Below are positions 1-52,960 of a stretch of DNA of 52,960 bases, in pieces. The translations under genes and the position numbers were made by a program. Each line of letters begins with the position of its first letter. The first letter of the stretch is position 1. Under the pieces are notes generated by a model. It did not search any database. It was given only the letters and a program-made list of their open reading frames with translations, and was not told where the DNA came from. The DNA is from Eggerthellaceae bacterium (GTDB taxonomy: Bacteria; Actinomycetota; Coriobacteriia; Coriobacteriales; Eggerthellaceae), in assembly GCA_015062605.1 (NCBI GenBank), contig SUUI01000013.1:1-52960 (forward strand), given 5' to 3'.

Positions 1-688
1 ACTTCGGCAGAGGGATACTGAAATTAAGCCCATGGTTCGGCGCATAGAGCTCGAAGCCCATGGGGATGTAGATGCCCGGCTCGACCGTCAGCACGTTACC
101 GACCTCAAGCGGCTTGTCGTTGTCGGGATGCAAGCGCGGCTCCTCATGAACCAAGGTGCCGACGCCATGACCGAGACCATGACCCATCAGGTTCGCAAAA
201 CCCCAGTCAGCAAGGATGGATTCGGCGAGCTCGTGGGCCTCTCTGCCCGTCACGCCTGGTTTGAGCATAGCCACGACTGCTTCGTTCGCGGCGCAGAGCG
301 CCTCGTATGCGTACTTGTAGAACGGGTTCGCATCGCCGATGAAGATGGTGCGCGTCATATCAGAGCACCAGCCGTCCTTCTTCGCACCGAAATCCATGAC
401 GAGTTGCATGCCCGCGAACAACGGCTGATCGATAGGCTCATGATGCCAGTCGACCGCATGAGGGCCGAACGCCACGATCGTCGGGAATGATACATCATCG
501 GCTCCCTGCTCGAGCATGAAGCGGTCGAGCTCTTCCGCAACATCCTTCTCGGTCACACCAGGCTTGATGAACCAGATGATGTGAGCGTATGCCGCATCGG
601 TGATTGCCTGGGCTGCCTTGATCGCTTCGATCTCCTCGGCCGTCTTTACGGGGTTGGAAGCTTGCACCCCGATGGTTTCTTCTGTCAT
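1..688 (-). CDS. M24-family metallopeptidase (Xaa-Pro aminopeptidase/methionyl aminopeptidase fold), C-terminus cut by window edge
   Basis: Cytosolic pita-bread-fold metal-dependent peptidase. ATG at 688 has a GGGAGG Shine-Dalgarno. The 229 visible codons show the metal-ligand motifs MDFGAKKDGWCSDMTRT (two Asp), MGHGLGHGVGTLVHEE (His) and VEPGIYIP (Glu). Xaa-Pro dipeptidase-like enzymes usually have an extra N-terminal creatinase domain. This protein starts directly in the catalytic domain, so it resembles a short form or a type I methionyl aminopeptidase-like member. After VEPGIYIP the frame reads MGFELYAPNHG rather than the usual GGxRIED, so the last metal-ligand Glu is not seen before the edge. 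This may be a divergent tail or damage and cannot be settled here. It is the last visible gene of the alaS-aro block; in related genomes such a peptidase is followed by efp. Confidence 0.8.
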   Translation of the reverse strand, partial: MTEETIGVQASNPVKTAEEIEAIKAAQAITDAAYAHIIWFIKPGVTEKDVAEELDRFMLEQGADDVSFPTIVAFGPHAVDWHHEPIDQPLFAGMQLVMDFGAKKDGWCSDMTRTIFIGDANPFYKYAYEALCAANEAVVAMLKPGVTGREAHELAESILADWGFANLMGHGLGHGVGTLVHEEPRLHPDNDKPLEVGNVLTVEPGIYIPMGFELYAPNHGLNFSIPLPK

Positions 689-744
689 TTACACATCCTC
701 CCTGCTTGCAGGTTCACAAATATAAACATGCACATGCATGCTGC

Positions 745-1185
745 TTACATAAACTCAAGGAGCATATCGAAGGCCTCGATGTAGCCTTGCGGCCCCTTAC
801 CGCATACACTCGCTACGCACACATCCTCGATAACCGATATCGCGCGGAACGCCTCACGTGCATGGATATCGCTTATGTGCACCTCGACCACCGGAATCGA
901 AACCGCTTCGATGGCATCCCGGATCGCATAGGAGTAATGCGCATGCGCCCCTGGATTGTACACTATTCCCTGATACGAACCATCTGCCGCATGAATCATA
1001 TCGATGAGCTCACCTTCATGATTGCTTTGACGGCATATGCACGCACACCCCTTCTCGCGTGCATGCTCGTGCACCATGCGCTCGATCTCTGCAAGCGTCT
1101 TCGTACCGTACACGTCTGGGTTGCGTTTGCCGAGCAGATTCAGATTCGGCCCGTTGAGAAGCAATACCGCCTTCATCCTAGCCAT
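745..1185 (-). CDS. aroQ: 3-dehydroquinate dehydratase, type II
   Basis: Dehydrates 3-dehydroquinate to 3-dehydroshikimate, the third step of the shikimate pathway; type II enzymes are small dodecamers of about 145 residues, and this one is 146. Visible motifs are NGPNLNLLGKR with the following VYG (active-site Arg21 and Tyr26), QSNHEGELID, NPGAHAHYSYAIRDA and EVHISDIHAREAFR (catalytic-site Asn and His). It starts five bases after the aroB stop codon, so the two are probably translated in series. ATG at 1185 is chosen; an in-frame ATG three codons on is the alternative. Confidence 0.95.
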   Translation of the reverse strand: MARMKAVLLLNGPNLNLLGKRNPDVYGTKTLAEIERMVHEHAREKGCACICRQSNHEGELIDMIHAADGSYQGIVYNPGAHAHYSYAIRDAIEAVSIPVVEVHISDIHAREAFRAISVIEDVCVASVCGKGPQGYIEAFDMLLEFM

Positions 1186-1190
1186 ACTCT

Positions 1191-2606
1191 TTAAGCCTTT
1201 CTCTGCGTACGGCGCTTCTTTGTCTCCTGAGGCTGCGCCTCTGTCGATTGCTGCGCCACACTTTCGGGTTTCTTGCGTGAACGCGTGGATGCCTTCGCAG
1301 CAGGTTTCTTTTCGGTTGCCCCTTGAGCCTTGCGCCTTGTGCTCGTCTTCGGTTGCGCGGCTTCCTTCTCTTCAGTTTGAGTAGCCGTCTTCTTGCGGGT
1401 GCGCGTGGCCGTTTTCTTCGGTTCTTCGACTTGCGCATCTTCTGCTATTTGCTTCGTACGTCGTTGCGATGTCCGCTTCGGCCTTCTTTGAGAAACCCAT
1501 GCCTTCAGGTGGATGGATAGGGTCTCGTCGTCAACCTCGAAAAGCCCAAGATGGGCGATATCGGTCGGCAGCACGAAACGGATCTTCTGTGATGTGGCTT
1601 TCTTGTCGGCATGCATGCTAACTAAAAGCTTATTCGCCGTAGGCGTCAGAGGAACAGAAGGAATCTTCAACGCATCGAGCAGATCATCCTGTGCTTTGAC
1701 CATATCGAGCGAGGCGCCGCACACCGCACACGCCAAGCGCACGGAAAAGCGCATGCCCTCCGCAACCGCAAGACCGTGCAAAACGGCGTATCCACTTAAG
1801 GCTTCGAGCGCATGCCCGAGCGTATGACCGTAATTGAGGAGTGCGCGAACACCTTTCGTGTCGAATTCGTCTTTTGCAACGAGGTCGACTTTCGCACGTA
1901 TCGCACGCGTCAGCGCTTCTGCCAGAATCTCTGCATGCGCAGAGCATGCAGCATCGCAATCGGCGAGAATGGATGCGTGGTCGGAAAGCCAGAAGAAGAA
2001 CTCATCAGAGGTGATGATCGCCATCTTGGCAAGCTCGGCAAGCCCGCTTGCCCATTGCTCTGCGTCAAGCGTGGAAAGCACTGTAAGGTCGGCGCATACG
2101 TACTCTGGCTGTTTGAACGCTCCAACAAGGTTCTTCCCTTGGGGAAGATCGAGCGCTGTCTTGCCTCCTACGCTCGCGTCGATCATAGCAAGCAAGGTGG
2201 TCGGCACATGGATGACGGGAACGCCGCGCATATAGGTCGCTCCCACAAAACCGGCGATGTCGCCTACAACCCCGCCGCCCAAAGAGACGATAAGCGTATC
2301 GCGCGCGCATCCAAGCTGTGCAAGTGCTTGGAAAAGTTCCGAAGCGACGTCGATCGTCTTCGAGCCCTCGCCAGCGGGAATGGTGAGGATATGCGCGCGA
2401 TATCCCGCCTGACGAAGAGAAGAGGCGGTGCGCTTCGCATACAAGGGTCCGACATTCTTATCGGTGATGATCACCGCTTGTGTCACATGCGCTATCCGGG
2501 TAAGCGAGCGGACATCCTGCCCGAAACGGTCAAGCACTCCTTCGCCTACTCGGATATCGTATGGATCATGACCGGGCAGCGATGCGACTATTCTTCTCGT
2601 TTGCAC
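1191..2606 (-). CDS. aroB: 3-dehydroquinate synthase with a long basic C-terminal tail
   Basis: Converts DAHP to 3-dehydroquinate using NAD+ and a divalent metal. Residues 1 to about 370 are a complete AroB: SLGGGVVGDIAGFVGATYMRG is the NAD-binding glycine-rich loop, PTTLLAMIDASVGGK follows, and NYGHTLGHALE carries metal-binding His. The start is GTG at 2606 with GAGG six bases upstream, overlapping the end of aroK by 19 bases. Residues 371-471 form an unusual low-complexity tail rich in Lys, Arg, Thr, Gln, Ala and Glu, with repeated TRxRKK/STRxRKK-like units. The usual family length is about 360, so the tail is an addition; it could bind nucleic acid or other polyanions, but no function is known to me. 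Confidence 0.95.
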   Translation of the reverse strand: MQTRRIVASLPGHDPYDIRVGEGVLDRFGQDVRSLTRIAHVTQAVIITDKNVGPLYAKRTASSLRQAGYRAHILTIPAGEGSKTIDVASELFQALAQLGCARDTLIVSLGGGVVGDIAGFVGATYMRGVPVIHVPTTLLAMIDASVGGKTALDLPQGKNLVGAFKQPEYVCADLTVLSTLDAEQWASGLAELAKMAIITSDEFFFWLSDHASILADCDAACSAHAEILAEALTRAIRAKVDLVAKDEFDTKGVRALLNYGHTLGHALEALSGYAVLHGLAVAEGMRFSVRLACAVCGASLDMVKAQDDLLDALKIPSVPLTPTANKLLVSMHADKKATSQKIRFVLPTDIAHLGLFEVDDETLSIHLKAWVSQRRPKRTSQRRTKQIAEDAQVEEPKKTATRTRKKTATQTEEKEAAQPKTSTRRKAQGATEKKPAAKASTRSRKKPESVAQQSTEAQPQETKKRRTQRKA

Positions 2607-3142
2607 AACACGCCTCGATTCGCCAACTCGGTTATCAATTCACGTGCCAGTCTGGCCGTACCTTTTCCTGCGGTATCCACCGTCAGATCCGCAAGCTCCT
2701 CGTATATAGGCTCGCGAGCCTCGCACAGCTCGCGAGCCGCTTCTATGGACGAGAAGAGCGGACGCCTCGAGTAATTGCTGATGCGTTCTCGCGCCTCATC
2801 GGCGCTCACGCGCAAATGGACGACGAACCCGTTCTCGGAGATGATCTTGCGGCTGTTCTCGCTCATCACGATACCGCCGCCACATGCGACGAGCACTGGA
2901 TCCATCTGCGCGATATCGGCAAGCGCAGCTTCTTCGAACCTACGGAAGCCCTCCTCGCCATCATGAGCAAAAAGCGCGGCAACGCTTGCGCCCTCTCGGC
3001 GTTCAACGTAGCGGTCGGTATCGATGGCGGTAGCGCCGCAAAGGCGCGCAAGACGGCGTACGACGCTCGTCTTCCCCGCGCCCATGAACCCTACGAAGAA
3101 GGTCGTGCGCACAAGTTGATAGAGCGGTGGCTCATATGTCAT
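2588..3142 (-). CDS. aroK: shikimate kinase
   Basis: Phosphorylates shikimate at O3 with ATP. The 184-residue protein has the Walker A loop GFMGAGKTS at residues 18-26, the DTDRYVE shikimate-binding Asp motif, GGGIV of the shikimate site and the RRPLF lid arginines. Its ATG at 3142 overlaps the aroC stop codon as ATGA, and its 3' end overlaps aroB, so translational coupling through aroC-aroK-aroB is likely. Confidence 0.95.
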   Translation of the reverse strand: MTYEPPLYQLVRTTFFVGFMGAGKTSVVRRLARLCGATAIDTDRYVERREGASVAALFAHDGEEGFRRFEEAALADIAQMDPVLVACGGGIVMSENSRKIISENGFVVHLRVSADEARERISNYSRRPLFSSIEAARELCEAREPIYEELADLTVDTAGKGTARLARELITELANRGVLCKREE

Positions 3143-4278
3143 CTTGAGACCGTCCTCAGGCGATTTACATATGCCTTGATGCTCGCTTGGATATCGGCCA
3201 TGTTGTCACAGCCGAATTTCTCGGTATAGGCGCTTGCCAACACGAATGCCACTTCGGCTTCGGCGACGACCGCGGCAGCGGGAACGGCACACACATCTGA
3301 GCGGCCCGTATATGCTTTCGTGGGCTCGAGCGTTTCCATGTCGATGGTATCCAGCGGTTTAGAAAGTGTGGGAATCGGCTTCATCGCCGCTGTGATGATA
3401 AGGGGCATGCCCGTCGTCATACCGCCTTCGAGGCCGCCAGCATTATTGCTTTTACGCGTGAAGCCGGAAACGGGCTCGATGGCAATCGGATCGTGAACCG
3501 AAGAGCCTGGGCGTTGCGCGGCATCGAAGCCGATGCCGAACTCCACGCCCTTGATGGCGGGAACCGAAAGAATCGCTGCACCGAGACGTGCTGTCAGGCG
3601 ATCGGAAGGGTTGACATAGCTGCCGAGACCGGGAAGAAGACCCGTGACCACCACGCGGAAAGTACCGCCGAGCGTATCACCCGTCGCACGAGCTCGATCG
3701 ATTGCGCCAAGCATCTTTTCGGATGCCTCAGCACTCGGACAGCGTACGGCGCTCATCTCGACATCGAGCGGCTTGTACAAAGGAGCCGCACCCATCGGGT
3801 CGTCCTCTTCCATGACCACATCGCCAATCGATGTCACATAGGAATTCACCTCGACACCGAGCACGGCGAGGAACTCGCGCGCGATGCTCGCTGCCGCGAC
3901 GCGTGCTGCCGTCTCGCGGGCAGATGCACGCTCGGCAACGTTTCTGCATTCATCGAAATTCATCTTGAGCGCACCGACTAAGTCGGCGTGCCCTGGTCTA
4001 GGAGCGATGATCGCATCAGGGTCGGCCCCATCGGGGCTTTGATGCTCGTTGGTCACAACCATCGCAATGGGCGCGCCTGTCGTCTTCCCATTAGAAAGAC
4101 CTGAGGCGATAAATGCCGAATCCTTGTTTTCCTGACGGCTGGACCGTCCATAGCCCGACTGGCGGCGCATCAGGTCCGCATCGATGAGCTCTTGGGGAAT
4201 CGATAGGCCTGCCGGAACATCGTAAACGATGGTCATCAACGAGGAACCATGGCTTTCACCTGCGGTAATGTAATGCAT
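3139..4278 (-). CDS. aroC: chorismate synthase
   Basis: Makes chorismate from EPSP with reduced FMN, the last common step of aromatic synthesis. The 379-residue protein begins with the family signature MHYITAGESHGSSL and contains RRQSGYGRSSRQ, RPGHADLVGALK, RASARETAARVAAASIARE and the C-terminal DNMADIQ. ATG at 4278 has GGAG six bases before it. It lies 32 bases after aroE in the same leftward transcript. Confidence 0.96.
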   Translation of the reverse strand: MHYITAGESHGSSLMTIVYDVPAGLSIPQELIDADLMRRQSGYGRSSRQENKDSAFIASGLSNGKTTGAPIAMVVTNEHQSPDGADPDAIIAPRPGHADLVGALKMNFDECRNVAERASARETAARVAAASIAREFLAVLGVEVNSYVTSIGDVVMEEDDPMGAAPLYKPLDVEMSAVRCPSAEASEKMLGAIDRARATGDTLGGTFRVVVTGLLPGLGSYVNPSDRLTARLGAAILSVPAIKGVEFGIGFDAAQRPGSSVHDPIAIEPVSGFTRKSNNAGGLEGGMTTGMPLIITAAMKPIPTLSKPLDTIDMETLEPTKAYTGRSDVCAVPAAAVVAEAEVAFVLASAYTEKFGCDNMADIQASIKAYVNRLRTVSR

Positions 4279-4310
4279 GTTACGCTCCGTCCCCTCTGTT
4301 TCGTTTTGCT

Positions 4311-5168
4311 CTATTGTAGCGCATGAGCTGTCTTAAGGCAGCCGTGCAAAGCTTCCTTCATGACCGCGACTATCTCATCGTGCGATGCTCGCGGATCCCC
4401 TGCATGCTCAATCACCAATTCCAGCGTGAGCGCCGCCTGGCCCACAAGCATGCCCAAGCCATCATAAAAGGCGCATCCGGCCTGCGATGCCGCTTTCGCA
4501 TACGGCGTCTCTCCATGTCCGTACACCGCATCGAGCACGACATGGCGAGCATCAAGCCAACATGGATCGAATGGCAGCTCATCATCTGCATGCATGCCGA
4601 CAGGGGTCGCATTCACGATGATGTCAGCACCTTTGAATAAAAGTTGGGCATCATCGTATCTAACGATGTCCTTTGAGCTTTCCGTTCGGCTGAGCAAACG
4701 TGCTCTTGACGCACCTGCGCGACGCGCCGCTTTCGCAATCGCATGAGCGCTCGCGCCTGTTCCGCATATAAGCACATCTGCCGAATCGACGATAACGCCT
4801 TCGCTTGCAAGGAATGAGATCGCGCCCTCGCCATCCGTGTTATAACCGACAAGCTCCCCGCAATCGTTGATCAAAACGTTGATGCCTGGCAGGTCGCAAG
4901 CGTCAACGAGACGTGTTGCGCATGCCTTCGCTAGGTGCTTATACGGCGTCGTGACGTTGATTGCACGATACGCACGCGACTCGATGAATGCGCGTGCGCT
5001 CTCTTTTTTACTCTCGTCTATAAGTTCATAAGTCCAGGGAAGGCCGACCGCTTTGCATGCAGCATTGTGCAGGACAGGCGAAAGCGAATGCGCGATGTCG
5101 CACCCGACCAAAAACAGCCTATCGGAGGGGTTTTTCTCTGTGGCAGGCTTATACGATGCAGCTTCCAT
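4311..5168 (-). CDS. aroE: shikimate dehydrogenase (NADP+)
   Basis: Reduces 3-dehydroshikimate to shikimate. The 285-residue protein shows the substrate-binding HSLSP motif near residue 28, NVTTPYK with the catalytic lysine, GYNTDGEGA, and the nucleotide-binding loop CGTGASAHAIAKAA. The upstream yqeG stop codon is three bases before the ATG, so aroE probably depends on the same transcript and on local re-initiation. Confidence 0.93.
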   Translation of the reverse strand: MEAASYKPATEKNPSDRLFLVGCDIAHSLSPVLHNAACKAVGLPWTYELIDESKKESARAFIESRAYRAINVTTPYKHLAKACATRLVDACDLPGINVLINDCGELVGYNTDGEGAISFLASEGVIVDSADVLICGTGASAHAIAKAARRAGASRARLLSRTESSKDIVRYDDAQLLFKGADIIVNATPVGMHADDELPFDPCWLDARHVVLDAVYGHGETPYAKAASQAGCAFYDGLGMLVGQAALTLELVIEHAGDPRASHDEIVAVMKEALHGCLKTAHALQ

Positions 5169-5171
5169 GGC

Positions 5172-5717
5172 TTACCCCATCGCGGGAACACCATCGGTTG
5201 CATCTTCGGGAAAAGCTGCAGCTTCGTCTTCGGGACGGAGCTTTCCCAAGATGGCGCGTTCCAGATGGCGCAAAAGCAAGGTATGCCATAGATCCTTCTC
5301 GACAAGCGGTACGAGCATGTAAGCCTTGAGCCCGCAGATATGCGCGCCTATCACATCCGTGATCAGCTGATCGCCGATGACGAGCGTATCCTTGCGCGTT
5401 CCGCCTAGCTTCCTCTTTGCGCGGATGAAGCCATGAGGTAGGGGCTTGACCGCCTTTGCAACGACGGGCAGCTCAAGACGTGCGGCCAAATCCTGCACGC
5501 CATGATGGAAGTTGTTGGAAAGCAGGCAGATCGACACCCCTTTTGCACGTGCCTTGTCAATCCATGCCATAACGTCGGCAGGTACCGTATGGTCATCGCG
5601 CGTCAGTATGGTGTTATCGACATCGCACAGGATGTGCGTGAAGCCGCAGCCAAGCACATCCCTATCGATATCGATACGGGATATGCGGGAAAAGTACCTG
5701 TCCGGCTTGAAGAACAT
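5172..5717 (-). CDS. YqeG-family HAD-type phosphatase
   Basis: Small cytosolic HAD phosphatase (181 residues) of the YqeG/PGP family. Motif I is LCDVDNTIL (nucleophile and acid/base Asp), motif II is LLSNNFHHG (Ser/Asn), motif III is the lysine of KAVKPLP and motif IV is VIGDQLITDVIGA. In Bacillus the yqeG gene also sits next to aroE, which supports the assignment. Its physiological substrate is not established; phosphatidylglycerophosphate is the substrate of some relatives. Confidence 0.85.
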   Translation of the reverse strand: MFFKPDRYFSRISRIDIDRDVLGCGFTHILCDVDNTILTRDDHTVPADVMAWIDKARAKGVSICLLSNNFHHGVQDLAARLELPVVAKAVKPLPHGFIRAKRKLGGTRKDTLVIGDQLITDVIGAHICGLKAYMLVPLVEKDLWHTLLLRHLERAILGKLRPEDEAAAFPEDATDGVPAMG

Positions 5718-5750
5718 CGCTGCCCCGCCCGTTATGCGCCTTAGCTCATC

Positions 5751-6935
5751 CTAGCCGATTGCGGCCAGATGCTCGTCGTAGGTCTCGCTGAAGTAGCACT
5801 GCAGCACACCGTCTCCGTCAACCTTGAAGACAAAGTACAGATAATTGGTCTTCTCAGGATCGCACACCGCCTGGATGGCATCGAGGCTTGGCGAGCAGAT
5901 CGGCGTCGGGGTCAGGCCCGTACGCGTGTAGGTGCCGTACGGCGTGTCAGCATGCACTTCCTCTGCCGTCGGCTCGCGACCGACCTCATACATGGTCGTC
6001 GCGTCCGACTGCAAGGCCATATCGATTGCAAGGCGATTGTAGAACACCGATGCAATCTTTCGCTTCGTATTGGGAGAGCCTTCCTTCTCGACGATGGAAG
6101 CCAAGATCAAGGCTTGGTATTTGTTGAGGCCCTGCGATTCCGGATAGCTGTAATTTAGGGTCTCGGTTTCCTTTTGGTACTGCGTAAGCATCATCTTGAT
6201 GATGCTATCGGCCGTACCGTTCTGACCAACATCGTAGGTCTTGGGGAACAAGAAGCCTTCGAGCGAATTGGTTCCCGCTTCCGAAAGGAAGGGATACGCG
6301 CTCGCATACTTGCTCGCATCGGAAGCTTGCTCGAGGAATTGCGCAGCGGTCACCTTACCGCCCGTCGTCTTCTCGACCGCAGCGGCTATCTCCGTTAGCC
6401 TGGACCCTTCGGGCACCGTCACCGTATAGACGCTCATTCCCGGGCCTTTTATGAATATATCGATGATCTCATCCATCGACATACCGCCCTTAAGCGTATA
6501 GGTGCCCGCAGCAAGCGCCGTATCGGCCTTGCGCTCGGTGAGGCGCTTCGTGAATTTATTGGCATCACCGATCAGCCCCGCCTTGACCAGGTTATTCGAA
6601 ACCGTGGATGCGAGCGAGCCCTCTTCGATGACGAAAGCGACTTCCTTGCCCTCGGCTAGCGTTCCGCCCGTATCGCCATCGTTAGTGCACGACTTGAAGA
6701 AGAAGAATGCGCCGGCGAACAGACCTGCGACAACGATGAGCGCGATGATGGCAGCAAGCACCCTCGGCCAGCGCTTCTTAGGCGGCCTGATCGCAGAGGT
6801 ATCGTAACTTTGGAACTCGCGATACCCCTTCGCGTGGGCCTGACGGGTTGCCCGCGATTCTCGCGGGTAGTTGGAATACACCTGAGGCTGTATGGTCGAA
6901 TGTCGTCCTCGCGGCTGCTGCCGATAGTTGGACAT
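5751..6935 (-). CDS. mltG: endolytic peptidoglycan transglycosylase MltG
   Basis: Membrane-anchored lytic transglycosylase that cuts nascent glycan strands and is thought to set strand length. The 394-residue protein has a basic, Arg/Gln-rich cytoplasmic N-terminus, a single membrane span at about residues 58-82, a LysM-like region, and the YceG domain with ASIVEKEG (catalytic Glu), FYNRL, LQSDAT, TPYGTYTRTGLTPTPICSP and FVFKVDGDG. It lies between ruvX and yqeG in the same direction. Confidence 0.93.
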   Translation of the reverse strand: MSNYRQQPRGRHSTIQPQVYSNYPRESRATRQAHAKGYREFQSYDTSAIRPPKKRWPRVLAAIIALIVVAGLFAGAFFFFKSCTNDGDTGGTLAEGKEVAFVIEEGSLASTVSNNLVKAGLIGDANKFTKRLTERKADTALAAGTYTLKGGMSMDEIIDIFIKGPGMSVYTVTVPEGSRLTEIAAAVEKTTGGKVTAAQFLEQASDASKYASAYPFLSEAGTNSLEGFLFPKTYDVGQNGTADSIIKMMLTQYQKETETLNYSYPESQGLNKYQALILASIVEKEGSPNTKRKIASVFYNRLAIDMALQSDATTMYEVGREPTAEEVHADTPYGTYTRTGLTPTPICSPSLDAIQAVCDPEKTNYLYFVFKVDGDGVLQCYFSETYDEHLAAIG

Positions 6936-6945
6936 ATGCTATCCC

Positions 6946-7410
6946 CTATTCAATCGTGGTACCTGCGCCCGCAAACTTAGCGGAGGCGTCTGCGTTATCG
7001 CTCGCCTTCTCGTCGAGCCACGCTTGCAAAAAAACATTTGCAGCTATCATATCTATTTTGCCGCGCATCTCCCGCTCGCTGAGACCCTCTTCACGTAATA
7101 TCCGCTTGGCTTCGCGCGAGCTTAAGCGCTCGTCGGAATACTCGACAGGAATACCGAAACGTGCAGAAATCCCACTCGCAACGCTTCTTATGCGAAGGGA
7201 TTGCGGGCCCTCTTCCCCATGAAGCGTAAGCGGCAAGCCCACTAAGAACAGCTCGGGTTCCCAATCTTCGAGCAGCCGCTTGAAAGCCTTCTCGCCACGC
7301 TCGACCTGACTGGCATCGAGCACGGAAAGCGGTGTGGCGACGCGCTCATCCGGATCGCTGATCGCGATTCCGATGCGCTTCTCACCGATGTCGAGCGCCA
7401 TGACGCGCAT
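6946..7410 (-). CDS. ruvX: RuvX/YqgF-type RNase H-fold nuclease
   Basis: RNase H-fold protein (154 residues) involved in processing the 5' end of pre-16S rRNA and annotated in many genomes as a putative Holliday-junction resolvase. MALDIGEKRIGIAISDP carries the first catalytic Asp, LVGLPLTLHGEEGP the second conserved strand, and YSDERLSS the third acidic motif. It sits ten bases before mltG and 30 bases after alaS, an order common in Firmicutes and Actinobacteria. Confidence 0.92.
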   Translation of the reverse strand: MRVMALDIGEKRIGIAISDPDERVATPLSVLDASQVERGEKAFKRLLEDWEPELFLVGLPLTLHGEEGPQSLRIRSVASGISARFGIPVEYSDERLSSREAKRILREEGLSEREMRGKIDMIAANVFLQAWLDEKASDNADASAKFAGAGTTIE

Positions 7411-7440
7411 GGATATCCCCCGCTGAAAGGCTTATCTGCC

Positions 7441-10077
7441 TTACAGCAGCAGCTCCTTTGCAGCATTGAGGGCATCATCGATACCCGAAAGGTCCTTGCC
7501 GCCTGCCTGGGCCATCGTCGGCTTTCCACCACCGCCGCCTTTGATATGCGAGCCGATCGACTTGATGATGGAAAGCGCATCGAATCCAGCTGCGACGGCT
7601 TCATCGGTACCTGCGGCGATAATGAGCGGCTTGCCACCATTGTCGGCAGCGATGACGACCGCGCCTGGAGCCTGCATGCGTGCGCGCAGCACATCCCATG
7701 CATTACGCAAGCCACCGACATCCGTCTTCCCCACGAAGCCGATGACGACAGGATATCCGCCTTTGCCTACTGCAGTACCATCTAAAAGCTTGGCAACGCC
7801 GTCATCTGAGGCGCCTTGCTTGGCACGCTTGGCAGCGGTCTGGAGCTCTTTTAAGGTCTTGAGGTTCGCGCTCACGCGCTCGAACGCCTCAAGCGGTTTG
7901 GCTTTCACCGCATCTGCGATGGACTTAAGTTGAGCTTCGGCATCATTTAAGTATGCGAGAGCATCATAGCTGGTGATGGCCTCGATACGGCGCAAGTTCG
8001 CACCGACAGAGCTCTCGGACGTGATCTTCACAAGGCCGATCTCAGCAGTATTGGCGACATGCGTTCCACCACACAGCTCACGGGAGAATCCACCCGCATC
8101 GACGACGCGCACGAACTCGCCGTACTTCTCCCCGAAAAGCGCCGTCACGCCAGCCTCGCGTGCGCTTGCAAGCGAGGTCTCATAGGTATGTACAGGATAT
8201 GCCTCCATAATCCTGTCATTCGCGAGCTGTTCGACCTTTGCTATCTGCTCGGGCGTCATCGCCTCGAAGTGCGTGAAGTCGAAGCGCAGTCTCTCGGGAG
8301 CGACAAGGCTACCCGCTTGCTTGACGTGGTCGCCAAGCACCTCGCGCAAAGCCCAGTGCAGGATATGCGTCGCCGTATGGTTGCGGCGGATGCGATTTCT
8401 ACGACGTGTATCGATAGCGAGATGCAAGGTATCGCCAAGCTTGACAGTACCTTCCTTGACGGTAGCGTAATGGGCGCTAAGGCCCTTCTCGGGCTGCTTG
8501 GTATCGGTGACGAGAGCATAGACGCCCTCGCCCGTCATCGTGCCCGTATCGCCAACCTGTCCGCCCATCTCAGCGTAGAACGGCGTTTCATCCGTAAAGA
8601 TCATGCCCTCTTCGCCTAAGGCAAGTTCGCTTGCAGGCTCGCCGTCTTTGAGAATCGCGACGATATGCGCGTCAAGCTCATCCTTGCCGTAGCCCGCAAA
8701 CTGCGTCGCGCCGCATGTCTCAAGGACAGACGACATGGTTCCATCATAGGTGCTCCATGCGGCCTCGGCATCGTTCTTGTTCGCAGCGCGGGCGCGCTCC
8801 CTTTGCTCTTCCATGCATACGGCGAATTCGTCCTCATCGACCGAGATGCCACGCTCGGCGCACATCTCGACGGTGACTTCGACGGGGAAGCCGTATGTGT
8901 CATGCAGCGTGAACGCCGTCTGGCCGGAAAGCACGGTCCCAGAAAGGGAGGCAAGCGCGTCTTCCAAATACGCCTTGCCTTGGCGAAGCGTTGCGCCGAA
9001 GCGCTCTTCTTCGGATAAGATCACGCGGCGAATGAGCTCGCGGTTCTCAACGATCTCGGGATAAACCGAACCCATGAGGTTGACGATCTCGTCGGTGTAA
9101 TCATTCAAGAACGGCCTGTCTACGCCTAAAAGGTGCGCCTTCATGACAGCACGGCGCAGCAGACGGCGCAGCACGTATCCTCTGCCCTCGTTGCTTGGCA
9201 GGATGCCATCGGCGATCATGAAGGTCACCGAACGGCTGTGGTCTGCCATGATGCGCAGCGCCAAATCGGCGGACGCATCCTCACCGTAAGTCACTCCACA
9301 CAGCTTCTCGCCGACGCCGACGAGGCTTCGCAGGATATCGGTATCGTAGTTGTTCGTTACGCCCTGCATGATGGCGGCCATGCGCTCAAGGCCCATGCCC
9401 GTATCGATGTTCTTCTTCGGAAGCGGAACGAGCGAGCCATCCTCTTGGCCATCGAATTGCGTGAACACGCAGTTCCAGTACTCCAGGAAGCGATCGCAGT
9501 CGCATCCAGGCGCGCAATCGGGACGGCCGCAACCGACTTCGGGACCTTGATCGAAATACAGCTCCGAGCAAGGACCGCATGGGCCTGTCGGGCCGGCACG
9601 CCAGAAGTTGTCATCCTCGCCCAAGCGCGAGATATGATTGTCAGGTACGCCAAGGGATTTCCAGATCTCGATGGTCTCGTCATCGTCTTCGAACACGGTG
9701 AAGTACAGACGCTCGGCGGGAAGCCCCAGCACGTTCACGGAGAAGTCGTATGCCCACTCGCACATTTCCTTCTTGAAGTACTCGCCGAAAGAGAAGTTTC
9801 CGAGCATCTCGAAGAAGCTTAAGTGGCGACCTGTGGTGCCGATGATGTCGATGTCGTTCGTGCGTACGCACTTCTGCACCGTAGTGGTTCCGATATAGGG
9901 AGCTTCGAGATGCTTCTGCTGCAAAAAGTAAGGCTTGAATTGAACCATGCCAGCACTGGTGAGAAGCAGCGATGGATCATCGGGGATGAGTGACGAGGAC
10001 GGCATGCGCTTGCAGCCCTTTTCCTCGAAATATGCAAGGTACTTCTCGCGGATCTGTGCGGTGGTCATATACTCCAT
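7441..10077 (-). CDS. alaS: alanyl-tRNA synthetase
   Basis: Charges tRNA-Ala; 878 residues is full length. Order seen: class II catalytic core (FFEMLGNFSFGEYFK near residue 120 and GMGLERMAAIMQG), tRNA-recognition region, editing domain with NHTATHILHWAL (HxxxH) and LCGGTHV (Cys/His zinc ligands), then a C-terminal DHHA1-type region ending in GGGGGKPTMAQAGG. ATG at 10077 has GGAGAG five bases upstream. It heads the leftward alaS-ruvX-mltG-aro block. Confidence 0.97.
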   Translation of the reverse strand: MEYMTTAQIREKYLAYFEEKGCKRMPSSSLIPDDPSLLLTSAGMVQFKPYFLQQKHLEAPYIGTTTVQKCVRTNDIDIIGTTGRHLSFFEMLGNFSFGEYFKKEMCEWAYDFSVNVLGLPAERLYFTVFEDDDETIEIWKSLGVPDNHISRLGEDDNFWRAGPTGPCGPCSELYFDQGPEVGCGRPDCAPGCDCDRFLEYWNCVFTQFDGQEDGSLVPLPKKNIDTGMGLERMAAIMQGVTNNYDTDILRSLVGVGEKLCGVTYGEDASADLALRIMADHSRSVTFMIADGILPSNEGRGYVLRRLLRRAVMKAHLLGVDRPFLNDYTDEIVNLMGSVYPEIVENRELIRRVILSEEERFGATLRQGKAYLEDALASLSGTVLSGQTAFTLHDTYGFPVEVTVEMCAERGISVDEDEFAVCMEEQRERARAANKNDAEAAWSTYDGTMSSVLETCGATQFAGYGKDELDAHIVAILKDGEPASELALGEEGMIFTDETPFYAEMGGQVGDTGTMTGEGVYALVTDTKQPEKGLSAHYATVKEGTVKLGDTLHLAIDTRRRNRIRRNHTATHILHWALREVLGDHVKQAGSLVAPERLRFDFTHFEAMTPEQIAKVEQLANDRIMEAYPVHTYETSLASAREAGVTALFGEKYGEFVRVVDAGGFSRELCGGTHVANTAEIGLVKITSESSVGANLRRIEAITSYDALAYLNDAEAQLKSIADAVKAKPLEAFERVSANLKTLKELQTAAKRAKQGASDDGVAKLLDGTAVGKGGYPVVIGFVGKTDVGGLRNAWDVLRARMQAPGAVVIAADNGGKPLIIAAGTDEAVAAGFDALSIIKSIGSHIKGGGGGKPTMAQAGGKDLSGIDDALNAAKELLL

Positions 10078-10217
10078 GGTGCTCTCCTGGGCTTTTTGCC
10101 CTGTATCGTCTTTACGTTATCAGGAAGATGAAATAGCTGCTTAAAAAGTCATGGTTCTTGAGCGCACTGCGGGCATTTCCCTCGCGACACGCCCAAGAAC
10201 CCTGATGAAACAAGAGT

Positions 10218-10910
10218 TTAGGCTTCGGCGGCCTTCGCTGCTTCGATGATATCCGCAAGCTCGTCCTCGACGAGTCCGTCAACAGCATCGATGTCAGCTC
10301 CGAGTTCGGAGATCTTGACTTCGAGCGCGTCCTTGAGATCGTCGGCGCTCTCGTCCTTGGCATGGGCAGCGCGCTTGGTGATGTCCTCGCTTGCAGGTTC
10401 GGGATCAGAGGCAACCGTCGTATAGGTCTTAACCTCAGCCTTGTCCTCAGCAGCACTACGCGATGCAACCTTGTTCTTCACGTTTGCGATCACAGCAGCG
10501 GCTTTTTCCTTGCCGGGAACGTTGATGCTGCCCAGCTTTCCATAGATGGAATTTGCCAGCTTTGAAGGCGCATTGGAAATACCATCGATAGCTCCCGTGA
10601 GCGAGCCGGTCATGTCGCCCAGATCCTCGATGACGGGATCGAGACGTAAGATCTCGAGATTCACGGCATCGACGGTGAGCGTCGCGTGCTCGATCAAGGG
10701 CTCTACGCTCGCGACGACGGGCTGGGCATTCTCCAAGATGATGTTCACGTTGCCAACAAGGGGCTCGATGCTCTTGTTGACCTCATCGAGCGTCTTTCCC
10801 AGCTTGTTAACCATCCGCACAAGTGCGATGACAAGGATGATCGCTACGATGATGAGAATCGCTATGAGGATAGGCGTAGCGATGTCAAGTATTTGAGTCA
10901 GCTGTTTCAT
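10218..10910 (-). CDS. DUF948-like membrane-anchored helical protein
   Basis: Residues 10-33 are one strongly hydrophobic span, followed by a long amphipathic helical region (about 35-130) with heptad-like hydrophobics (LGKTLDEVNKSIEPL, NIILENAQPVVASVEPL), then an acidic, Ala-rich C-terminus. This is the layout of DUF948 and methyl-accepting-chemotaxis-like coil proteins. It has no enzymatic motif. ATG at 10910 has AGGAGG directly upstream. It lies between rarA and alaS in the same direction, a neighbourhood where such proteins are common in Actinobacteria. Function unknown. Confidence 0.7.
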   Translation of the reverse strand: MKQLTQILDIATPILIAILIIVAIILVIALVRMVNKLGKTLDEVNKSIEPLVGNVNIILENAQPVVASVEPLIEHATLTVDAVNLEILRLDPVIEDLGDMTGSLTGAIDGISNAPSKLANSIYGKLGSINVPGKEKAAAVIANVKNKVASRSAAEDKAEVKTYTTVASDPEPASEDITKRAAHAKDESADDLKDALEVKISELGADIDAVDGLVEDELADIIEAAKAAEA

Positions 10911-11020
10911 GAAGGCCTCCTTTTTCCCTAACCTGTAATTTTATCATGGAGGCACGTACTTGACACCACATTGCGCAGCGTTTGCGGTGATTCGAGCAGC
11001 ATTTTTAGAGGAAAGTGGCG

Positions 11021-12355
11021 CTATTCGGAGGAATCGGGCTTTTTCGGAGGCTTACGATCGCGTGTTGCAGCATCCATGCGATACGCTTCCCAACCGCGTT
11101 CGCTCGGATGATAGAAGCAGCCTTTGGATAGTCCGTCAGGCAAATACTGCTGATCGACCCAGCCACCTGGATAGTTATGCGGGTACAGATACGCGCCATA
11201 ATTCTCCGAGCCTGGGCGGTGACGATCACGCAAGTGGTCGGGCACTGCACGCACGGGGCCCTTTCGCACTTCATCGAGCGCGGCATAGATCCCATCGACC
11301 GCCGCATTGCTCTTCGGGGCGAGCGCCAGATACGTCGCAGCTTGCGCAAGGTTGATCTGGCATTCCGGATAACCTATGACCTCTGCGGAGCGGAATGCAG
11401 CCTCGGCGATAAGCAACGCCTGCGGATCGGCATTGCCGATGTCCTCGGATGCCAAGATGAACATGCGCCGTGCGATGAACTTGGGATCCTCCCCACCATC
11501 GATCATGCGAGCGAGCCAATACAAGGCAGCATCGGGATCGCTTCCGCGCATGGACTTGATGAACGCGGAAATGATGTCATAGTGCATATCCTTGTTCTTG
11601 TCATAAGGAACTGCACGATGCGGCGCTGCGCTTCGTACCACCTCGGCATCGATCTTCGCGGGCTTTTTGGTTGTACCCGCCTTGACCATGCCAGCGGCCA
11701 ACTCCAAGGTGGTCAGTGCAGCACGACCATCGCCTCCTGCAAGCAAGATGATCGAATCGCGCGCATCTTTCGTGAGCTTATAGGCACCACCTAAGCCACG
11801 CGTATCCTTTAAAGCGCGGTCGATCAAATCTCCGATCTCTGAATCAGTGAGGCTTTTCAGCTCGACGATGCGCGAACGGGAGATCAGGGCGGAATTGACC
11901 TCGAAGAAGGGGTTTTCGGTCGTGGCACCGACTAAGATGACGGTACGGTCCTCGACTGCATGGAGAAGCGCATCCTGCTGGCTGCGGTTAAAGCGATGGA
12001 TCTCATCAACGAAAAGTATCGTGCGCGTCCCATATAAAGAGAGCCGCTGCGAGGCAGCCTCGATCTCGCGACGCAGATCCGAAACGGTTCCGCCGATGGC
12101 GGACACCTCGACGAACGTCGCCTTCGTCGATGCGGCAATGACATGTGCTAAAGAGGTCTTGCCCGTACCTGCTGGGCCAAAGAGGATCACAGAGCTTAGG
12201 GCATCCTGTTCGATCGCGGTGCGAAGCCAACTGCCAGGACCCACGCATTCGGTTTGCCCCACGAAATCATCGAGCGTACGCGGGCGCATACGCACAGCGA
12301 GCGGCGCTACACTCGAGCGCGCTTCAAGTTCGATTTCGGAGAAGAGGGTGTCCAT
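11021..12355 (-). CDS. rarA: replication-associated recombination protein A (AAA+ ATPase)
   Basis: Clamp-loader-like AAA+ ATPase acting at stalled replication forks; 444 residues, a normal length. Visible are RPRTLDDFVGQ, Walker A FGPAGTGKTSL, Walker B LFVDEIHRFNRSQQDALL, sensor 1 GATTENPFFEVN, and the C-terminal tetramerisation part with YPHNYPGGW and YLPDGL. The start has no Shine-Dalgarno, and a TACAAT -10 element ends six bases before the ATG, so the mRNA may be leaderless. A structured RNA gene lies upstream in the opposite direction. Confidence 0.95.
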   Translation of the reverse strand: MDTLFSEIELEARSSVAPLAVRMRPRTLDDFVGQTECVGPGSWLRTAIEQDALSSVILFGPAGTGKTSLAHVIAASTKATFVEVSAIGGTVSDLRREIEAASQRLSLYGTRTILFVDEIHRFNRSQQDALLHAVEDRTVILVGATTENPFFEVNSALISRSRIVELKSLTDSEIGDLIDRALKDTRGLGGAYKLTKDARDSIILLAGGDGRAALTTLELAAGMVKAGTTKKPAKIDAEVVRSAAPHRAVPYDKNKDMHYDIISAFIKSMRGSDPDAALYWLARMIDGGEDPKFIARRMFILASEDIGNADPQALLIAEAAFRSAEVIGYPECQINLAQAATYLALAPKSNAAVDGIYAALDEVRKGPVRAVPDHLRDRHRPGSENYGAYLYPHNYPGGWVDQQYLPDGLSKGCFYHPSERGWEAYRMDAATRDRKPPKKPDSSE

Positions 12356-12361
12356 GGGAAG

Positions 12362-12390
12362 ATTGTATCATACGAACAAATGTTTGGACA
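12362..12390 (-). promoter_or_regulatory. rarA promoter, probably giving a leaderless mRNA
   Basis: On the minus strand a -10 TACAAT lies at 12367-12362, with a weak -35 TGTCCA at 12390-12385 and 17 bases between. The ATG of rarA follows the -10 after six bases, so transcription should start at or next to the start codon. There is no purine-rich ribosome site. Confidence 0.5.
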
Positions 12391-12478
12391 TGGGATTCAC
12401 TCCAATTTTTAAGGAAACTACAGCGAGACCCCAAAGTCAAGGCTTTTATTGCGTAAATCTCGCTTCTATACTTACAGT

Positions 12479-12650
12479 ACGCCTTGCCCCTAAGGCCAAC
12501 CTAAGCGATGGACCGACAGTTCTCATTCAGGGAGTCCAAGATTGCTTTTGTTATGGGGATTCGCATCTGTCGATGCGAAAGCCAGACCAGAGGCTGCGGA
12601 CACCCACCTTTTTAAGGTGGATTCATCCTTGAGGCCGGGGGTAGGGTTGT
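12479..12650 (+). ncRNA. ssrS: structured RNA, probable 6S RNA
   Basis: No protein frame fits this segment, and it is rich in pairing. A TATACT -10 at 12467-12472 predicts a start near 12479. The 5' part (CCCC, TAA bulge, GGCC) can pair with GGCCGGGGG near 12632-12640 as a closing stem. GATGGA pairs with TTCATC. The 3' side of the central open region holds the hairpin CCACC-TTTTTAA-GGTGG, and the distal part holds TTCGCATC/GATGCGAA. A long rod with a central bubble and a hairpin on its 3' strand is the 6S RNA plan, and 6S RNA genes often lie beside rarA. No conserved primary sequence was recognised, so another small RNA is possible. Confidence 0.55.
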
Positions 12651-12655
12651 TTTAT

Positions 12656-12677
12656 GCGCCGCTTTCCTAAGCGGCGC
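12656..12677 (+). terminator. hairpin after the putative 6S RNA
   Basis: GCGCCGC and GCGGCGC form a seven-pair stem around an eight-base loop, followed by the weak T run TTCTCGT. It could end the rightward small RNA. Confidence 0.5.
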
Positions 12678-12696
12678 TTCTCGTATAGAAAGCAAA

Positions 12697-12713
12697 GGGC
12701 GCTCAAAGCGCCC
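12697..12713 (-). terminator. terminator of the nrdDG transcript
   Basis: Read leftward, GGGCGCT-TTG-AGCGCCC is followed by TTTGCTTTC. It lies 17 bases beyond the nrdG stop codon. Confidence 0.7.
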
Positions 12714-12730
12714 CCCATCATGCGACCTTC

Positions 12731-13294
12731 TTACCAAGATGCAGGCCGCGCAGGCGGCTCATAGCGGTTGGACCACAAAACGATCTCTCCCCGCTGACGC
12801 GTTTTCTTCATATCGATCACGCGTTGGTTGGACGAGCCCTTCCATTCGAGATCATAGGACTTGAGGGCCTCAACGAACGGGCCATCGACCAAGACATCGA
12901 TGATCTCGAGAAGCTCGGCAACGGCTTCATCGCCTGCATCGGCTCGCCCTTTAAGCTGCTCGTACAGATAACCGGAATATGCCCACAGCCCATAGCCGCG
13001 CGCCTTGAGTTTTCTCGCGAGCACCGCACACGCCTCTGCCTGCTCGAAAGGCTCTCCGCCCGAAAGCGTCACATCATGCACGGATGCATTCGACACGATG
13101 GTCTCGACCAGCTCATCGATCGACGTTTCGATGCCGCCTTCCTTCGGTTGGCTTTCGGGGTTGTGACAACCGGGGCAATGGTGGCTGCATCCCTGGACGA
13201 AGACAGCGAAACGCAGACCAGGACCGTCAACGATGGAGTCGTTGACGGTCCCGAACAGGCTGATCGTTTGAGGTTCTTTTTCGTTCTCAACCAT
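12731..13294 (-). CDS. nrdG: anaerobic ribonucleoside-triphosphate reductase activating protein
   Basis: Radical-SAM activase that installs the glycyl radical on NrdD. The 187-residue protein has the 4Fe-4S/SAM motif QGCSHHCPGCHNPES (CxxxCxxC) near residue 35, TLSGGEPFEQ after it, and the VDGPF motif. Its ATG shares one base with the nrdD stop (TAATG), so translation is coupled. Confidence 0.95.
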   Translation of the reverse strand: MVENEKEPQTISLFGTVNDSIVDGPGLRFAVFVQGCSHHCPGCHNPESQPKEGGIETSIDELVETIVSNASVHDVTLSGGEPFEQAEACAVLARKLKARGYGLWAYSGYLYEQLKGRADAGDEAVAELLEIIDVLVDGPFVEALKSYDLEWKGSSNQRVIDMKKTRQRGEIVLWSNRYEPPARPASW

Positions 13295-15624
13295 TACTTT
13301 GCAGGCACCTCATGCTTGACGCGGTCATGCTCCTCGGAGCGTTTCGCATCGTTGAAGCGGTCGAGCGTGCCGACAAGATAACCCGTGATGCGGCGGATGC
13401 GCTCGAACTTGACGCCGTGCTCCTCCTCAGTGCGACCGCACTTCGGGCACACATCGCCGATGATGCCGTTGTAGCCGCATACCGGGTCGCGGTCAACGGG
13501 ATGGTTGACCGAACCGTAACCGATACCGCATTCCTTCATGTGGCGGATGATCGCCTCGAAGGCCTCAAGGTTCTCGGTCGGGTCGCCGTCAAGCTCGACG
13601 TAGGAGATATGACCCGCGTTGGTGAGCGTGTGATACGGTGCCTCGATCTCGATCTTCTTGAACGCATCGATTGGGAAGTACACCGGCACATGGAAGCTGT
13701 TGGTGTAGTAATCGCGATCGGTCACGCCGGGGATGGAGCCATAGCGGGCGCGATCCATGCGGACGAAACGACCGGAAAGGCCTTCTGCAGGCGTGGCGAG
13801 CAGTGTGTAGTTGCGCTTTCGCTCCTGAGAGAGCCTATCGAGATACGAACGCATATGGCCGACGATCTCCAGGCCGAGCTTCTGGGCCCTCTCGGACTGG
13901 CCATGATGCTCACCGATAAGCGCGACGAGCGTCTCTGCCAAGCCGATGAAACCGACGGATAAGGTTCCGTGCAGAAGGACGCTTCTCTGCTCGTCATCGC
14001 TCTTGAGGTTCTCGGAATTGATCCACACGCCCTGGCCCATCAAGAACGGAGCATTGTACACATGCTTGCGGGCCTGGATCTCGAAGCGCTCGTCAAGCTG
14101 GCCGACCACGAGCGCCAGCTTGGAGTCGAGCAGATCGAAGAACAAATCGACGTCGCCCTTGGCGCGGATGGCAAGGCGTGGAAGATTGATGGACGTGAAG
14201 GAGAGGTTGCCACGACCGGGAACGACCTCATTGTCAGGGTCGAACACGTTCGCCATGACGCGCGTGCGGCAGCCCATGTAGCCGATCTCGGTTTCGGGAG
14301 TACCCTTGTAGTACTTGATGTTGAACGGCGCGTCCTGGAAGCTGAAGTTCGGGAACAGCCTCTTGGCGGAGCAGTGCATCGCAAGCTTGAACAGATCGTA
14401 GTTCGGATCGCCTGGATTGTAGTTGATGCCTTCCTTGACACGGAAGATCTGAACCGGGAAGATCGGCGTCTCGCCATGGCCGAGACCATCCTCGGTCGCG
14501 AGCAACGTGTTCTTGACGACCATGCGGCCCTCAGCGCTCGTATCCATTCCGTAATTCACCGAGCTGAACGGCGTCTGCGCGCCCGCACGGCTGTGCATGG
14601 TGTTCAAGTTGTGGATGAGCGCCTCCATGGCCTGGAAGGTCGCACGATCGGTGTCATCTGTGGCCTGCTTCTTCGCATACTCGCAAATCTTCTCCGTCGC
14701 CTTCTCGTCCACGCCGGCATCCTTAAGTGATGCACGAATCGCGGCTTCGTACTCATCGGAAAGCTCGAGAGCCGCCCACACGCCGCTTTTCTTCTCGGCA
14801 TTGTCGCATGCATCCTGCGCGAAGGAGCGGGAGTCCTCGATGTCGGAGAGCATGCTCACGGCCTCGGACAGATGCTTCTTGTACAGGCGGCGATAGGTCT
14901 TGCGGACACCATCAGCCAGACCATAGTCGAAGTCGCAGATGGACTGGCCGCCATGCTGGTCATTCTGGTTGGACTGGATGGCGATGCAGGCAAGCGCTGC
15001 ATAGCTCGCGATGTCATTCGGCTCGCGAAGGACGCCGTGGCCTGTGGAGAAGCCGCCCTTGAAAAGCTTGCGCAGGTCGATCTGGCAGCACGTGGTGGTC
15101 AACGTGTAGAAATCCATGTCATGGATGTGGATGTCGCCTTCGCTGTGGGCACGGGCGAAGCGGGGCTCGATGACGCACATCTCATAGAATTGCTTGGCAG
15201 ATTCGGAACCGTATTTGAGCATGGTTCCCATAGCGGTATCAGCATCGATGTTGGCATTCTCGCGCTTCATGTCGGAGTCGGAGGCCTTCGAGAACGTGAT
15301 GTCCTTGAGCGTTTGGATGAGACGGCTGTTCACATCACGGATGCGGCTTCTCTCTGCGCGATACAGGATGTAGGCTTTAGCGGTACGAGCGAAGCCTTCC
15401 TGAATGAGCGTTTCCTCGACGAGGTCCTGGATACCCTCGACAGTCGGGATGCCTTCGATGGCACCGGCTTCGATTTTGGCGACGACCTTCTCGGCAATTT
15501 CTTGGGCAACGCCGCGGTCTTGCATGGCACCACTTGCCTGGAACGCTTTCTCAACCGCATCGGTGATCTTGTCGATCTTGAAATCTGCTGTGCGCCCATC
15601 GCGCTTGATGATTGTGGTGACCAT
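13294..15624 (-). CDS. nrdD: anaerobic (class III) ribonucleoside-triphosphate reductase
   Basis: Oxygen-sensitive glycyl-radical enzyme that makes deoxyribonucleotides; 776 residues. The N-terminus is an ATP-cone (IKRDGRTADFKIDKITDAV), then the barrel with HIHDMDFYTLTTTCCQ and HSRAGAQTPFSSVNYG, and the C-terminus RITGYLVGT with the radical Gly. The zinc region shows CGY followed by CPKCG; the first cysteine of a classical CxxCG pair is replaced by the DRDPVCGY form. Two NrdR-like boxes lie upstream. Its presence as the only RNR here fits an anaerobic life style. Confidence 0.96.
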   Translation of the reverse strand: MVTTIIKRDGRTADFKIDKITDAVEKAFQASGAMQDRGVAQEIAEKVVAKIEAGAIEGIPTVEGIQDLVEETLIQEGFARTAKAYILYRAERSRIRDVNSRLIQTLKDITFSKASDSDMKRENANIDADTAMGTMLKYGSESAKQFYEMCVIEPRFARAHSEGDIHIHDMDFYTLTTTCCQIDLRKLFKGGFSTGHGVLREPNDIASYAALACIAIQSNQNDQHGGQSICDFDYGLADGVRKTYRRLYKKHLSEAVSMLSDIEDSRSFAQDACDNAEKKSGVWAALELSDEYEAAIRASLKDAGVDEKATEKICEYAKKQATDDTDRATFQAMEALIHNLNTMHSRAGAQTPFSSVNYGMDTSAEGRMVVKNTLLATEDGLGHGETPIFPVQIFRVKEGINYNPGDPNYDLFKLAMHCSAKRLFPNFSFQDAPFNIKYYKGTPETEIGYMGCRTRVMANVFDPDNEVVPGRGNLSFTSINLPRLAIRAKGDVDLFFDLLDSKLALVVGQLDERFEIQARKHVYNAPFLMGQGVWINSENLKSDDEQRSVLLHGTLSVGFIGLAETLVALIGEHHGQSERAQKLGLEIVGHMRSYLDRLSQERKRNYTLLATPAEGLSGRFVRMDRARYGSIPGVTDRDYYTNSFHVPVYFPIDAFKKIEIEAPYHTLTNAGHISYVELDGDPTENLEAFEAIIRHMKECGIGYGSVNHPVDRDPVCGYNGIIGDVCPKCGRTEEEHGVKFERIRRITGYLVGTLDRFNDAKRSEEHDRVKHEVPAK

Positions 15625-15760
15625 GTTTCTCTTTTTCCTTTCGTCCCGTACCCGTTTGCCGCACTAGATATCGAATCCACAGCGTGCTCAATCGCCGTGG
15701 AAACTATGCGTACCAACTGTGCTTTTGAAGACTTTTTCCACTATGTTTGCCAGGGTTTTC

Positions 15761-15807
15761 CACAACATATTGTGTATACCCTGGATAAATCTGTATATAT
15801 ATGGTAT
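15761..15807 (-). promoter_or_regulatory. tandem NrdR-like boxes upstream of nrdDG
   Basis: CACAACATATTGTGTA (15761-15776) and TGTATATATATGGTAT (15792-15807) resemble the NrdR consensus ACACWATATATWGTGT. Their centres are 31 bases apart, the three-helical-turn spacing usual for NrdR pairs. They lie in the 315-base gap between nrdD and the rightward gene at 15940; nothing else was recognised in that gap. Confidence 0.6.
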
Positions 15808-15939
15808 CTGACCCCGTTTGCTAAGACAAGAGAAGATTCGATTTTTCGACAAAAAACATGCGTATGTGATGCCTTTGTGAAGGAGATGCGCGCTATCATT
15901 GTCGCTGCAATCGAAAACACGGTTCCGAAGAGGTTCGCC

Positions 15940-16845
15940 ATGGCCGATATCGCCCTCAGATTCCACAAGGATATGCTCGTGCTCTCCTCGCCGACCGCCT
16001 CGGCGCTCGCGCAGCGCGGTGTCGATGTTGAGACGGATTTGGAGTTCATCACGCTCATCGAACCCGAGTCCATCCACGACATCCTGCGCCTCGAAATGGT
16101 CGCCGGCGCGCAGATTCTCGTCACGAACACCGAGGGCATCACTACAGCACGGCTTACGCACCACAATATGGAAGACCGCATGGAAGAGCTCGCCAAAGCG
16201 GCGCTCGATGTGGCAAGCGCGATGAAGCCGCAGCACATCCTGTTCGAGATCGGCCCGTGCAGGCTCCCCCTCGATGCGGCGAGCAAGCAGTCGCTTGTGG
16301 AGAACCGTGACCAGTACACGCGCGTGGCCCGTTGCATCGCAGCTCGCGGGTTCGATGCGTACTACCTGCGCGGCTTCCGCTCCGTCGCAGCGCTCAAATG
16401 CGCGCTGATGGGCATACGCAAAGTCGACGACAGGCCCATATTCGCTCAAGTCGTCGTCAATGGGGATGGCATGCTCAATCCCCGTGAAACGCTCGAAGCC
16501 GCAATCGCATGTGCCGCGGAGTTCGGAGCCCAGGTGGCGGGCTTTTCCACCACGGCGGGCATCGCCCAGGCTGCCGCGCTCGCCAAACGCGCAATCGCCG
16601 CAAGTCCCTTGCCGCTCATCGTCGAGCTCGAAGTGGCCGAGCATAATCCCAAGCAGGGCGAATCGACCGAGCTCAATCCGTATTACTGCCCCGACATCAT
16701 GGTGCAGGCAGCCGCGTCGTTGCGCGCTGCGGGAGCGCAGTTCCTGCGCGCCTCCGGTCAGGCGACACCCGCATACACGGGCGTGCTCGCGGCAACGGTC
16801 AGCGGCTTCGATGCCATCCGCCCCGATGCGCAGCTTGACGAGTGA
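15940..16845 (+). CDS. homocysteine S-methyltransferase-like protein lacking the zinc cysteines
   Basis: A 301-residue protein whose order of segments follows the homocysteine/betaine methyltransferase barrel: AQRG near 25, the AGAQILVTNTEG segment at 56-66 (family: AGADIITTNTF), a helix rich in Ala, and VVVNGDGMLNPRETLEAA. Three hallmarks are gone: the N-terminal DGAMGT reads LSSPTAS, the zinc-ligand GxNC reads GFST at 201-204, and the GGCCGT motif reads LRASGQA at 269-275. It therefore cannot bind zinc in the known way and is probably not a classical methyltransferase. ATG 15940 has AAGAGG upstream and matches the family start; ATG 15886 is an alternative. Seven bases after its stop a small gene follows. 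Confidence 0.65.
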   Translation: MADIALRFHKDMLVLSSPTASALAQRGVDVETDLEFITLIEPESIHDILRLEMVAGAQILVTNTEGITTARLTHHNMEDRMEELAKAALDVASAMKPQHILFEIGPCRLPLDAASKQSLVENRDQYTRVARCIAARGFDAYYLRGFRSVAALKCALMGIRKVDDRPIFAQVVVNGDGMLNPRETLEAAIACAAEFGAQVAGFSTTAGIAQAAALAKRAIAASPLPLIVELEVAEHNPKQGESTELNPYYCPDIMVQAAASLRAAGAQFLRASGQATPAYTGVLAATVSGFDAIRPDAQLDE

Positions 16846-16852
16846 TCGCCCG

Positions 16853-17167
16853 ATGAGCCCTTCGTCCGACATGCGCACGAAAAGCCCGCATTACGGGGCT
16901 TTGCAAAAACTGGTCGATTCGCTTTTCGATCGGGAAGATGCCGATACGCTCACTGCCGAGCAGATCGCCGAGCGCGTGCTGCATCCCGCAAAGGTGAGAA
17001 GGCTCGACGTCATCATCGCCGCCGAATCGCTCGACCTGCCGGGTGAACTCCTCGAGATCGTGAACCTGCTCCCGCCCGGCACATTCACGCGCCATCGGTT
17101 ATGCACCCAGCTCAACTCCGCCATCGGCGGGCATGCGTGGGGGCAGCGCTACGGCACCGTCGAGTAG
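16853..17167 (+). CDS. small protein of unknown function, coupled to the methyltransferase-like gene
   Basis: A 104-residue, mostly helical soluble protein without signal peptide or membrane span; I do not recognise a family. It holds acidic helices (LTAEQIAERVLHPAKVRRLDVIIAAE) and ends with HAWGQRYGTVE. It starts seven bases after the upstream stop codon, so it is likely co-translated and may work with the zinc-less methyltransferase-like protein. The codon use is like that of its neighbour. Confidence 0.65.
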   Translation: MSPSSDMRTKSPHYGALQKLVDSLFDREDADTLTAEQIAERVLHPAKVRRLDVIIAAESLDLPGELLEIVNLLPPGTFTRHRLCTQLNSAIGGHAWGQRYGTVE

Positions 17168-17200
17168 CGACAATCATTGCGCCTTCTGGGCGATTCCGCT

Positions 17201-18535
17201 TTAGGCGTCCTTGTCTCCACGCAGACCGTAGCGCGGTGCGAACCGATATATGAACGTGAACGTCAGCACGGCGGAAATGACCTCTGCCACAACCCCGCTC
17301 AACCAGATGCCGTCGACGCCGAGAAGAAGCGGCAGGAAGATGACGGACAGGCTCTCGAACACCAATGTGCGCAAGAACGAGATGAGCGCCGAAATGAGAC
17401 CGTTGTTGAGCGCCGTGAAGAGCGCCGAACCGTAAACGCTGAAGCCCATGATCAAAAACGCGAACGCGAACAGGCGGAATGCGTGCATGGTGAGCTCCGT
17501 GAGCGCCTCGTCGTAGCTCACGAAGATGCCCGCGACCAGCGGAGCCGCAAGTTCTGCCGCGATGAACATCGCAACGTTCGCAACGGCCATGACCTTCAGG
17601 CTCTTCGTGAAAAGGCTGCGCATCTCAACCGTATTCCGCGCGCCGAACTGATAGCTCATCAGGGGCGCCGAACCCATGCTGTATCCGATGAGCACCGCGC
17701 CGAAGATGAGGAACACGTACGATATCACGCCGTATGCCGCGACGCCGTCTTCGCCGAGGAAGCGCATGAGCTGCCAGTTGTAGAGCATCGCGACGAGCGA
17801 CAAGGAGATGTTCGTCATCATCTCGGACGAGCCGTTGACGCAGGTCCTTCCGATGATGCGCCATCCCCCGCTCGGACGGCATAGGCGCAGGCAGCTCGTG
17901 TTCTGTCGGGCGAAATACACGAGCGGGCCGGCACCCCCGATGAACTCGGTGATGACCGTCGCCGAAGCGGCACCTGCAACGCCCCATCCGAGCAGACCGA
18001 CGAACAACGCGTCGAGCACGATGTTCGTGCAACCTGCCGCGAGCGTGAACGCGAAACCGAGCCGCGGCTTGTCGGCCGCCGGGAAGAACGCCTGGAATGA
18101 GGACTGCAGCATGAACGCAGGCAGGGATATCATGGAAATCCGCCCGTACAGCACGCAAATGCCGAGCATGTCGTCCGAAGCGCCGAGCACCCGGGCGATG
18201 GGTTCCATCAGAAAGAAGCCGATGACGGCAAACGCGATGCCCATAATCGCAAGGAACGCGATCATCAACGAGAAATACCTGTTCGCACGTTCGCCGTCGC
18301 CTTCGCCGCGCACTTTCGATACGATGGCCGCACCGCCCGTGCCCACCATGAAGCCGAATGAGCCCAAGATCATGATGAAGGGCATGATGAAGTTGACCGC
18401 CGCGAAAGACGTCGACCCGACGAAGTTCGACACGAAGAAGCCGTCAACGATGTCGTAGATCGACGTGAATATCAAGGTAGCGATGGAAGGGCCCGTGAAA
18501 ACGAGCAGATCCTTTATGGTGAAGTGCCTATCCAT
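17201..18535 (-). CDS. MATE-family efflux transporter
   Basis: Cation-coupled multidrug/toxin exporter of the inner membrane; 444 residues with twelve hydrophobic spans in two halves. The N-terminus TGPSIATLIFTSIYDIVDGFFVSNFVG and the GTGGAAIVSKVRGEGD loop are typical of the DinF/MepA branch. ATG at 18535 is preferred because GAAGG lies at good distance; a TTG four codons upstream is the other candidate. It is convergent with the small gene ending at 17167. The substrate cannot be told from sequence. Confidence 0.88.
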   Translation of the reverse strand: MDRHFTIKDLLVFTGPSIATLIFTSIYDIVDGFFVSNFVGSTSFAAVNFIMPFIMILGSFGFMVGTGGAAIVSKVRGEGDGERANRYFSLMIAFLAIMGIAFAVIGFFLMEPIARVLGASDDMLGICVLYGRISMISLPAFMLQSSFQAFFPAADKPRLGFAFTLAAGCTNIVLDALFVGLLGWGVAGAASATVITEFIGGAGPLVYFARQNTSCLRLCRPSGGWRIIGRTCVNGSSEMMTNISLSLVAMLYNWQLMRFLGEDGVAAYGVISYVFLIFGAVLIGYSMGSAPLMSYQFGARNTVEMRSLFTKSLKVMAVANVAMFIAAELAAPLVAGIFVSYDEALTELTMHAFRLFAFAFLIMGFSVYGSALFTALNNGLISALISFLRTLVFESLSVIFLPLLLGVDGIWLSGVVAEVISAVLTFTFIYRFAPRYGLRGDKDA

Positions 18536-18746
18536 CCCAACCTTCAAGCAGACGCACAGTTAAACGATTCGCCGCGTCCGCGCAGGTCGAGGACGCAACC
18601 TGCGTATCGTACACGAAACAAATGCTACCGCGCAGCGCATTTGTTGATAAATCTCGAAAAACCATTATGGCAGCTGAACGCTCTTAGTCGTAGAATATGC
18701 GAGGTTATATTGAATAGCATGTTTCACAAAGAAGAAAGAGAACCCC

Positions 18747-20018
18747 ATGGTCAACCTCAAAAACGCGAAGGGTGAATTCGGCCTCATCGTCAAGATCGCC
18801 GTTTTGTGCATCCTGGCATTCCAGTACGCGAAGGCGTTCTCCACGCCGGCAATCGCCGATATCGCCGCAGCATACCCGATGGTCAGCGCGACCGACGTCA
18901 AGCTCGTCGAGACGATCCCCTCGCTGCTCGCCATCCCCGGCTCCCTGCTCGTCATCGTGCTCGAGCGCGTCATGAAGAAGAAGAGCATCCTGTGGATCGC
19001 CATGATCGGCACGGCCGCTTCTGGCGTCATCTGCGGCCTCATGCCCGAAACGCTCGCCGGCTTCTATGGCATCCTCGCATGCCGCGCCGTCCTCGGAATC
19101 GCCCGTGGCATCGTCTTCCCCATGTCGGCCTCGTTCATCGCCGACCTGTTCACAGGCGAGACGCGTGACCGCATGCTCGGTTTCCGTACCGCTGCCGGTG
19201 GCGTGTGGGGCATCGCCTTCATGCTCATCGGCGGCTTCCTGGCCGCACTGTCGTGGCGCTATGCGTTCCTCGGCTACATCATCTGCATCATTCCGATCAT
19301 CATCATCGCCGTCGGCCTCCCCGAGCCCGATGTCAAGCCGCTGCCGATCAAGTCCGGCAACAAGCAGCTCGGTGGATCCATCTGGATCGTCATCGCGCTC
19401 GCATTCCTTGTGAATGCCTTCGTCTTCTGCGTCTTCACGAACATGTCGCTGTGCGTTGCCGGCCTCGGCATCGGCAACTCCGCAACGAGCGGCACCATCC
19501 TTTCCGGCGTCACCTGCGCGACGGCTGTCGGCGGATTCCTGTATGGTGCCGTCCTCAAGGGTCGGCTCGGCGGTTTCGACATGGCGATCGCCATGCTCAT
19601 CATGACGGCAGGCTTCTTCGTCCTGACGCAATGGCTCACCGTTCCCGGCTACTTCGTGGGTGCCATCCTGTTCGGCTTGGGCTTTGGCAGCTTCTTCCCG
19701 CCGCTCATGATCCAGGCTTGCAAGCTCGTCCCCCGCGAGAGCGCGACGATGGCCATCTCCATCATCGGCATCTCGCAGAACCTCGGGCAGTTCGCGAGCC
19801 CCTACATCCTGGGATTCTTCGCGAGCGTCTTCGGTATTGCTCCCGAAGTGCCCGCCCTTTCGGGCTTCATGACGACCGCGCCGTTGTGCCTCGCCCTCTC
19901 GATCATCCTGTTCGTCGTGCTGGGCATCCTGCGCAAGAAGTGCCCGGAGAAGATCGCCGGCATCCCCGAGAAGAAGCTCCCCGCCGAGGCAACCGAAGCA
20001 ACCGAAACTGCCGAGTAG
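18747..20018 (+). CDS. major facilitator superfamily transporter
   Basis: A 423-residue inner-membrane protein with twelve spans, a cytoplasmic loop with DLFTGETRDRMLGF between spans 4 and 5, and a short acidic Glu/Thr/Ala-rich C-terminal tail. ATG at 18747 follows an AAGAAAGAG ribosome site. Such MFS genes are multiplied in Eggerthellaceae; the substrate is unknown. A strong terminator follows its stop. Confidence 0.85.
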   Translation: MVNLKNAKGEFGLIVKIAVLCILAFQYAKAFSTPAIADIAAAYPMVSATDVKLVETIPSLLAIPGSLLVIVLERVMKKKSILWIAMIGTAASGVICGLMPETLAGFYGILACRAVLGIARGIVFPMSASFIADLFTGETRDRMLGFRTAAGGVWGIAFMLIGGFLAALSWRYAFLGYIICIIPIIIIAVGLPEPDVKPLPIKSGNKQLGGSIWIVIALAFLVNAFVFCVFTNMSLCVAGLGIGNSATSGTILSGVTCATAVGGFLYGAVLKGRLGGFDMAIAMLIMTAGFFVLTQWLTVPGYFVGAILFGLGFGSFFPPLMIQACKLVPRESATMAISIIGISQNLGQFASPYILGFFASVFGIAPEVPALSGFMTTAPLCLALSIILFVVLGILRKKCPEKIAGIPEKKLPAEATEATETAE

Positions 20019-20048
20019 GCGTTCGGCCACATACGATTCCACAAGCAA

Positions 20049-20077
20049 GGGACGCGGCATCATACCGCGTCCCTTTT
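20049..20077 (+). terminator. terminator after the MFS gene
   Basis: GGGACGCGG-CATCATA-CCGCGTCCC followed by TTTT. It may also serve the leftward galU transcript. Confidence 0.85.
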
Positions 20078-20085
20078 CGTTTGCG

Positions 20086-20186
20086 TGATTGTCACAACGC
20101 TGCATGATCGCCGCATCGCAGCATGATCACTGAAGCGCTAATGATTGTCGCAATGCGCCCGCCCGATTGCGGTTGCTGATTGTCGC
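20086..20186. repeat. three copies of a TGATTGTCGC-type intergenic motif
   Basis: TGATTGTCAC at 20086, TGATTGTCGC at 20142 and TGATTGTCGC at 20177, each next to CA-rich/GC-rich flanks such as CAATGCGCC or CAGCGCAC. Inverted relatives occur at 17166 (GCGACAATCATTGCGCC) and near 28126 (GTGACAATCGC). All lie between genes, so this looks like a small dispersed element of this genome. Confidence 0.45.
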
Positions 20187-20250
20187 AGCGCACTCGCCCT
20201 ATTGCAGTTGCGAAGCCACCCTTTTACGGCGCCCCGCTGCTGCAGCGCGA

Positions 20251-21063
20251 TTACCCGTGTGCGCGCTTATACAGCACGTTGTTCGTATCGAGCCAGCTTT
20301 CGACCGTGCCTGTGTCGAAGCCGTCCGCGGGATCGACGATGAGCGCGTACATCTCCTCCTCGGCGAGCACGGCATCGAGCGCATCGGTCAGCTGGATCTC
20401 GCCTCCAACGGTCGGCTTCGCGTCGGCCAGAAGCTCCATCACGCGCGGGCTGAGCAGGTAGCGACCGAATACAGCGAGATTGCTCGGCGCTTCCTCAAGC
20501 TTCGGCTTCTCGACGAGCTTATCGATCTTCCATACGTCATCGCTGACAGCCTCGCCCGCAATGATGCCAAAGCGGCTTACCTGCTCGTCGGGCACGGGGA
20601 TGACCGCGATGACGCTCGCTCCCCCATGCTCGTCCGACACACGCTGCATCGCCGGAAGCATCTGATTGCCGGGCACGATCACATCGCCGAGCAGAACGTA
20701 GAACGGCTCACCCGCCGTCTTCTCGTGCGCGCAATAGATCGCATGACCGAGTCCCAGCGCCTCTTCCTGATACACGTAGCTCACGTTGTAGTTGCCGACC
20801 TGCTCGACCGCATCGGCGTACGCATCCTTGCCGCGGGCTCGCAGCAAAGCGACCAGGTCTGGATCGGGTGAGAAATGGTCTTCGATGGCTTTCTTTTCGT
20901 GGCTGTTGATAATAACGACCTCATCGGCCGCACTGGCAAGGCCTTCCTCTACCACGTACTGGATGACAGGCCTGTCAACGACAAGGAGCATCTCCTTAGG
21001 CTGGGCTTTCGTGGCTGGAAGAAAGCGGGTGCCCAGACCCGCAGCGGGAATCAATACCTTCAT
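20251..21063 (-). CDS. galU: UTP-glucose-1-phosphate uridylyltransferase
   Basis: Makes UDP-glucose from glucose-1-phosphate and UTP for cell-envelope glycans. The 270-residue protein starts MKVLIPAAGLGTRFLPATK (nucleotide-binding signature) followed by QPKEMLLVVDRPVIQY, and contains EKPKLEEAPSNLAVFGRYL and GGEIQLTDAL. ATG at 21063 has GGAG upstream. It stands alone; the gene on its 5' side is a metallophosphoesterase in the same direction. Confidence 0.93.
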   Translation of the reverse strand: MKVLIPAAGLGTRFLPATKAQPKEMLLVVDRPVIQYVVEEGLASAADEVVIINSHEKKAIEDHFSPDPDLVALLRARGKDAYADAVEQVGNYNVSYVYQEEALGLGHAIYCAHEKTAGEPFYVLLGDVIVPGNQMLPAMQRVSDEHGGASVIAVIPVPDEQVSRFGIIAGEAVSDDVWKIDKLVEKPKLEEAPSNLAVFGRYLLSPRVMELLADAKPTVGGEIQLTDALDAVLAEEEMYALIVDPADGFDTGTVESWLDTNNVLYKRAHG

Positions 21064-21152
21064 GCGCGCATCTCCTTTTGTTGCGAAAAACACTTAAGGG
21101 ATAGTGTATCACGCCCGCGAAGCGAATCAGGGAATGGCGGGATGAGGGGAAG

Positions 21153-22304
21153 CTACAGGCGTGCGTCGATGACGGCGATCTCGGGAGTGGAGCCCACACG
21201 CATCGGAGTGCCCCAATAATCCACTCCAGAGGTGACGATGAGGAAGGGGCTGTTTGCATCGCGTTGGTAGAGCCCGTAATCGCAAACGTACATGGCATCC
21301 GTCACAAGCGTGAGCGGGAACACCTGGCCATCATGCGTATGCCCGCAGACAACCAAGGACACATCAGAAGCGTATTCGTCTATGTGGATGGGATTGTGGT
21401 CGATGACGATGATGGGCAAATCCTGGGTTCCCATGCGATTGAAGATTGCATCATAGGTTCCGCGACGGAGCCCATCGCCGTACGAGATCACATTGCCATC
21501 CTCCCTGCCGACGATGACGCATGTATCATCGACGACGGCGAAGTCCTCACGCAACAACGTCACGTTCCCCTGCTTGAGCACCTCGAGCGTCTCATCGAAG
21601 CCGTAACCGCCATCATGATTGCCCAAACAGGCGAACACGCCTTTCGGGGCGTTAATGGCCCGCAGGTTCTCGGCGATTGTTTCAGGGGAATCGATGGTAA
21701 GAATGCTGCCATTGAACACGTCTCCCGCAATTAAGACCATATCAGGATCTTGCGCATTGATCATCTCGACGATACGCGGAAGGCGCGCCTCCGTTCCTTG
21801 CGCGCCGAGATGCGTATCGGCGATGAGCACGATGCGCATCGGCTCAACGCCCGTTCGATCCTGCTCGGCATCAATAAGACTCGTTTCGGTTGCGTTCGAT
21901 GAGAGATCGACCTCATAGGATACAACACGCGGGTTATCCGCGTTTATAAAGCCGTAGATCGAGATACACGCGGTCAGGCAGACGACCACCCAACCTGAAG
22001 CGAACCTCACCCGTTTCCATTTCTCCTTTTCGGGCCGCGTGATTAGGCGTGCGATGAGAAGGATCACGTCGATGAGCACCACGCTCAAAGACAGGTAAAG
22101 GAAGATCCCCAGCCAATAGGCCCCTATCGTGCGACCGATTGCCGCCCATGCTCCATCGAAGGTGAAGATCAGGAAGAAGATGGACAACGTCAATGCCGCA
22201 TACACCACGACCGCAAAAACGCGGACGGCAGGATGCGTCCATGTCGAAAGCCACGAAACGAGACGCACCGCGATGTAGACGATGAACGCGAAGAGCAGGA
22301 TCAT
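21153..22304 (-). CDS. membrane-anchored calcineurin-like metallophosphoesterase
   Basis: About 125 N-terminal residues carry four to five membrane spans; the remainder is a metallophosphoesterase domain with LIADTHLGA, GDVFNGS, GNHDGG and VCGHTHDGQVF, i.e. all metal-ligand motifs. The architecture matches YkuE/YaeI-type phosphodiesterases, some of which act on membrane lipids. ATG at 22304 has no ribosome site close by. A strong AAAGGAG lies upstream, six bases before an in-frame ATC at 22325 that would add seven hydrophobic residues, so the true start is open. Confidence 0.85.
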   Translation of the reverse strand: MILLFAFIVYIAVRLVSWLSTWTHPAVRVFAVVVYAALTLSIFFLIFTFDGAWAAIGRTIGAYWLGIFLYLSLSVVLIDVILLIARLITRPEKEKWKRVRFASGWVVVCLTACISIYGFINADNPRVVSYEVDLSSNATETSLIDAEQDRTGVEPMRIVLIADTHLGAQGTEARLPRIVEMINAQDPDMVLIAGDVFNGSILTIDSPETIAENLRAINAPKGVFACLGNHDGGYGFDETLEVLKQGNVTLLREDFAVVDDTCVIVGREDGNVISYGDGLRRGTYDAIFNRMGTQDLPIIVIDHNPIHIDEYASDVSLVVCGHTHDGQVFPLTLVTDAMYVCDYGLYQRDANSPFLIVTSGVDYWGTPMRVGSTPEIAVIDARL

Positions 22305-22376
22305 TATGATGCCGAAAATACCGATGGGAGGCTCCTTTCAGAATCGCCCGCCCATTCTATCACGTACGAAAAACTT

Positions 22377-22994
22377 CTAACGCGGTTTATCGGACAGCTC
22401 CCGGTTCACGATGCCATCGCCGACCTTCTCCACGCGGATCTCATCGCCCACAGATACCTTCCCTGGTTCGACGACCCAGCCGAAGATGCCCTCACGCGGG
22501 AAGATGCAATCCCCCGCTAGATAGTAAATCGCACAGCGCGTATGGCAGACCTTGCCTATCTGCGAGACCTCGACGAGCGCCTCGCCAACGCGGACCAAGG
22601 TGCCCAGAGGCATTTCTTTGATGTTGATGCCGCTCGTCGTGACGTTCTCCGCGAAATCGCCGTACCACACATCAAGACCATGCTCACGTGCAACGTGTAT
22701 GGACTCCTCAGCTAAAAACGACACCTGCCGATGCCAGTCACCTGCATGTGCGTCTTCAGCTACGCCAAAATCAGCGACAAGCGTGATGAAACCCTCCTTT
22801 GCGGGAGCTTTCCGCATGCCCTTCTTCGGGGAGATGTTCACCGATTTCACAATGCCCGTATCGCCTAAGGAAGGAGCCGGACCCTGATCTGAGATCATGA
22901 GTGGGTTGTCAATACCTAGATCCTCGGCCAAAGCTTTCGCGGTTTCGTTGATGATGATTTGTTCGTCCGTGCGGACGGAAGCTTCTTCGCTCAT
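22377..22994 (-). CDS. MOSC-domain protein
   Basis: A 205-residue protein with the MOSC (molybdenum cofactor sulfurase C-terminal) beta-barrel: AGDWHRQVSFLAEESI, GDFAENVTTSGI and CHTRCAIYYLAGDC, whose cysteine is the expected persulfide/Mo-cofactor contact. MOSC proteins bind Mo cofactor or handle S/N-hydroxylated compounds. ATG at 22994 has AAAGGTG upstream; longer in-frame extensions lack a ribosome site. A -10 TATACT on the minus strand near 23130 could be its promoter. It may be expressed apart from cysK because a terminator lies between. Confidence 0.82.
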   Translation of the reverse strand: MSEEASVRTDEQIIINETAKALAEDLGIDNPLMISDQGPAPSLGDTGIVKSVNISPKKGMRKAPAKEGFITLVADFGVAEDAHAGDWHRQVSFLAEESIHVAREHGLDVWYGDFAENVTTSGINIKEMPLGTLVRVGEALVEVSQIGKVCHTRCAIYYLAGDCIFPREGIFGWVVEPGKVSVGDEIRVEKVGDGIVNRELSDKPR

Positions 22995-23140
22995 CCGTTG
23001 CACCTTTCTATTTAAGGTCGACGCAATGGCTGCCACCTCATTGCGCCCGGTGCAAGGATAATCTTCCTGCGCTCCGCTGCACGACGGATTGGTCTCGAAG
23101 GACACGCAGGCAACACTTGGCTACGTGGAGTATAGCACAC

Positions 23141-23177
23141 GCGAAAGGGACCGTCCTTTTCGGGCGGCCCCTTTCGC
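23141..23177 (-). terminator. terminator after cysK
   Basis: GCGAAAGGG and CCCTTTCGC arms with further GC pairing inside form a long hairpin about 40 bases past the cysK stop. It separates metY-cysK from the MOSC gene. Confidence 0.65.
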
Positions 23178-23216
23178 ATTACAAGAAGAGAAAAAGAGAG
23201 GAGGGAAAACTATTGG

Positions 23217-24179
23217 TTATTCATCGTCCTTCGGGAACAGGGCGGTGGAAAGATAACGCTCGCCCGTGTCGGGAAGGATGGCGACGATATTCTTGCCAGC
23301 ATTCTCGGGACGCGATGCCAAAACAGTGGCAGCTGCAAGCGAAGCGCCCGATGAAATGCCCACGTTCACGCCCTCGGTGCGGGCAAGTTCCTGCGAGGCG
23401 GCGATGGCGTCAACAGTCGTTACCGAGATAACCTCATCGATGAAATCCGCATCGTAGTTCTTGGGCACGAATCCGCCCATGATGCCTTGGATGCCGTGCG
23501 TACCAGCTGCTCCACCTGTAAGCATCGGGGATTCGGCAGGCTGCACTGCCACGATCTTCAAGTCAGCCTTGCGCGGCTTAAGCGCATGGGCGATGCCCGA
23601 AATGGTTCCACCTGTGCCGACGCCCCCAACGATGAAATCGACCTGACCGGCAGTGTCGCGCCAAATCTCCTCGGCAGTCGTCTTCTCGTGAATTGCAGGA
23701 TTCGCCGGATTCTCGAATTGCTGTGGAATGATCGAATTCGGCGTGGCGGCATGAATCTCTTCGGCCTTCGCGATTGAGCCTTTCATGCCTTGAGCACCTG
23801 GCGTAAGCACGAGTTCGGCGCCGTACTGGCGGATGAGCGCGCGACGCTCAACGGAAAGAGAGTCGGGCAGCACGATGATGACTTTATATCCGAGCGCAGT
23901 ACCATAAGCTGCAAGCGCGATGCCGGTATTGCCGCTCGTCGGCTCGATGATGGTACCGCCTGGCTTGAGGATTCCGTCAGCTTCAGCCTGCGCGATGAGC
24001 GAGTAGCCGATGCGGTCCTTCACGGAACCGGCTGGATTGCGATACTCGAGCTTTGCGAGCACGGTACCAACCAGATCATGCTTCTTAGCGTAACGGTTCA
24101 CCTGCAGAAGCGGAGTGTTGCCGATAAGTTCAATGACGCTTTGCGCGATATTCGTATCTAAACCCTTTGGTTGAGTCAT
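23217..24179 (-). CDS. cysK: cysteine synthase (O-acetylserine sulfhydrylase)
   Basis: PLP enzyme that makes cysteine from O-acetylserine and sulfide. The 320-residue protein shows NPAGSVKDRIGYSLI with the PLP lysine, EPTSGNTGIALAAYG, the PLP-phosphate loop GVGTGGTISGIA and EGVNVGISSGAS. ATG at 24179 has a perfect AAAGGAG seven bases upstream, which rules out the nine-codon longer reading. It is 58 bases downstream of metY and should share its transcript, promoter and attenuator. Confidence 0.95.
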   Translation of the reverse strand: MTQPKGLDTNIAQSVIELIGNTPLLQVNRYAKKHDLVGTVLAKLEYRNPAGSVKDRIGYSLIAQAEADGILKPGGTIIEPTSGNTGIALAAYGTALGYKVIIVLPDSLSVERRALIRQYGAELVLTPGAQGMKGSIAKAEEIHAATPNSIIPQQFENPANPAIHEKTTAEEIWRDTAGQVDFIVGGVGTGGTISGIAHALKPRKADLKIVAVQPAESPMLTGGAAGTHGIQGIMGGFVPKNYDADFIDEVISVTTVDAIAASQELARTEGVNVGISSGASLAAATVLASRPENAGKNIVAILPDTGERYLSTALFPKDDE

Positions 24180-24237
24180 GATAATCTCCTTTTTATTCCT
24201 TGCCAATCAGTAACTGGGTATATACAAGTCCTGTTTC

Positions 24238-25530
24238 CTATTGAAGCGCTTTAACCGCTTTAAAGCCCTTTTCCAAATCAGCGATGATGTCATCGATGTG
24301 CTCCGTACCGACAGAAAGACGGATCGTGTTCCGATGGATGCCAACAGCCGCTAGCTCGGCATCGGTGAGCTGACCATGCGTCGTGGATGCCGGATGGATG
24401 ATGAGGCTCTTCACATCAGCCACGTTCGCCAGATTGCTGAAGATCTCGAGCGCATCGATGAACACCCATGCTTCGTCCTTACCGCCCTTGATGTCGAAGG
24501 TGAAGATTGAGCCGCCGCCTTTCGGGAAGAGCCGTCCGTACACCCCATGATCTGGGTGATCCGGCAGGCTCGGATGGCTGACGCTTTCGACGAGCGGGTG
24601 ATTCGCCAGATATTCGACGACCTTCGCCGTGTTCTCCGCGTGACGATCAAGGCGTAGCGAAAGCGTCTCGATGCCCTGCAAAAGCAGAAACGCGTTGAAC
24701 GGCGAGATACACGCGCCCATATCGCGCAATAGGATTGCCCGAACGTAAGTCACGAATGCAGCTGGACCTGCTGCATCGACGAACGAGACGCCGTGATAGC
24801 TCGGATTCGGATCGGCGATTGCCGCATAGTTGCCGCTTGCTTTCCAGTCGAAGGTGCCAGCATCGACGATGATGCCGCCAAGCGTTGTACCGTGTCCACC
24901 GAAGAATTTGGTAGCGGAATGTACGACGATATCAGCACCGTGCTCGATCGGGCGAACCCAATAGGCAGCACCGAAAGTATTGTCGACAACGAGCGGCAGA
25001 CCGTGCGCATGCGCGATAGCTGCAATCGCATCGATGTCGGGAATGTCGGATGTTGGATTGCCAAGCGTTTCGATATAGAGCGCCTTCGTGTTCTCCTGAA
25101 TGGCTTCCTCAACCTCTTCGAGGTTGCGCGTATCGACGAAAGTCGTCTCGATGCCGTATGACGGCAACGTGTGCTCGAGCAGATTGAAGCTTCCGCCGTA
25201 GATGGTCTTCTGAGCCACGATGTGGTCACCTTTTTGCGCAAGCGCTTGGACGGTATAGGTGATGGCCGCAGCACCTGACGCAACGGCAAGTGCCGCCACG
25301 CCGCCTTCGAGGGCGGCGACGCGCTTCTCAAGAACGTCCTGCGTGGAATTCGTCAAACGTCCGTAGATATTGCCGGCATCGCTCAAATCGAAGCGTGCCG
25401 CAGCGTGCGCCGCGCTATGGAATACATACGAAGTCGTTTGGTAAATCGGCACCGCACGAGAATCGGTGGTGGGATCTGCTTGCTCTTGACCAACGTGAAG
25501 TTGGAGGGTTTCGAATTTATAATCAGCCAT
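24238..25530 (-). CDS. metY: O-acetylhomoserine aminocarboxypropyltransferase (sulfhydrylase)
   Basis: PLP enzyme of the Cys/Met metabolism family that makes homocysteine from O-acetylhomoserine and sulfide. The 430-residue protein has SGAAAITYTVQAL, the PLP-lysine motif HSATKFFGGHGTTLGG and the C-terminal LSVGTEHIDDIIADL. ATG at 25530 is fixed by AAAGGAG just upstream. The 330-base leader carries a leader reading frame and an attenuator, and its promoter an Rrf2-type operator. With cysK it forms a sulfide-assimilation operon for both cysteine and homocysteine. Confidence 0.94.
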   Translation of the reverse strand: MADYKFETLQLHVGQEQADPTTDSRAVPIYQTTSYVFHSAAHAAARFDLSDAGNIYGRLTNSTQDVLEKRVAALEGGVAALAVASGAAAITYTVQALAQKGDHIVAQKTIYGGSFNLLEHTLPSYGIETTFVDTRNLEEVEEAIQENTKALYIETLGNPTSDIPDIDAIAAIAHAHGLPLVVDNTFGAAYWVRPIEHGADIVVHSATKFFGGHGTTLGGIIVDAGTFDWKASGNYAAIADPNPSYHGVSFVDAAGPAAFVTYVRAILLRDMGACISPFNAFLLLQGIETLSLRLDRHAENTAKVVEYLANHPLVESVSHPSLPDHPDHGVYGRLFPKGGGSIFTFDIKGGKDEAWVFIDALEIFSNLANVADVKSLIIHPASTTHGQLTDAELAAVGIHRNTIRLSVGTEHIDDIIADLEKGFKAVKALQ

Positions 25531-25656
25531 GGTGGTGTCTCCTTTGCATGTAAGTTCTTTTCCTGCATTTTCGCGCGATTCGGTGCTCGCGCAACGTTGA
25601 GTCCCCTCTTGCTTCCCTCTTTTCGGCGAGCGCTTGCTCATTCCGCACCCAGCCAC

Positions 25657-25681
25657 AAAAAAGGGAGCTAGATAAGCTCCC
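25657..25681 (-). terminator. attenuator-type terminator in the metY-cysK leader
   Basis: Read leftward, GGGAGCT-TATCT-AGCTCCC is followed by six T. It lies 27 bases after the stop codon of a 35-codon reading frame and about 130 bases before metY, in the middle of the leader, so it can stop transcription before the genes. Confidence 0.8.
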
Positions 25682-25707
25682 GGACATGCCTGCGATGATT
25701 GCTCGTC

Positions 25708-25815
25708 TTAGAACGTTTCAAGTCCCTTCAGACCATGCTCAATCAACTTCCGGCACATCCGAGAGTAAGGCATTCGACACCACATCATGAAGCGATTCGA
25801 ATACGAAGCCTTCAT
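25708..25815 (-). CDS. leader peptide of metY-cysK, Met- and Cys-containing
   Basis: A 35-residue frame with an excellent AGGAGG site five bases before its ATG. It starts MKASYSNRFMMWCRMPYSRM and has five Met, with MM at 10-11, and Cys at 13 and 21; it ends GLETF. It lies between the metY promoter and a canonical terminator hairpin, the classic place of an attenuation peptide. Slow translation at Met/Cys codons could alter folding of the RNA and allow read-through. It might instead be a small functional protein, as its C-terminal half (KLIEHGLKGLETF) lacks those codons. Confidence 0.6.
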   Translation of the reverse strand: MKASYSNRFMMWCRMPYSRMCRKLIEHGLKGLETF

Positions 25816-25870
25816 TTTTTCCTCCTCTCGGATGTCCGTTCATCTCATCGTTTGCACGAGCTATGTGCAT

Positions 25871-25904
25871 GTTATAAAACCATTCACCTACTAAGTCAAT
25901 AGGT
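25871..25904 (-). promoter_or_regulatory. metY-cysK promoter with overlapping Rrf2-type operator
   Basis: On the minus strand TTGACT (25899-25894), 17 bases and TATAAC (25876-25871) make a strong promoter. The 19-base palindrome ACCTA(N9)TAGGT at 25886-25904 covers the -35. The same box lies on the nifS promoter, so one Rrf2 regulator probably controls both. Confidence 0.75.
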
Positions 25905-25949
25905 AATTATTTGATAGCACCGTTTCGTGCCATTTAGAGGCGTGAGCGG

Positions 25950-26333
25950 TTATACAGCCCTTCCCGAGCGCTTCGAATAGTCCTCGAGCGCCGATTGGAT
26001 GGCCTCTTCCGCCAGCACGCTGCAGTGCATCTTGTAGTCGGGCAGGCCATCGAGCGCTTCTGCAACTGCCTTGTTCGTCAGCTTGCGCACCTCATCGAGC
26101 GGTTGCCCTTTGATGAGCTCCGTTGCCATGGAGCTCGATGCGATTGCGCTTCCGCAACCGAAGGTCTCGAATTTCACGTCCTGGACGATGTCGTCCTCGA
26201 TCTTCAGATACATCTTCATGATGTCGCCGCACTTCGCGTTGCCAACCTCACCGATTGCGTTCGCATCCTCGATGATGCCGACATTGCGTGGATGTAAGAA
26301 ATGGTCCATAACCTTTTCACTATACAAAGCCAT
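25950..26333 (-). CDS. iscU: Fe-S cluster scaffold protein (IscU/NifU N-terminal type)
   Basis: Scaffold on which Fe-S clusters are built from the sulfur delivered by NifS. The 127-residue protein has the three conserved cysteines C35, C60 and C104 and the Asp two residues after the first (CGD), plus FGCGSAIASSS. It follows nifS by about 40 bases in the same direction and is presumably co-transcribed with it. No separate SufBCD genes are seen here. Confidence 0.93.
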   Translation of the reverse strand: MALYSEKVMDHFLHPRNVGIIEDANAIGEVGNAKCGDIMKMYLKIEDDIVQDVKFETFGCGSAIASSSMATELIKGQPLDEVRKLTNKAVAEALDGLPDYKMHCSVLAEEAIQSALEDYSKRSGRAV

Positions 26334-26372
26334 GAGAAATGCCTCCTTGTTATTTCTTTAACGAATGGTGCT

Positions 26373-27557
26373 TTACAGAATGAATTCCTTCTTGCCTGCC
26401 ATAAGATCGCGCCAAATTGGCGAGAAGCCGCGCAGATATGCCACTACGTCCTTAACCGCTTCGATGATCTCGTCCACCTCCGCATCAGTAATGTCCTCGC
26501 CGATGCTTAGGCGCAAAGACCCATGGGCTACGTCGTGTATGCGACCGATGGCCAACAGCACATGGCTCGGATCGAGGGAGCCTGACGTGCATGCGCTTCC
26601 AGAAGAAGCCTGGATGCCCTTTTGGTCCAGCAACAGCAGCAACGATTCGCCCTCGATTCCCTCGAAGCAGAAATTCACATTGCTCGGCAATCTGCGGATA
26701 GGGTCTCCATTCAAAGCAGAATGCGGGATTTCTTCCAGGCCGGCGATAATCTTGTCGCGTGCGGCGACGAGATGCTTAGCATGCTCGTCCATCGACTCGC
26801 ACGCCTCCTTCATAGCAGCGGCAGCGGCAACGATTCCAGGCACGTTTTCGGTGCCTGCGCGCTTACCGCGCTCTTGCGCGCCGCCTTCGATGAGGTTGGT
26901 GAGACGGATTCCCTTTTTCGCATACAGAAAACCCACGCCCTTCGGGCCGTGGAACTTGTGCGCCGAGGCAGAAAGAAAATCAATGTTGTCATCAACGACA
27001 CTCACAGGAACATGACCGATTGCCTGCACGGCATCCGTATGGAACAACACGCCCTTCTCACGGCAAATTGCGCCGATTTCGCGAATGGGCTGGATCGTAC
27101 CGATCTCGTTGTTGGCGAACATGATCGTCACGAGGCAGGTATCATCCCTGATGGCATCTTTCACCTCGCTAGGAACGACTAAGCCGTCTTCGTGAACATC
27201 GAGCAGCGTGACCTCGAATCCCTCCTTCTCGAGCTTCGCCAAGGTGTGCAGGACGGCGTGGTGCTCGAAAGCAGTCGAGATGATATGCATTTTGCCTTTC
27301 TTTTTGCCAAGCTCCGCAGCCGAGCGGATGACTTGGTTGTCCGCCTCGCTTCCACCTGAGGTGAAGAGAATCTCGTTCGGCTGAGCGCCGATGAGACCCG
27401 CTACGGTCTCGCGCGCGGCCTCAAGCGCTTCCTTGGCCTTTTGCCCGCGCGAATACAGGCTTGAAGGGTTCCCCCACTCCTCGTTCATCAATGCGACCAT
27501 CGTATCGATGGCGGTTTTGCTCATTTTCGTTGTTGCAGCGTTGTCAGCGTAAATCAT
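26373..27557 (-). CDS. nifS: cysteine desulfurase (NifS/IscS type)
   Basis: PLP enzyme that frees sulfur from cysteine as a persulfide for Fe-S assembly. The 394-residue protein starts MIYADNAATTK, has EHHAVL, the PLP-lysine motif SAHKFHGPKGVG, and the catalytic loop with SSGSACTSGS. ATG at 27557 has AAGGGGG upstream. It is the first gene of nifS-iscU and is divergent from iscR, with operators on both promoters. Confidence 0.94.
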   Translation of the reverse strand: MIYADNAATTKMSKTAIDTMVALMNEEWGNPSSLYSRGQKAKEALEAARETVAGLIGAQPNEILFTSGGSEADNQVIRSAAELGKKKGKMHIISTAFEHHAVLHTLAKLEKEGFEVTLLDVHEDGLVVPSEVKDAIRDDTCLVTIMFANNEIGTIQPIREIGAICREKGVLFHTDAVQAIGHVPVSVVDDNIDFLSASAHKFHGPKGVGFLYAKKGIRLTNLIEGGAQERGKRAGTENVPGIVAAAAAMKEACESMDEHAKHLVAARDKIIAGLEEIPHSALNGDPIRRLPSNVNFCFEGIEGESLLLLLDQKGIQASSGSACTSGSLDPSHVLLAIGRIHDVAHGSLRLSIGEDITDAEVDEIIEAVKDVVAYLRGFSPIWRDLMAGKKEFIL

Positions 27558-27593
27558 GTCGATGTGCCCCCTTTCCCCTTGTTGTACGAGCAC

Positions 27594-27627
27594 ACCTTAT
27601 TCCTATTTACCTATCGAGTCAATAGGT
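27594..27627 (-). promoter_or_regulatory. nifS-iscU promoter with Rrf2-type operator
   Basis: Minus strand TTGACT (27622-27617), 17 bases, TAAGGT (27599-27594). ACCTATCGAGTCAATAGGT at 27609-27627 covers the -35 exactly as at the metY promoter. Confidence 0.72.
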
Positions 27628-27665
27628 TATTAGTCTCATTATCCTCCGAAGGATCCTTTGTTGCC

Positions 27666-27698
27666 TTGAATTACCTATTCGCCTACCGTATAATAGGT
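27666..27698 (+). promoter_or_regulatory. iscR promoter with ACCTATT/AATAGGT inverted repeat
   Basis: TTGAAT (27666-27671), 17 bases, TATAAT (27689-27694). ACCTATT at 27673-27679 and AATAGGT at 27692-27698 are inverted arms over the spacer and -10, with wider spacing than the other two boxes. It suggests autoregulation. Confidence 0.65.
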
Positions 27699-27721
27699 AT
27701 ATGCACGGAAAGGAGCCCTCC

Positions 27722-28123
27722 ATGATATCAACGAAAGGGCGTTATGCGATTCGGGTCATGATCGACCTTGCAGAGCACGATAACGGCACCTACATCCCCT
27801 TAAAAGACATCGCTGCCAGGCAGGAAATCTCTAAGAAGTACTTGGAGATCATCGTGAAAGACATGGTCGCTGGCGGGCTTATCAAGGGAGCAAGCGGCAA
27901 AGGCGGCGGATACAAGCTTCTAAGGAAGCCTGAGGATTATACAGTCGGCGAGGTCATCGAGCTGATGGAAGGATCGCTTGCAACCGTTGCTTGCCTTGCA
28001 GATGGCGCAGCCCCCTGCCCTCGCGCAGACACCTGTGAAACGCTCGCCTTATGGTCGGACTTCGACAAACTCAAGCACGACTACTTCTACGGAAAACGCC
28101 TCAGCGACCTTGTGAAACAATAG
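27722..28123 (+). CDS. iscR: Rrf2-family (IscR-like) Fe-S/cysteine regulator
   Basis: Winged-helix repressor of the Rrf2 family, 133 residues. The N-terminal HTH is MISTKGRYAIRVMIDLA with QEISKKYLEIIVKDM as the recognition part. The C-terminal half carries three cysteines as C-x7-C-x5-C (from ACLADGAAPCPRADTC), the ligand set that binds a [2Fe-2S] cluster in IscR. ATG at 27722 follows AAAGGAG; the transcript start predicted by the promoter is only about 20 bases earlier. It is divergent from nifS and probably regulates nifS-iscU, metY-cysK and itself. A CymR-like cysteine sensor is the alternative role. Confidence 0.88.
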   Translation: MISTKGRYAIRVMIDLAEHDNGTYIPLKDIAARQEISKKYLEIIVKDMVAGGLIKGASGKGGGYKLLRKPEDYTVGEVIELMEGSLATVACLADGAAPCPRADTCETLALWSDFDKLKHDYFYGKRLSDLVKQ

Positions 28124-28166
28124 CCGTGACAATCGCTCGCGGGAAACCATAGCATGCGAAGCAGAA

Positions 28167-28194
28167 GGAGACGGCGTTCATGCCGTCTCCTTTT
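28167..28194 (+). terminator. terminator after iscR
   Basis: GGAGACGGC-GTTCAT-GCCGTCTCC followed by TTTT. Confidence 0.85.
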
Positions 28195-28221
28195 GCGTAT
28201 CGGATCGTTCGAGAATGCGAC

Positions 28222-29277
28222 CTAACGCTTCGACTCAGGATATGAGAACCGACCTTCAGCCAGCATCTTCATCACATCCATGTAACGGCGGCCCATCACG
28301 ATGGATGCCGTTCCTAAGATGAACACGACGAAGTACTTGTTCAGGCGATGATAGCGCTCGAACGCGCAGTCGCAACGCCAGCGCAGACGACAGCGCTCGG
28401 GATGATTGCGCGTCGGTTTAAGGGCGCGGATCTCCCAGTTCCACGTCCAGCAAAAACGCTTGAACCAAAGTTTTAAGGCCTTCTCCTGATTGGGACCTGG
28501 ATTCTTGTAGCCAGGGTCGGTCGCCGTATCGGAATGCGCAGCCCATCCATAGGGCTCTTCCTGCGAGACCTCTGTCACCCATTCACCAATCGAAAGCGGT
28601 GCTTGATGAAACCACTGGAACTCCCCCGCTTGGAGGTTCTGCCACTCGGGATGGATGTCGTAGTGGTTGTAGATCTTAAACGTGAACAGACGCTCGAGCC
28701 AATCGAAACTGTACCAGCCGGCCTTCGTCTGACCGGACTGCTGGACATATGCCCACACCTTCTCAGCGGGCGCATCAATGGTGATGGCGGAGTCATAACG
28801 CAGATGCGGTTCATCGGGCTTGACCCAATCATCGCCCATGATGGGCGTTGCCTTCTCCTTCGGGGTCATCTTGTATTTCATGCCATAAACCCACATGTCG
28901 GCAAGGCAGATGAACAGAATCGACCCGACGAACCAAAGTGTGCTTAAATTGCCGGGAGCAGTGTATGCAGAACCCAGCGTGATCCCAAACAAACCTAAAA
29001 GCGCACCACCAAACGAGAATCCGAGTATGCACCAGACGCTCGCCCCGGGCGCCCACACGCCCGACGCAGTGAGGATGTACCAGCAGAAATAGCCGAACGC
29101 CCAGCCGATGATGCCAAGCCAGATGCCCTCAGCCGAGCATTCCATCATGTTCTTCTTGCGCGCGACCGCCCAGTCGATCAAGATGCCTGGGATGCCGAAC
29201 AGAAAGCCGAGAAGGATGAATCCAGCCTCCTCGAGCCGCGTATAGCGATATCCATCGATTCTTTCGCTGTAACTCAT
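28222..29277 (-). CDS. membrane protein with C-terminal SRPBCC (START/Bet v1-like) domain
   Basis: A 351-residue protein. Residues 15-135 hold four hydrophobic spans; from about 155 a soluble helix-grip domain begins (RYDSAITIDAPAEKVWAYVQQ is the typical first strand and helix of SRPBCC proteins), and a last hydrophobic stretch lies near 320. SRPBCC domains bind hydrophobic ligands. It is 42 bases after an ArsR-type regulator in the same direction, a pairing often seen for SRPBCC proteins. Ligand unknown. Confidence 0.65.
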   Translation of the reverse strand: MSYSERIDGYRYTRLEEAGFILLGFLFGIPGILIDWAVARKKNMMECSAEGIWLGIIGWAFGYFCWYILTASGVWAPGASVWCILGFSFGGALLGLFGITLGSAYTAPGNLSTLWFVGSILFICLADMWVYGMKYKMTPKEKATPIMGDDWVKPDEPHLRYDSAITIDAPAEKVWAYVQQSGQTKAGWYSFDWLERLFTFKIYNHYDIHPEWQNLQAGEFQWFHQAPLSIGEWVTEVSQEEPYGWAAHSDTATDPGYKNPGPNQEKALKLWFKRFCWTWNWEIRALKPTRNHPERCRLRWRCDCAFERYHRLNKYFVVFILGTASIVMGRRYMDVMKMLAEGRFSYPESKR

Positions 29278-29319
29278 ATCATTCCCTTCGAATCACTCGT
29301 ACGAAAAACCGTCTTAACC

Positions 29320-29676
29320 CTACATGCACGTATCGGCATGCGGACATACCTTGCAATCGTATTCGTATTCGCATTTAGTGTGAGCATGTTCGAACGCATA
29401 CCCGATGAGCTCGTAATACTCTTTAAGCGCATCCTCGTTCAGCGAATAAAACACGTTTGTACCTACCCTTGTGCGGTCGAGCATGCCAACCTCCTCGAGC
29501 ACTTTGAGATGACGCGTCGTGGCAGGCTGGGAAAGATGCAGGATTTCGGCGATGTCTGATACGTTGAGCGTCTCGGGCTCATGAGAACCCAGTATCTTAA
29601 TCATCTTCATGCGGTTATGCTCCCCAACAGCTTTGCTATACGCGCAAAATCTTTCGACCAAACCACGTTCCCTCAT
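29320..29676 (-). CDS. ArsR-family regulator with a four-cysteine C-terminal tail
   Basis: A 118-residue winged-helix regulator: NRMKMIKILGSHE, LNVSDIAEILHLSQPATTRHLKVLEEVGML (HTH) and RVGTNVFYSLNEDAL (wing). The classical ELCVC metal site in the HTH is absent. The last 17 residues hold C102, C108, C111 and C117 (C-x5-C-x2-C-x5-C), which could bind zinc or an Fe-S cluster and act as sensor. ATG at 29676 has AAAGGAGAG upstream. It probably controls itself and the SRPBCC gene behind it. Confidence 0.85.
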   Translation of the reverse strand: MRERGLVERFCAYSKAVGEHNRMKMIKILGSHEPETLNVSDIAEILHLSQPATTRHLKVLEEVGMLDRTRVGTNVFYSLNEDALKEYYELIGYAFEHAHTKCEYEYDCKVCPHADTCM

Positions 29677-29701
29677 ATTCGCTCTCCTTTATCTTTTGTA
29701 T

Positions 29702-29711
29702 TATGCGCATA
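29702..29711 (-). promoter_or_regulatory. possible operator of the ArsR-type regulator
   Basis: The palindrome TATGCGCATA sits in a very AT-rich stretch (TATTATTATATTATTATAG follows) just upstream of the regulator, where its -10/-35 should be. Confidence 0.35.
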
Positions 29712-29848
29712 TTATTATATTATTATAGAGCAATGTCAAGACATTCCCCGAAAGCCTTTCTTGAGGAAATCTTGATTTGCAGATCTATGCACTGGGAGTA
29801 TCATTTTGCCATGGCATCCGCCATGCGATAACGTGTCTGGAGTAAAAC

Positions 29849-30352
29849 ATGAGCAGGATAATCGAAGTGAGAAGTGGCGGGCAATCGGGAGCCGACCGTG
29901 GAGCTATGGACGCCGCGCTCTCGATGGGCTTCCCCATATCAGGATGGTGCCCCAAGGGAGGATGGGCCGAGGATTACCCTGACCCGCCGGGGGTGCTTAC
30001 GCTCTATCCCCAAATGGTCGAAACGCCCTCGGGCAACGTGCTGCAGCGAACCGAATGGAACATCCGCGAATCGACCTGCTGCATAACGCTCAACACGTAC
30101 CAGGAAGGCACATCGCCCGGAACCGATGCCGGCTTCGTCTTCTACGAGAAGTACGGCATCCCACATTTCGAAATCTATGTCGATGGGCAAGAATCCATCG
30201 AGGCACAAACTGAACGGGCATATGCATGGCTTGACAGCCTCAACGACGATGCGATCGTGCTCGGTTTCGGCGGTCCGCGCGCAAGCGAGTACCCGGGAAT
30301 CTACGACATCGCATTCGGAATCGTGAAGGAACTGCTGGAAAAGGAGTCGTGA
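29849..30352 (+). CDS. circularly permuted YpsA/SLOG-like protein (formerly putative molybdenum carrier)
   Basis: A 167-residue Rossmann-like protein with SGGQSGADRGAMDAALSMG at its start and the GWCPKGGWAEDYP motif, NIRESTCCITLN and the late GPRASEYPGIYD. These are hallmarks of the family once called putative molybdenum carriers and later described as permuted SLOG domains, thought to bind nucleotides or nucleotide-derived ligands. ATG follows GGAG by six bases. It stands alone between divergent and convergent neighbours; its role is unknown. Confidence 0.8.
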   Translation: MSRIIEVRSGGQSGADRGAMDAALSMGFPISGWCPKGGWAEDYPDPPGVLTLYPQMVETPSGNVLQRTEWNIRESTCCITLNTYQEGTSPGTDAGFVFYEKYGIPHFEIYVDGQESIEAQTERAYAWLDSLNDDAIVLGFGGPRASEYPGIYDIAFGIVKELLEKES

Positions 30353-30409
30353 ACGCACGACGGACGCAGCCTCACGAGGCCGCGTCCGTCAAACATACTT
30401 CCATAAGGC

Positions 30410-31228
30410 TTAGAAGCTCGTCCAACCTCCATCAACGTTCAGCTGCGCGCCGTTCACATAGTGCGCTTCGTCACTGATCAGATAAAGAATCGCATTAGCG
30501 ATATCCTCTGGATAGCCCGTCATATTGTTGCCATCGTAATCGACACCGAGCGAAACTGCACCGCGCACGTTGTACAACTCGTTACCTTCCAAATCCATGA
30601 TGTCGCGATCCGGCCACTTCTCCATAGCGTTAGACAGGATATCGGTAACGCACGCACCAGGGTTCACAACGTTCGTACGCACATTGCGGAAGCGATACGA
30701 ATGCGCGAGGTTGCGCGCCAAGCCGAGCACCGCATGCTTCGAAGTGATGTAGGCCGCGCCTGCGCTCGAACCCACCTGACCGCCGACCGAGCCCACGATG
30801 ACGATGTTCGCAGGCAGGCCTTCATGATCCCACAGCAGCGGCAGACAGTCTCGGCACATGCGGAACGTCGAGTTCACGTTCACGTCCATGACGTAATCCC
30901 ACAACTCGTCATCGGTTTTATGCGCCGGGCACATCAGATCTAGAACGCCCGCGATGTATAGCAGCGAATCGAGTGTTCCAAACTCCGCCTTCGCGTAGTC
31001 GATAGCCGCTTGACGCACAGTCGGGTCGTTCACATCTCCTGCCACGAAATGCAGCGTACCGGGACCGTCTTCGAGCTCCTCATCCTCGATGAGCTCCTCC
31101 ATCGCCTCCTCGTTGATATCGAGGACGATCAGGTCCGCACCCTGACGATACAATTCGCATACCGTCGCTGCGCCCATGCCGCAAGCGCCGCCGACGACCA
31201 GGATTTTCTTACCTTCATTCGTGCTCAT
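30410..31228 (-). CDS. short-chain dehydrogenase/reductase, probably NAD-dependent
   Basis: A 272-residue SDR with cofactor motif VVGGACGMGAATV, LDIN at the end of strand 2 (Asp favours NAD(H) over NADP(H)), AGDVND, the NAG-like IAGVLD, the catalytic Ser in VGSVGGQ and YITSK (Tyr/Lys), then NPGACVTDI. It is the last gene of a leftward three-gene set with a GcvT-like protein and an unknown 409-residue protein, 16 bases from the former. The substrate is likely the product of that set, perhaps an alcohol freed by demethylation (inference). Confidence 0.88.
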   Translation of the reverse strand: MSTNEGKKILVVGGACGMGAATVCELYRQGADLIVLDINEEAMEELIEDEELEDGPGTLHFVAGDVNDPTVRQAAIDYAKAEFGTLDSLLYIAGVLDLMCPAHKTDDELWDYVMDVNVNSTFRMCRDCLPLLWDHEGLPANIVIVGSVGGQVGSSAGAAYITSKHAVLGLARNLAHSYRFRNVRTNVVNPGACVTDILSNAMEKWPDRDIMDLEGNELYNVRGAVSLGVDYDGNNMTGYPEDIANAILYLISDEAHYVNGAQLNVDGGWTSF

Positions 31229-31244
31229 GATGCACTCCCCTTTC

Positions 31245-32240
31245 CTAGCACCACTTGGGTTCGACGACCACTGCCGGAGAATCGTTCGGACCGATGGTCA
31301 CGCGCGTGCCGATCGGCACCTTGCGTGCATCGACGATTCCGAAGCCGATGTTCTTTTCGACCGTGTAGCCATAAATCATCTGGCGGCAGATGCCAACCGG
31401 TACTCCGCGCTTGCGAATAATCTCGTTTTGCGCGATGTCCTCATAGCTCTCGCGCTCGATCTCGAGTCCCACGAATGCGTGCTTGGGATCTTCGGCCTGT
31501 GAAGCCTCAAGAGCCTCTTTGCCGAAGAAATCCTTATCCATATGCACCGACCAGCCAAGGTTCGCCTCGAACGGCGTCAGGCCTCGGTAATCCTGACGCA
31601 GCGCCATGCCCTTCTCCATGGGAAGAGAGCGCACGTAAACTTCAAGCGTCTTAAGGCGCGTAGCGTCATGTTTTTCCGCAGCAGCGGCGATGGCATCGGT
31701 GATGGCATCGGAATCCTCGCGTGCGCAGTAGATCTCATAGCCCAGCTCACCCGTGAATCCGCCACGGTCAACCGACACAGCGATATCATCGATAGTGGTC
31801 TCAATCATCTGGAAACGCTTCAAATCATCGACGGAATCAGCAGCAAGATCGTTCATGATTGCGGCGGAATTCGGTCCCTGGACTGCGAACATGTCGATTT
31901 CTTGCGTAATGTCCTCGTATGCGATGTCATAGCCCTCCGCATGGTCATCGAACCATTTCACCATGTGCGGCCCGTACAATGTGGAAAGCCACCACACACC
32001 CTCTTCTTTGTGGATGACCATCAAATCATCGATAATCCCACCGTTCTCATCGAGCATAGTCGTGTACTTGCCTCTGCCAATCGCAAGACCAGCAATCTTG
32101 TTGACCATGATCCAGTCGAGGAACTTCTCGGCATCCGTACCGGTCATCTTCACAAGGTCATGCGTCCAACGATACCAGCCAACATTCGTGCGTACAGCAT
32201 TCGCTTCAGCACGCGCAATCTCATCTTCTTTGAACAACAT
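31245..32240 (-). CDS. GcvT-like folate-binding protein (aminomethyltransferase/demethylase family)
   Basis: A 331-residue member of the GcvT/DmdA/LigM superfamily, which moves one-carbon groups from a substrate to tetrahydrofolate. Family marks are GKYTTMLDENGGIIDDLMV, MFAVQGPNSAAI, GGFTGELGYEIYC and the C-terminal LTPFEANLGWSVHMDKDFFGKEAL. The glycine-cleavage partners gcvP and gcvH are absent nearby, and the gene sits with an SDR and a PucR regulator. A role as a tetrahydrofolate-dependent O- or N-demethylase is therefore more likely than glycine cleavage. ATG has AAGGAGG upstream. Confidence 0.8.
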   Translation of the reverse strand: MLFKEDEIARAEANAVRTNVGWYRWTHDLVKMTGTDAEKFLDWIMVNKIAGLAIGRGKYTTMLDENGGIIDDLMVIHKEEGVWWLSTLYGPHMVKWFDDHAEGYDIAYEDITQEIDMFAVQGPNSAAIMNDLAADSVDDLKRFQMIETTIDDIAVSVDRGGFTGELGYEIYCAREDSDAITDAIAAAAEKHDATRLKTLEVYVRSLPMEKGMALRQDYRGLTPFEANLGWSVHMDKDFFGKEALEASQAEDPKHAFVGLEIERESYEDIAQNEIIRKRGVPVGICRQMIYGYTVEKNIGFGIVDARKVPIGTRVTIGPNDSPAVVVEPKWC

Positions 32241-32252
32241 CTCGATTCCTCC

Positions 32253-33482
32253 TTACAGGGCTCGGTCATCGACCTTGCGACCAACGGTGATGATGAAATC
32301 ATCGTCATCCTCGTCGATCCATACCGACCATTCGGGCGAAACGAGCGCATGGCATGCGCCGTTCCACTGCGCCTCGTAACCGATAGTGATTTCATCAAGC
32401 GGAGCCATCTCAAAGCGGCCAGTGAAAGTCTCCTGATCGACGCGAATCTCAACACCGTCAGCATCGAAGGCCTCGAATTCGTACGGAACGAGCTGGCAAC
32501 CGAGCATCGCTTGGATGTAAACACCCATGACACGCGGATCGTTGTCGCCAATCTCGCGCGGAATGTCCAACCAATTGCGCAGGCCCTCTCGAGCAAATGG
32601 GTCGATAAAGGAATTCTTGCCAGCGGTGGCGAACACGATGCGAAGGATGCGCTCGAATTCGTCATCGTCATCGGCCATGTCGCGGATGGCGATCAGCGGG
32701 AAGCTGATGGACCACACCCATCCCATTTGGGCAACCCAGTTGTACTGCCATTCAAGCGAATTCTCCTCGCCGAACGCGTTCGTGTATTGACCGTTGCGCA
32801 GACCCTGGGCGTGTTTCACGCGACGCTCGGGCGGTGTGTCATGCACAGGCAGATGGGCAGCCCCGCGGTGGTCGAGCCAACCTTGCTGCTCCAAACCGAA
32901 CGTATCGCGACGCTCGGCGACCACACGGCAATGGGGATTACCGCATCCGCGCGCCTCGCACATATTGAGCGCAACATCGTTGGTGATCTCGCCATGCTCG
33001 CCACCGGCGGCGATATCGAAGTTCGCCGTGAACATCGCCGTCGTCATGTTGCACATTTCGGACCCGACGATATCCCACGGACAGGTATCGAGTTCCTTCT
33101 CCACGCGATCCTCGGTGAACTGGATGACGCGGCCGGCCATGTCCTCGGCCTCATCACCGTAATCGCCCCAGATCGCACCGATCCATGCCGCACGCTTCAC
33201 GAGCTCGGGGATGTTCCACTCGTCGTAGAAAGCGTTCAGGTAGTCGAACAGCTCCTCCTCGCTACCAGAACAGGCCGCGCAGTTCATCATGTTCGCAATC
33301 TCGCAGATCTGCGATGTACGATCCTCCCAGTCATCGTTTAATATGCGCATGACTTGGAAGATATTCGCCGAGAACCCGGCGATGGTGCGCAAGCAGTAGC
33401 TGTACGCTTCTTTCTCAGGAATGATCTTGCCGAAAGCGGTTTCGACGCCACGGTGCGTGTCAACGTGTTCGAGCAATGCCAT
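32253..33482 (-). CDS. unknown soluble protein, first gene of the GcvT-like/SDR operon
   Basis: A 409-residue acidic protein without signal peptide or membrane span; I do not recognise its family with certainty. Residues 1-190 are helical with conserved-looking Cys (MMNCAACSGSEEE, SEMCNMTTAMF, ALNMCEARGCGNPHCRV). The last is like the Cys cluster of V4R/hydrolase-type ligand-binding proteins. The C-terminal 200 residues are rich in Trp and Asp (WVAQMGWVWSISFPL, WIDEDDDDFIITVG). ATG follows AAAGGAG. It lies 12 bases before the GcvT-like gene and is divergent from pucR, so it probably works on the same compound. Confidence 0.7.
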   Translation of the reverse strand: MALLEHVDTHRGVETAFGKIIPEKEAYSYCLRTIAGFSANIFQVMRILNDDWEDRTSQICEIANMMNCAACSGSEEELFDYLNAFYDEWNIPELVKRAAWIGAIWGDYGDEAEDMAGRVIQFTEDRVEKELDTCPWDIVGSEMCNMTTAMFTANFDIAAGGEHGEITNDVALNMCEARGCGNPHCRVVAERRDTFGLEQQGWLDHRGAAHLPVHDTPPERRVKHAQGLRNGQYTNAFGEENSLEWQYNWVAQMGWVWSISFPLIAIRDMADDDDEFERILRIVFATAGKNSFIDPFAREGLRNWLDIPREIGDNDPRVMGVYIQAMLGCQLVPYEFEAFDADGVEIRVDQETFTGRFEMAPLDEITIGYEAQWNGACHALVSPEWSVWIDEDDDDFIITVGRKVDDRAL

Positions 33483-33581
33483 AGCCTCTCCTTTCCCTTC
33501 GCGTTGTGGCGGGTCTGCCCCGCCTTATAGACTTGACGACAGTTTGATTCGTTCGGCTTTCGCTTCATAGACTGCAAACCG

Positions 33582-33611
33582 TTGCCCAATTCAGCATCGA
33601 ACCCCTATAAT
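33582..33611 (+). promoter_or_regulatory. promoter of the PucR-type regulator
   Basis: TTGCCC (33582-33587), 18 bases, TATAAT (33606-33611), in the 232-base divergent gap that also serves the leftward three-gene set. Confidence 0.6.
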
Positions 33612-33714
33612 GTGAAGGGTACTGGTAAGCCTGTTTTCATGCCGAACCGCACATGCAAAGAGCACTTTTTCAGAAACACTGCTTTGCTCAAACCGCAAAA
33701 AGGAGGGGTTTCCG

Positions 33715-35265
33715 ATGCTTCTGAACGCCGATATAGTATTCGACAATCTCCCGTCCGATCTGAATGCGAGCATGGCGGGCCCGAAGACGATGGATCTTGC
33801 CTTGCAACGTCCTGTGCTCTATACGGGAAAGGGCCCGTTCGAGGCAAATCGCCTCTACCTGCTAAATTCGGAACGCATACCCCCGCGCGAACACACAGAG
33901 CGAGGGTGCACCATCGTCTGCATAGGCGACTCCCCCCTGCTCGAGCGCTATCGCAAGCGTTGCTGCGTCATCTCGGTCGCACGCGATGCGGACTTTTACC
34001 GAACGTTCAATGTTCTTCAGCGTATCTTCGACGAATACGATGCATGGGAAAACAATCTACGCGATATCGTCGAGCGCCATGACGATATCGGGGAACTGCT
34101 CACGGCAAGCGAGCAGGTTTTCGACAATCCCCTGTATGTCATCGACGGAGACTTCATGGTTCTGGGAACGTCATCGAAAGCTGCGACGCTAAGCAGCAAC
34201 CCTGCAGCGGGTTCCTCTGACGGAAGATCCTTAAGCCTTGGAGCTTTCGATCAATTCCTTGAAGTCCACGACCTCTCGATGAGTGAGAAAGAGCCTCTCG
34301 TGCTCACATTGCTCGATCAAACCACGCTGAACTTCAACCTTTTCGAGGCGGACGTATACGCAGGCTGCCTCACTGTTCACTACGCAGGACGTCCGTATCG
34401 ACCGAGCGACAAGCCTCTTATCAGGATTTTAGGCAAGCATGTGCTCGAATCGATGCAGCAGCTCGCCGCGCATGCCCCTGAGGGTATAGGGTCATTGCGA
34501 CAGGCTCTGCAAGCGCTTGTCGAGGAGCGCCCACTCGATGCGCTTGAACGTGACGTCATCGATGCGGCGAACAGCGGGCATCGTTTCGTGTGTTTGAGGC
34601 TGAAGCTTTCGAATCAGCTCGAACAACTGCCTTTGGGCTATGTGCGTAATGCGATTGAAGGAACATTCTCGGACTGCGTCGTATTCGAATACCACCACAA
34701 CTCGATCGTCGCGATAATGGATATCGACACCCTTGGCAATGACGATTATCGCGAATCGATCACAAAGGGCATCGAACCATTTACGGGCTCGATGGAGATG
34801 AACGCCGGCGTCTCGAATCCCTTCGATGATCTGCGTGCCGCTCGATACCTCTTCTTCCAAGCCAACCACGCATTGGATATCGGATTGCTCTTTGACCCAG
34901 GTGAAGGCCTCTACTTCTTCGAGGACTACGCGCTTCGCCAGCTCGTTATGAATTCGGTAAGCGACATGCGTCTGGAACTTTTGTTCCCAGAGGGCCTGCG
35001 AAAGCTCATCGCGCACGACAAAGCGTCACCAACAAGCTATATTGAAACGCTCCGCACGTATCTTGAGAACAACTTGAGCATCGCGAAGACCGCTAACGAG
35101 CTGTACGTCCATCGTTCCACTTTAATGGAGCGCCTCTCCCGCATCAAGCGCGAACTCGACCTAGACTTCGAGGACCCCGATGAGCAACTGCGTCTGCGCA
35201 TCCTGCTACAGGCAATGCAAGCGCGTGACGAGCTTCGATCTGCACAAGATACGAAGCGCTCATAA
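33715..35265 (+). CDS. PucR/CdaR-type transcriptional regulator
   Basis: A 516-residue regulator. The C-terminal 60 residues are the PucR HTH (YLENNLSIAKTANELYVHRSTLMERLSRIKREL, given here in parts: NNLSIAKTANELY and HRSTLMERLSRIK). The middle holds a GGDEF-like CdaR domain and the N-terminal half a PAS/GAF-like part (LYVIDGDFMVLGTSS). Such regulators usually activate nearby catabolic genes on binding the substrate. ATG at 33715 follows AGGAGGGG. It is divergent from the GcvT-like/SDR set and faces the ligase set, so it may control both. Confidence 0.86.
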   Translation: MLLNADIVFDNLPSDLNASMAGPKTMDLALQRPVLYTGKGPFEANRLYLLNSERIPPREHTERGCTIVCIGDSPLLERYRKRCCVISVARDADFYRTFNVLQRIFDEYDAWENNLRDIVERHDDIGELLTASEQVFDNPLYVIDGDFMVLGTSSKAATLSSNPAAGSSDGRSLSLGAFDQFLEVHDLSMSEKEPLVLTLLDQTTLNFNLFEADVYAGCLTVHYAGRPYRPSDKPLIRILGKHVLESMQQLAAHAPEGIGSLRQALQALVEERPLDALERDVIDAANSGHRFVCLRLKLSNQLEQLPLGYVRNAIEGTFSDCVVFEYHHNSIVAIMDIDTLGNDDYRESITKGIEPFTGSMEMNAGVSNPFDDLRAARYLFFQANHALDIGLLFDPGEGLYFFEDYALRQLVMNSVSDMRLELLFPEGLRKLIAHDKASPTSYIETLRTYLENNLSIAKTANELYVHRSTLMERLSRIKRELDLDFEDPDEQLRLRILLQAMQARDELRSAQDTKRS

Positions 35266-35270
35266 GAAAC

Positions 35271-35302
35271 GAAGGCCGGAGGTATTGCCGACCCCGGCCT
35301 TC
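35271..35302. terminator. bidirectional terminator between pucR-type gene and a small gene
   Basis: GAAGGCCGG and CCGGCCTTC arms in the 59-base gap between two convergent genes. Confidence 0.7.
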
Positions 35303-35324
35303 TTAATGTGTTTGTAGGGTTGGG

Positions 35325-35540
35325 TTACTCCTCGATTGCCTTCAAACGTGCATCGATCTCGTCGAGGGCATCGGCCAGCTCCTTAGCCTGCGGGAAGCTC
35401 GCGAGCTTGCGCAGCGTCAGGCCCATAACCATCTTCATCTGAGGGTCGGTGGTGAAACCAGGTGAATACTCGGAAATGATAGCTGCTGCCTCGGGATTCT
35501 TCGCAAGTTTCTTGCACTTGTCGTCAACGGAAAACGCCAT
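35325..35540 (-). CDS. small helical protein of unknown function
   Basis: A 71-residue soluble protein: MAFSVDDKCKKLAKNPEA, then AAIISEYSPGF and MKMVMGLTLRKLASFPQA, ending in a charged helix DALDEIDARLKAIEE. The pattern of a short helix, a Tyr-Ser-Pro-Gly turn and an Arg-Lys-Leu helix resembles small C-terminal domains that I have seen fused to catabolic enzymes in anaerobes, but I cannot name the family. ATG at 35540 is set by AGGAGG. It is read in the same direction as the LysR-like domain and ligase genes upstream, 300 bases away. Confidence 0.7.
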   Translation of the reverse strand: MAFSVDDKCKKLAKNPEAAAIISEYSPGFTTDPQMKMVMGLTLRKLASFPQAKELADALDEIDARLKAIEE

Positions 35541-35841
35541 GATGGCCTCCTTCTCTTTTTCGCGGCGCAAGACTGCGCGCTTCTGCTGCTAATTGCCTGT
35601 TGTGCTCGTCTCGTCGAGCTTACGGTTGACATTGTCGTGCGCGAGGCGGTGATTGGCTATCCCGCACGATGGCGGGAATCGCTTGCACGCAACCGTACAT
35701 GTTGCAGGGTGCGAAAGCGCAAGGAAGGGTAAACTTCCCGTATGGGCAAGCTGACCATACACGCAAGCTGCCCGCGATGCGCGCATACGCATCACGGGCA
35801 GTTATTACGTGGTTGTAGCGAAACGACGTTCAGACGGCGAC
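35541..35841 (-). other. intergenic stretch with hairpins, no gene recognised
   Basis: It holds a strong hairpin CTGCCCGCGATGCG/CGCATCACGGGCAG at 35768-35801, just after the LysR-like gene and without a T run, and a shorter TCCCGC/GCGGGA one near 35670. It may end one transcript and start the small gene's. No convincing coding frame is seen. Confidence 0.5.
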
Positions 35842-36492
35842 TTAGAACCTTGCGTACCTCTTCAGATTGCTCTCAAGCTTCGCGATGAACTTCTGCGCGG
35901 TCTCGGAAAGATCCGCACCCTTCTTGGCAATGTAACCAAGGTGAAGCTTCACATCGGTATCCAACGGCACGGTCGCCAAACCCTTGCCGTCGGAAATGCC
36001 GACGAGGATGCCGCTCGTCACCGTATAGCCATTCAGCGCCACGATGAGCTCGGAAAGCGATGCACGGTCGGTGCATGCGATTGCCTTCCTGCGTGGTGCG
36101 CCGGCAAGCGCCTCTTCCGCCAGGAAGACGGGTGCTTCGGGCTCCTGCTCGAAGTAGATGTAGGGGTAATCGTCCAGTTGATCGAGCGTCAAACTCGCCG
36201 CATTCACTAAAGGATGCGTAGCCGGCAGCGCAACACGCGGCGCGGACTGAATCAACTCGACGAACTCAACACCGCACTCGGCAAATGCCGCGTCCAGGTC
36301 AGCAGCGGTTTGCGTAGTCTGCACCAGAACGCCAAGCTCGCTGACGCCGTCGGCCACATCGGCGATGACGCCATGCGTCGTACGGTCGCGCAAAGCATAT
36401 TGGTAATCATCGCCACCGTTGGAAAGAACGATGGATGCGAAGGTCTGCACGTTGAACAAATAGTGCTGACCGGAAACTGCGAATTGCGTCAT
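35842..36492 (-). CDS. stand-alone LysR-type effector-binding domain (no HTH)
   Basis: A 216-residue protein whose whole length matches the periplasmic-binding-like effector domain of LysR regulators: QYALRDRTTHGVIADVADGVSELGVLV, then VALPATHPLV, LDQLDDYPYIYFEQEP, LSELIVALNGYTVTSGI and a last conserved strand. The DNA-binding HTH that should precede it is absent; instead ATG at 36492 lies one base after the ligase stop (TAGCATG), with GGAGG upstream. It is therefore translated together with the ligase and may bind the ligase substrate or product as a sensor, carrier or subunit. Confidence 0.78.
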   Translation of the reverse strand: MTQFAVSGQHYLFNVQTFASIVLSNGGDDYQYALRDRTTHGVIADVADGVSELGVLVQTTQTAADLDAAFAECGVEFVELIQSAPRVALPATHPLVNAASLTLDQLDDYPYIYFEQEPEAPVFLAEEALAGAPRRKAIACTDRASLSELIVALNGYTVTSGILVGISDGKGLATVPLDTDVKLHLGYIAKKGADLSETAQKFIAKLESNLKRYARF

Positions 36493-36493
36493 G

Positions 36494-37906
36494 CTAGGCC
36501 TCCTTGTTCTCTGCAGCCTGAGCCGCTGCTGCATGCGCTTGCGCCTCGTGCAGCACTTCTACTGCCTCTGCTGTCGATGTGCGCTCATCGATGAAACGCT
36601 TCGCCTTGTGCTCGGCAGAAACACCCAACTTATCGGTGTCGAATACGAGCACACGCGCTGGACGGACACCCGTGTGCGTCTTGAGCGCGTTCTCAACGCG
36701 AGCTGCGATCTGATCGAAGGGTTCGTCGGATCCGAACACGCGCTCGACGCTCACTTCGTACTTCGTGGTGTGCTTCTCATCATAGGCGCGGATGCGATAC
36801 TCGCCGGATAGGCCAGCATCCTTGCGCACGACGTACTCGATATCGCTTGGGAACACGTTGACGGCGCTCACGATGAACATCTCGTCCTTGCGGCCGGAGA
36901 TATGGATGCGCGCATGCGTGCGCCCGCACTTGCACGGCGTGCGATCGACCCAGCCGATGTCGCCCGTGGCGAAACGAATCATCGGACGGGAGCGCTTGGT
37001 CAGCGTCGTATACACGAGCTCGCCCTTCTCGCCATCGGGGAGCACTTCACCGGTAACGGGATCGACGACCTCGACAAGGATCTGATCCTCGATGATGTGC
37101 AGGCCGTCTTTGTACTCGCACATACCGGCGCATGCACCGTAGATGTCCGACAGACCGAAGAAGTCGTAGACGCTTGCGTCCCAGATATCCTCGATGGCCT
37201 TGCGCGTGGTCTCGATGGAACCGCCCGGCTCACCGGAGATGATGATGGTCTTCAGGCTCGCGAAGTCGACCTTGGGGTCATAGCCCTTCTCGATGGCCTT
37301 CTGGCCTAGCAGCCATGCATAGGAAGGCGAAGACCAGAAGTGCGTAGGCTGATACTGCTTCATCGCCCACAGCAGACGGTCTGAGGGCACAGCACCGACC
37401 CAAATACCGAGCGCACCGAGTTCCTGCGCGCCGATGACGCACGGACCGCCGACGTAGAGCGCGAAGTTCATGCCATGCAGATAGCGGCTGTTCGGGCGCA
37501 TGTTGACCTGCCAGAACAGACGCGCTTCGGCCTTCATGAACTCATCGAAATCATGCTGAGAAAACGGGCTCATCGTGGGAACGCCCGTGGAGCCCGAGCT
37601 TGTGGCCATATAGACGACATCGTCCTCGGGTACGCAGCACAGCTCGCCAAAGAAGCTGCCAACGCCTTGGCAATCGCGTTCGGTCTGCTTGTTGATGAAG
37701 GGGAACTTCTGCAAATCGGCAAGCGTTTCGATGTGCGGATCGATACCGGCCTCATCCCAAGTGCGCTTGTAGTACGGGCTGTTCTCATAGGACCAGATGA
37801 GTTCGTCCTTTAGCCTCTCAAGCTGCAACTCTTCGAGTTGCTCGCGCGGCCAGGTTTCAACCTCATCGTAGTACTTCTGATCATAGGGAATATTCTTCTT
37901 TGCCAT
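36494..37906 (-). CDS. PaaK-type acyl/aryl-CoA ligase (AMP-forming)
   Basis: A 470-residue adenylate-forming enzyme of the phenylacetate-CoA ligase family: MATSSGSTGVPT (ATP loop), SSPSYAWLLG, SGEPGGSIETT, YDFFGLSDIYGACAG, RFATGDIG, CKCGRTHARIHISGRKDE with the C-terminal lid, and VFPSDIE. The final 30 residues are an Ala/Glu-rich helix beyond the usual end. ATG has a perfect AAGGAGG. It should activate an aromatic or other carboxylic acid to its CoA thioester; the specificity is not visible. It is coupled to the LysR-like domain. Confidence 0.87.
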   Translation of the reverse strand: MAKKNIPYDQKYYDEVETWPREQLEELQLERLKDELIWSYENSPYYKRTWDEAGIDPHIETLADLQKFPFINKQTERDCQGVGSFFGELCCVPEDDVVYMATSSGSTGVPTMSPFSQHDFDEFMKAEARLFWQVNMRPNSRYLHGMNFALYVGGPCVIGAQELGALGIWVGAVPSDRLLWAMKQYQPTHFWSSPSYAWLLGQKAIEKGYDPKVDFASLKTIIISGEPGGSIETTRKAIEDIWDASVYDFFGLSDIYGACAGMCEYKDGLHIIEDQILVEVVDPVTGEVLPDGEKGELVYTTLTKRSRPMIRFATGDIGWVDRTPCKCGRTHARIHISGRKDEMFIVSAVNVFPSDIEYVVRKDAGLSGEYRIRAYDEKHTTKYEVSVERVFGSDEPFDQIAARVENALKTHTGVRPARVLVFDTDKLGVSAEHKAKRFIDERTSTAEAVEVLHEAQAHAAAAQAAENKEA

Positions 37907-38075
37907 TTGACCTCCTTAAAAATGCTGCGTATGCGCTGCCTTGTAAATGGTAAAGCTCAAAAGACGGAACTGAATCCGATTGTGACATTGTACGACATGA
38001 AAGCGCGAGAATTAACGAGATGCAAGCCATCATGCCATATCGTCGATTATCGTGAAATAGAATGCCAAGAGTAAC

Positions 38076-39374
38076 TCATTCTTCAGTCAATGCCGATTCT
38101 GCCATTTCACATTCTTCGGAAGCTTCGAGTGCGGCTTTTGCCTTCGCACGACGCAGCGCGATCCGGTCGATTACCACAACGGCATACACAGCGATGACGG
38201 CAACGATCATCATCACGCGCATCATTACGATTTCGGCAGTTTCGGCAGTCACGCCGAGAAAACCGGTCTCCGTCAAAAAGCTCTGAGCAGCTGACACGAC
38301 GGTAGACGTCTGCATGAAGACGAGCAAGCTCGCAATGATGCGCGCCACAATCCATTTTTTCGAGGGATGCTTGTATTTGTTGAAAGGCAGAAACAGAAGG
38401 AAGCTTAAAAGATAGACCGCGATACACAAGCAGAAGAATGCATTGCCACCCAAGCCCATCAACGAAAAACCATCGGTTGCCAACTCGTACCCAACTGATA
38501 GGTTCGCAACGCAAAACGTCAACCATGCGGAAATCGCCATGTACAATCTGCCGCCATGCAACGAATCGGTATCAAAGAGATTGGCAATCTCGTTGATATA
38601 TATGAGGAACATTCCCGCAATGATCAAAAAGTGCATGATGGGACGGAAAAGATCGAGGTCGGTGCCCACCTTAGCTCCGAAGTTGATCAGCGTCTCGCCG
38701 AACATGATGACCATCAAAAGCGCGCAGCGCTCTGTCAGGTGCTCCCGGTTCTCTTCGTTCAACTCGTCTTTGCCGCCAACGTTCCAGAACGAGAAACCAG
38801 AGAGCAATGCGACCAGGCAGACTATTTGCGCTGGATTCTTGGGCAGCGCATGAGAAGCCAGCACCAGAATCGCTTGGATTCCCAGCGCCACCATCACCAT
38901 GCGCGTATCGCGCTTCATCTGCTCCGTCGGATGCGCCATATGGCGATAGCGAATCAACCAGTGCACAGCCATGTTGACGGTTATCAGCACCCAGCATATG
39001 TTGTAAATGGCATAGTGTTCCCAGCTGGTGCTGATAGCCTGCGTCATGACGATCAGCAAGAACATCGTCGTGAACAAAAAGACGATATCCGGTAGTCCAC
39101 CAACACCAAGGCGGTTCATGAACACCGTGCTGTTGAACCATATCTGAATCAAAAGGACGAACGTAAAGCAAAAGGTGTAGTACGTATACCAATCGATGTT
39201 CGAGCCTTCAACGTCGGTAAGGACGCCTCCAATGGTTCGGATGCAGAATACGAGCACCAAATCGAAGAACAATTCAACCAATGTGGCCTTCGAAAGGGAT
39301 TGATGCGCGCGCGAGCTTTTCTTGCCAGCTGCGAGGGCGTAAAGCTTATTGCCTATTCGTTCAAAGTTGTTCAT
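38076..39374 (-). CDS. ltrA: low temperature requirement A (LtrA) family membrane protein
   Basis: A 432-residue integral membrane protein with about eleven spans; KATLVELFFDLVLVFCIRTIGG near residue 29 is the LtrA signature, and LTERCALLMVIMFGETLI follows in mid-protein. The family is named from Listeria; its biochemical role is unknown. It ends close to the ligase promoter and 48 bases lie between its ATG and the next gene. Confidence 0.88.
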   Translation of the reverse strand: MNNFERIGNKLYALAAGKKSSRAHQSLSKATLVELFFDLVLVFCIRTIGGVLTDVEGSNIDWYTYYTFCFTFVLLIQIWFNSTVFMNRLGVGGLPDIVFLFTTMFLLIVMTQAISTSWEHYAIYNICWVLITVNMAVHWLIRYRHMAHPTEQMKRDTRMVMVALGIQAILVLASHALPKNPAQIVCLVALLSGFSFWNVGGKDELNEENREHLTERCALLMVIMFGETLINFGAKVGTDLDLFRPIMHFLIIAGMFLIYINEIANLFDTDSLHGGRLYMAISAWLTFCVANLSVGYELATDGFSLMGLGGNAFFCLCIAVYLLSFLLFLPFNKYKHPSKKWIVARIIASLLVFMQTSTVVSAAQSFLTETGFLGVTAETAEIVMMRVMMIVAVIAVYAVVVIDRIALRRAKAKAALEASEECEMAESALTEE

Positions 39375-39422
39375 GCGAATGCTGCCCCGTCCTCATGAAG
39401 CATCATCATCTGCCAAGAATCA

Positions 39423-40565
39423 TCAGTCAGAAAGCTTTTGTTGCACGCGCTCCAAAGGTGTCAACGCATCCTTTGGTAAACTCTCCCTCTTCGTAAGGTC
39501 CTCGTGAACGATTTGGAAGATCACGGACATGATAGGCACGCCGACGAAAGCTCCGGGAATTCCAAAAAGCACCGTTCCAAGAGTGACTCCGATGAAGGGC
39601 CACATCCCAGTCAGACCAACGCGCCTGCCCACAACGCGGTTATACACGAAATTGGATTCGACCTGCGCCACCACGATAAACGCAATGAGGAAAACAAGGG
39701 CTTGCTGCCACGATGTCGCCAAAATGATGAATGCGCCGAAAATCGCACCGATGTAGGCGCCATACATGGGAATAAGCGACATGACTCCGATGAGCACGCC
39801 CAGCATGGTGGCATAGGGAAGCCCAAGTAAAAGGGCGACCACGGTGATAATCGTCCCGAAGATCAGAGCTTCAAGGGATTGAGCCACGATGAAGCGATGG
39901 AAGCGATCATCGATAATGCCGAGCAAACGGGTCATCTTCTCATCGAGCGCGGGGCTTAAGTAACTTCTCACCATTCTGTGGCACTGCGTGCTCAGCTTAT
40001 CTTTCTCTGCAAGGTACCAGAATGCGAAAAGAATGCCCACGATCCATGCGGCCGCCACACCGAGGAACGAGGCGATTCCGGGAAGGATGCTCGTGATACC
40101 CGACTGCAACCATGTCGCGATGCTGCCAACAATCTGCCCCCAATCGATTCCAGAGACCTTATCGAGTATGCTCGCAGGCAAGACGGTCTTAACGAAATCG
40201 GAACTCACGATAGTATTGATGATGCCAGGCAAATCATGCGCCAATGTGATGACGGCATCCACGAGAGCTGGAACGATCAACAAAATGACGAAAAGCGCCA
40301 CGATGACGATGCATACAATCGCAAGGAGCAGCGAAAAGACACGGTTTCGGGTGCCATCGCCAGTTTCTCCAGGAAGCACGCGCTCAAAAAAGCGCATGGG
40401 GATGTTCACGACATAAGCGATGATGATGCCTGCCAGAATCGCCGTGACGCCATTGAGCAAGATGGCAAGGAAGCTCTCGATACCGCCCCAGTATCTGATG
40501 CACAGATACACGATCAGAGCGGTCGCTCCGAGCCTCGCACATGTTTTCCAGGTTATGTTTTTCAT
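39423..40565 (-). CDS. AI-2E family transporter
   Basis: A 380-residue membrane protein with eight or so spans. The family marks are seen in LPGVASFLG-like ILPGIASFLGVAAAWIVG, DRFHRFIVAQSLEALIFG, MSLIPMYGAYIGAI and VGLTGMWPFIGVTLGTVLFGIPGAF (shown in parts). Members export AI-2 or other solutes, or exchange Na+/H+. It is in the same direction as ltrA. Confidence 0.87.
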   Translation of the reverse strand: MKNITWKTCARLGATALIVYLCIRYWGGIESFLAILLNGVTAILAGIIIAYVVNIPMRFFERVLPGETGDGTRNRVFSLLLAIVCIVIVALFVILLIVPALVDAVITLAHDLPGIINTIVSSDFVKTVLPASILDKVSGIDWGQIVGSIATWLQSGITSILPGIASFLGVAAAWIVGILFAFWYLAEKDKLSTQCHRMVRSYLSPALDEKMTRLLGIIDDRFHRFIVAQSLEALIFGTIITVVALLLGLPYATMLGVLIGVMSLIPMYGAYIGAIFGAFIILATSWQQALVFLIAFIVVAQVESNFVYNRVVGRRVGLTGMWPFIGVTLGTVLFGIPGAFVGVPIMSVIFQIVHEDLTKRESLPKDALTPLERVQQKLSD

Positions 40566-40688
40566 CCTCGCCTATACGTTTGATAGCGTCGATTCATTTT
40601 GAACAGAGACAGTATAGCGTATCTGTCCGTTTTGGCTCTACCTCACGGGCGGCCCTGCTGGAATCGCGGATAACGTTCGGGAATCCCG

Positions 40689-41357
40689 TCACTTCGCGAA
40701 TCGCCGATTCAGCGCGCGAAGCGCTATAGCGAACACCCATGTGGCAAGCAGCATAATTGCGAACACCACAGGCATATACTCAACGCCCCACATAGCAAAA
40801 CCGTACCAATCGTTCGTCGCACGACCTTCCCCCACTCCGTTGATGAGGATGTTACCGCAATAGAAGATGCCGTAGATAAACGTCGGTAGCACCCCAAGCA
40901 GCGTTCCTTTGAACGAGACCGGCTCGCTCACATCGAACAGGATGAACTCGACTATTCCGAGCACAGGCAGCGCCAAATGGAACCAGAAGTTGACGCCTGC
41001 GAACATCGCCCCATATCCGAGCGTTGGGCCTAGGAACAATAGCACGGTCATCAGCGTAACGGTAACCGCCGTCGTAGCGGCGAACTTGAGGCGGTGCGCC
41101 CAGATGGGTGCATGCTCAACGCTTCCGCGTAAAACGCGTATAAGGCAGATGGCATAGATAAGCGAAGCTAAACCGAGAAGCAGGTTCGAAAGCACCGTGA
41201 AATACCGAAGGCTCAACAACCCGATCGAGGTAAGGGGCATATCGGAGCGCGAGAATAGCATCATGCACCATGTTGCAGGCTCCATGATGGCAATGATGAT
41301 GCTTATGACAAGCGCGACCACGTGCCTGCGTGCAGGCTTCTTGGCAGATGTATTCAT
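40689..41357 (-). CDS. Pr6Pr-family six-span membrane protein
   Basis: A 222-residue membrane protein with six hydrophobic spans and the family marks LRYFTVLSNLLLG and HLALPVLGIVEFILFD, plus GVLPTFIYGIFYCGNI. ATG at 41357 has AGGAGA; the frame is open for 56 further codons upstream, but no ribosome site supports a longer start. Function unknown. Confidence 0.7.
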   Translation of the reverse strand: MNTSAKKPARRHVVALVISIIIAIMEPATWCMMLFSRSDMPLTSIGLLSLRYFTVLSNLLLGLASLIYAICLIRVLRGSVEHAPIWAHRLKFAATTAVTVTLMTVLLFLGPTLGYGAMFAGVNFWFHLALPVLGIVEFILFDVSEPVSFKGTLLGVLPTFIYGIFYCGNILINGVGEGRATNDWYGFAMWGVEYMPVVFAIMLLATWVFAIALRALNRRFAK

Positions 41358-41656
41358 CGTGTCTCCTGTATTTCGCCTTTTGACGGAATGGACGATTACG
41401 GCACTTGCTTTATGAGCCTTAAAGACCTCGCTCGCCCCGTCGACCGTGTAGCTCTCCGACATACTGGCAGCAAAGTCATCCTCGAGAGTGAATACCTTGT
41501 GCTCCATGTTTTTCGGTATTCCCACTCTCGCAAATGGATTATCCCACGAATCAGGGGATTCAATGAGACAAAGATTGTTCAGCTAAGCTTCCCCCATCCG
41601 CTATCATGAAAAGCAAACGGTTACGCGAGCAAGCGGCGGTGACCCGTGAGGTTTCT

Positions 41657-41728
41657 CGATTGGGACGATGACCACAGCGCAGACGTCGGAATCTGGACGG
41701 CGACCGCAACGGATCATGAACCCAATCG
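41657..41728 (+). promoter_or_regulatory. possible structured leader upstream of the transporter fusion
   Basis: CGATTGGG (41657-41664) and CCCAATCG (41721-41728) are perfect inverted arms closing a 56-base segment. After them GCGGCG...CGCTGC can fold over the AAAGGGG ribosome site. The 398-base gap 41358-41755 holds no other recognised feature. No known riboswitch consensus was matched. Confidence 0.4.
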
Positions 41729-41755
41729 TCTTATGCGGCGAAAGGGGCGCTGCTG

Positions 41756-43363
41756 ATGCGTGGCATGAACAACCTGCAGGCGAATATCTGTCTTTTGGCA
41801 GTCACGTTCTGCTGGTCATGCGAAGTCGTCATCTTCTCGATCATCCCCGATGATGTGAACCCCTTTGCCACCACGTGCATTACGTCGCTCATCGGCGCGG
41901 TGTTGTTAGGCGCATGCTTCGCCAAAAGGATCGTCACGGCGTTTCGTCAGGACCGCTGGCTTTTGATGCGCAAGATCGCTGCGCTCAGCGCCATGAACAC
42001 CGCCTACAGCGTGCTCTTCCTCGTAGGCCTCGATTACTTCAACGTGTCCACGGGTGCGTTCACAATCTCGATTACCGCGGTGGTGCTCCCCGTGATGCTT
42101 CTTGTCATGCGGCGCGGTGTCGAGGTGCGCACGTGGATCTCAGCGATTTGCGTACTTGCCGGCATCATCGTGGTCATGCTTCCCGCATACGAACCATCAC
42201 AGACGGCGGGCCTTGCGGTGATGGGTGCAGGTTGCCTCATTCGTGCGCTCTACATCGTTAAACTGAACGATTACGCGAAAGAGCACGATCCCCTGACGCT
42301 CGCAACGGGCATGTCGGGTCTAAACGCCTTGTTCGCGTTCGTCCCCTGGTTCATCATGCAGCCAACCACGTTCGCAGCGCTTCCTTGGTCGAACGATCTG
42401 GTGGCGGCATACTTCATTTACGGTTACTTCGTCATCGCTTTCACGATATCGCTCAACATGCTGGCACAGCGGCGTGCAACGCCCGCGCAAGCCACCATCG
42501 TGTACTCCACCGAAATCGTGTTCTCGACCATTTGGGCCTGTTGCCTTCCCGCCTCGATCGTTGACCCCGTGGAACTGTCAGTGCCGATCATTGCCGGATG
42601 CGCGCTCATCATCATCGGCAACTTGGTGGAGGTCTTGCCTGTAGGGTCGAGGAAAGAGAAGGCGGAAGGCGTTCCAAAGATTCAAGCTGTCGCCGATGGC
42701 GCACTGCCTGGGGACGATGCGCAGCAGGCCAGCGTACCGCCGACGCAGCATCCGCAGGCTCAAGCCCTCTCGGCCCAAGCAACCGATCTAGTCACAAGGC
42801 TGCTCTCCCGCATTCCAAGGCCGACCGCACGCAAGGTCACGCTGTTCGCCATTCTCCTTGCCGTGTACCTGGTCATCGCCCTTCCCTTCAAGGTGCTCGA
42901 GGTCATCCCCGGTTTCACCGACATCCGACCCGTGAGCATGCTCTTCCCCGTATATGGCATCTTCTTCGGCATCCCGGGTTGCCTTGCGAACGCGGTGGGC
43001 AACCTTATCGGCGATATCGTCTCAGATAGCCTGCGGTGGTCCTCGATCGCGGGATTCATCGCGAATTTCGTTGGCCCGTATCTGATGTATGCATTCTGGA
43101 CCAAACTGCGCAAAAAGCCGTTTGATTTGCGCGGTGGGCGCGTCATCGGGCTGTTCATTGTTACCGTCGTAATCGTCGCATGCGTAGAATCCCTCCTCAT
43201 CTCCCCTGCCGTAGCTCTTTTCTACCCCGATGTGGACATCGCGCTGTTCGCAGGCACCGTCATCGCCAACGATGCGCTATTCCCCATCGGCTTCGCTATT
43301 CCGTTCATCATCATGCTGCAGGAAGAGATAGGCTTCGTACCGCTCACACCCAAACGGCAGTAA
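41756..43363 (+). CDS. fusion of an EamA-type DMT transporter with an ECF S-component/QueT-like domain
   Basis: A 535-residue protein in two membrane parts. Residues 1-300 are ten spans with the EamA repeat layout (drug/metabolite transporter). A polar linker rich in Gln, Ala and Pro covers about 300-355. Residues 360-535 are a second bundle with IRPVSMLFPVYGIFFGIPGCLANAVGNLIGDIVSD (given in parts: DIRPVSMLFPVYG and ANAVGNLIGDIV), close to the core of QueT-like ECF substrate-binding subunits. The ATG has AAAGGGG eight bases upstream. No ECF ATPase genes lie nearby, so the S-like part may act alone or use a shared module. Confidence 0.75.
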   Translation: MRGMNNLQANICLLAVTFCWSCEVVIFSIIPDDVNPFATTCITSLIGAVLLGACFAKRIVTAFRQDRWLLMRKIAALSAMNTAYSVLFLVGLDYFNVSTGAFTISITAVVLPVMLLVMRRGVEVRTWISAICVLAGIIVVMLPAYEPSQTAGLAVMGAGCLIRALYIVKLNDYAKEHDPLTLATGMSGLNALFAFVPWFIMQPTTFAALPWSNDLVAAYFIYGYFVIAFTISLNMLAQRRATPAQATIVYSTEIVFSTIWACCLPASIVDPVELSVPIIAGCALIIIGNLVEVLPVGSRKEKAEGVPKIQAVADGALPGDDAQQASVPPTQHPQAQALSAQATDLVTRLLSRIPRPTARKVTLFAILLAVYLVIALPFKVLEVIPGFTDIRPVSMLFPVYGIFFGIPGCLANAVGNLIGDIVSDSLRWSSIAGFIANFVGPYLMYAFWTKLRKKPFDLRGGRVIGLFIVTVVIVACVESLLISPAVALFYPDVDIALFAGTVIANDALFPIGFAIPFIIMLQEEIGFVPLTPKRQ

Positions 43364-43820
43364 TGCTCGAAACGGAGCATGTGGGTTCCAGCCTGTCTGG
43401 GCCAAGCTCCTCGGCTGTTTTTCCACCTACAACCCTATCGAAAAGCATCGTCATTTGTGCTCAAGCCTCGCCCAAAGCTTTTGATATAACAGTGAGCGTA
43501 GACTTTTTTCAGGGCCTTATCTGGCCATACACAAAAAAGCGGCTTTGACCTGGACTTTTGGCACGCCAAAAGAACGTTTTTGGGTCAAAAAGTGCCCATC
43601 TTCTATCCGGCTCAGCCCCCCCTCAGAGTTTGAGCGAAACAGATAGAGCCGATTCTGCTCTTTCACGGGAATAGCCCCCATTCACATCTCGAGAGAATCG
43701 GAAGGTCCCTAACCCGCAGGCCCTTCTTGCGTCTACGCGTCATATCCGTATCAGGCGATTTACGCAGCTTTGGGGTTTTCGCAGCACGGCAGAACCACGC
43801 ATGCGCTACACTTCTAACCC
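43364..43820. other. non-coding stretch with dispersed-repeat copy A
   Basis: 457 bases without a credible gene. It contains a repeat copy at 43546-43608 and a preceding shared CAGTGAGCGTAG at 43490. A TACACT -10-like element at 43807-43812 is eight bases before the next ATG. Confidence 0.5.
43546..43608. repeat. dispersed repeat, copy A
   Basis: 63 bases starting TGACCTGGACTTTTGGCACG and ending CATCTTCTATCC, with four mismatches to copy B at 46740-46802. It contains the perfect palindrome TTTTGGC-AC-GCCAAAA, enclosed by TTTGACC/GGGTCAAA arms, so it can fold as a nested hairpin. Confidence 0.85.
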
Positions 43821-44486
43821 ATGGAAACCAAGACTGCTTTCATATTCGACTGCGACGGCGTGCTTCTCGATTCGATCGGCGCGTGGCATGCCCTCGACCA
43901 ACGCCTGGCCGACGAGGCGGGTATCACAATGGATGCGAAGGACCGTGAAGCCCTGAACGCCTCCACGCTCCTCGAGGCAGCAGCGTACTTCCACAACCAC
44001 TACGGAGTGGGCGAATCCGTCGAAGAGGTCGGGGCACGCTTCACGCGATTCTTGCTGGAATACTACGAGAACGACGCCTCGGAGACGCTCGGCGCGCTCG
44101 CGTTCGTGACGATGCTCGCAGAAACCGGTTCGCCTCTCTGCGTGCTTTCGAGCTCTCCGCAATCGTTCCTCGTTCCCGGCCTTGCGCGTGCAGGATTCTC
44201 AGGATTGATCGGCACCGTGCTCTCCGCCGAGGATCTGCCCTTCAAGAAGCGCGACTCGAGGCTGTATCCGCACGTGTGCGGCATGCTCGGAACGATACCG
44301 CAGAACACCTGGTTCTTCGATGACAGCTGGTACGCGCTCGAGGCGGCAAGCAAGGCGGGTATGCGCAACGTCGGAGTGCACTCTTTCGATGCATGCGGCA
44401 CGCACGAGCAGCTCGGACGATTCTCCGAGCTCGTGTGCGACTCATTTGCGGAGCTTCCGCAAGATCCCGCGTTCTGGGGTTGCTAG
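43821..44486 (+). CDS. HAD-superfamily hydrolase, beta-phosphoglucomutase-like
   Basis: A 221-residue phosphatase/phosphomutase-like protein: FDCDGVLLDS (motif I), LSSSPQSFLVPG (motif II), PFKKRDSRLYP (motif III Lys) and WFFDDSWYALEAASKAG (motif IV). The all-helical cap lies at about 18-90. There is no ribosome site, and a -10-like TACACT ends eight bases before the ATG, so translation may be leaderless. Substrate unknown. Confidence 0.82.
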   Translation: METKTAFIFDCDGVLLDSIGAWHALDQRLADEAGITMDAKDREALNASTLLEAAAYFHNHYGVGESVEEVGARFTRFLLEYYENDASETLGALAFVTMLAETGSPLCVLSSSPQSFLVPGLARAGFSGLIGTVLSAEDLPFKKRDSRLYPHVCGMLGTIPQNTWFFDDSWYALEAASKAGMRNVGVHSFDACGTHEQLGRFSELVCDSFAELPQDPAFWGC

Positions 44487-44489
44487 CCC

Positions 44490-44785
44490 GTCCGAAGCGC
44501 AAGCCCTGCATTGAATCACCTCCGTCAACCGCAGAGGAAATCGAGGTCATCGTAGAGGCTGCAGGGCCCCACAATGGGATCGAGGCGACGGCAGCCGTCC
44601 GAGAGTTCGCCCTCGCCCAGACAGAGGATTTCACGAAGCGGCAGGCCATGGAAGCCTGCAATATCAAGAGCATAAAAAGGATGGCCACTGCCTTAAGAGA
44701 GCTCCAAAACGAGGGCGCCATCAAAAAGATCGGCACGAGCAAGGATGCAAGGTACAGGCTTTGCCAAAGCCGCTGCAAAGCTTGA
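44490..44785 (+). pseudogene. fragment of a protein ending in a winged-helix domain
   Basis: The frame encodes a winged-helix-like end: AGPHNGIEATAAVREFALAQ, FTKRQAMEACNIKSIKR (HTH-like) and ALRELQNEGAIKKIGTSKDARYRL. There is no start codon with a ribosome site, and the frame runs into the end of the HAD gene, so it looks like the C-terminal remnant of a longer regulator or Fic/AAA-type protein whose front is lost. Confidence 0.45.
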
Positions 44786-44828
44786 AGGCGATAGGTCAGA
44801 TGCCTTGCATGGCTACACGGTAGTCTAC

Positions 44829-44857
44829 TTGATTATATCACGATACCGTGATAATAT
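44829..44857 (+). promoter_or_regulatory. promoter with palindromic operator of the DUF4160/DUF2442 pair
   Basis: TTGATT (44829-44834), 17 bases, TAATAT (44852-44857). The spacer holds the perfect inverted repeat TATCACG-ATAC-CGTGATA at 44836-44853, as expected for an autoregulated toxin-antitoxin operon. Confidence 0.75.
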
Positions 44858-44891
44858 TACTGTTGCAACGAACCGAAGGGGGAAGGATGTC

Positions 44892-45146
44892 ATGCCGACG
44901 CTAGCCAGATTCTACGGGATAATCATCAGGATGTATTTCCTTGGTGCGGATCATAATCCTCCCCATATACATGCCATCTACGGAGAGGATACGGCAGCCT
45001 TCGCGATACGGACAGGAGAGATCATAGAAGGGGACTTCCCGAAACGGGCGGCAGGGATGGTTCGCGAATGGATGAGGTTAAACGAGCAGGACCTGCTTGA
45101 GATGTGGGAAACGCAAGAGTTCAAGAAGCTTGAACCCCTTGACTGA
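44892..45146 (+). CDS. DUF4160 protein, putative toxin-antitoxin partner
   Basis: An 84-residue basic/mixed protein with MPTLARFYGIIIRMYFLGADHNPPHIHAIYGE, shown here in parts (TLARFYGIIIRMYF and HNPPHIHAIYG), the signature of DUF4160, and EWMRLNEQDLLEMWE. ATG at 44892 follows GGAAGGA. DUF4160 genes nearly always precede a DUF2442 gene, and the pair has been proposed as a toxin-antitoxin type module. Confidence 0.8.
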   Translation: MPTLARFYGIIIRMYFLGADHNPPHIHAIYGEDTAAFAIRTGEIIEGDFPKRAAGMVREWMRLNEQDLLEMWETQEFKKLEPLD

Positions 45147-45160
45147 GAGGAGTAGGGGCG

Positions 45161-45598
45161 ATGAGATTCCATAAAGTGAAGGATGTCGCCACGCAGGAGG
45201 ACAAGAAGCTCACCGTCGTCTTCGCCAACGGGACGACGAAGACCTATGATGTGAAGCCCCTGATGGAAAGATTCCCCGTCTTCAGGGATTTGGAGGACGA
45301 AACGCTATTCTCTGCCGTGGAAGTCGATCAAGGGGGATACGGCATCGTATGGAATGACGACATCGACCTATCATGCGACGAGCTCTGGAATAACGGCGTT
45401 GAGACGACGACGCCGTTCGATGGCCTCATCTCCTTTTCCGATGCAAGCGAGCTTTGGGGATTAAGCGAATCAACCTTGAGGAAAGCCATCTCCTATCGGA
45501 AGATAATATCCGGCGTCGACGCACGCAAATACGGAAAGCAATGGGTCGTTACCGCCGAAGCCATGCAGAGGGAATACGGAGCTCCGATACCGGATTAG
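45161..45598 (+). CDS. DUF2442 protein with C-terminal helix-turn-helix, putative antitoxin
   Basis: A 145-residue protein in two parts. Residues 1-85 are DUF2442 (KKLTVVFANGTTKTYDVKPLM, given in part, and FSAVEVDQGGYGIVWNDDIDLSCDELW in part). Residues 90-145 are an HTH-like domain (FSDASELWGLSESTLRKAI, then GKQWVVTAEAMQREYG). The start follows GAGAGGAG, 14 bases after the DUF4160 stop. The HTH probably binds the palindrome at 44836-44853. Confidence 0.8.
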   Translation: MRFHKVKDVATQEDKKLTVVFANGTTKTYDVKPLMERFPVFRDLEDETLFSAVEVDQGGYGIVWNDDIDLSCDELWNNGVETTTPFDGLISFSDASELWGLSESTLRKAISYRKIISGVDARKYGKQWVVTAEAMQREYGAPIPD

Positions 45599-46246
45599 AG
45601 GCTATCCCTTCCAGGCCGGCCGTGCACCGCCTCCTTCCCCTTCGGACGGGAAAGGAGGCGGTGTCGATAGGAGCAACGAAAACCCTATTGCCCGTCTTGC
45701 CTCCTCGCATTTTCCCCAAAAAGGCTATTCTTTGCCTTTTTTTAAGAAATCCAAAAAACATGCCCTCTGACCTGCGGTAATACAGGAGATTATTGCTCAG
45801 GTCCATCTCATGATTTCGTCCAAAATGGCATTTTCGGGCATTTTTCGGGTTATCGTCTTGGTGCACTTTGATAATGCGCTGGATACAGACGAGCCTTCGA
45901 GCCTTCAATGCTCACCTCGAAGGCGAGAATCTTTAGGCAAGCGCTTGATACCTATCCGATCAATCAACGGAACCATTATTACTGGAGATTGGTTTGGATG
46001 CCCGATCGCGTTAGCGCGAAAGGACAACCGATCCCGCCCATACACCAGTTGACCGGATAAGGCGAACGCTGCCGACAAATCCGTTGTGCATCCGACGCAT
46101 TTCATAGGTGGAACGCTTGGCAAGAGGCCAGGCTGAACGCGGCTTTTAAGAATAAAGCCGTTTGAACCAGGCCCCTCAGTTGAGGGGCTTAGGCCACATT
46201 GTGAAAAACCCGTTGAAGACAGCATCTTCGAAGAAAGGGGTTGGCC
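45599..46246. other. non-coding stretch with a long hairpin and decayed coding traces
   Basis: A hairpin at 45625-45663 (CACCGCCTCCTT-CCC / GGG-AAAGGAGGCGGTG) follows the DUF2442 gene and may end its transcript. Around 45860-46060 a short open frame reads like part of a protein (NQRNHYYWRLVWMPDRVS) but has no start or ribosome site, so it is at most a remnant. The motif CTGACCTGCGG at 45768 recurs near 46949 and 51511. Confidence 0.4.
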
Positions 46247-46498
46247 ATGGACGAAACCGTCAACCATGAGAAAATGCCAGCGAGAAAGGCGCCGCAGATT
46301 CGCAACTTCACCTACGACCCTATCGAAAGGCAGCGGATACTTTGCACCAAGGAGGTTGCAGCCTACTTGGGCGTTTGCAACGTGACCGCAACCAGGATCA
46401 TGCGGGAATCCGGCAAGGCGTTCCGTTTAGGGAACCGGATCTTGATCAAAGAGGGAAACCTCCGCGAGCACCTCGCGAGTCTCGAGGGCAAGCTCTAG
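46247..46498 (+). CDS. excisionase-like helix-turn-helix protein
   Basis: An 83-residue protein with a MerR/excisionase-type DNA-binding fold: ILCTKEVAAYLGVCNVTATRIMRESGKAFRLGNRILIKEGNL, given in parts as LCTKEVAAYLGV, NVTATRIMRE and FRLGNRILI. ATG at 46247 follows AAGGGG. Such proteins help integrases of mobile elements excise, but no integrase gene is adjacent; it may be left over from an earlier element. Confidence 0.7.
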   Translation: MDETVNHEKMPARKAPQIRNFTYDPIERQRILCTKEVAAYLGVCNVTATRIMRESGKAFRLGNRILIKEGNLREHLASLEGKL

Positions 46499-46603
46499 AC
46501 GCTTCAGCTCGTACCTTGAAAAGCGAATACAGGACCGACTCCATACGCAAGAAAGCACATAAGCCGCCAAGCCTTCGATCATCAAGGGCGGAGTTGGAAA
46601 AGA

Positions 46604-46647
46604 CGATGCCGACAAGGTGTAAAAGCCTGCCGGCATCGCCTGTTTTT
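46604..46647 (+). terminator. terminator after the excisionase-like gene
   Basis: CGATGCCG (46604-46611) and CGGCATCG (46631-46638) arms followed by CCTGTTTTT. Confidence 0.65.
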
Positions 46648-46739
46648 CACGCTCAAGGCCACTAAGAAACTGGTAGTTTCACAGTGAGCGTAGGCCCATT
46701 TTTTCGGGCCCTGTTTAACCGCAAGCGGATAAGCACTCC

Positions 46740-46802
46740 TGACCTGGACTTTTGGCACGCCAAAAGAGCGTTTCTGGGTCCAAAAGGGCCCATCTTCTAT
46801 CC
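46740..46802. repeat. dispersed repeat, copy B
   Basis: Same 63-base unit as at 43546-43608, in the same orientation, with the TTTTGGC-AC-GCCAAAA palindrome intact. A further shared CAGTGAGCGTAG lies at 46682. It ends 55 bases before the tRNA 3' half. Confidence 0.85.
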
Positions 46803-46856
46803 TGCTCTGCTCTGCTCTGTCACTACATGGAAAACTGAGCGGCATCTGCATGTCAG

Positions 46857-46898
46857 TCGCGGGGGCAGGATTTGAACCTACGACCTCCGGGTTATGAG
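46857..46898 (-). tRNA. 3' half of an interrupted initiator tRNA-fMet(CAT)
   Basis: Read leftward: anticodon loop CTCATAA (46898-46892), then CCCGG, AGGTC, T-arm GTAGG-TTCAAAT-CCTGC and acceptor strand CCCCGCG with discriminator A. Just upstream of the loop the sequence is AAGCGC, not the expected CGGG, so the tRNA breaks exactly at the 5' edge of the anticodon loop. CCA is not encoded. Joined to the 39 bases at 51257-51295 it gives a complete, well-paired initiator tRNA. Confidence 0.85.
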
Positions 46899-47014
46899 GC
46901 GCTTAGATTGAGGGAAATCCGAATCCTTGTAAAGCCTTATCGGGCGTTTGACCTGCGATTATAGTGAACTCTAGGGAACTCAAGGTAATTGTTGATTATT
47001 GGGACTTCCGCTCT

Positions 47015-47047
47015 CGTGTCCCAGTCGTGTCCCAATTCCATGTCCCA
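47015..47047 (+). repeat. direct repeats of GTGTCCCA near the left element end
   Basis: CGTGTCCCA at 47015-47023, CGTGTCCCA at 47026-47034 and ATGTCCCA at 47040-47047; a shorter GTCCCA at 47056 lies within the end of the reverse transcriptase gene. Short direct repeats near an att core are typical arm-binding sites of tyrosine integrases. Confidence 0.6.
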
Positions 47048-47049
47048 AA

Positions 47050-48906
47050 CTACTCGTCCCATATCCCGAGAGGGTCGTTTTCGATGCAGTCATTTAAAAG
47101 CTTTTGCAACGCGAACGTTGACTCCTTTACGACGTCAAAAGGAGCCGATCCATCAAGCAACGTTGACTCTGCATGAACCAAGGGGTTTTGTCGGCGAATT
47201 CTCTCATTCGATTCAACAATCTGCTCAGCGCCTTCAATAGAGCTAAAGAAACTCGAGCAGTCTTTCCCATACAGCCACTTCCCTCGGCGAACCTTCTTTC
47301 CCTGCTTTTTCCTTAAGGCCCTTGAAGCAAGCGTTGCCACTCTATCGAAATATGATCGGTAATACGTTGCTGCTTCAAAATGATTGCCGATTGAGCTGAG
47401 CTTCAAGTACATCAAGTACTGAAAACGTGAGGGCCGGTCTCCTTCTAAAAGCCCAAGCAATCTCGACGTCGCATTGTCTTCAAGGGTATCGAGAAAACGC
47501 CCACAGCAATAGTCCGCTACATAGCTGCCCAAATCAGGTTGTTCGCTGTTCAATGTTGAAAGCAAATCAGGGTGACGCATCCCCCGATATCGAAGGTAGG
47601 TCGTGGCAAGCATGGTTTCATAAGCGGTCCATTGCTTGCTTCTCGAGGTGGTAAAAAGCTTATTCAGCACTCCCTTATTCAAGTATTCATCATGAGTGTT
47701 TAAGATTGCCTTCATTGTGCCTTCGCAGTCGTATAGCAACACCTCGGCACCTGAATCGAGAATCTGGGTCAATTCCGCTATCACGGTTCCCTCTTTGAAC
47801 AAATCTGACCGGTGGTAGTAGCAATCCCGATATACCTCTCTTGCATCCAGACAAGTATCAATATCCCCAAAGAACTCAAGCAATAGCTCTTGATACATTG
47901 GGGCAGAAAAGTTCCCACCGAGCTGTTTTTTGGCAATCGCTTCATAGAACCCTGCAATTCTGCATGGTTCAATCGAAAAGGCACGTGGGGTCTGCTCCTC
48001 TTCCTCAAACGATGCCCCGGCCAACGAGTTCGGAAGTTCCTCTTTACTCACAAGGTGAGTCTTCTCGTAATTCAGAGACAAACCAAAAGGCTCTAGCGCT
48101 CTCGCATATGTCTTGATAATCCATTTCGCAATTCTTTTATCGGCCCGTGTTTCGTCAATATTGAAGAAGATATGCAGATCATCGACGTATCTCACGAAAC
48201 GGAATTCGGTAACGAATTTATTCTTCAACAATGCATTTGCGAAATCCCGATCAACTTGATCGAGGAGAATCTGCGTAGCAAGAAAAGATGATGCGACGCT
48301 GTTTTGAATAATCGGAAACTGGCCGCGACCGCAATAGGACAAGAGTCCAGACAACATCGCCAGATCAACCGATCCTATCGTTCCGCCAGTTGCTTTATCA
48401 ACCAAATCAATTAGTTGTTCGATATTAATGTTACTGAAGAAGTTGCTAATATCCGTCTTTAGGCAGTATGTGTACCTCTCAGAACACTTTTTCGCTTCGA
48501 TACAGTACTCGTCATACCCGCCTTTATAGTGTGCTGAACCGTTTTCGTATGAGCCAGAGTAATGAGCGCTGCGATAGTCTTGCAAATCGAGAGACTTCCT
48601 TCGGAAAACCGCAAGTCCACATGCTTGGATGTAAAGAAACATTATTGGATGCAGTAGGTAAAACACCCGTAAATCAGCGTTAGCTTTTTGCATAAAGCAT
48701 TTCGCCGTCCGAGAACATTCAGGCATCAGAATAAATGCAGCATCGCTTATGTATCGAGCATAGAATAACGGGCTCTCAATATAATCCCAGTCTGCTTTGG
48801 AAAGTTTTGCGAACGGATACCACTGAAGATACGAGCAATGGCGCTTTTTCTGTCTACGATACATTTCGCAGACATTTTTCCAATCGATGTATTGGATGCA
48901 AAACAA
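47050..48906 (-). CDS. AbiA-like defence reverse transcriptase with C-terminal HEPN motif
   Basis: A 618-residue protein. The N-terminus has YARYISDAAFILMPE near 49-63. The reverse transcriptase part shows motif A KTDISNFF (Asp152), motif B as PIIQNSVASSFLA, the catalytic RYVDDLHIFF (Asp242-243) and LNYEKT at 278. A helical region follows, and near the end RRQNPLVH (Arg572-x5-His578) fits the RNase HEPN motif. This RT-HEPN layout and length fit AbiA, a single-protein abortive-infection system. Intron maturase and retron features are missing. TTG at 48906 is the first possible start after an in-frame stop and has AAGG eight bases upstream. It lies 86 bases after rloB, so it may be the third gene of that operon. 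Confidence 0.8.
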   Translation of the reverse strand: MFCIQYIDWKNVCEMYRRQKKRHCSYLQWYPFAKLSKADWDYIESPLFYARYISDAAFILMPECSRTAKCFMQKANADLRVFYLLHPIMFLYIQACGLAVFRRKSLDLQDYRSAHYSGSYENGSAHYKGGYDEYCIEAKKCSERYTYCLKTDISNFFSNINIEQLIDLVDKATGGTIGSVDLAMLSGLLSYCGRGQFPIIQNSVASSFLATQILLDQVDRDFANALLKNKFVTEFRFVRYVDDLHIFFNIDETRADKRIAKWIIKTYARALEPFGLSLNYEKTHLVSKEELPNSLAGASFEEEEQTPRAFSIEPCRIAGFYEAIAKKQLGGNFSAPMYQELLLEFFGDIDTCLDAREVYRDCYYHRSDLFKEGTVIAELTQILDSGAEVLLYDCEGTMKAILNTHDEYLNKGVLNKLFTTSRSKQWTAYETMLATTYLRYRGMRHPDLLSTLNSEQPDLGSYVADYCCGRFLDTLEDNATSRLLGLLEGDRPSRFQYLMYLKLSSIGNHFEAATYYRSYFDRVATLASRALRKKQGKKVRRGKWLYGKDCSSFFSSIEGAEQIVESNERIRRQNPLVHAESTLLDGSAPFDVVKESTFALQKLLNDCIENDPLGIWDE

Positions 48907-48992
48907 AGCAGTAACCTTGCCACTTTCTATTCAAGACTTCACCGTGCTAGGAACGATGTGTTCAGCACTGTTGCACGCAAACAAGTTTTTCT

Positions 48993-49604
48993 TCACTCCC
49001 TGTTTATGCCTGGGAGTAATCGTTTAACCAGCTTGTAGACATCGCTCATCCCAGCATCGGGAATGTCGCGATTGCAACTCGTACGCTTTGCATTCGCGTT
49101 CTCGACCGCCCGCTCAATTTCCTCGATGCTGAATTGTGCGGGCTTCAGTCGTTTGTCGTAGTCCGGCATGTAGTGCTTCAGCTTGGAATCAACCTGTTGG
49201 GCAGTTGTGCATCCATTGCCCTTCTCGAAATGCATGACGAGGAACAGCTCAAACTTAGGATTGCTGATGGCAAGGTGATGCCGACGGTCTTTTCTCTCCC
49301 ATTCCAAAAGGGCGGCAAACTCGTCGGCATCCCATTCGTCCACATCAATCATCAACCACGCCTCATCGCCCTTACGGAAGTCGTTCTCGCGCAGCGCCTT
49401 CTCGAAACGCTTGAGAACCGCCGCTGGGTTCCGCCGTGATGGATGGGTGTTCTTCGGGAACTTGATGGACACGCCCACATCGCGAAACGCCTCCATGGAC
49501 AGATAATCCTGTTCCGTCTTGCCTTCGGCGGAAACCCAGCAGACGTCTCGGTACTTTCGCGTCGAAACATTGCGCCTGAGCGTGTCGTTCTTCCTCTTAG
49601 CCAT
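48993..49604 (-). CDS. rloB: RloB-family protein (Toprim-like nuclease, AbiLii-like)
   Basis: A 203-residue protein with SAEGKTEQDYL near 25-35 (catalytic-type Glu), LMIDVDEWD at 84-92 (DxD) and SNPKFELFLVMHFEKG at 114-129, the three marks of RloB, which belongs near Toprim/OLD nucleases. ATG at 49604 lies inside the end of rloA (8-base overlap), so the two are coupled. RloB always goes with an AAA15-type ATPase; the pair matches the AbiL abortive-infection system and is related in plan to PARIS and OLD-type systems. Confidence 0.85.
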   Translation of the reverse strand: MAKRKNDTLRRNVSTRKYRDVCWVSAEGKTEQDYLSMEAFRDVGVSIKFPKNTHPSRRNPAAVLKRFEKALRENDFRKGDEAWLMIDVDEWDADEFAALLEWERKDRRHHLAISNPKFELFLVMHFEKGNGCTTAQQVDSKLKHYMPDYDKRLKPAQFSIEEIERAVENANAKRTSCNRDIPDAGMSDVYKLVKRLLPGINRE

Positions 49605-50943
49605 AGGCGATTGCCTCTCCCAGCATCGGAATGCCACCGAAACGGCCATCCAGATAGCTTCTGATGAGGTCCTTGTCGAACCTTATGCCCTCGAATTCGC
49701 TAAGTCCGACCAGCTCTGAACAGCCATGTACATCTCGCTGAGAGATGTACATCTCGTCGCGGCGCATGAGCGACTGGTCCATGAGCAAAAGGTCGTGGGT
49801 GGTGAAAAGCATCTGCTTGCGGGTGTCTGGCCCGCAGGTTTCCAGGAAGTCCTCCAGCAGTTTTCTCGTGAGCATGGTGTGCAAGCAGCGATCAAGTTCA
49901 TCGACGACGTACACCTTCGATCCAACCTGGCCACCTAAACCCGACAAATCGAAGAGCATCGGAAGGAGAACCATGAGGCGCTGCGTGCCAGACGACTCCA
50001 TGCTCAAGCTGAATCTGTGCTCGGCACCATCAGGGCCAATATGCACGGTGCTCAATCGCTGAATGTCGGGCTTCCCATTGACAGATCGCGCAGTGAACAT
50101 CTCGAAGCCATAGTCTCCGTTTATTTGATTGATGACTACTGTCACAGCTTCGTTTTGTCCGAGCTCGTTGATATGGCGGCGCAGTTCCGCATCCGGTGGC
50201 AGTGAGTCCATTCCGACCTGCTGGCCTTCCAACCTCGAGATGCCTGTGTCCAGGCGCGCAAGCGTTTCTCCGGCAAACTCCAGGAATCCCTCCCTCTTTT
50301 CCAGGGCGGTTGCAAAGGCCCAAGCGTCCGAGCCAACCCCAACAAGCTCTAGGACGTTTGCAAACCAAAGGAATGGATCTGCGAGCTCGGTAACGTTATC
50401 CGCCATAGCGCGCCCGAGGAACAACTGGTTACCGCGCGTGCTTTTTGCAACGTAGTTTACATGGGCCAAATCCGCAAAGAACGTCTCGTTGAAGCTGAAG
50501 ACCGGCTTCTTTTCCATGTCGCGCTCGTAGACGTCGATTGACCCTTTTTCCTTGACGATTTCCAGTGATTCGTAGGAAACCCCATCGACGGTCGCTTCGA
50601 CGACCAGCCGATACACATTTTTTCCTGCCAGGAAGGTGATGTCGAAGGTCGTCGGACGGAGAGTTGCTCCATCCTCGAGCATGAAGGGCTCAATTGGCAG
50701 GATGCCGTTCACGCCGGGATCCTGAGTCACCATTACCTTCAACGCCGCTATCGCCTTGAAAAGGCCGGTCTTTCCCGAAGCGTTCCCTCCGTAGACGGCA
50801 ACAACGGGCAAGGCCTTCTTACTGCGAAAGCCCGGTATTTTGGCGAGCGTTTCCATGTGCTGGCGCTCCAGGGACCCCGTCGTACTGAAAGCCGCGCCGT
50901 CCCTGTACGACATCCAATTCTCAACCTCGAAATTCAACAGCAT
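49597..50943 (-). CDS. rloA: RloA-type AAA15 ATPase (AbiLi-like)
   Basis: A 448-residue SMC/ABC-like ATPase: LNFEVENWMSYRD at the start, Walker A GGNASGKT at 52-59, ABC-signature-like SLSMESSGTQRLMVLLP, Walker B VYVVDELD near 344-351 and FTTHDLLLMD (switch His) near 380. Such ATPases sense phage or phage-encoded inhibitors and control an attached nuclease. ATG at 50943 has AAGGGAG. It is the first gene of the operon and has a palindrome over its promoter. Confidence 0.86.
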   Translation of the reverse strand: MLLNFEVENWMSYRDGAAFSTTGSLERQHMETLAKIPGFRSKKALPVVAVYGGNASGKTGLFKAIAALKVMVTQDPGVNGILPIEPFMLEDGATLRPTTFDITFLAGKNVYRLVVEATVDGVSYESLEIVKEKGSIDVYERDMEKKPVFSFNETFFADLAHVNYVAKSTRGNQLFLGRAMADNVTELADPFLWFANVLELVGVGSDAWAFATALEKREGFLEFAGETLARLDTGISRLEGQQVGMDSLPPDAELRRHINELGQNEAVTVVINQINGDYGFEMFTARSVNGKPDIQRLSTVHIGPDGAEHRFSLSMESSGTQRLMVLLPMLFDLSGLGGQVGSKVYVVDELDRCLHTMLTRKLLEDFLETCGPDTRKQMLFTTHDLLLMDQSLMRRDEMYISQRDVHGCSELVGLSEFEGIRFDKDLIRSYLDGRFGGIPMLGEAIAYG

Positions 50944-50958
50944 TGCTCTCCCTTTCAT

Positions 50959-51001
50959 ATTGCATCCAATGTGATATTATCACATTCATTGCAATTGTCA
51001 A
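50959..51001 (-). promoter_or_regulatory. rloA-rloB promoter covered by a 37-base palindrome
   Basis: Minus strand TTGACA (51001-50996), 16 bases, TAATAT (50979-50974). The inner palindrome AATGTGATA-T-TATCACATT at 50968-50986 is perfect, and outer arms ATTGCA (50959-50964) and TGCAAT (50990-50995) share its centre at 50977. The site would block polymerase if bound. No DNA-binding regulator is encoded in the element. Confidence 0.8.
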
Positions 51002-51172
51002 TCGCAATAACAGACTCGGACTATGAGATGCCTGTAACATTTATGCAGCAGCGAAGTTTCAAATTTCACACTTCATTGCATAGTTATGAAACGTTCTACT
51101 AAGTTTTACGACAGCGAATTTGTAAATCAGCAAATCCGCTGCACAAGATAATCCTGGTCGGAATTGTGTTTT

Positions 51173-51222
51173 ACATCGGTTCCTGCAGGCCAAACGAGCG
51201 TTTTGTCTGCAGGAACCGATGT
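51173..51222. repeat. 50-base inverted repeat near the right element end
   Basis: Two perfect 16-base arms, ACATCGGTTCCTGCAG and CTGCAGGAACCGATGT, around 18 bases that themselves hold AAACG/CGTTT. No T run follows on either strand, so it is not an ordinary terminator. It lies 35 bases from the tRNA junction. The rest of 50996-51256 holds no gene. Confidence 0.85.
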
Positions 51223-51256
51223 CGAATTGACTAAGTGTGAACCGAAACGTTTTGGT

Positions 51257-51295
51257 TTATGAGCCCGAGGAGCCACCAGACTGCTCTACCCCGCA
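51257..51295 (-). tRNA. 5' half of the interrupted initiator tRNA-fMet(CAT)
   Basis: Read leftward: TGCGGGG, TA, D-arm GAGC...GCTC, C, TCGGG and the loop CTCATAA, after which the sequence becomes ACCAAAACG. Initiator marks are A11-T24 in the D stem, three G in the anticodon stem (pairing with CCC of the 3' half), CAT anticodon and no Watson-Crick 1-72 pair (T1 and G72). The copy here cannot give a functional tRNA unless the element is excised. Confidence 0.85.
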
Positions 51296-51480
51296 ATGTG
51301 AGAAATTCTGTATTCGGTTCTCAAAGCTGTCACGTGTGTTATGAGAAGAAGGATACTAAGATACATGCCTTGTCAAAGACCATTGAAATGGCAGCTGGCC
51401 CTCTCCGATCCTGTGGATTTTCCATGGACAATAGAAATATTAGCCCCTTTTTGGCCCCTTCCCTCATTTTTCGGACGAAA

Positions 51481-51512
51481 CAAACAAAACAGGCCAGAGG
51501 AACAACCCTCTG
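51481..51512 (-). terminator. terminator after tRNA-Ala
   Basis: Read leftward, CAGAGG-GTTGTT-CCTCTG is followed by GCCTGTTTTGTTTG, 14 bases past the CCA end. Confidence 0.65.
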
Positions 51513-51526
51513 ACCTGCGGTTTTAG

Positions 51527-51602
51527 TGGTGGAGATGAGGGGATTCGAACCCCCGACCCCTACGTTGCGAACGTAATGCTCTCCCAGCTGAGCTACATCC
51601 CC
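51527..51602 (-). tRNA. tRNA-Ala(CGC)
   Basis: A 76-base cloverleaf with encoded CCA: acceptor GGGGATG/CATCTCC, including the G3-T70 wobble that identifies alanine tRNAs, D-arm GCTC...GAGC, anticodon arm TTACG-TTCGCAA-CGTAG with anticodon CGC, and T-arm GGGGG-TTCGAAT-CCCCT. Confidence 0.95.
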
Positions 51603-51668
51603 TTTTTTCGAGCAGGCATCATTGTGCCTGTGTTCGCGCGCTTTGTCAAACGCGCTTCCGTGAGCGCG

Positions 51669-52046
51669 CTATAAAACGACGTGCTCTTCCTCGGTATCCT
51701 CCTCGGCTTCGCCCATATCAACCTGCAAAGCCTCTTCCAAATCAATTTCAATCGATTCCTCAAGCGTCTCGGTGATGAATGGCGCGAAGATCGGCTCGCC
51801 ATTCTGCAGAAGCTCGACCGTACCCGTCAGCACATCGACATATTGATAGGACTGACGCGACGTACGACCGCGCTTGCGCTTGAGCTCCATGATGAAAAGC
51901 TGCGGATGAATCTGCATGAGCGTTCCCTCGCTCTCGACGATTTTGGAACGGCCCATGTTCGCACGAACCTTCAACTCCTGGCCCATATAACCTTCGAGCG
52001 TCTCGCGGATCGTGTCGATGATCTTGACTTGCTTCTCTAAATCCAT
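51669..52046 (-). CDS. veg: Veg-family protein with acidic C-terminal extension
   Basis: A 125-residue protein whose first 85 residues match Veg (IRETLEGYMGQELKVRANMGRSKIVESEGTL, given in parts as ETLEGYMGQELKVRA and GRSKIVESEGTL, then HPQLFIMELK). Residues 90-125 are an added, very acidic tail. Veg is abundant in Bacillus, where it affects biofilm genes; its molecular role is not settled. The gene follows rsmA in the same order as in Firmicutes. ATG has GGGAG upstream. Confidence 0.85.
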   Translation of the reverse strand: MDLEKQVKIIDTIRETLEGYMGQELKVRANMGRSKIVESEGTLMQIHPQLFIMELKRKRGRTSRQSYQYVDVLTGTVELLQNGEPIFAPFITETLEESIEIDLEEALQVDMGEAEEDTEEEHVVL

Positions 52047-52160
52047 GCGACTCCCTTAATCTTTAGCTCATATATTCCCAACCGATTATTTTATCATCCT
52101 TGTCAAGTGTGACGCGAGAAGCAAAGCCATTGAGACTGACGAGCATGACAACGTGGATTC

Positions 52161-52960
52161 TTACGCTTGCATCATCGCATCAGCAGCCATGCCAAGTGCG
52201 ATGAATTCCTCGTGCGAAAGCGTCTCGCCGCGACGCCTTGGATCTATGCTCGCACGTTCGAACAACTCCCCAGTACGCCCTGTAAGCTCAGAAATCGGAC
52301 CTTGTGCCCCCGATAGATAGGTCTTGAACGAATTGGAAATCGTCTTGCGCCGGGTTGCGAACGCTGCGTCCGCCATGCGGCAGGTGAGTTCCACGAGCCT
52401 TTGTTCAAGCGGATCGCCCGATGCATTGCACGGGGTTTCACGATCAAGGCGCACAACGGCGCTCTCTACACGCGGTGGCGGGTAGAAGTTCCCCGCACTT
52501 ACCGCGAAACGCCCCTGTGGCTTGGCATACATACCGAGTTTGACCGTGTACGCGCCATAATCCTTTGAGCTGACCTTGGCCATAATGCGATCGGCGACTT
52601 CCTTTTGCACCATAACCGTTGCGCTTTGGATGCTCTCGAAACGCTCGAAGTAATCCAGGATAAGCGTAGCGGCAACCGCATAAGGCAGGTTAGACACGAA
52701 GCGCGATGGCGCTTTCCCCTCGAAATCTAAGACCTGGAGATCAAGCGCATCCTTGCAAAGAAGCGTGAATGCATCACCCCATGGCGCGCATGTCTTGGCA
52801 AGCACACTCGGCAGATCCTTATCGCGCTCCACAGAGATGACCGAACCTGCATGCTTGAGCAATGCGACCGTCAACGTACCGATGCCGGGGCCGACTTCGA
52901 GCACGCAATCATCGGGGCCCACGTCCGAAAGCTTTATGATCTTCTTGATGATCGCATCAT
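52161..52960 (-). CDS. rsmA: 16S rRNA dimethyladenosine transferase, N-terminus cut by window edge
   Basis: Dimethylates two adjacent adenines near the 3' end of 16S rRNA. The visible 266 codons include DAIIKKII, SAM motif I VLEVGPGIGTLTVALL, VERD, the catalytic NLPYAVA, FYPPPRVESAVVRL and the C-terminal helical domain with RRKTISNSF and ERASIDPRRRGETLS. About 30 N-terminal residues lie beyond the edge. Confidence 0.95.
   Translation of the reverse strand, partial: DAIIKKIIKLSDVGPDDCVLEVGPGIGTLTVALLKHAGSVISVERDKDLPSVLAKTCAPWGDAFTLLCKDALDLQVLDFEGKAPSRFVSNLPYAVAATLILDYFERFESIQSATVMVQKEVADRIMAKVSSKDYGAYTVKLGMYAKPQGRFAVSAGNFYPPPRVESAVVRLDRETPCNASGDPLEQRLVELTCRMADAAFATRRKTISNSFKTYLSGAQGPISELTGRTGELFERASIDPRRRGETLSHEEFIALGMAADAMMQA

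Follow-up and report, generated by a model that had tools for sequence, protein, structure and literature searches.

The window analysed here, the whole 52,960-nucleotide stretch of an Eggerthellaceae contig, carries an initiator tRNA (tRNA-fMet) gene that is interrupted in its anticodon loop by a cassette of predicted defence genes. The features of this region are listed below, with the basis of each in parentheses.

44393 to 44785, plus strand: open reading frame with a fragment of the island's integrase (integrase search)
46857 to 46898, minus strand: tRNA-fMet 3' half, from anticodon loop to discriminator base, without an encoded CCA (ARAGORN on the rejoined sequence)
46892 to 46898, minus strand: left 7-bp core CTCATAA, the anticodon loop (repeat comparison)
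46899 to 47049, minus strand: left cassette end, with the half-site TCTAAGCGC abutting the core, about 80% conserved in genome G361 (comparison with G361)
47017 to 47047, plus strand: three TGTCCCA repeats resembling arm-type integrase sites, the only exact copies in the window (motif search)
47050 to 48906, minus strand: AbiA, reverse transcriptase plus HEPN, 618 aa (profile and structure match)
48993 to 49649, minus strand: AbiLii, RloB family (profile match)
49597 to 50958, minus strand: AbiLi, AAA ATPase (profile match)
50974 to 51001, minus strand: promoter-like TTGACA-16-TAATAT 5' of abiLi (consensus match only)
51173 to 51222, no strand: 24-bp near-perfect inverted repeat with a 2-nt loop, inside the right cassette end (repeat and folding analysis)
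51257 to 51263, minus strand: right 7-bp core CTCATAA (repeat comparison)
51257 to 51295, minus strand: tRNA-fMet 5' half, with three substitutions in 39 nt relative to the sister genome (ARAGORN and comparison with G002)
51296 to 51345, minus strand: second CTCATAA core (51339-51345) and a spacer characteristic of elements with a whole tRNA-fMet of their own (comparison with relatives)
51527 to 51602, minus strand: intact tRNA-Ala(CGC), the anchor of the island (ARAGORN)

An initial annotation of this DNA had proposed that the two separated pieces form a complete initiator tRNA with a G-C anticodon stem and a non-canonical 1-72 end. When 51257-51295 and 46857-46898 (minus strand) were joined, with one 7-bp repeat and the insert omitted, ARAGORN accepted them as a 75-nt tRNA-Met(cat) with a GGG/CCC anticodon stem and a U1-G72 end, as proposed. 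In the uncut window, tRNA-Ala(CGC) was the sole ARAGORN call and no tRNA-fMet was reported. The insert is 4,365 bp long and is bordered by the direct repeat TTATGAG (46892-46898 and 51257-51263), where identity ends sharply at both 7-base borders. The duplicated bases are all seven nucleotides of the anticodon loop, CTCATAA, and nothing more, again as the annotation had it. Its further statement that neither junction contains a replacement 3' half also holds, since neither scored as a tRNA with Rfam covariance models at E<=1 and ARAGORN found no intact tRNA-fMet regenerated at either end. The 3' half in the window terminates in GCGA-C-TG, while the main copy of the gene ends in GCGACCA with an encoded CCA.

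The insert contains the defence-type genes that had been noticed earlier, which can now be named in the order AbiLi, AbiLii and AbiA. All three are codirectional with the tRNA and point away from its 5' half. AbiA has a reverse transcriptase domain and a C-terminal HEPN domain, with a near full-length profile match, and matches the solved structure of Lactococcus AbiA (8oz7) across nearly its entire length (PMC11077055). The AbiLi ATPase adjoins AbiLii (RloB), the pairing that characterizes AbiL. The cargo is thus predicted to comprise the anti-phage systems AbiA and AbiL. It differs from the known examples in that both systems occur in one chromosomal cassette and in that its AbiA is only about 25% identical to the nearest, and only, plasmid-borne relative found. 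A scan of named public genomes returned no AbiA relatives, and a scan of viral contigs no AbiLi relatives. AbiA matches in genomes G033 and G007 were rejected as related cassettes, being distant and at contig edges with no tRNA-fMet close by. Expression of the abi genes is presumed not to depend on the supply of the tRNA. No integrase was detected between 46899 and 51256.

The left end of the cassette recurs in other bacteria. A segment of 193 bp, comprising element end, core and 3' half, is 81% identical in G361 (public genome RUG12446), which belongs to another genus and has different cargo beside the shared end. The TGTCCCA repeats, which resemble arm-type integrase sites and lie some 120-150 bp away from the core, are kept in G361, two of them exactly and one with a mismatch. 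The motif TCTAAGCGC-CTCATAA-CCCGRAG, that is half-site, core and 3' half, also occurs in two copies 21.7 kb apart in a single Oscillospiraceae contig. Because independent copies are thus found in another genus and in Oscillospiraceae, chance is excluded for the left junction, and the comparison identifies it as a genuine shared recombination end. G361 further contains a 195-bp scrap of the 3' end of abiA (91% identical), which suggests that AbiA travels with this end. An open reading frame of 191 aa (L115:9231-9806) adjoins the shared end in G361; it appears HEPN-like by eye only and had no Pfam or PADLOC match. Two other sets of matches were set aside: the left half-site in viral contig L186 is a chance match within a coding region, and phage-collection matches to the 3' half are apparently ordinary tRNA-fMet genes in the two records examined.

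At the right end, the sequence beyond the 5' half and core begins ACCAAAACGTTTCGG and was found nowhere else in 298 genomes of the class, 138 genomes of the family or viral contigs. The sole match among the class genomes and viral contigs, with three mismatches, lies inside a coding region and was dismissed as chance. No TGTCCCA-like repeats are present on this side of the cassette. The 38 bases past the right core agree with the tRNA-fMet 3' half at 17 of 38 positions (P about 0.005) and are at best a very weak tRNA mimic that does not fold as a tRNA. Decay of a former tRNA half was not taken as their full explanation; the other 3' half is undecayed. The region of the inverted repeat (51173-51222) is strongly folded (z about -5). 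Collinearity of the right flank with the sister genome G002 runs as far as the core and stops there. A second element, or one with a short core, may be the source of the right end.

Whether the loss of this tRNA matters to the cell depends on other copies. G001, of the same genus, has just one tRNA-fMet, which is intact and has a promoter and a terminator of its own. The genome of the window is a draft of 31 contigs, as most relatives compared are drafts too, and its orthologue of the G001 locus is represented by the ends of contigs C12 and C9, with the assembly gap inside the tRNA. The C12 end shows the tRNA 5' half followed by CTCATAACCC, a spacer and then ATAGTGCG. Since the identical spacer in G346 runs into a complete tRNA-fMet, the C12/C9 gap very probably holds an intact tRNA-fMet. 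A second tRNA-fMet locus, which the initial annotation had proposed to look for, is thus present, and an intact gene is predicted from the contig ends there, while no complete tRNA-fMet is assembled anywhere in the 31 contigs.

The split copy, in turn, has the properties of an accessory gene. It lies 0.2 kb downstream of tRNA-Ala. In G002, also of the same genus, the orthologous site downstream of veg and tRNA-Ala holds a tRNA-fMet without an interruption. Outside the genus, veg and tRNA-fMet are widely separated or on separate contigs. As G002 has a displaced tRNA-Ala half next to an integrase, and the window a piece of an integrase, the region is best described as a decayed island anchored in tRNA-Ala(CGC), of which the tRNA-fMet would be an accessory part. 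The core and spacer at 51296-51345 are of the same kind as those found in G051, G361, G292 and G357 between a broken host 5' half and an element-borne tRNA-fMet. Relative to G002, the tRNA-fMet 5' half has diverged by 7.7% (an imprecise figure from 39 sites) and tRNA-Ala by 0%; the flanks have diverged by 6.1% in veg, 8.3% in rsmA and 14% in the intergenic region. Divergence at the level of the flanks looks like the behaviour of a dispensable copy. Against the main-locus sequence, the spare 5' half shows two differences within the compared part. In addition, the spare copy is separated from tRNA-Ala by a terminator-like hairpin and preceded by only a weak promoter match. The earlier claim that an initiator tRNA is inactivated thus stands in so far as this copy is dead with the element in place, but it is very probably not the working initiator tRNA of the cell. 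By type, the window's 3' half matches the main locus and not the orthologous G002 locus, and the history of the region therefore includes at least one further exchange. A 130-bp repeat (43489-43616 and 46681-46811, 79% identity) also occurs twice in contig C15 of G002; located outside the tRNA halves, it was rejected as marking the ends of the unit.

The same anticodon loop is used by many elements in the family and order, where a common arrangement is an intact tRNA-fMet and, at a distance of 1.5 kb to more than 10 kb behind it, a displaced 3' half whose first bases lie in the anticodon loop. At the junctions inspected, the tRNA meets unrelated sequence at CTCATAA. An integrase lies beside the displaced half in G003, G017, G023, G035 and G052 and beside the intact tRNA in G043, and G017 has tandem arrays at the site. 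These loci mark the anticodon loop of tRNA-fMet as an integration hotspot in Eggerthellaceae, whose occupants normally keep the tRNA working. Defence cargo was found at the same core in G292 (AbiEi/AbiEii), G018 (a SoFic-like protein) and G032 (a LlaJI-type restriction-modification set), and no integrase was detected in these three occupants. The cassette of G292 (L177:1962-3530) is 1.6 kb long and lies between two tRNA-fMet 3' halves. Variants of the tRNA itself were also seen: the proximal tRNA at the G292 cassette has an 8-nt duplication in the variable region, and in a tRNA-fMet of G365 (L173, around 2274) some 20-30 extra bases are inserted into the variable-loop region. In G043, a 4.3-kb element in tRNA-fMet (L097:564-3782) carries an integrase and a repressor-like gene and matches a viral replication protein family weakly, below the cut-off.

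A second arrangement was found in about eight genomes, in which a broken host tRNA-fMet 5' half is followed, after 31-52 nt, by a complete or second tRNA-fMet. The loci are L079:67-214, L085 (G047), L086 (G051), L087 (G028), L177 (G292), L179 (G346), L180 (G266) and L181 (G357); in G002 the corresponding original 3' half is found displaced, along with the host terminator. This order of core, spacer and complete tRNA looks like the product of elements that replace the host initiator tRNA, that is, of tRNA-dependent integration. No prior description of such integration at the initiator tRNA was met in a literature search that was not exhaustive.

Several known systems share part of this organization. 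Anticodon-loop islands are an established class of tRNA islands in the Islander database (PMC4383910) and, like the case described here, have the insertion in the anticodon loop, a core equal to the loop and a displaced 3' half at the far end; however, they restore the tRNA, which the cassette does not, and the cassette lacks a tyrosine integrase of its own. In tRNA-dependent lysogeny of actinobacteriophages (Guerrero-Bustamante and Hatfull, 2024; PMC10865867), attP and attB have only about 8-11 bp in common and the tRNA is provided by the phage itself; a phage named in the same paper, Daredevil, does not rebuild the tRNA and encodes none of its own. A very short core (7 bp here) and a host tRNA that is not rebuilt are common to both, so that by analogy failure to rebuild the tRNA has a precedent. 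Those phages nevertheless carry an integrase and a replacement tRNA, whereas the cassette has neither and its target is a spare copy; the core-spacer-complete tRNA-fMet elements of relatives fit tRNA-dependent lysogeny better, with the initiator tRNA as the target. Like CIMEs and other integrase-less att-flanked remnants, the cassette has cargo between candidate attachment sites and no integrase of its own (PMC5704250). In contrast to a CIME, it was found without a partner integrative element, and its mobility is putative; as candidate att-flanked cargo, it has a left end backed by relatives and a right end that is unique.

The explanation that we regard as probable is that an integrase-less AbiA and AbiL cassette recombined into a redundant, element-borne tRNA-fMet within the decayed tRNA-Ala(CGC) island. 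An older mobile element with a whole tRNA-fMet behind its attachment core would have brought in the spare gene. The 4.4-kb cassette would then have entered the anticodon loop of this gene by recombination of the tyrosine-integrase type, with the crossover in CTCATAA; such recombination between a cassette end and the redundant tRNA-fMet is the most likely event at the core. The integrase may have acted from elsewhere or may have been lost by deletion, in which case the two ends possibly derive from two elements. Because the host keeps another tRNA-fMet locus, restoration of the tRNA would not be selected, and the two halves would by now be pseudogene pieces. Loss of the tRNA would be harmless through redundancy and not through a cassette-borne tRNA. 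On the best reading, the cassette is att-flanked cargo of defence genes in a redundant tRNA, either mobilised in trans or left as a remnant.

A special case of this explanation, with which its likelihood overlaps, starts from two elements, a tRNA-restoring one with the TCTAAGCGC end and one with a short core; a deletion removing the restored half, the integrase and the element tRNA would have left one end of each around the abi genes. The confinement of the arm-like repeats to the left, the resemblance of the left end to the distal end of larger islands and the tandem arrays of G017 are all consistent with it, as is the tRNA copy of G361, whose match ends in CTCATAACCC at a contig edge like a restored copy. 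No second occurrence of the right end, however, ties that end to another element, and we give this version a serious but somewhat less than even chance. The coupling favoured by the initial annotation, in which the element silences a working initiator tRNA and so links excision or tRNA dosage to anti-phage defence, found no support and is very unlikely. It could draw on the failure to rebuild the tRNA at either junction and on a genome assembly with no complete tRNA-fMet, but the C12/C9 locus predicts an intact gene, the split copy lacks CCA and has diverged as much as its flanks, and it sits behind a terminator-like hairpin with a weak promoter match. The unit, moreover, lacks an integrase, bears arm-like repeats on a single side and has a right end for which no relatives were found. 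Fusion of unrelated contig pieces in the anticodon loop during assembly is more improbable still; the genome is a draft whose other tRNA-fMet copies stop at contig breaks, yet an assembler would not be misled by as little as 7 bp, G361 has the left junction as well, and collinearity of the right flank with G002 extends to the core. A transposon with a 7-bp target-site duplication, or an intron spliced from the tRNA precursor, is scarcely credible: 7 bp is a plausible duplication size and one gene encodes a reverse transcriptase, but no terminal inverted repeat links both ends, no intron RNA family matches, the reverse transcriptase is AbiA and not an intron enzyme, and the same 7 bp borders many unrelated elements in relatives.

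A broader, tentative and rather doubtful scheme for the family may be considered, in which elements seize the initiator tRNA and the leftover spare copies serve as dispensable pads for short defence cassettes lacking an integrase, with exchange by integrases supplied in trans. Takeover elements would disrupt tRNA-fMet in its anticodon loop and bring a complete tRNA-fMet of their own, located a few tens of bases inward; the spare-copy pads would receive AbiA and AbiL here and AbiE, SoFic or restriction-modification genes at the same core elsewhere.

A split tRNA gene that looks essential can thus be explained by redundancy left behind by earlier mobile elements. In a family of gut bacteria, defence genes appear to land repeatedly in the anticodon loop of the initiator tRNA, and the related loci suggest that tRNA-dependent integration reaches the initiator tRNA, which is directly testable in cultured relatives.
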